Shown: piece by piece, positions 1-38,714 of the stretch
Numbering within the stretch: the first letter of the stretch is position 1
Layout: every line of letters starts with the position of its first letter
Assembly: GCA_028292245.1 (NCBI GenBank)
Contig: JAQGMS010000009.1
Coordinates: 1 to 38,714 of the forward strand
DNA: 38,714 bases
Source of the DNA: Ramlibacter sp.
GTDB taxonomy: Bacteria > Pseudomonadota > Gammaproteobacteria > Burkholderiales > Burkholderiaceae_C
Reading direction: 5' to 3'
The notes under the pieces: generated by a model
Told to the model about the DNA's origin: nothing
What the model saw: the letters and a program-made list of their open reading frames with translations, nothing else
Databases searched by the model: none
Translations under genes and position numbers: made by a program

Positions 1-232
1 CGTTCATCCCCAGGCCCGGCGGAAAGAAGGCAACACGGTTCACCGCCTCGGTCAGGCCCAGGTACTCGAACATCTTGAAGATGTTGGGCCCGAGCTGGAT
101 GCCGGCGCCGATTTCCCCGAACGCGGCTGACTGCTCCAGCACCGTCACCGCATGGCCCTCGCGCGCAAGCACATAGGCGGCGGCCAGGCCACCGATGCCG
201 CCGCCCGCGATGAGTAGATTGAGCTGGGCCAT
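1..232 (-). CDS. FAD-dependent aromatic monooxygenase, N-terminal part (cut by window edge)
   Basis: Only the first 77 residues lie in the window; the rest is beyond the left edge. The N-terminus is a Rossmann FAD-binding segment, with GGGIGG at residues 10-15 and an acidic residue closing the second strand (VTVLEQS). It is followed by a FGEIGAGIQLGPN stretch typical of the salicylate hydroxylase / 3-hydroxybenzoate 6-hydroxylase / UbiH-like flavoprotein monooxygenases. These use NAD(P)H and O2 to hydroxylate an aromatic ring in the cytoplasm. The exact substrate cannot be read from this fragment. The gene is divergent from a MarR regulator, a common arrangement for aromatic catabolic monooxygenases. 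No clear Shine-Dalgarno precedes the ATG. A promoter-like pair and a palindrome lie just upstream. The family call is firm; a gentisate-pathway role is only a guess. Confidence 0.82.
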   Translation of the reverse strand, partial: MAQLNLLIAGGGIGGLAAAYVLAREGHAVTVLEQSAAFGEIGAGIQLGPNIFKMFEYLGLTEAVNRVAFFPPGLGMN

Positions 233-262
233 TCGTGGTCGTGCCGTTGCGATTTCGCTGAA

Positions 263-297
263 ATGCTAAGCATACATATTATTTCGAGAATCAACAA
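263..297 (-). promoter_or_regulatory. promoter and likely MarR operator of the leftward monooxygenase gene
   Basis: On the minus strand TTGTTG (292-297) and TATGCT (269-274) are separated by 17 bases, a reasonable sigma-70 promoter placing transcription start about 30 bases before the monooxygenase ATG. The 11-bp palindrome ATGCTAAGCAT (263-273) overlaps the -10 box and start site, where a repressor would block polymerase. That the divergent MarR protein binds it is inference. Confidence 0.45.
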
Positions 298-311
298 GCA
301 AAGACGCTGGC

Positions 312-317
312 TACACT
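312..317 (+). promoter_or_regulatory. possible -10 box of marR, suggesting a leaderless transcript
   Basis: TACACT lies six bases before the marR ATG at 324, and there is no Shine-Dalgarno in between. If it is the -10 box, transcription would start at or next to the ATG. No convincing -35 box is visible at 16-18 bases, so the assignment is weak. Confidence 0.3.
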
Positions 318-323
318 CGTCCC

Positions 324-761
324 ATGGCCAAGAGTTTCGATTTCCAGCACGCGCCCGGGCACCTCATCCGCCGCGCACACCAGCTTGCAGTGGCCCTCTT
401 CATGGAAGAGACCGGGGACTTCGACGTCACGCCGGTCCAGTTCGCCATCCTCAACGCGCTGATGGAGGATCCGGGAGAGGACCAGGTGACGCTGGCCGGG
501 AAGGTGGCCTTCGACGCGGCGACTTTCGGATCGGTGATCGGCCGGCTCGGCGCCAAGGGCTGGGTGCGGCGCGAACCGGACGCGAGCGACCGCCGTCGCA
601 AACTGCTATGGGTGACCGCCGAAGGCGAGCAAGCGGCGCTGCGGATGAAGCGCGCGGTCACCAAGGTGCAAGGCCGGATCCTCGGGCCACTGAATCCAGC
701 GGAGCGCCAGCAGCTTGTGAAGTTGCTCGGCAAGCTGGTTGCCGGGCACGAGGCGGGCTAG
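324..761 (+). CDS. MarR family transcriptional regulator
   Basis: This is a 145-residue winged-helix regulator, normal MarR length. The recognition region is about residues 55-78, followed by a wing (about 82-98) carrying the hallmark acidic-basic cluster DRRR at 89-92 (REPDASDRRRK). MarR proteins are homodimers that leave DNA when an aromatic ligand binds. Its divergent position to a flavin monooxygenase suggests it represses that gene and perhaps itself through the palindrome between them. The next gene rightward is convergent, so marR is probably monocistronic. The ATG at 324 is the start that gives a canonical N-terminus. There is no Shine-Dalgarno, so the message may be leaderless. The ligand is unknown. 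Confidence 0.9.
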   Translation: MAKSFDFQHAPGHLIRRAHQLAVALFMEETGDFDVTPVQFAILNALMEDPGEDQVTLAGKVAFDAATFGSVIGRLGAKGWVRREPDASDRRRKLLWVTAEGEQAALRMKRAVTKVQGRILGPLNPAERQQLVKLLGKLVAGHEAG

Positions 762-815
762 GTAGTCTGCGCGGCAGAACGTGTCGCTCGCGGGGGGCAG
801 GACGCGCGGGGGAGC

Positions 816-916
816 GGGCCAGGGACGCCGGGGTCCGGCTCCACTCGTGTCCCCCGTCGCCCTATGGGCTTCCTCCTCCTTGACCTCGCGGAGCCGGTCC
901 CCGGCATCCCTGGCCC
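816..916. repeat. large hairpin 1 of a paired-hairpin intergenic element
   Basis: Arms 816-841 and 891-916 are reverse complements at 24 of 26 positions. They enclose a 49-base loop that contains CGTCGCCCTATGGGC at 855-869. That 15-mer is the exact reverse complement of a segment in the loop of the second hairpin (1006-1020). The stretch 762-1094 lies between the convergent marR and ABM genes and holds no convincing gene: short open frames cross it on both strands but follow the inverted repeats. It could act as a two-way transcription barrier, a structured RNA or a mobile repeat. I cannot tell which. Confidence 0.8.
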
Positions 917-960
917 TTCGGGCGTGCGCAAGGTTTGAACTTCCCCACAGGCGATGAGGG

Positions 961-1057
961 CTCGGGCCGGCGGGTGCCCTGCGCCCGTAAGTAAAGGGGG
1001 AGTACGCCCATAGGGCGACGGAGGACATGAAGGGCGCAGGGTACCCGCCGGCCCGAG
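961..1057. repeat. large hairpin 2 of a paired-hairpin intergenic element
   Basis: Arms 961-986 and 1032-1057 are reverse complements at 25 of 26 positions, with a 45-base loop (987-1031). The loop carries GCCCATAGGGCGACG (1006-1020), the exact reverse complement of the loop motif of hairpin 1. Read on the opposite strand, hairpin 2 therefore has the same loop motif as hairpin 1 but a different stem sequence. The two units look like head-to-head members of one family with a conserved loop and a variable, base-paired stem. Confidence 0.8.
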
Positions 1058-1094
1058 GCCGCCCACGCAGCACATGGGTTTTCTGCCGCGCAGA

Positions 1095-1394
1095 CTAGCT
1101 CTTAGCCAAGAGCGTGAAGTGCTGCACTACCGGCGGGCTCGCGAAAAACGGTCCGATGATCGCGCGCCATTGCGGAAACAATGGCCCTTCGCGAAACGCT
1201 ACCGTGTGGTCTTCCAGCGTGTCCCAGAAGATCTGCAGCACGTAGCGCTCGGGCGACTCGATCCCCTTGTTGACCTTGTAGCCGCGCATGCCCTTGGCGT
1301 TGACCATCACGGTGGTGAGGGCGCGCTGGATCGCCTCGTCGAAGGCGGCCTGCTGGCCGGGCGGGATCCGGATCTCCGCGATTTCGAGAATCAT
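1095..1394 (-). CDS. antibiotic biosynthesis monooxygenase (ABM) domain protein
   Basis: This 99-residue protein is a single dimeric alpha/beta-barrel ABM domain. It shows the usual start MILEIAEIRIPPGQQAAFDEAI, a central YVLQIFWDTLEDH segment and a C-terminal FTLLAKS strand. Such small proteins include cofactor-free monooxygenases, heme-degrading enzymes and many of unknown function. It is the last gene of the leftward Rieske operon, ten bases after the ferredoxin stop, so it probably acts on a product or intermediate of that pathway. The family is clear; the reaction is not. Transcription would run next into the paired-hairpin element. Confidence 0.82.
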   Translation of the reverse strand: MILEIAEIRIPPGQQAAFDEAIQRALTTVMVNAKGMRGYKVNKGIESPERYVLQIFWDTLEDHTVAFREGPLFPQWRAIIGPFFASPPVVQHFTLLAKS

Positions 1395-1404
1395 GGGTCG
1401 CTTT

Positions 1405-1728
1405 CTAATACTGGGTGTCGGGCAAGTCTACCGTCAGGCCGTCCAGCGCGTCGGTGAGATCGATCTGGCAGGACAGGCGGCTGTTGGCCTGGCGCGGCAC
1501 GGCGGTGAATTCGAGCATCGCGTGTTCCTCCGCGAAGACGGGCGGCAACCGGCCGGCGTAGGGTTCACGCACGAAGACATGGCAAGTACCGCAGGTCATC
1601 ATGCCGCCGCAGTCGGCTGCGATGCCCGCGACATCGGCGGCCACTGCCGCCTGCATCAGGCTCTGCCCGGTCCTGCATTGCAGCGCCGTGCCGGTGCCGC
1701 CGCTGCTGACGAAATGCACGGTGATCAT
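1405..1728 (-). CDS. [2Fe-2S] ferredoxin, adrenodoxin/putidaredoxin type
   Basis: The 107-residue protein has the four cluster ligands C40, C46, C49 and C87 (C-x5-C-x2-C-x37-C), the spacing of adrenodoxin/putidaredoxin-type ferredoxins, and normal length. It would pass single electrons from a reductase to an oxygenase in the cytoplasm. Its start codon shares one base with the stop of the glutamine-synthetase-like gene, so the two are translationally coupled. The Rieske oxygenase two genes upstream is the obvious electron acceptor. No ferredoxin reductase is visible in this window, so one must be supplied from elsewhere. Partner assignment is inferred from position. Confidence 0.9.
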   Translation of the reverse strand: MITVHFVSSGGTGTALQCRTGQSLMQAAVAADVAGIAADCGGMMTCGTCHVFVREPYAGRLPPVFAEEHAMLEFTAVPRQANSRLSCQIDLTDALDGLTVDLPDTQY

Positions 1729-3206
1729 CAGAAGCGGCTGAAATATTCGCGCCGCTGGAAATCGTCCTTGTCCTCGGCCTGCTCGAAGCGGTTCAGCTCG
1801 AACCGCTTGATGCGGGTGAAGTAGTCGACGAACGGCTGGCCGAAGCCTGCGGTCAGAACCGTGTCCGCCCGTAGCGCCTCCAGCGCTTCGCCCAGGCTGG
1901 CCGGAAGTTTCGCGGCCGACGACGCATAAGGCGCGTCGGTCGCCGCCGGCGCCGTCAAGCGTCGCTGGATGCCGTCGAGGCCGGCGTGGATTTGCGAGCC
2001 CAGGTAGAGGTAAGGATTGGCCGTGGGTTCACCGATGCGGTTTTCGACGCGCGTGGCGGCATCACCGCATTCGCCGATGACGCGCAGCATCGCGCCGCGG
2101 TTGTCCCGGCCCCACAACACCGATTGCGGCGCCAGCGCGTTGGGGCGAAAGCGCCCGAAGCCGTTGACGGTGGGCGTGCAGAACACCGCCATCGCGCGCG
2201 CGTGTTCCAGCAGGCCGGCCAGGAATTGCGCGCCTGTTTCGGACAGGGTGTGGCGGGCATCGGCGGGCGTGGTGCCAGCCGGTGGCGCGTCGCAGCGAAA
2301 GACGTTTTCGCCGCTCTTCGCATCGACCAGGGATTGATGCAGGTGCCAGCCGCTGGACATGATGTTGGGAAAGGGAGGGCGGCACATGAAGCTGGCGTGG
2401 TAGCCGGCCCGGCGCAACGCCTGCTTCACGCCATTGCGGAAAAGCACCATGTTGTCGGCCGCCGTCAGCGCGTCGGTGACGTCGAACACTGCCTCGACCT
2501 GGCTGGGGCCGAGTTCGATTTCCAGCGACAGCAGCGGCAGGCCCAATGCCTGCGCTGTGTGCTGCACGATCCGCAGCGGCTCCTCGGCCATGTCGTACCA
2601 GGCCTCGGTGAGCAGGTTGTAGCCGGGGTGGATCATGCTCACGGCCGGCGGCGCGCCGGGCCACGCGGCCTGCAGGGGATCGAGCTGGTCGCGCGTGTCT
2701 TCGATGCGATAGATATGGAACTCGATCTCCAGGCCGCACCTCATGGCAAGCCCGGCCTGCGCCAGGCGTCCCAGTGCGCGCTGCAATACGCGCCGCGTGT
2801 CCAGTTCCACCGGTTCGCCGTTCTGGAACCAGGGTTGGCCGCGGACCCAGCCGGTCCCGGCTGTCCACGGCAATTGCCGGAAGCTGTCCGGATCCGCCAG
2901 CAGCAGCAGGTTGCTCGCGAATTCGAAGCCGGGCAGGCCGGCCGTGCCACCGGGTTCGAACACGTTGTACGCCGTGCGGTCCGAGCTGTCCTTGAGCATC
3001 AGCGTGCTGACCAGGCCGACGCCCTCGCGCATTGCGCGTTCCGCGGCCGATGCCACCAATGTCTTGCCGCGCGTGACACCGTGCAGGTCGCACCAGGCGA
3101 AGCGCACCAGCTCCAGCCCGGTCGCGCCGATCAACCGTGCCGTTTGCTGGAGCGCTTGCTCGCGCCGCGCGTCGTGGATGCCGCAGCGCTCAGCGAACGA
3201 GCTCAT
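1728..3206 (-). CDS. glutamine synthetase family ligase (gamma-glutamylamide synthetase-like)
   Basis: At 492 residues this is a GS-fold ligase: an N-terminal beta-grasp region (about 25-115) and a catalytic C-terminal domain. Metal- and nucleotide-site motifs are visible: E160/E162 in GLEIEFHIY, E231 and E238, H288 and H290 in GWHLHQS, R370, and the RVENRIGEPTANPYL block at 386-400. It lacks the adenylylation-loop region of GlnA and resembles the PuuA / GMAS / aniline-pathway (TdnQ, AtdA1) branch, which joins glutamate to an amine using ATP. Its first 17 bases overlap the end of the Rieske oxygenase gene, and its stop overlaps the ferredoxin start. This tight coupling to an oxygenase is the main hint that the substrate is an amine to be oxidised. 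The specific amine is unknown. Confidence 0.85.
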   Translation of the reverse strand: MSSFAERCGIHDARREQALQQTARLIGATGLELVRFAWCDLHGVTRGKTLVASAAERAMREGVGLVSTLMLKDSSDRTAYNVFEPGGTAGLPGFEFASNLLLLADPDSFRQLPWTAGTGWVRGQPWFQNGEPVELDTRRVLQRALGRLAQAGLAMRCGLEIEFHIYRIEDTRDQLDPLQAAWPGAPPAVSMIHPGYNLLTEAWYDMAEEPLRIVQHTAQALGLPLLSLEIELGPSQVEAVFDVTDALTAADNMVLFRNGVKQALRRAGYHASFMCRPPFPNIMSSGWHLHQSLVDAKSGENVFRCDAPPAGTTPADARHTLSETGAQFLAGLLEHARAMAVFCTPTVNGFGRFRPNALAPQSVLWGRDNRGAMLRVIGECGDAATRVENRIGEPTANPYLYLGSQIHAGLDGIQRRLTAPAATDAPYASSAAKLPASLGEALEALRADTVLTAGFGQPFVDYFTRIKRFELNRFEQAEDKDDFQRREYFSRF

Positions 3207-4581
3207 TCCGCTCCCGAACGGCTGGGCGGGCCCACGGCGCGCCGTCGCGCTTTGCCTTCACCTGTTCGCGCCACCATGTCGGCCAGGCGCCGGCCGGTGC
3301 GATGCCGTCCACGGTGTCCGGTCCCGTCATGGCAGCAGCCTGGGCCGCATCGGCAACGCCCGGCGCGACGCCGCCGGCCTGCACGGTTTCGATCGCCTTC
3401 AGCAGGGTCCGGCGATTCGCCATGATGACCTTGTCGCTGGTGCCGAGATGTTCGCGCGTCCGGTCCTGGATCGGGCCCATGCCTTCGACGGCCCACTGGT
3501 CATGTACGTTGATGTCGTCTTCGCCCATGCCCAGGTAGGTCTGCGTCAACTGCTCCTGCGGGTCGAAGCCCCAATGGTTGTGGCGGCCGGACTTCGGGAT
3601 GTAGTCGGGCAACTGGATGTATTGCAGCCGCTGGTTGCGCATCGCCTCCTTGTCCACCGGCCCGGCAAAGCTGGTGAAGATCGAGTACCAGTAGGTGTGC
3701 GTGTCATCGACCGGCAGGTGCAATTGGGTGATGGTCAGCGTTTCCGACAGCGGGATGACGAACGTGTTCGGAAAGATCGACTGCGTGATTCGAACGTGCG
3801 TGAGCTCATCGGTCATCGGCCTCAGCGCAGTGACCTGCATGCCCCACGGCGCAGGTTCGAAGCTGATCTCGGGCTGGTGGAACTCGCGCATGATGCGCGT
3901 CATCGGCCAGCGCTCGCCGGCGAATTGCCCGGCGCTGGCGCTGCGGAACTGCTTGCCGGCCGCGTTCTGGCCGATCTCTTCCAGCGGCTCGTCGTACAGG
4001 AAGCGATGCAGGAACGAGGGATGGGCCGGATCGATGCCCACTTCCACGGCCTGCAGCCAGTTGCATTGCCACAGGCCCTTGAAGGCGAAGGTGTGGGAAG
4101 AGGGCGCCGCGAAGCAATCGAACTCAGGGAACGGCGGCGCCGCCTTGCCTTCCTCACCCAGCCACGCGAACAGGATGCCGCTCTTCTCGAGCACGGGATA
4201 GCTGCGCTGGCGCACGCGTTCGCACAATTTGCTGCCGGCGGGCTCGGCCGGCGTGTCCAGGCAGGCGCCGTTGACGTCGAACTTCCAGCCGTGGAAGGGG
4301 CAGCGCAAACCGTCGCCTTCGTTGCGCCCGAACGAGAGGTCGGCGCCGCGATGCGGGCAAGCGCGATCCAGCAGGCCCCAGGCACCTCGCGCGTCCTTGA
4401 ACAGCACCAGGTCCTGGCCCAGCGCCCGCACTGCCTTGACGGCGCGCACCGCCATGCGCGGGTCCAGCACCGGATCGAATTCATCCACCAGCGCGACCGG
4501 CTGCCAGTAGCTGCGCATCACGGCCCCGCAGGGTGTGCCGGGCCCGATGCGCGTGATCAATTCATTCTGTTCGGCCTTCAT
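3190..4581 (-). CDS. Rieske non-heme iron oxygenase, alpha subunit (phthalate dioxygenase-like)
   Basis: The protein is 463 residues from the ATG at 4581, which has AGGAG five bases upstream. A longer frame back to 4641 has no such site and runs into the divergent maiA start. The Rieske [2Fe-2S] ligands are C75-x-H77 and C94-x2-H97 (CPHRG and CPFHGW). The mononuclear iron site is NWLQAVEVGIDPAHPSFLH, with H187 and H192 as ligands and D184 as likely bridging acid. Length and layout fit the single-subunit phthalate/vanillate-type oxygenases. First gene of a four-gene leftward operon with a GS-like ligase, a ferredoxin and an ABM protein. It may hydroxylate or dealkylate an aromatic or amine substrate. 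No beta subunit or reductase is encoded nearby. Confidence 0.88.
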   Translation of the reverse strand: MKAEQNELITRIGPGTPCGAVMRSYWQPVALVDEFDPVLDPRMAVRAVKAVRALGQDLVLFKDARGAWGLLDRACPHRGADLSFGRNEGDGLRCPFHGWKFDVNGACLDTPAEPAGSKLCERVRQRSYPVLEKSGILFAWLGEEGKAAPPFPEFDCFAAPSSHTFAFKGLWQCNWLQAVEVGIDPAHPSFLHRFLYDEPLEEIGQNAAGKQFRSASAGQFAGERWPMTRIMREFHQPEISFEPAPWGMQVTALRPMTDELTHVRITQSIFPNTFVIPLSETLTITQLHLPVDDTHTYWYSIFTSFAGPVDKEAMRNQRLQYIQLPDYIPKSGRHNHWGFDPQEQLTQTYLGMGEDDINVHDQWAVEGMGPIQDRTREHLGTSDKVIMANRRTLLKAIETVQAGGVAPGVADAAQAAAMTGPDTVDGIAPAGAWPTWWREQVKAKRDGAPWARPAVRERNELVR

Positions 4582-4627
4582 CCGGGCTCCTGCGAACTGC
4601 GTTGCCAGAAAGTTTATCCTCTTGCCT

Positions 4628-5269
4628 ATGAAGCTGTACAACTACTTCCGATCCTCCGCGTCCTTTCGGGTGCGCATCGCTCTCGAGCTCAAGGGGCTGG
4701 GCTACGACTACGTGCCCATTCACCTGGTCAAGGGCGAGCACAAGCAGCCGGGCTATGCCGCCGTGTCGCCCTCGATGCTGGTGCCGACCCTCGAACTCGA
4801 CGGCGGTGAGCACCTGAGCCAGTCGATGGCCATCATCGAGTACCTCGACGAAACCCATCCCGAGCCGCCGTTGTTGCCGCGTGACGCATTGGGCCGCGCC
4901 CGGGTGCGGGCGCTGGCGCAGTTGATTGCCTGCGAGATCCATCCGCTGAACAACCTGCGGGTGTTGAAGTACCTGGTGCGCGAACTGAAGGTGGATGAGG
5001 AAGCCAAGAACACCTGGTACCGGCATTGGGTCCGCGACGGGATGGAAGCCTTCGAGCGGGAACTGTCGGCGCTGCCCGCCTCGAAGTACTGCCATGGCGA
5101 CACGCCGACGCTGGCCGACTGCTGCCTGGTGCCGCAAATTTTCAACGGCCGGCGCCTGAATGCGAACTTCGATGGCCTCCCGCGCACGATGGCGGCCTTC
5201 GACGCGTGCATGGCCCATCCGGCATTCCAGAAGGCGCAGCCGTCGAGCTGCCCTGACAACGAGGCCTGA
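4628..5269 (+). CDS. maiA: maleylacetoacetate (or maleylpyruvate) isomerase, zeta-class GST
   Basis: This 213-residue protein is a zeta-class glutathione transferase: a thioredoxin-like N-domain (about 1-83) with the active-site signature SSASFRVRIAL at 9-19, a SQSMAIIEYLDE glutathione-binding segment, and an all-helical C-domain. The family cis-trans isomerises maleylacetoacetate to fumarylacetoacetate (tyrosine/homogentisate route) or maleylpyruvate to fumarylpyruvate (gentisate route) using glutathione. The signature usually reads SSCS; here Ala replaces Cys, and the first Ser is kept. MKLYNYF at 4628 is the family's normal start. It is divergent from the Rieske operon, and its stop abuts the pgeF start. 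Which of the two substrates it uses cannot be decided; a nearby flavin monooxygenase leaves gentisate possible. Confidence 0.88.
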   Translation: MKLYNYFRSSASFRVRIALELKGLGYDYVPIHLVKGEHKQPGYAAVSPSMLVPTLELDGGEHLSQSMAIIEYLDETHPEPPLLPRDALGRARVRALAQLIACEIHPLNNLRVLKYLVRELKVDEEAKNTWYRHWVRDGMEAFERELSALPASKYCHGDTPTLADCCLVPQIFNGRRLNANFDGLPRTMAAFDACMAHPAFQKAQPSSCPDNEA

Positions 5270-6043
5270 ATGGCGCTGCCCGCCGGCTGGATCGTGCCCG
5301 ACTGGCCCGCGCCGCCGAACGTGCGCGCGGCCTGCTCGACGCGCGTGGGCGGCCGATCGCGCGGCCCCTACGAGAGCCTGAATCTCGGCGAACACGTGGG
5401 TGACGACGTTGGCGCGGTCGCTGCGAACCGCGCCATCTTTTCGGACGCGCTTGGCGTGCGTCCGGTTTTCCTGGAGCAGGTGCATGGGCAGCAGACGCTG
5501 TTGCTCTCGGACACCACGCCGGACGGCACGCAAGCCGACGGATGCGTGGCGATCGCGCGCGGTCTGGCCTGCACGATCATGGTCGCGGATTGCCTGCCGG
5601 TGCTGTTCACCGTGGACAGCGGGTCGGTGGTGGCTGCCGCGCATGCCGGATGGCGTGGCTTGTCGGGCCAGCATGGACAGGGCGTGCTCGAGTCGGTGAC
5701 GCTGCAGCTCGGCGCTGTCGATGGCGCTCGCCCGGCCGAGTTGATGGCGTGGCTGGGCCCCTGCATCGGCCCGGAGGTGTTCGAAGTGGGTCCCGAGGTC
5801 AAGGCCGCGTTCGAGGCACACGATCCCGAGGCAGCGGCGCTGTTCAAGCCGCACGCCGCAGGCAAATGGCTGGCCGACCTGCCGGAACTGGCGCGCCGCC
5901 GCTTGCGGGCGCTGGGCGTCACGCGCATCTACGGCAACGACGGCAGCCGCGGCTGGTGCACCGTGAGCAATCCTTCAAGATTCTTTTCGCACCGGCGGGA
6001 CCGCGTCAGCGGCCGCTTCGCCGCCGCTATCTGGCGGGCTTGA
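5270..6043 (+). CDS. pgeF: peptidoglycan editing factor PgeF (YfiH / laccase-domain family)
   Basis: The 257-residue protein matches the YfiH/DUF152 family in length. Metal-site residues are visible: H72 (QVHG), C108 (VADCLPVLF) and H125 (AAHAGWRG), plus the STRVGG start motif. PgeF removes mis-incorporated amino acids from UDP-MurNAc precursors, keeping muropeptides correct; older annotations call it polyphenol oxidase. The ATG directly follows the maiA stop with no gap, so the two are co-translated. Its position just upstream of phaC is a known Burkholderiales arrangement. Its last 69 bases overlap, in the opposite direction, the end of a small membrane-protein gene. Confidence 0.93.
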   Translation: MALPAGWIVPDWPAPPNVRAACSTRVGGRSRGPYESLNLGEHVGDDVGAVAANRAIFSDALGVRPVFLEQVHGQQTLLLSDTTPDGTQADGCVAIARGLACTIMVADCLPVLFTVDSGSVVAAAHAGWRGLSGQHGQGVLESVTLQLGAVDGARPAELMAWLGPCIGPEVFEVGPEVKAAFEAHDPEAAALFKPHAAGKWLADLPELARRRLRALGVTRIYGNDGSRGWCTVSNPSRFFSHRRDRVSGRFAAAIWRA

Positions 6044-6262
6044 CGCAGCCGCGGCGCGCTGCGCCAGCTCAGCCGCTTCGCGCGCCTTGATCGCCTTCTT
6101 GCGCGCCGGCGTTCCCATCAGATACATGAGGAGCGACACAGGCGCGGCGCCATAGAGTACAAAGGTGAAGAACGCGCCGAGCAAGCTGCCGATGGGGCTG
6201 GTGGCTTCCGCCACGGCCATCATGAGCGCAACATAGAGCCAGGCAATGATGACGAGGTACAT
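5975..6262 (-). CDS. small membrane protein of unknown function
   Basis: A 95-residue protein. Two hydrophobic helices are visible (about 1-20, and 27-50 with FFTFVLYGAAPVSLLMYLM). Then comes a basic stretch (TPARKKAIKAREAA) and a low-complexity Ala/Pro/Ser tail, so it is probably a two-pass inner-membrane protein with a cytoplasmic tail. I do not recognise a named family, although similar small proteins sit beside pgeF-phaC in this order as I recall. Its tail overlaps the end of pgeF on the other strand. No strong Shine-Dalgarno is seen before the ATG at 6262. It is divergent from phaC and shares that intergenic region. Confidence 0.6.
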   Translation of the reverse strand: MYLVIIAWLYVALMMAVAEATSPIGSLLGAFFTFVLYGAAPVSLLMYLMGTPARKKAIKAREAAELAQRAAAASSPPDSGGEAAADAVPPVRKES

Positions 6263-6281
6263 CAGGTAGAACGCGATTTAT

Positions 6282-6327
6282 TGTTGCACTGCAACATGAA
6301 AGCTGAGATACTTCGGGTTAACCCGAA
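6282..6327 (+). promoter_or_regulatory. phaC promoter with two palindromic operator candidates
   Basis: TTGCAC (6284-6289) and GATACT (6307-6312) are 17 bases apart, a good sigma-70 promoter. A 15-bp palindrome TGTTGCACTGCAACA (6282-6296) covers the -35 box. A perfect 16-bp palindrome TTCGGGTTAACCCGAA (6312-6327) covers the expected start site. The first resembles the TGC/GCA-type sites bound by the PHB-sensing repressor PhaR in other bacteria; that link is inference. The factor for the second is unknown. Confidence 0.6.
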
Positions 6328-6351
6328 TCAATACTGGGTACAGGAGACAAG

Positions 6352-7971
6352 ATGAATTCTGAAGCAGACTGGGTCGCGGCGACCCAGCAGTTCCAGCAGA
6401 GTCCACAACTCAATTTCTCGCCGGAGAAGCTCCAGGCCTTGCAGCAAGCCTACCTGAAGGAAGCGGCCGAGCTCTGGAACAACGGCTTGTCGATCAATCC
6501 GGCCAGCACCGACAAGCGCTTCGCTGCCGACGCCTGGACGTCCAACCCGGTCGCAGCCTTCAGCGCCGCGGCCTACCTGCTCAACGCGCGCACCTTGCTG
6601 GGCCTGGCCGAGGCAGCCGAAACGGATCCCAAGACCAAGGCCAAATTGCGCTTCGCGGTGGAGCAATGGATGGCCGCATCGGCCCCCAGCAATTTCATGT
6701 GCCTCAACGCCGAGGCCCAGAAGAAAGCCATCGAGACCCAGGGCGAAAGCATCGCCAAGGGCCTTCAGAACCTGCTCAAGGACATCCAGCAGGGCCATGT
6801 GTCGATGACCGACGAGAGCGTGTTCGAGGTGGGCCACAACGTCGCCACGACCGAGGGCGCGGTGGTGTTCGAGAACGACCTGTTCCAGCTGATCGAATAC
6901 AAGCCGCTCACCGGCAAGGTGTACGAGCGCCCGTTCCTGGTCGTGCCGCCGTGCATCAACAAGTTTTATATCCTCGACCTGCAGCCCGAGAACTCGCTGA
7001 TCCGCTACCTCGTCAGCGAGGGGCACCGCACTTTCGTGATCAGCTGGCGCAATCCCGACGATTCGCTCCAGGCCAAGACCTGGGACGACTACGTCGGTGA
7101 TGGTCCGATCAAGGCGATCGACGTGGTGCAGGAGATCACTGGCGCCAAGCAGATCAACGCGCTTGGCTTTTGCGTGGGCGGCACGCTGCTGGGCACTGCG
7201 TTGTCGGTGCTGGCGGCGCGCGGTGAAAAACCGGTGGCGTCGGCCACGTTGCTGACGACGATGCTCGACTTCAGCGACAGCGGCATCCTCGACATCTTCA
7301 TCGACGAGAACACCGTCAAGTTCCGCGAGATGCAAATGGGCAAGGGCGGCCTGCTCAAGGGCCAGGACCTCGCTTCCACCTTCAGCTTCCTGCGCCCGAA
7401 CGACCTGGTGTGGAACTACGTCGTGGGCAATTACCTGAAGGGCGAAACCCCGCCGCCGTTCGACCTGCTGTACTGGAACAGCGACTCCACCAACCTGCCC
7501 GGTCCGATGTACGCCTGGTACCTGCGCAACACCTACTTCGAGAACAACCTCGTCAAGCCGGGCAAGTGCACGGTCTGCGGCGAGAAAGTGGACCTGGGCA
7601 ACGTCGACATCCCGGTCTACATCTACGGCTCGCGCGAAGACCACATCGTGCCGATAGGGGGCGCCTACGCGTCGGTGCAGCACTTGCCGGGCAAGAAGCG
7701 CTTCGTCATGGGCGCGTCCGGGCACATCGCCGGCGTGATCAACCCTCCCGCCAAGAAGAAGCGCTCGTTCTGGACCAACGACAAACTGCCGAAGACGCAG
7801 GATGCGTGGCTCAAGGGCGCGAAAGAACATCCCGGCAGCTGGTGGACCGACTGGTCCGCATGGCTGAAGCCCCACGCGGGCAAGCAAGTTGCCGCACCCA
7901 AGAGCTATGGCAAGGGCAAGTACAAGGCGATCGAGCCTGCCCCGGGCCGCTACGTCAAGGCCAAGGCCTGA
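6352..7971 (+). CDS. phaC: class I poly(3-hydroxyalkanoate) synthase
   Basis: PhaC polymerises (R)-3-hydroxybutyryl-CoA into PHB on granules. The 539-residue protein has an N-terminal region (about 1-170) and an alpha/beta-hydrolase catalytic domain. The lipase-like box is GFCVGG with nucleophile C274; the triad is completed by D430 (GSREDH) and H458 (GASGHIAG). It is somewhat shorter at the N-terminus than the Cupriavidus enzyme but otherwise complete. The ATG at 6352 follows CAGGAGACAAG, a good ribosome site. phaA begins 30 bases after the stop, so phaC-phaA-phaB form one operon driven from the palindrome-flanked promoter. No phasin or phaR gene follows phaB in this window, although phaR often does in this order. 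Confidence 0.96.
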   Translation: MNSEADWVAATQQFQQSPQLNFSPEKLQALQQAYLKEAAELWNNGLSINPASTDKRFAADAWTSNPVAAFSAAAYLLNARTLLGLAEAAETDPKTKAKLRFAVEQWMAASAPSNFMCLNAEAQKKAIETQGESIAKGLQNLLKDIQQGHVSMTDESVFEVGHNVATTEGAVVFENDLFQLIEYKPLTGKVYERPFLVVPPCINKFYILDLQPENSLIRYLVSEGHRTFVISWRNPDDSLQAKTWDDYVGDGPIKAIDVVQEITGAKQINALGFCVGGTLLGTALSVLAARGEKPVASATLLTTMLDFSDSGILDIFIDENTVKFREMQMGKGGLLKGQDLASTFSFLRPNDLVWNYVVGNYLKGETPPPFDLLYWNSDSTNLPGPMYAWYLRNTYFENNLVKPGKCTVCGEKVDLGNVDIPVYIYGSREDHIVPIGGAYASVQHLPGKKRFVMGASGHIAGVINPPAKKKRSFWTNDKLPKTQDAWLKGAKEHPGSWWTDWSAWLKPHAGKQVAAPKSYGKGKYKAIEPAPGRYVKAKA

Positions 7972-8001
7972 ACCCCCTCGCATACACCTAAGGAGCACAC
8001 C

Positions 8002-9183
8002 ATGGAAGACATCGTCATCGTTTCCGCCGTCCGCACCGCAGTCGGCAAGTTCGGCGGCTCGCTCGCCAAGATCCCGGCGACCGAACTCGGCGCCATCGTG
8101 ATCAAGGAGGCCCTGGCCCGCGCCAAGGTCGATCCGTCCCAGGTCAGCGAAGTGATCATGGGCCAGGTGCTGGCGGCCGGCGCCGGCCAGAACCCCGCGC
8201 GCCAGGCGTTGCTGAAGGCCGGGCTGCCCAAGGAAGTGCCGGGCCTGACCATCAACGCCGTGTGCGGCTCCGGCCTGAAGGCCGTGATGCTCGCGGCGCA
8301 AGCCATCGCCTGGGGCGATGCCGAGATCGTCGTTGCCGGCGGCCAGGAGAACATGAGCGCGGCGCCGCACGTGCTGCCGAATTCGCGCGACGGCCAGCGC
8401 ATGGGCGATTGGAAGATGGTCGACACCATGATCGTCGACGGCCTGTGGGACGTGTACAACCAGTACCACATGGGCGTCACGGCAGAGAACGTCGCCAAGT
8501 TGCACAACATCGACCGCGCTTCGCAGGACGCCCTGGCCCTGGGCAGCCAGCAGAAGGCAGCCGCCGCCCAGGAAGCCGGCAAGTTCAAGGACGAGATCGT
8601 CGCGGTGACGATTCCGCAGAAGAAGGGCGACCCGATCGTGTTCGCCAACGATGAGTTCATCAACAAGAAGACCAATGCCGAAGCGCTGGCCGGACTGCGC
8701 CCCGCATTCGACAAGGCCGGCAGCGTTACAGCGGGCAACGCATCAGGCCTCAACGATGGCGCCGCAGCCGTTGTGGTGATGAGCGCGAAGAAGGCGGCGC
8801 AATTGGGCTTGAAGCCGCTGGCACGCATCGCGGCCTTCGGCACCAGCGGCCTCGACCCCGCAACCATGGGCATGGGCCCGGTGCCGGCGACCCGCAAGGC
8901 GCTCGAGCGCGCCGGCTGGAAGGCCAGCGACGTCAACCTGTTCGAGCTGAACGAGGCGTTCGCCGCGCAAGCCTGTGCCGTCAACAAGGAGCTGGGCATC
9001 GACCCCGCCAAGGTCAACGTCAACGGTGGCGCCATCGCCATCGGGCACCCGATCGGTGCATCCGGTGCGCGGATTCTTGTGACTCTGCTGCACGAGATGC
9101 AGCGGCGTGAAGCCAAGAAGGGCGTGGCCGCGCTGTGCATCGGTGGCGGCATGGGGGTTTCCCTCGCCGTCGAGCGGGTCTAA
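8002..9183 (+). CDS. phaA: acetyl-CoA C-acetyltransferase (beta-ketothiolase)
   Basis: PhaA condenses two acetyl-CoA into acetoacetyl-CoA, the first PHB step. The 393-residue length is standard for biosynthetic thiolases. Active-site residues are all present: acylated C88 (NAVCGSG), H349 (GHPIGASG) and the proton-donating C379 (ALCIGGGMG). TAAGGAG lies just upstream of the ATG. The gene sits between phaC and phaB, and expression is expected from the phaC promoter. The enzyme is cytoplasmic and probably tetrameric by family. Confidence 0.96.
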
Positions 9184-9220
9184 AGCGGGTACAAAGAAAA
9201 CACTTCAAGGAGACAGTTCT

Positions 9221-9958
9221 ATGAGCAAGAAAGTCGCATACATCACCGGCGGCATGGGCGGCATCGGCACCGCGATCTGCCAGCGCATGCACAAGGAAGG
9301 CTTCACGGTCATCGCCGGCTGCGGGCCGACGCGCGACCACGTCAAATGGCTGGGCGAGCAGAAAGCCTTGGGCTACACGTTCTACGCGTCGGTAGGCAAC
9401 GTCGGCGCGTGGGAATCCACCGTCGACGCGTTCAGCAAGGCCAAGTCCGAGCATGGCGCGATCGACGTGCTGGTGAACAACGCCGGTATCACGCGCGACC
9501 GCATGTTCATGAAAATGTCCCGTGAAGACTGGGACGCGGTGATCGAGACCAACCTCAACTCCATGTTCAACGTCACCAAGCAGGTGGTGGGCGACATGGT
9601 CGAAAAGGGCTGGGGCCGCATCATCAACATCAGCAGCGTGAACGGCGAGAAGGGCCAGGCCGGCCAGACCAACTACTCAGCCGCCAAGGCCGGCATGCAC
9701 GGCTTTTCGATGGCGCTGGCCCAGGAGCTCGCGACCAAGGGCGTGACGGTCAACACGGTGAGTCCCGGCTACATCGGCACCGACATGGTCAAGGCCATCC
9801 GGCCCGACGTGCTCGACAAGATCGTCGCCACGGTCCCCGTCAAGCGGCTGGGCGAGCCCAGCGAAATCGCCTCCATCATTGCCTGGCTGGCCTCGGAAGA
9901 GGGCGGCTATGCCACCGGCGCGGACTTCTCGGTCAACGGCGGGTTGCACATGGGGTAG
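9221..9958 (+). CDS. phaB: acetoacetyl-CoA reductase (NADPH-dependent SDR)
   Basis: PhaB reduces acetoacetyl-CoA to (R)-3-hydroxybutyryl-CoA for PhaC. The protein is 245 residues from the ATG at 9221, preceded by AAGGAGACA; an upstream extension of the open frame back into phaA is not the gene. It has the SDR cofactor motif TGGMGGIG (9-16), NNAG, and the catalytic set S139, Y152 and K156 (ISSVNG, YSAAK). It ends with the NGGLHMG C-terminus typical of PhaB. It is the last gene of the PHB operon and is followed directly by a strong terminator. Confidence 0.96.
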   Translation: MSKKVAYITGGMGGIGTAICQRMHKEGFTVIAGCGPTRDHVKWLGEQKALGYTFYASVGNVGAWESTVDAFSKAKSEHGAIDVLVNNAGITRDRMFMKMSREDWDAVIETNLNSMFNVTKQVVGDMVEKGWGRIINISSVNGEKGQAGQTNYSAAKAGMHGFSMALAQELATKGVTVNTVSPGYIGTDMVKAIRPDVLDKIVATVPVKRLGEPSEIASIIAWLASEEGGYATGADFSVNGGLHMG

Positions 9959-9981
9959 CGCGCAACGCGGCCCCAAAAGAC

Positions 9982-10010
9982 AAAGCCCGCCATCGGCGGG
10001 CTTTTGTTTT
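9982..10010. terminator. bidirectional rho-independent terminator after phaB
   Basis: AAAGCCCGCC (9982-9991) and GGCGGGCTTT (9995-10004) form a perfect 10-bp stem with a 3-base loop, followed by TTTTGTTTT on the plus side. An A-rich stretch precedes it for the opposite strand. It lies between convergent phaB and the 135-residue gene and should stop both. Confidence 0.92.
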
Positions 10011-10022
10011 GCCTTTGTCTGC

Positions 10023-10430
10023 CTATTCGACCAGGTCTTCGATCACCAGGTGCCGGTACTTCTGGCCGTAGGAAATCTTGGCGTGCTTGAGCACTTCCAT
10101 GATGTGTTCGGTCTCATGGGCGGACGGCGCATGGATCATCAGCGCCCAGTGGCCCTGGCTGGCCAGCTCGGCGAAATGCCGCACCGTGTCGGCTTCGGTG
10201 CCGGCCGAAGGCAGGGGCATGTCGGCGCTGCCGACCGTGCGCGCGACTTTTTCCTGGATGTCCTGCGGGGTCAGCAGCGAAGCGGATTCGCCGGTGTAGC
10301 CGTCATCCTCGAGCGAGCGCTCGGCATCGCGGGCGTCCTGCTCAGAAGGGAACATGATGAACATGTAGCCCGTGGGATAGAACACACCGCGCATGGTCAG
10401 CATGTTGGGTTCAAGCGCAAACGGCTTCAT
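10023..10430 (-). CDS. conserved hypothetical protein, 135 residues
   Basis: A soluble protein of 135 residues with no signal peptide or membrane segment. It contains two short alpha/beta units: YMFIMFPSEQDARDAERSLEDDGY near the N-terminus and ALMIHAPSAHETEHIMEVLKHAKISYGQKY near the C-terminus. This suggests a duplicated ferredoxin-like or ACT-like fold, but I know no function. AAGGAG precedes the ATG at a good distance. The gene is single, convergent with phaB and divergent from the disrupted dusA start, and looks like an ordinary host gene by codon use. Confidence 0.72.
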   Translation of the reverse strand: MKPFALEPNMLTMRGVFYPTGYMFIMFPSEQDARDAERSLEDDGYTGESASLLTPQDIQEKVARTVGSADMPLPSAGTEADTVRHFAELASQGHWALMIHAPSAHETEHIMEVLKHAKISYGQKYRHLVIEDLVE

Positions 10431-10605
10431 ATCGGCTCCTTCCAGTCATCCTGGTATCCCATTAATGAGCAAATCCAACCGCTGGGCTGTCAGCGGCGTC
10501 TTTCAAGCCATGTAGGACGCACAGCCGGTCCCGTCCGGCAAGAATGGCGCCGCGCCCCGCGCTTGTCAAACCCGGGCGCCTGGAAAAACGCCGTAAAGTG
10601 CCGCT

Positions 10606-10670
10606 GTGAAAGAAAAAAACAGTTTGCCGGGCCGTTGGCGGATGAGCGTGGCCCCGATGATGGATTGGAC
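10606..10670 (+). pseudogene. dusA: 5' fragment of the original dusA, cut by insertion
   Basis: The frame starting at GTG 10606 reads into GRWRMSVAPMMDWT, which matches residues 14-23 of the intact downstream dusA (KLSVAPMMDWT) and then ends in unrelated sequence after 10670. Its G/C-rich codons match the host, while the first codons of the intact gene at 12976 are A/T-rich. This is the original start of dusA, stranded by the insertion. It would not make a useful protein. Confidence 0.8.
10657..10670 (+). repeat. left attachment core (attL)
   Basis: ATGATGGATTGGAC is identical to 13030-13043. Similarity extends a few bases leftward as GTGGCCCCG versus GTTGCACCC. It encodes MMDW(T) of the truncated dusA start. 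Confidence 0.82.
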
Positions 10671-10725
10671 GGTAGTGTCGCGGAAGTTGTTGATTCAAAA
10701 AGAACTCTCGTCGACGACCATCGCG

Positions 10726-10776
10726 CAGTTGCACGCGAAAGTGCAACTGATATCCAAGCGCAATCCCCAGTTGCAC
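10726..10776. repeat. CAGTTGCAC repeats near the left end, possible recombinase arm sites
   Basis: CAGTTGCAC (10726-10734) and its reverse complement GTGCAACTG (10741-10749) form an inverted repeat with a 6-base gap, and CAGTTGCAC recurs at 10768-10776. The 13-mer AAAGTGCAACTGA occurs both here (10738-10750) and near the right end (12925-12937). Short repeats inside both ends are what arm-type integrase sites look like; that role is inferred. Confidence 0.45.
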
Positions 10777-10820
10777 GGGCAGCCGACTCACTCGAACTAA
10801 TTTTCCCGACACGAGAACTC

Positions 10821-11771
10821 ATGGAGCAATTTCACTGGACACCCGGATGTGGTTACGCCATCGATGCACTGTTGAGAATGCAAAAGCATTTTTCCCGCCC
10901 GCGCACACCGATGGGTGAAGCTTGGTTCATGGGTTCAGAGAGAAAGATGTACCCGGAATTGGAAGGTGACCTGTCCGCACTGAGTTGCCGAGAACTCCAA
11001 AGGCCTGTGGAAGAAATCGGAAGTGGGACGAGTGCCTTTGGACCCATGGACGAGTGGACGGATTGGTATCACTACCTTCTTCCCCGTCTGGTTTCGAGAG
11101 CCCACGAGTCCTACGTTGACACCTTGCTTGAAGGCTTGATCACGTCATTTTTCGCCTTGTATCCCGAGGACGTCATCGACGAACCTTACCGCGGCTTCAA
11201 GGCCGACGCGTTAGTGACACTGGGTCGCTGCATGATGAATTACGACTGCTGGGAAGGCGATCAGATCAAGGTCGGCAGGATATTGCATAGATCAAACGAC
11301 AACCCCAACCGAATCTGGTGCTGGTGGGACGCGAGTGGCGATTTTTCGGCTTCCATGTTCTTCTGCTTGAAGTACCTGCCGGATGAGTTGCTGACCGAGT
11401 GGATTCAATCCGTTTTCGACATTCGTTCACCGCATTGGCGCGCGCAACTCATGGTGTGGTTGGTCGGAGCACATGATCTTTTGTCTGGCCGCATAGCTTG
11501 GCCCTCTGATTTTGTCTCCGGACATGTTCCATCGGTTTCGTGGGCGTGGTCACACTCTGTTAGCGCAGGCTTGGTCAGTGTGGAGCGCGGGATTTCGGGT
11601 CAAGGAACATTCATTCGGAGCTTTGCAAGAACTCAACTGCTTGCGGCCGCACGGACTTATTTCACCTCAGACAGATTCTTGGAATGGCTGTCGTCGTTCG
11701 ACGAGGTTCCCTACGTCCGTGATGAGCTCATGCATCTGCCAAGGGACTTCGAAGAGCTCTACGTTCGATGA
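10821..11771 (+). CDS. unknown protein, cargo of the dusA element
   Basis: A 316-residue protein from the ATG at 10821. The frame stays open far upstream through host sequence and phaB, but that part is not coding in this frame. I do not recognise a family. It is rich in Trp (WCWWDASGDF; SWAWSHSVS; LMVWLVGAHD) and aromatic residues, with alternating acidic and hydrophobic helices and no clear signal peptide. Base composition is closer to 50% G/C than the neighbours, which supports recent transfer. It is convergent with the DUF2971 gene, with only 35 bases between stops, so the two are not an operon. As cargo of an integrative element it could be a defence or fitness gene, but nothing in the sequence proves that. 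The Shine-Dalgarno is weak. Confidence 0.65.
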   Translation: MEQFHWTPGCGYAIDALLRMQKHFSRPRTPMGEAWFMGSERKMYPELEGDLSALSCRELQRPVEEIGSGTSAFGPMDEWTDWYHYLLPRLVSRAHESYVDTLLEGLITSFFALYPEDVIDEPYRGFKADALVTLGRCMMNYDCWEGDQIKVGRILHRSNDNPNRIWCWWDASGDFSASMFFCLKYLPDELLTEWIQSVFDIRSPHWRAQLMVWLVGAHDLLSGRIAWPSDFVSGHVPSVSWAWSHSVSAGLVSVERGISGQGTFIRSFARTQLLAAARTYFTSDRFLEWLSSFDEVPYVRDELMHLPRDFEELYVR

Positions 11772-11806
11772 AGGATCCCCCCTCCTCAAGGTGGCGTCGC
11801 CTTGAA

Positions 11807-12769
11807 CTAGGAATGCGCCCGATAGGGTGTTGTGGAGGCGACTATTGGGGCACCCAATGTCGGAGAGGTTGCAAGGAGCAGTCGTCGTGCGGCTGTGGAA
11901 TTCAAATCACTCGCCAATCCCGGTCCCAAAATGATCTTGTGAATCACTTCAGGTATGCCGAGGGTCGGGCCGTTCGCATCTTCAGTTAGAAATTGAAACT
12001 TGAACTTCGGCGCAACACCCCCCCGCTCGTCATGCCGGACCTCGATGAAGTGCTTGCACCAGTTCGCGTTGTCGCGGTCTGCGATGTACACGGCGCGCCA
12101 CTCCCTCTCCTCCCTGAACCCCACGTGCTTTGTATAGAGTGCGAATTGCCGAATGCGCTCAAAGAAGACCGTGGCCACATACGGGAGGTCTGTCGCATCG
12201 AGCGGCAAGCCCTTCAAAGTCGCTGCGAATCGGTCGCAGAAGTTGACCATCCAGGCCTCCCGCTGTGTGCTAGAGAGGTAACTTACAGGGCCTAGCGTTA
12301 TCGGCGATCCCGGTCGGAATCTGAGCTTTGATGTGTCGATGACGACTGCTGTGCCTTTTCCGCCAGCCCCGTATCCTCGCCACATTGACAATAGACCGTC
12401 GTCATTGTCCGGATCGTGCTCGCTTGCACAAAAGACGTAGACATCAAATGCGTTGATGTTGTTGAACTCGCCAAACATCTTTCGAAGAAGACCTTCCAGC
12501 ATCTTGTGATGGTCGGATGACAGTGCGCCTTCGATTGACTTTGCGTAGGGGAAGTAATTCGCGGCTAAATGAATCCCATACCCCAGCTCCTCGTAGTCGT
12601 TCATGTAGAGCGGGTTCGAGAACCACACCTCCTTTGATTGCAGAATCAGGTCGATGGTTTTGAGCGATGTGTAGTGCGCAAGGAGAGGGCGCTTGATCGG
12701 GAACTGGACGGAGGCGTCCACGTCCTTCCAAAGCCCGCCCATGGCGGATTGAAGAGCTGCAAAGTCCAT
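11807..12769 (-). CDS. DUF2971 family protein, cargo of the dusA element
   Basis: The 320-residue protein carries the features of DUF2971: an N-terminal LLAHYTSLKTIDLILQSKEVWFSNP block with MNDYEEL, a central LSMWRGYGAGGKGTAVVID block (the usual 'SMWxxYA...G' motif), and GFREEREWRAVY later. The function of this family is unknown; members often sit in variable regions and near defence genes. It is A/T-richer than the host. It is convergent with the other cargo gene and divergent from the restored dusA, so it probably has its own promoter in 12770-12975. An alternative start at residue 10 (MGGLWKD) is possible. Confidence 0.78.
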   Translation of the reverse strand: MDFAALQSAMGGLWKDVDASVQFPIKRPLLAHYTSLKTIDLILQSKEVWFSNPLYMNDYEELGYGIHLAANYFPYAKSIEGALSSDHHKMLEGLLRKMFGEFNNINAFDVYVFCASEHDPDNDDGLLSMWRGYGAGGKGTAVVIDTSKLRFRPGSPITLGPVSYLSSTQREAWMVNFCDRFAATLKGLPLDATDLPYVATVFFERIRQFALYTKHVGFREEREWRAVYIADRDNANWCKHFIEVRHDERGGVAPKFKFQFLTEDANGPTLGIPEVIHKIILGPGLASDLNSTAARRLLLATSPTLGAPIVASTTPYRAHS

Positions 12770-12805
12770 GAGCGATTATCAATAGATGGGCTCTTCTGAG
12801 GGGAA

Positions 12806-12816
12806 ATGGATTGGAC
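12806..12816 (+). repeat. third partial att-core copy
   Basis: ATGGATTGGAC matches the last 11 bases of the attachment core. It is followed by GCAAGAACTCT, and the left core is also followed, after 31 bases, by AAAGAACTCT. This points to a further attachment site inside the element, left by a second, stacked insertion. Confidence 0.5.
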
Positions 12817-12927
12817 CAGCGCCCGCAAGAACTCTTTAGTTGACCTCGTCTCTTGACTAAGAGTTGTGCAAGGTGCGCGCGTGAAGAGCGGGTGCCTTTG
12901 GAGCTCGTGGCAGGCACTTTGAGCAAA

Positions 12928-12936
12928 GTGCAACTG
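12928..12936 (+). repeat. GTGCAACTG copy near the right end
   Basis: This is the right-end partner of the left-end repeats: AAAGTGCAACTGA at 12925-12937 is identical to 10738-10750. It lies about 95 bases inside the right core. Possible recombinase arm site; inference only. Confidence 0.4.
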
Positions 12937-12975
12937 AACGGAGGGTCTGGGATTGCGAGAAAATGACAACTCCTT

Positions 12976-13959
12976 ATGAATCAAGAAGTTAGACCTGATC
13001 ACTCGAAGTGGAAACTTTCGGTTGCACCCATGATGGATTGGACAGACCGGCACTGCCGCTACTTCCACCGCCTGCTCAGCCGCCGCGCCCTGCTGTACAC
13101 CGAGATGATGACCACCGGCGCGCTGATTCACGGCAACGTGCCGCGGCATCTGGACTTCAATGCGCAGGAGCATCCCGTGGCACTGCAGCTCGGCGGCAGT
13201 GACGCGGCTGAGCTGGCGCATTGCGCCCGGCTCGGCGAGCAGTGGGGCTACGACGAGATCAACCTCAACTGCGGCTGTCCCAGCGAACGCGTGCAGCGCG
13301 GCTCTTTCGGCGCCTGCCTGATGGCCGAGCCGCAACTGGTCGCCGACTGCGTCAAGGCCATGGCCGATGCGGTCACGGTGCCGGTCACCGTGAAGCACCG
13401 CATCGGCATCGACAAGGGCGAGAGCTACGAGTTCGTGCGCGACTTCGTCGGTGCCGTGAGCGAGGCCGGTTGCCGCGTCTTCCTGGTTCATGCCCGCAAC
13501 GCCTGGCTCAAGGGCTTGTCGCCCAAGGAGAACCGCGAAGTGCCGCCACTGCGATACGAGACGGTGCACAGGCTCAAGCACGATTTCCCGCAACTGGCGT
13601 TCGCCGTCAACGGGGGGATCACCGAGGACGAGCAAGTCGCCGAGCAGCTCGCTCTCGTCGACGGCGTGATGATCGGCCGCCAGGCGTATCACAACCCCTG
13701 GTGGCTGGCGCAATGGGATGCGCGGTTCTTCGATGCCGTGGAATCCAACCTCACCCGCGAGATCGTGGAAGAGCAGATGACCGAGTACATGGCGCGGGAG
13801 CGGGCGGATCACGGAACGCCTTGGAGCGCCGTGGCCCGCCACATGCTGGGCCTGCGCAACGGCCTGCCCGGCGCGCGCCGCTGGCGCCAGGTGTGGAGCG
13901 ACCACAAACTGAAGGATCTGCATCCGCGCGACGTGATGGCACTGGCCCACGACCGGTGA
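12976..13959 (+). CDS. dusA: tRNA-dihydrouridine(20/20a) synthase DusA, restored by insertion
   Basis: DusA uses FMN and NADPH to reduce uridine to dihydrouridine in the tRNA D-loop. The 327-residue protein is a TIM barrel with SVAPMMDWTDRHCR at the N-terminus, TEMMTTGA, the catalytic NCGCPS motif (C101), VKHRIGID, and the FMN phosphate-binding NGGI and IGRQAYHNPW blocks. Codons before about 13030 (MNQEVRPDHSKWKLSV) are A/T-rich and come from the inserted element; the rest is host sequence. The gene is therefore a chimera, but all conserved residues are kept, so it is probably active. Its promoter now lies inside the element (12770-12975). The ATG at 12976 gives a normal-length product. Confidence 0.94.
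   Translation: MNQEVRPDHSKWKLSVAPMMDWTDRHCRYFHRLLSRRALLYTEMMTTGALIHGNVPRHLDFNAQEHPVALQLGGSDAAELAHCARLGEQWGYDEINLNCGCPSERVQRGSFGACLMAEPQLVADCVKAMADAVTVPVTVKHRIGIDKGESYEFVRDFVGAVSEAGCRVFLVHARNAWLKGLSPKENREVPPLRYETVHRLKHDFPQLAFAVNGGITEDEQVAEQLALVDGVMIGRQAYHNPWWLAQWDARFFDAVESNLTREIVEEQMTEYMARERADHGTPWSAVARHMLGLRNGLPGARRWRQVWSDHKLKDLHPRDVMALAHDR
13030..13043 (+). repeat. right attachment core (attR)
   Basis: ATGATGGATTGGAC, identical to 10657-10670, inside codons for MMDWT of the intact dusA. Sequence to its right is host-like in composition, to its left element-like. Confidence 0.82.
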
Positions 13960-13976
13960 CAGTCGCCGAAAAATGC

Positions 13977-13988
13977 TTTAAACTTAAA
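13977..13988. promoter_or_regulatory. TTTAA-TTAAA palindrome before the aminobenzoyl-CoA operon
   Basis: TTTAAACTTAAA is an inverted repeat (TTTAA, 2-base gap, TTAAA) in an A/T-rich island between dusA and the fused monooxygenase-reductase gene, 21 bases before its ATG. Its place and symmetry suit an operator of a MarR-type repressor as found before other CoA-dependent aromatic operons; that is inference. GGAG just before the ATG is the ribosome site. Confidence 0.45.
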
Positions 13989-14008
13989 TTATCTAGGTTG
14001 GAGCGATC

Positions 14009-16351
14009 ATGAACATCGTGTGCATCGGCGGCGGTCCCTCGGGCTTGTATTTCGCGCTGCTGATGAAGAAACAGAATCCGGCGCACGATGTCACGGTGGT
14101 CGAGCGCAACAAGCCCTACGACACGTTTGGCTGGGGCGTCGTGTTCTCCGACCAGACGCTAGGCAACCTGCAAGCCGCCGATCCGCAGACGGCCGCGGAG
14201 ATCCTGGGCGCCTTCAACCACTGGGACGACATCGAGGTCAACATCCGCAGCCACCGGATCGTTTCCGGGGGACACGGCTTTTGCGGCATCGGCCGCAAGC
14301 GGCTGCTGAATATCCTGCAGAAGCGCTGCGAGCAACTGGGCGTGAAATTGGTGTTCGAGACCGACGTGCAGGACGACAGCCAATACCCGCAGGCCGACCT
14401 CATCATCGCCAGCGACGGATTGAACAGCCGCATCCGGACTCGGCACGCCGGCACCTACCAGCCGGACATCGACCTGCGCAAGTGCCGCTTCGTCTGGCTC
14501 GGCACGCACAAGAAGTTCGAGGCCTTCACGTTCGCCTTCGAGGAAACACCCTGGGGCTGGTTCCAGGCCCATGCCTATCAGTTCGACGGCGACACCTCCA
14601 CCTTCATCGTCGAGGCGCCGGAAGATGTCTGGGCCAGGGCGGGCCTGGACAAGATGGAGAAGGAAGAGTCGATCGCGTTCTGCGAGAAGCTCTTTGCGAA
14701 ATACCTGGACGGCAACAAGCTGATGTCCAACGCGTCGCACCTGCGCGGCTCTGCGCAGTGGATCCGGTTTCCCCGCGTGGTCTGCAAGACCTGGGTCCAT
14801 CACAACGGCCCCAATGGAACGGGTACGCCGGTGGTGCTGATGGGCGACGCGGCCCACACCGCGCACTTTTCGATCGGCTCGGGCACCAAGTTGGCGTTGG
14901 AGGATTCGATCGAGCTGGCGCGATGCATCGCCCGCTCGCCGTGCGACCTGCCGCAGGCGCTGAAGGAATACGAAGCCGTCCGGAGCATCGAAGTGCTGAA
15001 GATCCAGAACGCGGCGCGCAACTCGACGGAGTGGTTCGAGAACGTGACGCGCTACGCCCACTTGCCGCCCGAGCAGTTCGCCTACTCGCTGCTCACGCGC
15101 AGCCAGCGGATCAGCCACGAGAACCTCCGGCTGCGCGACAAGAACTACGTCGAAGGCTACGAAGACTGGATCGCCGAGCGTTCCGGGCTGCGCCGCACGC
15201 CGGCGCAACACCCCGTCCCGCCGATGTTCACGCCCTTCAGCGCCCGGGGCGTCACGCTGAAAAACCGCGTGGTGGTCTCGCCGATGGCGCAGTACTCCTG
15301 CGTCGATGGCCTGGCGGCGGACTATCACCTGGTGCACCTCGGCGCGCGCGCCATGGGCGGCGCCGGCATGGTCGTGGCCGAGATGACCTGCCCCACGGCG
15401 GATGCGCGCATCACCCCCGGCTGCCCGGGCCTGTGGAACGAGGCGCAGCGCGCCGGCTGGAAGCGCATCGTGGATTTCGTCCATGCAAATACCGACGCCA
15501 GGATCGCCTTGCAACTGGGCCACGCCGGCGCGAAGGGTTCGACCCGCGCCCCCTGGGACGGCGAGGACCAGCCGCTGGATGCCGGCAACTGGCCGCTGAT
15601 CTCCGCTTCGCCGCAGCAGTACATCGATGGCGTGAGCGACTGGTCCAGGGCGATGACGCGTGCCGACATGGACCGCGTGCGCGACGACTTCGTGCGCAGC
15701 ACGCAATTGGCGGCGCAGGCGGGCTTCGACTGGCTGGAACTTCATTGCGCGCACGGCTACCTGCTCTCCAGCTTCATTTCGCCGCTGACCAACCAGCGCA
15801 CCGACGAGTACGGCGGCTCGTTGGAGAACCGGCTGCGCTATCCGCTGGAAGTGTTCGGCGCCATGCGCGCCGCCTGGCCGCAGCAATTGCCGATGTCGGT
15901 GCGCATCTCCGCGCACGACTGGGTCGACGGCGGCATCACGCCCGACGATGCGGTGGCGATGGGCAAGGCCTTCAAGGCAGCCGGCGCGGACATGATCGAC
16001 TGCTCGTCGGGGCAGGTGAGCAAGGAGCAGAAGCCGGTCTACGGGCGCATGTACCAGACACCATTTGCCGATCGCGTGCGCAACGAAGCGGGCATCGCAA
16101 CGATCGCGGTGGGTGCGATCTCCGAAGCCGACCATGTGAACAGCATCATCGCCGCGGGCCGTGCCGACCTTTGCGCCGTTGCGCGGCCCCACCTGGCCAA
16201 CGCGGCCTGGACGCTGCTGGAGGCCGCGAAGATCGGCTACGCCGATGTGTCGTGGCCCAGGCAATACCGGTCGGGCAAGAGCCAATTGGAGCGCAACCTG
16301 GAGCGCGAGAAGGCCTTGGCGGCCGCGCCGATTCAAGAGGAAAAGTTATGA
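14009..16351 (+). CDS. fused flavin monooxygenase / OYE-type reductase (2-aminobenzoyl-CoA or salicylyl-CoA 5-hydroxylase type)
   Basis: At 780 residues this is a two-domain fusion. Residues 1 to about 390 form an FAD monooxygenase (GGGPSG at 6-11, [13 protein letters not shown], and the [22 protein letters not shown] block). Residues 406 to about 770 form an Old-Yellow-Enzyme-like NADH:flavin oxidoreductase ([20 protein letters not shown], active-site H579-x2-H582 in LHCAHGYL). This architecture is that of Azoarcus 2-aminobenzoyl-CoA monooxygenase/reductase, which hydroxylates and then reduces the ring to give a non-aromatic 2-amino-5-oxo-cyclohexene carbonyl-CoA. Databases often call it salicylyl-CoA 5-hydroxylase/oxidoreductase. 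First gene of a four-gene operon with beta-oxidation-like enzymes and a RidA protein. A RidA partner favours an amino substrate. No CoA ligase gene is next to it. Confidence 0.9.
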
Positions 16352-17205
16352 ACGAAACCGATCGCGTCGATCCCGCGCTGTCTGCGGGCAACCGCAAGTC
16401 ACTGGAAAGCTACCGCGCCACGCACTTCCTCTGGGAGGTCGGGAACGCCGTGGCCACCGTGACGCTGAACCGGCCGGAACGCAAGAATCCGCTGACCTTC
16501 GAGTCCTACGCCGAACTGCGCGACCTGTTCGGCCAATTGAAGTACGCGACCGACGTTCACGCGGTCGTCGTGGCCGGCGCCGGCGGCAACTTCTGCTCGG
16601 GCGGCGACGTGCACGAGATCATTGGCCCGCTGGTGCGGCTGAAGGCGCCCGAACTGTTGATGTTCACGCGCATGACCGGCGACCTGGTCAAGGCGATGCG
16701 TGCCTGCCCGCAACCCATCGTGGCGGCGGTGGATGGCGTTTGCGCCGGCGCGGGCGCCATCGTCGCCATGGCGTCCGACTTGCGGCTCGGCACCGCGCGC
16801 AGCAAGACTGCCTTCCTCTTCAACCGGGTCGGCCTGGCCGGCTGCGACATGGGCGCCTGCGCGATCCTGCCGCGGATCATCGGCCAAGGGCGCGCCAGCG
16901 ACCTGCTCTACACCGGCCGCTCGCTCGGCGGCGAGGAGGGCGAGCGCTGGGGCTTCTTCAACCGCCTGTGCGCGCCGGAGGCCCTGCTGTCTGACGCACA
17001 GGCATTGGCGAGCGAATTGGCCCAAGGCCCGAGCTTCGCCAACGGGATCACCAAGACCATGCTGCACCAGGAGTGGGCCATGACCCTCGAGCAGGCGATC
17101 GAGGCCGAAGCCCAGGCGCAGGCGCTTTGCATGCTGACCGAGGACTTCTCGCGCGCCTACAACGCGTTCGTGGCGAAGAGCAAGCCCCGCTTCGAAGGCA
17201 ATTGA
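16348..17205 (+). CDS. enoyl-CoA hydratase/isomerase family protein
   Basis: A 285-residue crotonase-fold protein. It begins at the ATG overlapping the previous stop (ATGA), showing translational coupling. Crotonase signatures are present: [17 protein letters not shown], the oxyanion-hole segment [19 protein letters not shown], and [22 protein letters not shown]. In the usual second acidic position the sequence reads [20 protein letters not shown], as in ring-cleaving or hydrating crotonases of the aminobenzoyl-CoA group, rather than the classic EIxxG hydratase pattern. It probably hydrates or opens the alicyclic CoA product of the fused enzyme. The exact reaction is inferred from operon position only. 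Confidence 0.88.
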
Positions 17206-17212
17206 GGCTGCC

Positions 17213-18379
17213 ATGAGCGACACCCGATACCTGGACTGGCCGTTTCTCGAAGAGCGGCACCGTGTGCTGGCGCGTGAACTCGATGCCTGGGCGGACCAGC
17301 ATATTTCCCACGACCACGGCGCCGATATCGATACCGAATGCCGGTCGCTGGTCCGCTCGCTCGGCGAGGCCGGATGGCTCAAGCACGCTGTCGGCAGCAG
17401 ATCGCATGGCGCGGGAGAAACGATCGACACCCGGGCGATCTGCCTGATCCGCGAAACACTGGCGCGGCACAGCGGCCTGGCGGATTTCGCCTTCGCGATG
17501 CAGGGCCTGGGCTCGGGCGCCATCAGCCTGCAGGGAACGCCGGAACAGAGGGAGCGCTATCTCTCGCGCGTGGCGAAGGGGGAGGCGATCGCCGCATTCG
17601 CCTTGTCCGAACCGGAAGCGGGCTCGGACGTCGCGGCCATGCAGTGCAATGCGCACGTCGACGGCGGGCATGCGGTCCTGAATGGCGAAAAGACCTGGAT
17701 TTCCAACGGCGGCATCGCGGATTTCTACGTCGTCTTCTGCCGCACCGGCGAAGCACCGGGCGCGCGCGGCATCTCGGCCTTCATCGTCGACGCCGATACG
17801 CCCGGATTCGAGATCGCCGAGCGGATCGACGTGATCGCGCCGCATCCGCTGGCGCGACTGCGTTTTGTCAATTGCCGGGTTCCCTTGACCCAACGCGTTG
17901 GCGCGGCGGGTGAGGGCTTCAAGGTCGCCATGCGGACCCTGGACGTGTTCCGCACGTCCGTCGCCGCCGCCGCGCTGGGCTTTGCGCGGCGGGCGATGGA
18001 TGAAGCATTGCGGCGGTCCACCACACGCAAGATGTTCAACCAGGTGTTGTCCGATTTCCAATTGACGCAGGCCAAGCTGGCGCAGATGGCGACCACCATC
18101 GACACGTCGGCGCTGTTGGTCTACCGGGCCGCGTGGCAGCGGGACCAGGGACAAAGCGTGACCAAGGAGGCGGCCATGGCCAAGCTCACCGCCACCGAAG
18201 GCGCGCAGCAGGTGATCGACGCCGCAGTTCAGATCTTCGGCGGGCAGGGGGTGGTCAGCGGCCAGGCCGTGGAGCGGCTCTACCGCGAAATCCGCTCGCT
18301 GCGCATCTATGAAGGCGCGACCGAAGTCCAGCAATTGATCATCGCGCGCGAGCTGCTCAAGGAAAACTCATGGAAGTGA
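17213..18379 (+). CDS. acyl-CoA dehydrogenase family protein
   Basis: The 388-residue protein has the full acyl-CoA dehydrogenase layout: helical N-domain, central beta-domain with [15 protein letters not shown] and [16 protein letters not shown], and C-terminal helical domain with the FAD-binding [11 protein letters not shown] segment. The predicted catalytic base is E367 in [19 protein letters not shown], as in the short-chain group. It oxidises an acyl-CoA with FAD and passes electrons to ETF. It starts seven bases after the enoyl-CoA hydratase stop and overlaps the RidA gene by ten bases. Likely substrate: the alicyclic or ring-opened acyl-CoA of the aminobenzoyl/salicylyl pathway. Confidence 0.9.
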
Positions 18380-18762
18380 TACTCCCGGCCGGCTGGCCGC
18401 GTCCCAAGGGCTATGCCAACGGCGTCGTCGCCAGCGGCAGGATGCTGTTCATCGCCGGCATGATCGGCTGGGACGCCCAGGGGCGGTTCCACAGCGACGA
18501 TTTCGCCGCGCAGGCCAGGCAGGCCTTGCAGAACGTCGCCGAAGTGCTGCGCGAAGCCGGCGGAAGGCCCGAGCACATCGTGCGCATGACCTGGTACGTG
18601 ACCGACAAGCGTGAATACCTCGCGGCCGCGAAAGAGATCGGTGCTGCCTTCCGCGAAATCATCGGCGCCTACAACGCCGCGATGAGCGCGGTGGAAGTGA
18701 AGGCGCTGATGGAAGACCGGGCCAAGGTCGAGATCGAGGCCACGGCGGTCTTGCCGCAGTAG
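18370..18762 (+). CDS. RidA (YjgF/UK114) family protein lacking the usual arginine
   Basis: The 130-residue protein has the RidA fold signature ([26 protein letters not shown] near the N-terminus, [10 protein letters not shown] at the C-terminus). Canonical RidA hydrolyses reactive enamines/imines and binds the substrate carboxylate with an Arg in a PARxxVEV motif near residue 105. Here the aligned motif is AAMSAVEV, with M105 in the Arg position. It may therefore bind a CoA-thioester enamine, which has no free carboxylate, and help to deaminate the 2-amino-5-oxo-cyclohexenyl-CoA product of the first enzyme. That role is inference from the missing Arg and the operon. Its start lies ten bases inside the dehydrogenase gene. 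Confidence 0.88.
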
Positions 18763-18789
18763 CAGCTGCTTCGCAAACGGGTTGAATGA

Positions 18790-18806
18790 CCTTCGCAAAG
18801 CGAAGG
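18790..18806. terminator. short hairpin after the aminobenzoyl-CoA operon
   Basis: CCTTCGC-AAA-GCGAAGG is a perfect 7-bp stem with a 3-base loop, 28 bases after the RidA stop. No T-run follows, so it is at best a weak or rho-assisted terminator. The remaining bases up to 18948 show no gene. Confidence 0.4.
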
Positions 18807-18948
18807 CTGTTGCTCGGCAGTCAGCGCATTTCCCTACAGGCACGCGCCACTATGGACTGCACGGCGCGCGAATTGTCGAGCTAGATTAGGTCACAGGTCA
18901 GGTGCATTCGGTACTCGGCTTTGTTCCTCAACCTAGCGGAGACCTTCC

Positions 18949-20313
18949 ATGACTATCTCAGCACAAGAGCGCACCAGCATCATCCAACTCGCGGTCGCGA
19001 TGTTGGACGTGGCCCCGGGCGCGACCTACCTGGCGACGCTCAGCGCCGCCCTCGAAGCCAATGGCCACAGCATGTCGGCGCTTGCCGTCGAAGTGGCGAA
19101 CTCCACCCAGTACCAGTCCCTGTATCCGGTCACGCAGTCAGCCAGCGCTTTCGCGGCAGCCTTCCTGACGCCATTGGGCCTGCAGGCCAACGCCACCGCG
19201 CTGGGTTACGTCAACGCGCAGTTCGCGGCGGGGGTCAACAAGGGCCAGATCGTGTATGACGCCATCACCGCGTTGAACAACTCATCGGCCCCGGAATTCG
19301 CCGACGCCAAGGCCGTCCTGGCCAACGAGACCACCGTCGCCACGTACTACTCGGTGACCCTGGGCGCGACGGGGACCGACCTGAGCGTGTTGCACCACGT
19401 CATCGACACGGTGACCGCCAGCCCGTCTTCAGTGGCCGCCGCGATCGCCGCGATGGCGCCGCCGCCCCCGCCCCCTCCGCCTCCGCCGGCCCCTCCGCCG
19501 GCCCCGGCCCCGGCGCCTTCGGGACAGCACGTGATCAACCTCACTTCCGCCAATGACACCTACACGATCGGCGCGGGCGACTTCCGCATCAACGGCCTGG
19601 GCGGCGACGACACCATCACGACCGGCAGCGGCCGCAACACCGTCGTCACCGTGGCCGGCAACGACACGATCACCACCGGCGGCGGCGCCGACATCATCCA
19701 GGCCGGCGACGGCAACAACACCATCAATGCCGGCGACGGCGTCAACTCCGTTACGACGGGTGCCGGCAACGACACCATCACCACCGGTTCGGGCAAGGAC
19801 ACCATCGTCAGCGGCGCCGGCAACGACATCATCTCCAGCGGCGCCGGCACCGACGTCATCACCAGCGGCGCGGGCAACGACTCGATCGACGTCGGCGTCG
19901 ACAGCGTGCAGGACAGGGTGATCTTCGCCAGCACCGCGGTGCTCAACGGCAGTGACGTGATTACCGGGTTCACCACGGTGATCGACAAGCTCGACGTCGG
20001 CCTGATGACCTCGCAGCAGGCGGCAACCATGGTCACAGGCAACCTGACGGTGCAGGCCGGCAAGGTCTATTTCCTCGCGTCCGGCATCAACGCCGACGCC
20101 GACAGCCCTTCTGCAGTGGCGGCGGTGGTCAATGCGGGCGCGGTGTGGACCAACGGCACCGTGGGATCTGTCGCGTTCTTCGTCGTCAACGACAACGACA
20201 GCTCGGCGGTCTACCAATATGTCGAGGCGGGCGGCGCCGGCATCACAGTGGGCGAATTGACGCTGATGGGCACCGTGGACGAAAAGATCGTTGTCGGCGA
20301 CTTGATGTTCTGA
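18949..20313 (+). CDS. RTX-repeat calcium-binding protein, likely type I secreted
   Basis: At 454 residues it has four parts. Residues 1-165 are an Ala/Ser-rich helical domain (TQYQSLYPVTQSASAFAAAFLTPLGL), reminiscent of the N-terminal regions of DUF4214 or S-layer-type proteins. Residues 170-190 are a Pro/Ala linker with ten consecutive prolines. Residues about 200-325 hold degenerate RTX repeats (GLGGDDTITTGSG, GAGNDTITTGSG, GAGNDIISSGAG), which form a calcium-bound beta-roll. A C-terminal Gly/Val-rich domain follows. There is no Sec signal peptide, which with RTX repeats fits secretion through a type I (ABC) exporter, but none is encoded in this window. Possible roles are surface layer, adhesin or biofilm matrix. 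No enzymatic motif is visible. AGCGGAGACC serves as ribosome site. Confidence 0.82.
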   Translation: MTISAQERTSIIQLAVAMLDVAPGATYLATLSAALEANGHSMSALAVEVANSTQYQSLYPVTQSASAFAAAFLTPLGLQANATALGYVNAQFAAGVNKGQIVYDAITALNNSSAPEFADAKAVLANETTVATYYSVTLGATGTDLSVLHHVIDTVTASPSSVAAAIAAMAPPPPPPPPPPAPPPAPAPAPSGQHVINLTSANDTYTIGAGDFRINGLGGDDTITTGSGRNTVVTVAGNDTITTGGGADIIQAGDGNNTINAGDGVNSVTTGAGNDTITTGSGKDTIVSGAGNDIISSGAGTDVITSGAGNDSIDVGVDSVQDRVIFASTAVLNGSDVITGFTTVIDKLDVGLMTSQQAATMVTGNLTVQAGKVYFLASGINADADSPSAVAAVVNAGAVWTNGTVGSVAFFVVNDNDSSAVYQYVEAGGAGITVGELTLMGTVDEKIVVGDLMF

Positions 20314-20354
20314 CCGGGGCGCGAGGCTTCGCGGCTCGCCCGGATTCGGCGAGA

Positions 20355-20381
20355 ATCCATCCAGACAAGCTCTGGATGGAT
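20355..20381. promoter_or_regulatory. 11-bp hairpin just before the gcdH start
   Basis: ATCCATCCAGA (20355-20365) and TCTGGATGGAT (20371-20381) pair perfectly around a 5-base loop. The right arm includes the only purine-rich stretch (GGATGGA) that could act as ribosome site for the ATG at 20386. The structure could either terminate upstream reading, hide the ribosome site, or be an operator. Confidence 0.55.
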
Positions 20382-20385
20382 CGAC

Positions 20386-21567
20386 ATGAAAGCCACGAAA
20401 GCCTCCTTCAACTGGGCCGACCCGCTGCTGCTGGATGCGCAGATCACCGATGAAGAGCGCATGGTGCGCGAGTCGGCGGCGGCGTACTGCCGGGAGCGGC
20501 TCGCTCCGCGCGTGCTCGAGGCGTTCCGCCACGAGAAAACCGACACTTCGATCTTCCGCGAGATGGGCGAACTGGGCCTGTTGGGCCCCACCATCCCGGA
20601 AGCCTACGGCGGCGCCGGCCTGAACTACGTCTGCTACGGCCTGGTCGCGCGCGAAGTCGAGCGCGTGGATTCGGGCTACCGCTCGATGATGAGCGTGCAG
20701 TCGTCTCTGGTCATGGTGCCGATCAACGAGTTCGGCAATGAAGCCACCAAACAGAAATACCTTCCCAAGCTGGCCACCGGCGAGTGGATCGGCTGCTTCG
20801 GCCTGACCGAGCCGAACCACGGCTCCGACCCCGGCGGCATGGTCACCCGCGCCAGGAAGGTCGACGGCGGCTACAAGCTCTCCGGCGCCAAGATGTGGAT
20901 CACCAACAGCCCGATCGCCGATGTCTTCGTGGTCTGGGCCAAGGACGACGAAGGCGCGATCCGCGGCTTCGTGCTGGACAAGGGCGCCAAAGGCCTGTCG
21001 GCACCCGCCATCCACGGCAAGGTGGGACTGCGCGCGTCCATCACCGGCGAGATCGTGATGGACGAAGTGTTCTGCCCCGAGGAAAACGCTTTCCCCGAAG
21101 TGCGGGGCTTGAAGGGTCCGTTCACCTGCCTGAACTCAGCGCGCTACGGCATCGCGTGGGGTGCCCTGGGCGCGGCCGAGGACTGCTGGTTCCGCGCCCG
21201 CCAATACGTGCTGGACCGCAAGCAGTTCGGCAAGCCCCTGGCGGCCAACCAGCTGGTCCAGAAGAAACTGGCCGACATGCAGACCGAAATCACGCTGGGC
21301 CTGCAAGGGTGCCTGCGGCTGGGGCGCATGAAGGACGAGGGGACAGCCTCGGTGGAGATCACTTCGATCATGAAGCGCAACTCCTGCGGCAAGGCGCTGG
21401 ACATCGCGCGGACTGCGCGCGACATGCTGGGCGGCAACGGCATCAGCGACGAGTTCGGCGTGGCCCGCCACCTGGTGAACCTGGAAGTGGTGAACACCTA
21501 CGAGGGCACGCATGACGTGCACGCCCTGATCCTCGGGCGGGCGCAGACGGGGATATCGGCGTTCTAG
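20386..21567 (+). CDS. gcdH: glutaryl-CoA dehydrogenase
   Basis: GcdH oxidises and decarboxylates glutaryl-CoA to crotonyl-CoA, in lysine/tryptophan and aromatic catabolism, with FAD and ETF. The 393-residue protein matches the family closely: [24 protein letters not shown] at the start, [17 protein letters not shown], and the catalytic E373 in [20 protein letters not shown]. The Arg-rich [10 protein letters not shown] region and [18 protein letters not shown] also fit GcdH rather than a generic acyl-CoA dehydrogenase. It is monocistronic here: a hairpin precedes it, and the TRAP genes run toward it with only three bases between stops. The usual CoA-transferase partner is not in view. Confidence 0.93.
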
Positions 21568-21570
21568 GCG

Positions 21571-23580
21571 TCAGGCCGCAACCGGCCTGTCCCTGAAGTA
21601 CTGCGCCGCCAGCGCGGCGAGTACCAGTGCGATACCGATCAGGTCGGCCGTCGCCGTGGGATAGACGAGCGCGAAGCCCGCGACCAGGAACATCACCCTT
21701 TCGACAGGCGTCGCTTTCTTGAGCGCCCAGCCTTGGAAGCCAGCGGCCAGCGCGGCAACCCCGAGCGCCGCGGTGAACGTGACTTCCGCGATCGACCACC
21801 AGTTGGCGCCGGCGAGCGCCTTGGTCGATCCCATCAGCAGCAGGCCCTGGCCGCTGGGGTCGAGCACGAACATGAACGGCACCAGGAACGCCGGCACCGT
21901 GTACTTCCAGCATTGCATCGTCGTCTTGTACGGGTCGCCGCCGGTGATCGCCGCCGCGGCGAACGGCGACAGCGCGGTGGGCGGAGAAACTTCGGACAGC
22001 ACGGCGTAATAGAAGATGAACATGTGGGCCGCGAAGTCGGGCACACCCAGTTTGATCAGCGCGGGCGCTGCGATCACTGCGCAGATGATGTAGGAGGCGG
22101 TCACCGGAACCGCCAGGCCGACGATCCACACCACCAGCGAGGTGTAGACCGCGGTGAGAAGCAGCGAGCCGCCCGCCAGGTCGATCACGATCGAGCTGAA
22201 TTTCAGGCCCAGGCCGGTGAGCGTCACCACGCCGACGATGATGCCCGCGCCGGCGCAGGTGGCCGCCACGTTGAGCACGCCGATCGACCCGCCTTCCATG
22301 GCCTTGATGAATTTGGAGTGCCACAGCTGGCGCGCGATCGGTCCCTTGCCGCGAAACACGTCATACGGAACCAGCGCGCAATCGGCCCGCAGGAAACTCG
22401 TGGCACAGGCAACCACCGTTGCCCAGAACACCGAGAGCACGGGCGAGAAGCCCCACAGCATGAAAATGACGATGGAGATCAGCGACAGGAAGTGGAACCA
22501 GTACTTGCGCGTCAGGTTCCACACCGTGTCCACCTTCTCGAACACCGTGTTGCCCATGCCGTACTTGCGCGCGTCGATTTCGACCATCAGGAACAGCGCG
22601 AGGTAGAACAGCAGCGTGGGGATGCACGCCATCAACAGCACGTCGAGGTACGAGATCTTCAGGAACTCGGCGATCAGGAACGCCGCGGCGCCCAGCACCG
22701 GCGGGGAGATGATGGCGCCCAGTCCCCCGGCTGCCAGCAAGCCACCGGCGGCGTTCTTTTCGTAGCCGACCTTGGCGAGCATCGGCCATGCCACGGAGCC
22801 GAGCGTGACGGTGGTAGCGACACCGGAGCCGGAGGGCCCCCCGAGCAGGAATGACGCCAGCACTACGGTGCGTCCTGCGCCGGTCGGCTTGCCGCCCATC
22901 GCCGAGAACGAAAAATCGATGTAGAACTTGCCTGCGCCCGAGTACTGCAGGAATGCGCCGAAGATGGTGAACAGGATGATCAGCGACGACGAGACGTCGA
23001 TGGCAACGCCGAAGATGCCCTCCAGCGTCATGTACAGGTGGCCCACGAGGCGCCCGACCTCGTAGCCCTTGTGGGTCCAGGGGGCCGGCAGGTAGGCGCC
23101 CAGCAACGCATACAGGATGAAGGCGCCCGTGATGGCCGGCATGATCCACCCCGCGGTGCGCCGCATCGCCTCCAGGATGAGGGCGATCAGCGCGACGCCG
23201 AAGAAGATGTCCCAGGGCAGCGGCGTGGTGTTGCGGTCGGTGAAATCGTCGCCGCCCCAGATCACATACGCCACCACGGCGATCGACAGCGCCGAGGCGA
23301 CGATGTCCCACCACATGATGCGGTGCCGGTAGCGCTTGGCGACCGGGAACAGCAGGAAAGTGAGGAACAGCACCATCGCGACGTGGACCGGCCGCAAGGT
23401 CTGGGTCGGCACGATCGCGTAGGCCGCGTAGAGATGGAACGCCGACATCGCGACGGCAACCAGCGTCACGAAATCCGCGCGCCAGCCCGCCAGCGTGTTC
23501 GCCGCGCCTTCTTCTTCCTCGATGAATTCCTGTGCCTTGGAGAGTGCTTCGTCGCTGACCAGCCCGGCCTGTTCGGTCAT
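21571..23580 (-). CDS. TRAP transporter permease, fused 4TM/12TM (TAXI type)
   Basis: A 669-residue polytopic inner-membrane protein with many hydrophobic helices. It combines the small (DctQ-like) and large (DctM-like) TRAP permease parts in one chain, as in TAXI systems. Recognisable blocks are LLGGPSGSGVATTVTLGSVAWPMLAKVGYEKNAAGGLLAAGGLGAIISPPVLGAAAFLIAEF and AAAITGGDPYKTTMQCWKYTVPAFLVPFMF. It uses an ion gradient to import a substrate handed over by the periplasmic TAXI protein. It starts one base after that gene's stop, so the two are coupled. The substrate is unknown; TAXI systems carry organic acids or glutamate-like molecules. Confidence 0.93.
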   Translation of the reverse strand: MTEQAGLVSDEALSKAQEFIEEEEGAANTLAGWRADFVTLVAVAMSAFHLYAAYAIVPTQTLRPVHVAMVLFLTFLLFPVAKRYRHRIMWWDIVASALSIAVVAYVIWGGDDFTDRNTTPLPWDIFFGVALIALILEAMRRTAGWIMPAITGAFILYALLGAYLPAPWTHKGYEVGRLVGHLYMTLEGIFGVAIDVSSSLIILFTIFGAFLQYSGAGKFYIDFSFSAMGGKPTGAGRTVVLASFLLGGPSGSGVATTVTLGSVAWPMLAKVGYEKNAAGGLLAAGGLGAIISPPVLGAAAFLIAEFLKISYLDVLLMACIPTLLFYLALFLMVEIDARKYGMGNTVFEKVDTVWNLTRKYWFHFLSLISIVIFMLWGFSPVLSVFWATVVACATSFLRADCALVPYDVFRGKGPIARQLWHSKFIKAMEGGSIGVLNVAATCAGAGIIVGVVTLTGLGLKFSSIVIDLAGGSLLLTAVYTSLVVWIVGLAVPVTASYIICAVIAAPALIKLGVPDFAAHMFIFYYAVLSEVSPPTALSPFAAAAITGGDPYKTTMQCWKYTVPAFLVPFMFVLDPSGQGLLLMGSTKALAGANWWSIAEVTFTAALGVAALAAGFQGWALKKATPVERVMFLVAGFALVYPTATADLIGIALVLAALAAQYFRDRPVAA

Positions 23581-23581
23581 G

Positions 23582-24541
23582 TCAGTTGAGCTTCACGCCC
23601 TTTTCGGCGAAGTACTTCGCCGCGCCGGGATGGAAGGGAATGGGCGTCGCGGCGGCCTTCTGGTTCTCGAGCTTGAAGTTCTCGGCTTCCTTGTGCACCG
23701 CGATCAGGTCGCTGCGCTTGTCGAAAATCGTCTTGACGATGCTGTAGGCCGTCTTGTCGTCCATGTTGGCGTGCGCCACCAGCAGGTTCATCACGGTGGC
23801 CTGGTGGTTGTCGGTGTCCATGCCCTTGTAGGTGGCCTTCGGGATCACGTCCTCGACGTACAGCGGCCCGTATTTCTGGTTCATCTTCGCGACCACCTCG
23901 GTGTGGTCGATCATCTTGATCTTGGTGCCCGGGGTGTTGGCCAGGTCGGTGACGGCCGCCGTCGGCAGGCCGCCGACCCAGAAGAAGGCGTCGATCTTGT
24001 TGTCCTTCATGGCATTGACCGACTCCGCCGCGCCCAGCCGCTCGCGCTTGACGTCCTTGTCCTTGTCGATGCCGGCGGCTTCGAGGATGCGAAATGCCAT
24101 CACCTCGGTCGCGCTGCCGGGCGAACCGGTGGACACGTGCTTGCCCTTCAGGTCGGCCAGCTTGTTGACGCCGCGCCCGTCCGTGGTGACGATGTGCATC
24201 CGGTTCGGGTACAGCACCATCAGCGTGCGCAGCGGGATCTTGTTGCCCTTGAACTTGTCCTCGCCCTTGAACGCATCCAGGCCGGCATCGGCCATGGTGA
24301 AGCCGATATAGGGCTTGTCGGTGCCGATGAGCTTCAGGTTGTCGACGGAGCCGCCGGTGACCTCCGCCGTCGCCTGCATGCCGGGGACGAACTTCGACAG
24401 CACCGCCGCCAAGCCGCCCCCCATCGGGTAGTAAACGCCGCCGGTGCCGCCGGTGGCGATCGAGATGTTCTGGGCCAGAGCGATGGCTGCGAATGCCAGG
24501 GCCGACAGCGCGACTGCAATGCGCAACAACAGACGGGTCAT
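23582..24541 (-). CDS. TAXI family TRAP transporter solute-binding protein
   Basis: A periplasmic binding protein of 319 residues from the ATG at 24541, which has GGAGAC upstream; two earlier in-frame ATGs have no ribosome site. The signal peptide is residues 1-23 (MTRLLLRIAVALSALAFAAIALA), with cleavage before QNISIATGG. The mature part has the TAXI hallmark ATGGTGGVYYPMGGGLA and the STGSPGSATEVMAFRILEAAG block. It captures the substrate and delivers it to the fused permease encoded next. It lies downstream of a GntR regulator in the same direction, 93 bases away, which may control it. The ligand cannot be told from sequence. Confidence 0.93.
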   Translation of the reverse strand: MTRLLLRIAVALSALAFAAIALAQNISIATGGTGGVYYPMGGGLAAVLSKFVPGMQATAEVTGGSVDNLKLIGTDKPYIGFTMADAGLDAFKGEDKFKGNKIPLRTLMVLYPNRMHIVTTDGRGVNKLADLKGKHVSTGSPGSATEVMAFRILEAAGIDKDKDVKRERLGAAESVNAMKDNKIDAFFWVGGLPTAAVTDLANTPGTKIKMIDHTEVVAKMNQKYGPLYVEDVIPKATYKGMDTDNHQATVMNLLVAHANMDDKTAYSIVKTIFDKRSDLIAVHKEAENFKLENQKAAATPIPFHPGAAKYFAEKGVKLN

Positions 24542-24634
24542 ATGCTTTGTCTCCATCAAAGGTGCGGCAAATGCTAGGCGACCGCTTGTTGCACTGTCAA
24601 TGCGCTTAAACGCTTGCTGCTTTGGTACTCGGCC

Positions 24635-25270
24635 TCACGCGGCCGCTTCCAGCCCGTTCCTGAAATGCTCCTGCATCTTCTTGACGGCACCCTTGGTGTC
24701 GCGATGCGACAGCGCTTCCATGATGGCCCGATGCTCCAGCATCGACTCGCGCACCCGCCCCGCCTTCAGCAGCGAGTTGTGGCGGTTCAGCTTCATCACC
24801 TTGCGCAGGTCGGCCACCATCTGGTCGCGCCAGCGGTTGCCGGCGATCTCGAGCAACCGCATGTGGAAGCGCTCGTTGATCGCGAAGAACTTGTCGCGGT
24901 TGCCGGCGGCCGCTTCCAGTTCCTTGTGCAGCGCCTGCAGTTCCTTGATCTGGGCATCGGTGGCGCGCTCGGCCACCACGCCGGCGGCGTCGCTTTCCAG
25001 CAGCGAGAGCAGGTGGTAGACGTCGCTCAAGTCCTTTTCGGACACTTCGGTGACGTAGGCGCCGCGCCGCACCTTCATCGTGACCAGGCCCTCGGCCGCC
25101 AGCACCTTGAGCGCTTCGCGCAGGGGCGTGCGGCTGATGCCGAATTCTTCCGAGATTTTCATCTCGTCGATCCAGCTGCCGGGTTCGAGCTCTCGCTTGA
25201 AGATCCGCTGGCGCAGCAGTTCCGCCACCTCCTGGTAGAGGGCGCGCGGGGCGAGGGAGACGGCGGCCAT
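24635..25270 (-). CDS. GntR family regulator, FCD (FadR-like) subgroup
   Basis: The 211-residue protein has an N-terminal winged helix (LYQEVAELLRQRIFKRELEPGSWIDEMKISEEFGISRTPLREALKVLAAEGLVTMKVRRGAYV). Its all-helical FCD ligand domain carries the metal-binding pattern Asp...FHMRLLEIAGN...EHRAIMEAL. FCD regulators usually bind small organic acids. The ATG at 25270 is chosen because a near-consensus promoter sits directly before it; an upstream TTG start would lie in that promoter's -35 box. It is divergent from the mutase operon and upstream of the TRAP genes, so it may control either. As I recall, a GntR gene divergent from the mutase is common in this family, which favours propionate control. 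Confidence 0.9.
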   Translation of the reverse strand: MAAVSLAPRALYQEVAELLRQRIFKRELEPGSWIDEMKISEEFGISRTPLREALKVLAAEGLVTMKVRRGAYVTEVSEKDLSDVYHLLSLLESDAAGVVAERATDAQIKELQALHKELEAAAGNRDKFFAINERFHMRLLEIAGNRWRDQMVADLRKVMKLNRHNSLLKAGRVRESMLEHRAIMEALSHRDTKGAVKKMQEHFRNGLEAAA

Positions 25271-25277
25271 AGGGGCG

Positions 25278-25372
25278 ATTTTAGGGCAAACCCAATTCTT
25301 TATCAATAATTATGAATGATGTAAGATGCAGGGTAAACGTGCACAGTCGTCCTTGAACGCGCAAAGTTGCGC
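25278..25372. promoter_or_regulatory. divergent promoters of the GntR gene and the mutase operon
   Basis: For the leftward GntR gene, TTGATA (minus strand, 25301-25306) and TAAAAT (25278-25283) are 17 bases apart, close to consensus, and put transcription start at or beside the ATG (25270). For the mutase operon, TTTATC (25299-25304) and TAAGAT (25322-25327) are also 17 apart. The two -35 regions overlap, so one bound regulator could affect both. A palindrome GCGCAA-AG-TTGCGC (25359-25372) lies between the mutase promoter and its ATG. Confidence 0.55.
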
Positions 25373-25390
25373 AACAGCCGGAACCGACCC

Positions 25391-27553
25391 ATGAGCCAGC
25401 CTGACCCTGAATTCACACCGTCCAATCTCGAAGCCTGGGGCCTGGCGGCGGCCAAGTCGGCGCCGCGAGGCGACCTGGGCGCCCTGGACTGGGTGACACC
25501 CGACGGCATCGCCGTCAAGCCGCTCTACACGGCGCAGGACCTCAAGGGCCTGGAATACACCAACACGCTGCCCGGCTTCGAGCCCTATGTGCGCGGGCCG
25601 CAGGCGACGATGTATGCGGCGCGGCCCTGGACCATCCGCCAGTACGCCGGATTCTCCACAGCGGAAGAGTCGAACGCGTTCTATCGCAAGGGCCTGGCCG
25701 GCGGCGGGCAGGGCGTGTCGGTGGCGTTCGACTTGGCCACGCACCGCGGCTACGACAGCGATCATCCGCGCGTGACCGGTGACGTCGGCAAGGCCGGCGT
25801 GGCGATCGACTCGGTCGAGGACATGAAGATCCTGTTCGACGGCATTCCGCTGGACCAGGTTTCGGTGTCGATGACGATGAACGGTGCCGTGCTGCCGGTG
25901 CTGGCGGGCTACATCGTGGCGGCGGAGGAGCAGGGCGTGCCGCAAGACAAATTGAGCGGGACCATCCAGAACGACATCCTCAAGGAGTTCATGGTCCGCA
26001 ACACCTACATCTACCCGCCCAAGCCGAGCATGCGGATCATCGGTGACATCATCGAGTACACGGCCAGGAACATGCCGAAGTTCAACTCGATCTCGATCTC
26101 GGGCTATCACATGCAGGAGGCCGGCGCCAACCAGGCGCTGGAACTGGCGTTCACGCTGGCCGACGGCAAGGAATACGTGAAGACCGCGCTGGCCAAGGGC
26201 CTGGACGTGGACGACTTTGCGGGCCGGCTTTCGTTCTTCTGGGCCATCGGCATGAACTTCTACCTGGAAGTGGCCAAGATGCGGGCGGCGCGCTTGCTGT
26301 GGTGCCGCATCATGAAGGGCTTCGACGCGAAGAGCCCCAAGAGCCTGATGCTGCGCACCCACTGCCAGACCTCGGGCTGGTCGCTGACCGAGCAGGACCC
26401 GTACAACAACATCGTGCGCACCACCATCGAGGCGATGGCCGCGGTATTCGGCGGCACGCAGTCGCTGCACACGAATTCGTTCGACGAAGCCATCGCGCTG
26501 CCGTCGGCGTTCTCTTCGCGGATCGCCCGCAACACGCAATTGATCATCCAGGAAGAGACCCACATCCCGAACGTGATCGATCCCTGGTCCGGCAGCTACA
26601 TGATGGAGAAGCTGACGCAGGACATGGCCGATGCGGCCTGGAAGATCATCGAGGAAGTGGAAGCCATGGGCGGCATGGTGCGCGCCGTGGACTCGGGCTG
26701 GGCCAAGTTGAAGATCGAGGCCGCGGCGGCTGAAAAGCAGGCGCGTATCGACTCGGGCCGCGACGTGATCGTCGGCGTCAACAAGTACCGGCTGGACAAG
26801 GAAGACCGGCACGACATCCGGGAAGTCGACAATGTGATGGTGCGCGACCAGCAGATCGCGCGGCTGAAGGCGATCCGCGCCAAGCGGGACCCGGCCAAGG
26901 TGCAGGCGGCGCTGGACGTGCTTGCCGCCGCGGCCGAGAAGGGCGACGGCAACCTGCTGGACCTGAGCATCCGGGCGGTGCGCTTGCGTGCGACGGTCGG
27001 CGAGGTGTCGGATGCATTGGAGAAAGTTTTTGGGCGCCATCGCGCCGATACGCAAAAGGTGACCGGTGTGTATGCAGCTGCCTATGACTCGGCCGAGGGC
27101 TGGGACAAACTCAAATCCGAGATCGCGGCTTTTGCCGAGGAGCAGGGCCGCAGGCCCCGCGTGATGATTTCAAAATTGGGCCAGGACGGCCACGACCGCG
27201 GCGCCAAGGTGGTAGCGACAGCGTTCGCCGACCTGGGCTTCGACGTCGACATCGGGCCTTTGTTCCAGACGCCGGAGGAATGCGCGCGCCAGGCGATCGA
27301 AAACGACGTGCACGCCGTGGGCGTCAGCACGCTGGCCGCGGGCCACAAGACGCTGGTGCCGGCGATCATCGAGGAGCTGAAGAAGCAGGGCGCCGACGAC
27401 ATCATCGTGTTCGTCGGCGGCGTGGTGCCGCAGCAGGACTACGACTTCCTCTACAGCGCCGGCGTGAAGGGCATCTACGGCCCCGGCACACCGATACCCG
27501 CGAGCGCCAAGGACGTGCTCGAGCAGATCAGGAAAGCCTTGAGCCAGAAATGA
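25391..27553 (+). CDS. scpA: methylmalonyl-CoA mutase
   Basis: The enzyme interconverts (R)-methylmalonyl-CoA and succinyl-CoA using adenosylcobalamin. At 720 residues it is the single-chain catalytic form: a TIM-barrel substrate domain (about 20-560, with [44 protein letters not shown] and [19 protein letters not shown]) and a C-terminal cobalamin domain. That domain has the DxHxxG motif D599-G-H601-D-R-G, H601 being the lower cobalt ligand, and later GGVVPQQDY. The start MSQPDPEF at 25391 is used because the upstream extension overlaps the predicted regulatory palindrome. Its stop overlaps the meaB start (ATGA). Confidence 0.96.
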
Positions 27554-28605
27554 GCGCCGCGAAGGGTCTGGTGGAGCAGGTTCTCGGCGGCGCCGGCGCG
27601 GTGCAGCGCCGCGCGATCGCCAAGGCGATCACCTTGCTGGAGTCGACGCGCGGCGACCACCGCAGCCAGGCCGACGTGTTGCTCACCGCACTGCTGCCGC
27701 ATACCGGCAAGTCGCTGCGGCTGGGCATCAGCGGCGTGCCGGGGGTGGGCAAGAGCACCTTCATCGAATTCCTCGGCCTGTACCTGATCGGCAAAGGCCA
27801 TCGCGTCGCTGTGCTGACCGTCGACCCGTCCAGCACCGTGTCGGGCGGCTCCATCCTCGGCGACAAGACGCGGATGGAGAAATTGTCGGTCCACGAGATG
27901 GCGTACATCCGCCCCAGTCCATCGAGCGGAACACTGGGCGGCGTCGCCGAAAAGACGCGCGAAGCCGTGCTGGTCTGCGAAGCGGCCGGCTACGACATCG
28001 TCATTGTCGAGACCGTGGGCGTGGGGCAGAGCGAGACCGCGGTGTCGGGCATGACGGACATGTTCGTGCTGATGCAGTTGCCCAACGCCGGCGACGACCT
28101 GCAGGCGATCAAGAAGGGCGTGATGGAACTGGCCGACCTGGTCGTCATCAACAAGGCGGACCTGGATGCGGATGCGGCGACACGGGCGCAGGCGCAGGTC
28201 ACGAGTGCATTGCGGCTGTTCACGCAGCACGGGCGAAGCTCCCACCCCGGCCCTCCCCCAGTGGGGGAGGGAGAAAGGCATTGGCACCCGCAGGTGATCC
28301 AGCTCAGCGCCTTGCTCGGGCAGGGCGTGGACAGGTTCTGGGACGAGGTGAGCAAGTTCAAGGCGCTGCAGACCGCGAACGGCCGGCTGGCGGCGCGCAG
28401 GCAGCACCAGGCGCTGGCCTGGATGTGGGAACGGATCGACAGCGGATTGAAGCAGGCATTCAAGCAGGACCCGCGGGTTCGCGCGGCGCTGCCTGCCTTG
28501 TTGGAACAGGTGGAGCGGGGCGCGTTGCCCTCGTCCACGGCCGCGAGGCAATTGCTCGAGCTACATACGGAGAATCACAATGCAAGACATTCTCGAACAA
28601 CTTGA
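27550..28605 (+). CDS. meaB: methylmalonyl-CoA mutase-associated GTPase MeaB, with in-frame repeat insertion
   Basis: MeaB (ArgK family) is a G3E-class GTPase that guards mutase assembly and replaces damaged cobalamin. The 351-residue protein has a P-loop GVPGVGKST (62-70), [19 protein letters not shown], the switch region [10 protein letters not shown], and the guanine motif NKAD. Residues about 228-245 ([18 protein letters not shown]) do not look like MeaB. They are encoded by a G/C palindrome of the intergenic-repeat kind that has landed in frame in a surface loop between the NKAD motif and the C-terminal helices. The core motifs are intact, so the protein is probably functional. It starts inside the mutase stop and overlaps pccB by 26 bases. 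Confidence 0.93.
28251..28271. repeat. palindromic repeat inside meaB
   Basis: CCCTCCCCC (28251-28259) and GGGGGAGGG (28263-28271) form a 9-bp stem around AGT. With flanks CTCCCACCCCGG and GAGAAAGG it looks like the G/C-rich hairpin repeats common between genes in Burkholderiales, but here it is in frame within a coding gene. Family membership is from memory, not a search. Confidence 0.6.
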
Positions 28606-30112
28606 AAAGAAGCGCGAAGCGGCGCGCCAGGGCGGCGGCGCCAAGCGCATCGCGGCGCAGCACGCCAAGGGCAAGTTGACGGCGCGCGAGCGGCTCGAAC
28701 TGCTGTTGGACGAAGGCACGTTCGAGGAATGGGACATGTTCGTCGAGCACCGGTCGCACGACTTCGGCATGGCCGACAACAAGATTCCCGGCGACGGCGT
28801 CGTCACGGGCTACGGCATGATCAACGGCCGCCTGGTGTTCGTCTTCAGCCAGGACTTCACGGTGTTCGGTGGTGCGCTGTCGGAAGCCCATGCCGAGAAA
28901 ATCTGCAAGGTGATGGACCAGGCGATGAAGGTCGGCGCGCCGGTGATCGGCCTGAACGACTCGGGCGGCGCGCGCATCCAGGAGGGCGTCGCGTCGCTGG
29001 GCGGCTATGCCGACGTGTTCCAGCGCAACGTGATGGCGTCGGGCGTGATCCCGCAGATCAGCATGATCATGGGGCCCTGCGCCGGTGGCGCGGTGTACTC
29101 GCCCGCCATGACCGACTTCATCTTCATGGTCAAGGACAGCTCCTACATGTTCGTGACCGGCCCCGAGGTGGTCAAGACCGTGACGCACGAGGAAGTGACG
29201 GCGGAGGAACTGGGCGGCGCGATTTCCCACACCACACGCAGCGGCGTGGCCGACCTGGCTTTCGAGAACGACGTCGAGGCCATGCTGATGCTGCGGCGGC
29301 TGTACAACTACCTGCCGTTGAACAATCGCGAGAAGGCGCCGGTGCGCCCCAGCAACGACCCGGCCGAACGCATGGACGTGTCGCTCGACACCCTGGTGCC
29401 CGACAACGCGAACAAGCCTTACGACATGAAGGAGTTGATCGTCAAGAGCGTGGACGACGGCGACTTCTTCGAGCTGCAGCCCGAATACGCCAAGAACATC
29501 ATCGTCGGCTTCGGCCGGATGGAAGGGCAGACCGTGGGCATCGTCGCCAACCAGCCGCTGGTGCTGGCCGGCTGCCTGGACATCAAGAGCTCGGTCAAGG
29601 CGGCGCGATTCGTGCGCTTTTGCGACGCCTTCAACATACCCGTCATCACCTTCGTCGACGTGCCGGGATTCATGCCGGGGACCAGCCAGGAGTACGGCGG
29701 GATCATCAAGCACGGCGCCAAGCTGCTGTACGCGTATGCCGAGTGCACGGTGCCGAAGATCACCGTGATCACCCGCAAGGCCTACGGCGGCGCCTATGAC
29801 GTGATGAGTTCCAAGCACTTGCGCGGCGACGTCAACTTCGCCTGGCCCAACGCCGAAATCGCGGTGATGGGCGCCAAGGGCGCGGTGGAAATCATCTTCC
29901 GCGAAGACAAGGGCGATCCGGCGAAACTGGCGGCCAAGGAAGCAGAGTACAAGGCGCGCTTCGCCAACCCGTTCGTCGCCGGTGCGCGCGGCTTCATCGA
30001 CGACGTGATCCTGCCGCACGAAACGCGCAAACGCATTTGCCGCTCGCTGATCATGCTGCGAGACAAGAAATTGGAGAACCCGTGGCGCAAGCACGGGAAC
30101 ATTCCACTGTGA
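28580..30112 (+). CDS. pccB: propionyl-CoA carboxylase, carboxyltransferase (beta) subunit
   Basis: PccB transfers carboxyl from biotin to propionyl-CoA, giving (S)-methylmalonyl-CoA. At 510 residues it has two crotonase-like halves with the family signatures [60 protein letters not shown] and [31 protein letters not shown]. The [20 protein letters not shown] block and the C-terminal KHGNIPL also fit PCC rather than an acetyl-CoA enzyme. It starts 26 bases inside meaB with AGAATCAC upstream. A 144-base spacer with a long palindrome separates it from its partner pccA, unlike the overlapping genes before it. Confidence 0.95.
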
Positions 30113-30131
30113 GGTGGTTGGTGCATCACTG

Positions 30132-30247
30132 TTTTTTGAACGCAGAGGGCGCAGAGATTGCGCAGAGTTCGCAGAGAAATCCAGGGATTTTTCTCGATGA
30201 CTTCCTCTGCGTCCTCTGCGAATCCTCTGCGCACTCTGCGTTCAAAA
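30132..30247. repeat. CGCAGAG palindromic repeat between pccB and pccA
   Basis: The spacer holds a long inverted repeat. The left arm (about 30134-30176) has four spaced copies of CGCAGAG/GCAGAG, and the right arm (about 30201-30247) has their complements CTCTGCG. At the centre AAATCC-AG-GGATTT (30177-30190) forms its own hairpin. The outer ends TTTTGAACGCAGAG and CTCTGCGTTCAAAA match exactly. The base of the stem ends at the AAAGG ribosome site of pccA. It resembles CGCAGAG-type intergenic repeats of proteobacteria as I recall. It may change pccA translation or mRNA stability. Confidence 0.85.
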
Positions 30248-30256
30248 GGCCATAGC

Positions 30257-32308
30257 GTGTTCACAAAGATCCTGATAGCAAACAGAGGCGAAATTGCCTG
30301 CCGCGTCATCAAGACGGCCAGGAAGATGGGCATCAAGACCGTCGCCGTCTACTCCGACGCCGACCGCGACGCGCGACACGTGGAGCTGGCGGATGAAGCG
30401 GTGTACGTCGGCGCGGCTCCCTCGCGCGATTCCTACCTGCAAGCCGACAAGATCATCGCGGCCTGCAAGCAGACCGGCGCGCAGGCGGTGCACCCGGGCT
30501 ACGGCTTTCTCTCCGAGAACGAAGCGTTCGCGCGGCGGGTCGAGGAGGAGGGCATCACCTTCATCGGGCCCAAGCACTATTCGATTGCCGCGATGGGCGA
30601 CAAGATCGCGTCCAAGAAGCTCGCGAATGAAGCCAAGGTCAACACCATTCCCGGCTGGAACGACGCGATCGGGACCGCCGAACGCGCGGTGGAGATCGCG
30701 CGGGACATCGGCTATCCCGTGATGATCAAGGCTTCCGCCGGCGGCGGCGGCAAGGGCTTGCGCGTCGCTTACAACGACAAGGAGGCCTTCGAAGGCTTCA
30801 CCGCCTGCCAGAACGAGGCGCGCAACAGTTTTGGCGACGACCGCGTCTTCATCGAGAAGTTCGTCGAGGAGCCGCGCCACATCGAAATCCAGGTGCTGGG
30901 CGATTCGCAGGGCAACGTGATCTACCTGAACGAGCGGGAATGCTCGATCCAGCGCCGGCACCAGAAAGTCATCGAGGAAGCGCCGTCGCCGTTCATCAGC
31001 GACAAGACGCGCAAGGCGATGGGCGAGCAAGCGGTGGCGCTGGCCAAGGCTGTGAAGTACGAGAGCGCGGGCACGGTGGAGTTCGTGGTCGGCAAGGACC
31101 AGAGTTTCTATTTCCTGGAGATGAACACGCGGCTGCAGGTCGAGCATCCGGTCACCGAATGCATCACCGGCCTCGACCTCGTGGAGCTGATGATCCGCGT
31201 GGCAGCCGGCGAGAAACTCCCGCTCGCGCAGAAGGACGTGCAGCGCAATGGCTGGGCCATCGAGTGCCGCATCAACGCCGAAGACCCGTTTCGCAACTTC
31301 CTGCCCAGCACCGGGCGGCTGGTGCGCTTCCAGCCGCCCAGGGAAACCATGTGGGCCGGCGACACCGAGCACCTGTATGGCGTGCGCGTCGATACCGGTG
31401 TGCAGGACGGCGGCGAAATCCCGATGTACTACGACTCGATGATCGGCAAGCTCATCGTGCATGGCAAGGACCGCAACGAGGCGATCGCCAAGATGCGCGA
31501 AGCCCTGAACGGCTTCGTGATCCGCGGCATCAGCAGCAACATCCCCTTCCAGGCCGCCCTGCTGGCGCACCCGAAGTTCGTGGCCGGCGACTTCAACACC
31601 GGCTTCATCGCGGAGCACTATGGCAAGGGCTTCCACGCCGAAGATGTGCCGCATGCGGACCCGCATTTCCTGGTGGCGCTCGCCGCGTACGTCAACCGCC
31701 GCGCGTTGCAGCGCGCGGCAGGCATCAGCGGCCAATTGCCGGGACACGAGTTCGAGGTGGGCGAGGACTTTGTCGTCGTGCTGCTCGATGCTGGCGGCAA
31801 GCACAAGCGCCAGGACGCGAGCGTGCGCGACTTCGAGGCCCTGTCCGGTTCCAGCGCGGTGGAAACAGCGGGCAAGCGTTACGAAATCTGCAGCGCCAAG
31901 TGGCACCTGGGCGGCAACCGGATTCGCGGCACTGTGAACGGCAGCCCCTTCACGGCGCAAGTCGAGCGCGGCGTGGGCAAGAATCCGCTGGCCATCCGCG
32001 TCATGCACAACGGCACGCTTCTCGACACCCTGGTGTTGACCCCCCGCGCGGCGGCCCTCCACACCCTGATGCCCTATAAGGCGCCGCCGGACATGAGCCG
32101 CTACGTGCTTTCGCCGATGCCGGGGTTGCTGGTCGAAGTGGCGGTGCAGCCGGGGCAGAAGGTGCAGGCCGGCGAGCGTGTCGCCGTCATCGAAGCCATG
32201 AAGATGGAGAACGTGCTGTTCGCGGCCGCCGACGGCGTGGTCGGCAAGGTGCTGGCCAACAAGGGCGAAAGCCTGACCGTGGACCAGCCGATCGTGGAGT
32301 TTGTCTGA
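30257..32308 (+). CDS. pccA: propionyl-CoA carboxylase, biotin carboxylase/carrier (alpha) subunit
   Basis: PccA carboxylates its biotin with bicarbonate and ATP for PccB. The product has 683 residues from the GTG at 30257 (MFTKILIANRGEIACRV), preceded by AAAGG at 7 bases. An upstream in-frame start lies inside the palindromic repeat and is rejected. It has the biotin carboxylase N-domain, ATP-grasp domain (MIKASAGGGGKGLRVA; EFVVGKDQSFYFLEMNTRLQVEHPVTE), a biotin transport linker and the C-terminal carrier domain, with biotinylated K649 in IEAMKMEN. Length is normal for PccA. The next gene starts two bases after the stop. Confidence 0.95.
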   Translation: MFTKILIANRGEIACRVIKTARKMGIKTVAVYSDADRDARHVELADEAVYVGAAPSRDSYLQADKIIAACKQTGAQAVHPGYGFLSENEAFARRVEEEGITFIGPKHYSIAAMGDKIASKKLANEAKVNTIPGWNDAIGTAERAVEIARDIGYPVMIKASAGGGGKGLRVAYNDKEAFEGFTACQNEARNSFGDDRVFIEKFVEEPRHIEIQVLGDSQGNVIYLNERECSIQRRHQKVIEEAPSPFISDKTRKAMGEQAVALAKAVKYESAGTVEFVVGKDQSFYFLEMNTRLQVEHPVTECITGLDLVELMIRVAAGEKLPLAQKDVQRNGWAIECRINAEDPFRNFLPSTGRLVRFQPPRETMWAGDTEHLYGVRVDTGVQDGGEIPMYYDSMIGKLIVHGKDRNEAIAKMREALNGFVIRGISSNIPFQAALLAHPKFVAGDFNTGFIAEHYGKGFHAEDVPHADPHFLVALAAYVNRRALQRAAGISGQLPGHEFEVGEDFVVVLLDAGGKHKRQDASVRDFEALSGSSAVETAGKRYEICSAKWHLGGNRIRGTVNGSPFTAQVERGVGKNPLAIRVMHNGTLLDTLVLTPRAAALHTLMPYKAPPDMSRYVLSPMPGLLVEVAVQPGQKVQAGERVAVIEAMKMENVLFAAADGVVGKVLANKGESLTVDQPIVEFV

Positions 32309-32310
32309 GC

Positions 32311-33384
32311 ATGAAACGCCGGGAGCTTCTTGCCGGTGGCCTCGCGTTGGGAGCGTTGGGCGGCTGCGCGGTGCCGGCAGAGGGCTCTGCCCCGGGAGCG
32401 ACCGGGCCGGCATCGCCGTTGCGTCGCATTGCCTTCGATTCGTGCTTCGACCAGACCCAGCAGCAGCAGCCGATCTGGGCTCCGGTGCTGGCCGACCGGC
32501 CCGACCTGTTCATCTTCGGCGGCGACAACGTGTATTGCGGGATGCCGTACTCGCTGGCCAAGCTTCGCCGCGCCTATGCGCAGGCCGCCGAGTCCGAGGG
32601 CATGGCGCGCTTGCGGCGCAGCGTCCCGCACCTCGCGATCTGGGACGACCACGACATGGGCGTGAACGACGGTGGCGCGGATTTCCCGTTCAAGTCAGAG
32701 GCCAAGGCGGAGTTCCTGGACTTCTGGAGGATCGCGGCCGGTGACCCGCGCCGCACGCGCGATGGCCTGTATCACGCGCAGGTGTTCGGCCCGCCGGGGC
32801 AGCGGGTGCAAGTCATCCTGCTGGACGCACGCTGGTTCCGCTCACCGTGGAAGGTGACCGACCGGCGCGACGCGCCCGGCAAAGAGCGCTACCTGCCCGA
32901 TCCCGATCCCGGCAAGACGATGCTCGGCGAAGTGCAGTGGCGCTGGCTCGAGGCGCAATTGGCGCAGCCCGCGCAGGTTCGGCTCATCGTTTCGGGAATC
33001 CAGGTCGTGACTGATGGCCATGGCTGGGAGCGCTGGGGCAATTTCCCGCTCGAGCGCCGGCGCCTTTACCAGTCGATCGCCGAAGCACGAGCCAACGGCG
33101 TGGTGTTCCTGTCCGGCGACCGTCACATCGGCGCTCTGTACCGGGAAACCGCGGGCACGCCGTACCCGTTCTACGAAATGACCGCCAGCGGCATCACGCA
33201 TACCTGGCGCGAGGCGGCCGAGGACGGCCCGAACCGGCTGGGGGCCTTGTTCACCGAGCTGCACTACGGCGTCGTCGATATCGACTGGGATGCCCGCGCG
33301 CTGCGCCTCGCGATCAAGGACACCGGCGGCGCCGTGCAGCGCAGCCGAAGCATCGCTTTCCAGGAACTCGAGGCTTTCTCATGA
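32311..33384 (+). CDS. alkaline phosphatase D (PhoD-like) family lipoprotein
   Basis: A 357-residue metallophosphoesterase. The N-terminus [19 protein letters not shown] has a twin-Arg and a lipobox LGGC with C19, so it is likely an exported lipoprotein, possibly through Tat. Metal-binding blocks are visible: [10 protein letters not shown], the PhoD hallmark [12 protein letters not shown], and [11 protein letters not shown] near the C-terminus. PhoD enzymes are calcium/iron phosphodiesterases or phosphatases at the cell surface. It is embedded in the propionate operon, two bases after pccA and overlapping the next gene by four bases (ATGA), yet has no evident link to acyl-CoA metabolism. Substrate is unknown. 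Confidence 0.88.
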
Positions 33385-33863
33385 CCCATCGCCCCTTCAA
33401 AGTCCTCGGCATCCAGCAGATCGCCATTGGCGGCCTCGACAAGATGCGGCTGCAGAAACTCTGGGTCGACATGCTGGGCCTGCCTGTCACCGGAACTTAC
33501 AAGAGCGACCGTGAAAACGTCGACGAGGACATCTGCACGCTGGGCGCCGGTCCTTTCAAGGTCGAAGTGGACCTGATGCAACCGCTGGACCCCGACAAGA
33601 AACCCGCCGTGCACCAGACCCCACTCAACCATGTCGGCCTGTGGATCGACGACCTGCCCAAGGCGGTGGAATGGCTGAGTGCGAACGGCGTGCGCTTCGC
33701 CCCGGGCGGCATCCGGCGCGGCGCCTCCGGCTTCGACATCTGTTTCGTGCATCCGAAGGGCAGCGAAGAGGCGCCCATCGGCGGCGAAGGCGTGCTGATC
33801 GAACTGGTCCAGGCGCCGCCCGAAGTCGTGAAGGCTTTTGCGCTACTGGAACGCGACCGCTGA
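33381..33863 (+). CDS. VOC family protein, candidate methylmalonyl-CoA epimerase
   Basis: A 160-residue vicinal-oxygen-chelate protein. Two beta-alpha-beta-beta-beta modules are visible: [28 protein letters not shown] and [30 protein letters not shown]. Likely metal ligands are E57 or E59 (FKVEVDLMQ), H82 (LNHVGLW) and E139 (VLIELVQ). Epimerase is needed because PccAB makes (S)- and the mutase uses (R)-methylmalonyl-CoA. This gene is the only candidate in the operon, and the pattern [10 protein letters not shown] near the middle suits that family. A glyoxalase- or dioxygenase-like role cannot be excluded. It starts at the ATGA overlap with the PhoD-like gene and is the last gene of the operon. 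Confidence 0.8.
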
Positions 33864-33876
33864 CCTCAAACTGACT

Positions 33877-33898
33877 CTCTCGGGGAATCCCCGGAGAG
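33877..33898. terminator. possible hairpin terminator after the propionate operon
   Basis: CTCT-C-GGGG (33877-33885) and CCCC-GG-AGAG (33889-33898) pair with one bulged base around AAT, 14 bases after the VOC stop. There is no T-run, so the strength is uncertain. The stretch 33864-34000 is G/C-rich, holds no gene, and contains no promoter I can identify with confidence. Confidence 0.4.
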
Positions 33899-34000
33899 CC
33901 GTAGGGCGCAGCGCAAGCGTAGACTGGCCCCGGGGCGCATTGGCCCCCAGAACCGCACGGCCCCGACCGGGGGCGATCACGCGGGCAAGGCAAGGAGACA

Positions 34001-35839
34001 GTGTTGCAGCGAACCGATATTGCCAACCCGGCGTATTTCCACAAAGTCGTCGATTGCCAATGGGCGTGTCCCGCCCACACCCCCGTTCCCGAATACATCC
34101 GATTGATCGCGCAGGGCCGCTACAGCGACGCCTACATGATCAACTGGGTCTCGAACGTCTTTCCCGGCATCCTCGGACGCACTTGCGACCGGCCGTGCGA
34201 GCCCGCCTGCCGGCGCGGCCGGGTCGAAGAGAACAACGACGAGAAGCCCGAGCCGGTGGCGATCTGCCGCCTCAAGCGCGTCGCGGCCGACATGAAGGAC
34301 GACGTCGGCAGCCGCATGCCGAAAGTCGCGGCGAAGAATGGCCGGCGCATCGCCTGCATCGGCGCGGGACCGGCATCGCTCACGGTGGCGCGCGACCTGG
34401 CGCCGCTGGGCTACGACATCACGATCTTCGACGGCGAGGCCAAGGCCGGGGGCTTCATGTGGACGCAGATTCCGCGCTTTCGCCTGCCCGAATCGGTGAT
34501 CGACGAGGAGACCGGCTATATCCTGGATCTCGGCGTGAATTTCGTGAGCGGCAAGCGCATCGATTCGATGAAGGCGCTGATGGGCGAAGGGTACGACGCG
34601 ATCTTCGTGGGCTGCGGCGCGCCGCGCGGACGCAACCTGGTGATCCCCGGCCGCGAGGAAGCCGCCGCCGGCATCCATATCGGCATCGACTGGCTCGCTT
34701 CCGTTTCGTTCGGCCATGTCACGAAGATCGGCAAGCGCGTAATCGTCCTGGGCGGCGGCAACACGGCGATGGACTGCTGCCGTTCGGCGCGCCGGCTCGG
34801 CGGCGAGGACGTGAAGGTGATCGTGCGCAGCGGTTTCGAGGAAATGAAGGCGTCGCCGTGGGAAAAGGAAGACGCGATGCACGAGAGCATCCCGATCATC
34901 AACTTCCATGTGCCCAAGGCCTTCATCCACGAAGGCGGCCAATTGAAGGGCATGACTTTCGAGATCGTCAAGGCGGAGTACGACGCGAAGGGACGGCGTC
35001 AATTGGTCCCGACCGGCGAGCCGGATGCGTTCTTCGAATGCGACGAAGTGCTGGTGGCGGTGGGGCAGGAAAACGCGTTCCCGTGGATCGAGCGCGACTG
35101 CGGAATCGAGTTCGACGAGTGGGGCCTGCCCAAATTGGACAAGGCAACCTTCGTCTCGAGCGTGCCCAACGTGTTCTTCGGTGGCGATTCCGCGTTCGGG
35201 CCCAAGAACATCATCACGGCGGTGGCGCATGGCCATGAATCGGCGGTGTCGATCGACAAGCTGCTGCACGGCGAGGAAATCTATGTCCGGCCGGCGCCGA
35301 TGACCAACCTGATGTCGCAGAAGATGGGCATCCACGAGTGGAGCTACGACAACGACACCAGCAACGACACGCGCTACAAGGTGCCGTGGGCCAATGCCCA
35401 GAAGGCGCTGGCCAGCATCAAGGTGGAAGTCGAACTGGGCTTCGACGTCGCCACGGCCGTGAAGGAAGCGGGGCGCTGCCTGAACTGCGACGTGCAGACC
35501 GTGTTCACCGAGAGCGCGTGCATCGAGTGCGACGCCTGTGTCGACATCTGCCCGATGGACTGCATCAGCTTCACGGTCAACGGCGAGGAAGCCGAATTGC
35601 GAACGCGGCTGCAGGCGCCGGCGCTCAACTTGGCGCAGGACCTCTATGTATCGGGCGGTCTGAAGACAGGGCGGGTGATGGTCAAGGACGAGGACGTCTG
35701 CCTGCATTGCGGCCTGTGCGCCGAGCGCTGTCCCACCGGCGCATGGGACATGCAGAAATTCCTGCTCAAGATGTCGACCGCCGGCCCGTCGAGCCGGGAC
35801 AAGCCCGCTGCGGCGCCCGTGCAGGAGGCCGCGGCATGA
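34001..35839 (+). CDS. GltD-like NAD(P)H:ferredoxin-type flavoprotein subunit with added 4Fe-4S domain (KorC-like)
   Basis: A 612-residue protein. The N-domain has the GltD cysteine pattern (C19, C23, C62, C66, C70) for iron-sulfur clusters. It is followed by an FAD-binding motif at G121-x-G123 (CIGAGPASLTVARDL) and an NAD(P)H motif at 250-256 (LGGGNTAMDCC). At the C-terminus are two 4Fe-4S motifs, C507-x2-C510-x2-C513-x3-C517 and C567-x2-C570-x2-C573-x3-C577. Electrons could flow between NADP(H) and the two 2-oxoacid subunits encoded next. This three-gene set matches the Azoarcus evansii 2-oxoglutarate:NADP+ oxidoreductase KorABC as I remember it. The start is GTG 34001 after AAGGAGACA; the adjacent TTG at 34004 is also possible. 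It overlaps the next gene by four bases. Confidence 0.85.
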   Translation: MLQRTDIANPAYFHKVVDCQWACPAHTPVPEYIRLIAQGRYSDAYMINWVSNVFPGILGRTCDRPCEPACRRGRVEENNDEKPEPVAICRLKRVAADMKDDVGSRMPKVAAKNGRRIACIGAGPASLTVARDLAPLGYDITIFDGEAKAGGFMWTQIPRFRLPESVIDEETGYILDLGVNFVSGKRIDSMKALMGEGYDAIFVGCGAPRGRNLVIPGREEAAAGIHIGIDWLASVSFGHVTKIGKRVIVLGGGNTAMDCCRSARRLGGEDVKVIVRSGFEEMKASPWEKEDAMHESIPIINFHVPKAFIHEGGQLKGMTFEIVKAEYDAKGRRQLVPTGEPDAFFECDEVLVAVGQENAFPWIERDCGIEFDEWGLPKLDKATFVSSVPNVFFGGDSAFGPKNIITAVAHGHESAVSIDKLLHGEEIYVRPAPMTNLMSQKMGIHEWSYDNDTSNDTRYKVPWANAQKALASIKVEVELGFDVATAVKEAGRCLNCDVQTVFTESACIECDACVDICPMDCISFTVNGEEAELRTRLQAPALNLAQDLYVSGGLKTGRVMVKDEDVCLHCGLCAERCPTGAWDMQKFLLKMSTAGPSSRDKPAAAPVQEAAA

Positions 35840-37680
35840 GAATCGAAGCGGTCAACGATTTCGTCATCAAGTTCGCCAACGTCAACGGCTCGGGCTCGGC
35901 TTCTGCCAACGAGCTGTTCGCCAAGGCGATCCTGCGCATGGGCGTGCCGGTCAGCCCGCGCAACATCTTCCCGAGCAACATCCAGGGGCTGCCGACCTGG
36001 TACGAGGTGCGCGTCTGCGAGCAAGGCTACCTGGGCCGGCGCGGCGGCATCGACATGATGGTGGCGATGAACCCGCAGACCTGGGATGCCGACGTCGCCG
36101 AACTCGAGCCGGGCGGCTACCTGTTCTACGACAGCACGCGGCCGCTGCCGCCTTCCAAGTTCCGGCCCGACATCACCGTGATCGGCATGCCGCTCACCGA
36201 AATCTGCAATGCGGTGTACAGCGACCCGCGCCAGCGCCAGCTGTTCAAGAACATCGTTTACGTCGGCGCGCTGTCCGCGCTGCTGGAGATCGAGCCCGAG
36301 GTGATCGAGAAGCTGTTCGGCGAACAGTACAAAGGCAAGGAAAAATTGCTGGCGTCGAACGTGCAGGCATTGCACCTGGGGCGAGACTTCGCCAAGGAAC
36401 ACCTGCAAGTGCCGCTGGGCATCCGCGTCAAGCGCACCGACAAGGTCGGCGACCAGATCTTCGTGGACGGCAACACCGCCGCGGCGCTGGGCTGCGTCTA
36501 CGGCGGCGCCACCGTCGCGGCCTGGTACCCGATCACGCCGTCGTCTTCGGTAGCCGAGGCGTTCCAGAAGTACTGCGCCAAGTACCGCGTCGATCCCGCC
36601 ACGGGCCAGAACCACTACGCGATCGTGCAGGCGGAGGACGAGATCGCCTCCATCGGCATCGTGGTCGGCGCCGGCTGGAACGGCGCGCGCGCGTTCACCG
36701 CCACTTCGGGGCCTGGTGTGTCGCTGATGACGGAGTTCATCGGACTGGCCTACTTCGCCGAGATCCCGGTCACCATCATCAACGTGCAGCGCGGCGGACC
36801 TTCCACCGGCATGCCCACGCGAACCCAGCAGGCCGACATCCTCTCCTGTGCCTACGCGTCGCACGGCGACACCAAGCACGTCTTGCTGCTGCCGGAAGAC
36901 CCGCACGAGTGCTTCGAGCATGCGGCTTGCGCGCTGGACCTGGCCGATCGCCTGCAGACGCCGGTGTTCGTGATGACCGACCTGGACATCGGCATGAACC
37001 AGCGGCTGGCGCGCCCGTTCGCCTGGACCGAGGGCCGAAGCTACGACCGCGGCAAGGTGATGACCGCCGAGGAGCTGGAAGCCGGCAAGGACTTCGGCCG
37101 CTACAAGGACGTGGACGGCGACGGCATTCCCTGGCGCACGCTGCCGGGAACGCACCCGACCAAGGGCAGCTATTTTACCCGGGGCACCACACGCGACCCT
37201 TATGCGCGCTACTCGGAGCGCGGGCCCGACTACATCTACAACGTGGAGCGGCTGCTCAAGAAGTTCGCCACGGCGGCGGCGCTGGTACCGCAGCCCGTGC
37301 TGCGTCCCGCGGCGCAGAAGACCCGGCTCGGCGTCATGTACTTCGGCTCGACCAGCCCTTCGATGCACGAGGCTCTCGATGTGTTGACGGCCGATGGCAT
37401 CCACCTGGACGCGCTGCGGCTGCGCGCATTCCCGTTCCCGGCCAGCGTGGCCCAGTTCATCGACGATCATGACGAGGTGTTCGTGGTGGAGCAGAACCGC
37501 GACGCGCAGATGCGCAGCCTGCTGGTCAACGAGCTGGATGCGAACCCGGCCAAGCTGGTCCGCGTGCTGCACTACGATGGAACGCCGATCACCGCGCGCT
37601 TCATCACCAAGACCATCACGGAACGGACGCAGGCGAAGTCGCCGGCCCCCAAGGCAAAGCCGAAAGAGAGAGTCGCATGA
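35836..37680 (+). CDS. 2-oxoacid:acceptor oxidoreductase, fused gamma-alpha subunit (KorA-like)
   Basis: At 614 residues the chain joins a gamma domain (about 1-190, DFVIKFANVNGSGSASANELFAKAILRMG) to an alpha (pyrimidine-binding) domain from about residue 215. The latter shows WYPITPSSSVAEAF, VQAEDEIASIGIVVGAGWNGARAFTATSGPGVSLM and the conserved RGGPSTGMPTRTQQAD. A C-terminal domain (VMYFGSTSPSMHEALD) completes it, then a Lys/Pro-rich tail. With the next gene it forms the thiamine-diphosphate enzyme that oxidatively decarboxylates a 2-oxoacid, probably 2-oxoglutarate, to acyl-CoA. Both ends overlap its neighbours by four bases (ATGA), so the three are made together. Confidence 0.9.
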   Translation: MRIEAVNDFVIKFANVNGSGSASANELFAKAILRMGVPVSPRNIFPSNIQGLPTWYEVRVCEQGYLGRRGGIDMMVAMNPQTWDADVAELEPGGYLFYDSTRPLPPSKFRPDITVIGMPLTEICNAVYSDPRQRQLFKNIVYVGALSALLEIEPEVIEKLFGEQYKGKEKLLASNVQALHLGRDFAKEHLQVPLGIRVKRTDKVGDQIFVDGNTAAALGCVYGGATVAAWYPITPSSSVAEAFQKYCAKYRVDPATGQNHYAIVQAEDEIASIGIVVGAGWNGARAFTATSGPGVSLMTEFIGLAYFAEIPVTIINVQRGGPSTGMPTRTQQADILSCAYASHGDTKHVLLLPEDPHECFEHAACALDLADRLQTPVFVMTDLDIGMNQRLARPFAWTEGRSYDRGKVMTAEELEAGKDFGRYKDVDGDGIPWRTLPGTHPTKGSYFTRGTTRDPYARYSERGPDYIYNVERLLKKFATAAALVPQPVLRPAAQKTRLGVMYFGSTSPSMHEALDVLTADGIHLDALRLRAFPFPASVAQFIDDHDEVFVVEQNRDAQMRSLLVNELDANPAKLVRVLHYDGTPITARFITKTITERTQAKSPAPKAKPKERVA

Positions 37681-38714
37681 CGTACCTCGCCAAACCGCGG
37701 CTGCATCACCCGACCCTGGAAACCAACAAGGTCGGCTACACCCGGCGCGATTACGAGGGCAAGGTCTCCACGCTGTGCGCGGGTTGCGGGCATGACTCGA
37801 TCTCGGCGGCGATCGTCCAGGCCTGCTGGGAACTGGACATCGAGCCGCACCGCGTTGCCAAGCTGTCGGGCATCGGCTGCAGTTCCAAGACACCCGACTA
37901 CTTCCTGGGCGCCTCGCACGGCTTCAATACGGTGCACGGACGCATGCCTTCGGTGCTGACCGGCGCCAACCTGGCTAATCGCGACCTGCTGTACCTGGGC
38001 GTTTCCGGCGACGGCGACTCGGCTTCGATCGGTCTGGGCCAGTTCGCGCACGCCATGCGGCGTGGCGTGCGCATGGCCTATATCGTGGAGAACAACGGTG
38101 TCTATGGGCTGACCAAGGGGCAGTTCTCGGCCACGGCCGACAGCGGCTCCAAGAGCAAGAAGGGCGTGATCAACAGCGACAGCCCGGTCGACCTGGTGGC
38201 GATGGCGCTGCAACTCGGGGCAACCTATGTCGGGCGAGCGTTTTCCGGCAACAAGGAGCAGCTGGTGCCGCTGATCAAGGGCGGGATCACGCATGGCGGC
38301 GCGGCCTTCATCGACGTCATCAGCCCCTGTGTCGCGTTCAACAATCATGCCGGCAGCACGAAGAGCTACGACTATGTTCGCGAACACAACGAGGCCGTGA
38401 ACCGGATCGATTTCATCCCTCATCGGGAAGCGATCACGACGATGTACGCGCCCGGAGAGGTGATCGAAGTGACGCAGCACGATGGGAGTCTGCTGCGACT
38501 GCGCAAGCTCTCGGCGGGCTACGACGCGGGCGACCGAATCGCCGCGATGAGCCACATCGCGACGCACGAATCGCGTGGCGAAATCCTGACGGGCTTGCTG
38601 TACGTCGATTCGTCGGCCGAGGATCTGCACGATCACTTGTCGACCGTTGCCGAACCGCTGAACCGGTTGAGCGATGCGCAGTTGTGCCCGGGTTCGGCGG
38701 CGTTGGCGGCGATC
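37677..38714 (+). CDS. 2-oxoacid:acceptor oxidoreductase, beta subunit (KorB-like), 3' end cut
   Basis: The frame is still open at the window's right edge after 346 residues, near the usual length for the family, so little is missing. Cluster ligands C34, C37, C68 and C218 (LCAGCGHD, GIGCSSK, SPCVAF) fit the single 4Fe-4S cluster of these beta subunits. The thiamine diphosphate motif runs from G111-D-G (GDGDSASIG) to N139-N140 (VENNGVYG). It oxidises a 2-oxoacid together with the gamma-alpha subunit. It starts at an ATGA overlap. Indole-pyruvate or other 2-oxoacids remain possible as substrate; 2-oxoglutarate is favoured by resemblance to KorAB. Confidence 0.9.
   Translation, partial: MTYLAKPRLHHPTLETNKVGYTRRDYEGKVSTLCAGCGHDSISAAIVQACWELDIEPHRVAKLSGIGCSSKTPDYFLGASHGFNTVHGRMPSVLTGANLANRDLLYLGVSGDGDSASIGLGQFAHAMRRGVRMAYIVENNGVYGLTKGQFSATADSGSKSKKGVINSDSPVDLVAMALQLGATYVGRAFSGNKEQLVPLIKGGITHGGAAFIDVISPCVAFNNHAGSTKSYDYVREHNEAVNRIDFIPHREAITTMYAPGEVIEVTQHDGSLLRLRKLSAGYDAGDRIAAMSHIATHESRGEILTGLLYVDSSAEDLHDHLSTVAEPLNRLSDAQLCPGSAALAAI

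Follow-up and report, generated by a model that had tools for sequence, protein, structure and literature searches.

The window, by which we mean the whole 38.7-kb stretch of DNA analysed here, contains a marR-like gene (324-761, plus strand) and a convergent ABM-domain gene (1095-1394, minus strand), both named as in the initial annotation. Between them lie two large hairpins in opposite orientation, unit 1 (813-919, minus strand) and unit 2 (956-1063, plus strand), which score 71.2 bits (E 3.7e-12) and 74.9 bits (E 6.9e-13), respectively, with the covariance model of the family, matches that are partly by construction because both units are in the model's alignment. The outer-stem arms of unit 1 (816-842/890-916, minus strand) are 27 nt long and those of unit 2 (958-986/1032-1060, plus strand) 29 nt, each 93% complementary; a recount over 26-nt arms gave 24 pairs in unit 1 and 25 in unit 2, just as initially annotated. 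The two units are inverted copies of each other (73% identity across 71 nt), separated by a 36-nt linker (920-955) in the position that is taken by cargo in other copies. Both hairpins are enclosed by a further inverted repeat (760-779/1081-1100; 20 nt, 95%), absent from the initial annotation, whose edges overlap the stop codons of both convergent genes: the left arm (760-779) begins inside that of marR and the right arm (1081-1100) overlaps that of the ABM-domain gene. Its motif TCTGCGCGGCAG recurs at both ends of another copy in the same genome (L005). The window element has a GC content of 0.71 over 341 bp, and the fold of a 351-nt region is strongly non-random (z = -8.1 and -8.5 for the plus and minus strands, respectively; equalled by none of 100 shuffles in either case). 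No third hairpin of such size (arms of 26 nt with 24 or more pairs and a spacer of 40-55) occurs in the 38.7-kb window, and one mononucleotide-shuffled window contained none by the same arm and spacer criteria.

The 15-mer CGTCGCCCTATGGGC reported in the loop of the first hairpin lies at 855-869 (plus strand), and its exact reverse complement is confirmed in the second, at 1006-1020. In the window copy this 'loop' is not open, but consists of a conserved internal loop and a small inner hairpin (GCCC-ATA-GGGC) that is nearly self-complementary, which makes the perfect match between the two loops in part trivial. On the minus strand of unit 1, the 5′ side of the internal loop (TCAAGGAGGAG) is found at 873-883, the variable inner hairpin, including most of the 15-mer, at 857-872, and the 3′ side (CGGGGGACA) at 848-856. 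The corresponding parts of unit 2 on the plus strand lie at 992-1002 (TAAAGGGGGAG), 1003-1018 and 1019-1027 (CGGAGGACA), both sides of the loop being in a swapped form. A kissing-loop interaction, as initially envisaged, is not borne out by the family, since paired units can have inner hairpins that differ from each other (as in L001).

Across the family, the unit is about 108 nt long and comprises a long variable outer stem, a near-invariant purine-rich internal loop (consensus TMAAGG[A/G]GGAG ... CGG[G/A]GGACA) and an inner hairpin that varies between genomes and often also between the two units of one pair. The idea of a conserved loop thus holds for the centre of the unit but not for the 15-mer itself, which is mostly variable inner hairpin; alignment of the own-genome copies places the nearly fixed part in the purine loop around it. 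Compensating changes were measured on 49 aligned units, drawn from those parsed by the core motif (88 plus the two window units); the set is therefore partly selected by that motif, and copies inside one genome are not independent. With a 25-pair structure, 86.2% of cells were paired vs. 60.4% after shuffling, and the covariation score was 0.654 vs. 0.196 (sd 0.012), a value reached by 0 of 500 shuffles, with slid versions of the structure giving 0.09-0.13. The weakest of the five measures was the number of pairs with changes on both sides (24 of 25; shuffled mean 20.0, with 3 of 500 shuffles reaching it). Covariation was strong in both the outer and the inner stems. The initial description of two inverted units of one element with stems free to vary is borne out, and the search for further copies with a conserved loop and compensating stems, on which that description had been staked, found them. 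Units whose inner arm is longer (match length 133-135 nt) occur at L183, L348 and L353 in G026 and at L349 and L125 in G023, both being genomes with many copies.

Two letters of the core swap jointly. Among 173 parsed units of 192 distinct model matches (19 were unparsed), the combination was A/G in 158, G/A in 12, C/G in 2, A/C in 1, and A/A or G/G in none; many of these units were found by the A/G pattern and the copies are related, while the parser used for the 49 units allowed A or G at both sites. Core scans of IMG/VR agree with the joint swap, albeit in small numbers: 3 real hairpins in 16 A/G stretches and 1 in 21 G/A stretches vs. 0 in 40 A/A and 0 in 10 G/G stretches. Six units of G012 (L344-L347) carry a local core, AAAGAAGGGAG/CGGAATGACA, which is one base longer on both sides together; the remaining units of that genome have the common core. 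A two-tetrad G-quadruplex was at one point an attractive candidate for the core, which has four GG runs in its common form, and was ruled out by these six units, changed on both sides and without four GG runs.

Mispairs in the outer stem indicate which strand folds. In cells flanked by Watson-Crick pairs (164 distinct arm pairs), there were 248 G-T vs. 6 A-C combinations and 32 G.A or A.G vs. 2 T.C or C.T, with G-T wobbles making up about 13% of outer-stem pairs. The large excess of G-T over A-C identifies the purine strand as the constrained, folding strand. As the 3′ direction of this strand points outward at both ends of the mirror pair, no single transcript can carry both hairpins in the constrained sense. 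The inner apical loops of 114 distinct inner hairpins included 34 C(GNA)G triloops, 7 GNRA and 0 UNCG loops; the others were mixed (e.g. TTCA 7, CTTG 5), 80 of the 114 not being C(GNA)G. GNA and GNNA loops form very stable DNA mini-hairpins, according to the available part of PMC4686876. Strand and apical-loop evidence together give moderate support to single-stranded DNA over RNA; that recognition of single-stranded DNA is the mechanism itself is a more speculative proposal, to which we would give somewhat less than an even chance.

The family is dispersed both within and between genomes, in keeping with the mobile palindromic repeat that was among the initial suggestions. In the own genome, the exact 15-mer occurs at five sites, two of them in the window; by BLAST, there are close copies on contigs C9, C264 and C546, with less similar ones on C69 (two) and C260, and the pattern AAGGAGGAG-N(4-34)-CGGGGGACA has 8 matches vs. 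0 for the reversed control. Of 147 genomes, 40 have the core pattern and none the reversed control pattern; covariance-model matches were present in 41 of the 147 and in 18 of 399 genomes of the order, the own genome being included each time; weak matches may be missed in both genome scans. These model matches fall in three families (f1, f13 and f21). The range is patchy, with hairpins in 30 of 60 genomes of the genus by the model, and counts went up to 52 pattern matches in G020, with 44 model matches in G023. Copy numbers from the two model scans are lower bounds, as at most 26 candidates per genome were scored among the 147 genomes and at most 9 among the 399. In G020, nine A-type hairpins each have different outer flanks, and at three loci (L109, L110 and L112) a deletion beginning inside the palindrome has removed the partner hairpin. 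By eye, some hairpins of this genome (L105, L107, L109 and L111) have further short palindromic repeats beside them, of the GTCATTGCGG..TTGATCCGCAATC type.

Neighbouring hairpins separated by less than 600 bp were without exception in mirror order (-,+; n = 63); a few loci in this set were fetched twice, and without duplicates it comprises 60 distinct pairs plus 29 single hairpins (89 elements). Flanking genes, called by codon usage, were convergent in 28, codirectional in 12 + 13 and divergent in 1 of the 54 pairs with both sides called (three further pairs had one side uncalled). It should be noted that the loci used for order and place were selected for their matches or good scores and do not constitute random sampling.

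Orthologous sites lack the element. At the marR-ABM site, no hairpin was found in any of 29 relatives' loci, 14 of which keep the convergent pair while the other 15 show no marR; the 14 gaps measure 5-48 bp (five), 90 and 134 bp (two) and 831-1045 bp (seven). The seven large gaps (L146, L148, L149, L153, L156, L158 and L171) have an OmpA-type lipoprotein-like ORF, as judged by eye, where the window has the element. A cargo copy in G008 gave a comparable picture: it occupies 1,588 bp between mtgA and plsC (gene names by eye), and among 29 other loci, again with 0 hairpins, both genes are present in 12 (gaps of 8-47 bp in nine and of 677-996 bp in three), while no plsC was seen in the other 17. 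The flanks of these sites are too diverged for base-exact empty sites; a clean target-site duplication was not found, and the outer ends vary among copies. For the cargo copy of the own genome (L083), the sole close relative (G050, 79%) has a different left neighbour.

Accessory DNA, mostly of lower GC content, lies between the hairpins of some pairs; such interiors measure 0.3-2.9 kb and were seen in the own genome (L083), G008 (three), G056, G064, G003, G012 and G079. Interior GC was below both flanks in 9 of 11 cases and between the flanks in L175 and L089. The end repeats of L083, L084, L085 and L086 match at 81-95% over 111-207 bp and those of L175 at 88% over 165 bp, the ends in G012 and G079 being shorter or less similar. 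The three G008 elements have ends of about 150 bp in common and interiors without further BLAST match to one another. A defence candidate is carried by L086, with DUF4357 and a PADLOC match to PDC-S14 (5e-66; the PADLOC run left out L089). L176 encodes an ORC-CDC6-like ATPase next to an unassigned 290-aa protein with an R-x4-H stretch that we take to be HEPN-like, and L089 (2.9 kb) a PQQ dehydrogenase domain between ends that match over only 46 nt. Five others yielded no protein family. By eye, L344 presumably has a PhnB/VOC-like gene and L343 a DUF2306-like one, and we take positions 743-1206 of L175 (G003), between two hairpins, to be an IS30-like transposase fragment.

A transposase accompanying the elements was not found in a search that covered Y1_Tnp (PF01797) and RAYT. 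Y1_Tnp is present, mostly singly, in 56 of 59 genomes of the genus irrespective of hairpins, and 30 loci fetched with PF01797 contained 0 hairpins. RAYT relatives occur in 29 of 147 genomes, and within the genus in 11 of 30 hairpin genomes vs. 6 of 30 others (p = 0.25); 30 RAYT loci gave one single hairpin and no case with two flanking repeats. A RAYT or Y1 transposase was accordingly rejected as the mover, its presence not tracking the hairpins and its loci being nearly all without one. The one exception, in G020, has a truncated RAYT-like gene (L225 1064-1453) 95 bp from the single hairpin.

Taken together, these data make it likely that the hairpins form a family of mobile two-hairpin elements. 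We also think it probable, with somewhat less assurance, that the copy in the window is an empty example of a mobile element with two ends, each of them a structured hairpin, and with no transposase of its own. The strand running 3′ outward at each end would fold into outer stem, purine-purine internal loop and inner hairpin; an enzyme supplied in trans may recognise this folded purine strand, more likely as single-stranded DNA than as RNA, cut both ends and transfer the unit, whether empty or carrying cargo, to gaps where genes end. Most single hairpins would then be decayed pairs. A bolder suggestion, made tentatively, is that the elements represent an undescribed class of Burkholderiales transposable elements, with mirror ends read as folded single-stranded DNA via the purine-purine loop, interchangeable cargo including likely anti-phage genes, and an enzyme encoded elsewhere. 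If this were true, an abundant repeat unrecognised by the family libraries used would shape gene ends and carry accessory genes over a range of three families of one bacterial order, and covariation would have revealed, in a rare natural case, that folding of one strand is required in a mobile element. Recognition is a step that can be tested directly, by way of the strand bias and the A/G-G/A swap of the core.

In mobile insertion cassettes (MICs), end repeats frame passenger genes but no transposase. The elements described here likewise carry passenger genes between matching ends without a transposase, L175 having the IS30-like fragment seen by eye; unlike in MICs, the ends are structured hairpins, and we know of no parent insertion sequence with these ends. 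Bacterial MITEs (ERIC, Correia/NEMIS, RUP), as portrayed in the accessible portion of PMC2229807, are similarly non-coding and intergenic, with inverted-repeat ends and long stem-loops, and terminal inverted repeats without a transposase are also what we observe. However, MITEs are A+T-rich and about 100-200 bp long, whereas the window element has 0.71 GC over 341 bp, and as far as that portion goes they form one end-to-end stem, in contrast to the two separate hairpins, strand-specific fold and cargo found here; a TA-type target duplication was not seen among our copies, whose ends vary and whose empty sites are diverged. Caulobacter CIR elements, in the same portion of PMC2229807, resemble ours in that a single repeat contains two long arms with a linker between them, but our element is larger and has a different core, with GANTC in the core or inner hairpin of only 5 of 181 units. 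The 'Burkholderiales-1' candidate RNA motif, which in the available text of PMC2864571 is one main-text table entry without Rfam number, is likewise listed for Burkholderiales and, judged by this listing, may or may not be identical with the hairpin. No description of this two-hairpin element was recognised in the literature searched. The best Rfam model for the window, mraW (minus strand), was rejected at 33 bits vs. a cut-off of 50, and pairs the outer stem only.

The elements could also be outsized REP/BIME-type repeats that owe their mobility to a RAYT or another Y1 (HUH) transposase. REP dimers and BIMEs, insofar as the excerpts of PMC3733652 and PMC2817692 describe them, also consist of palindromic units in inverted pairs with short linkers, lie between convergent or codirectional genes, reach high and uneven copy numbers and leave single-unit remnants; inverted dimers near gene 3′ ends are what we see as well (63 of 63 in -,+ order; 1 of 54 divergent), and one RAYT fragment does lie 95 bp from a single hairpin. 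On the other hand, that hairpin is the sole one among 30 RAYT loci, RAYT presence is not significantly associated (p = 0.25), and neither GTAG nor CGTC was found within 12 nt at either end of any of 181 units. Our units measure about 108 nt vs. 20-40 bp for REP in these excerpts, with outer stems of about 26 bp vs. the 5-13 bp of known REP stems (PMC3733652, in the part available), and have a conserved internal loop instead of the tag, covarying stems, cargo genes and no RAYT association that we could find. We thus regard this origin as quite improbable. A role as RNA, in which the purine-strand hairpin binds protein or stabilises mRNA 3′ ends and spread is secondary, would account for about 13% wobble with almost no A-C, for the compensating changes and for the preference for gene 3′ ends (28 convergent, 25 codirectional and 1 divergent of 54). 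It is nevertheless unlikely in our view: the linker of empty copies appears too short to suggest an internal promoter, each convergent gene reads its nearer hairpin in the pyrimidine strand, which is the wrong one, 30 of 60 genus genomes have no match, UNCG (0) and GNRA (7 of 114) apical loops are absent or few, and no Rfam family reached its gathering score in 18 loci.

The two-way terminator between convergent genes that was initially put forward draws on the setting of the window, shared by 28 of 54 called pairs, but codirectional settings are almost as frequent (25 of 54), no T-run terminator was found at 600-1300, and the orthologous gaps seen have no hairpin. In the strand that would be transcribed first from either convergent gene, wobble pairs are almost lacking, the wobble pattern being on the wrong strand, and a terminator is accordingly scarcely credible. 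Single hairpins might instead insert independently, the genes between some pairs being normal chromosomal DNA enclosed by accident; hairpins without a partner are common (29 of 89 distinct elements), and L089, with 2.9 kb between ends matching over 46 nt, may be such a case. As a general explanation we find this very unlikely, given a mirror order without exception in 63, ends of L083-L086 that match over 111-207 bp, and an mtgA-plsC insert that is missing in relatives.

As to vehicles for the mobile element we favour, plasmid spread was set aside, the window element having no plasmid match, and phage spread was dropped as well, with IMG/VR giving 4 hairpins on 3 contigs among 87 stretches fetched by the core pattern, and 0 in 24 stretches fetched by the 15-mer. 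One 42.8-kb IMG/VR contig has a phage-like region, Mu-like by eye, apparently between two family hairpins (L279 442-556 and L269 7335-7445). The right edge of this region cuts the outer arm of the plus hairpin, and GTTGG is present at each edge, which is what a Mu-type insertion into the palindrome would be expected to produce.
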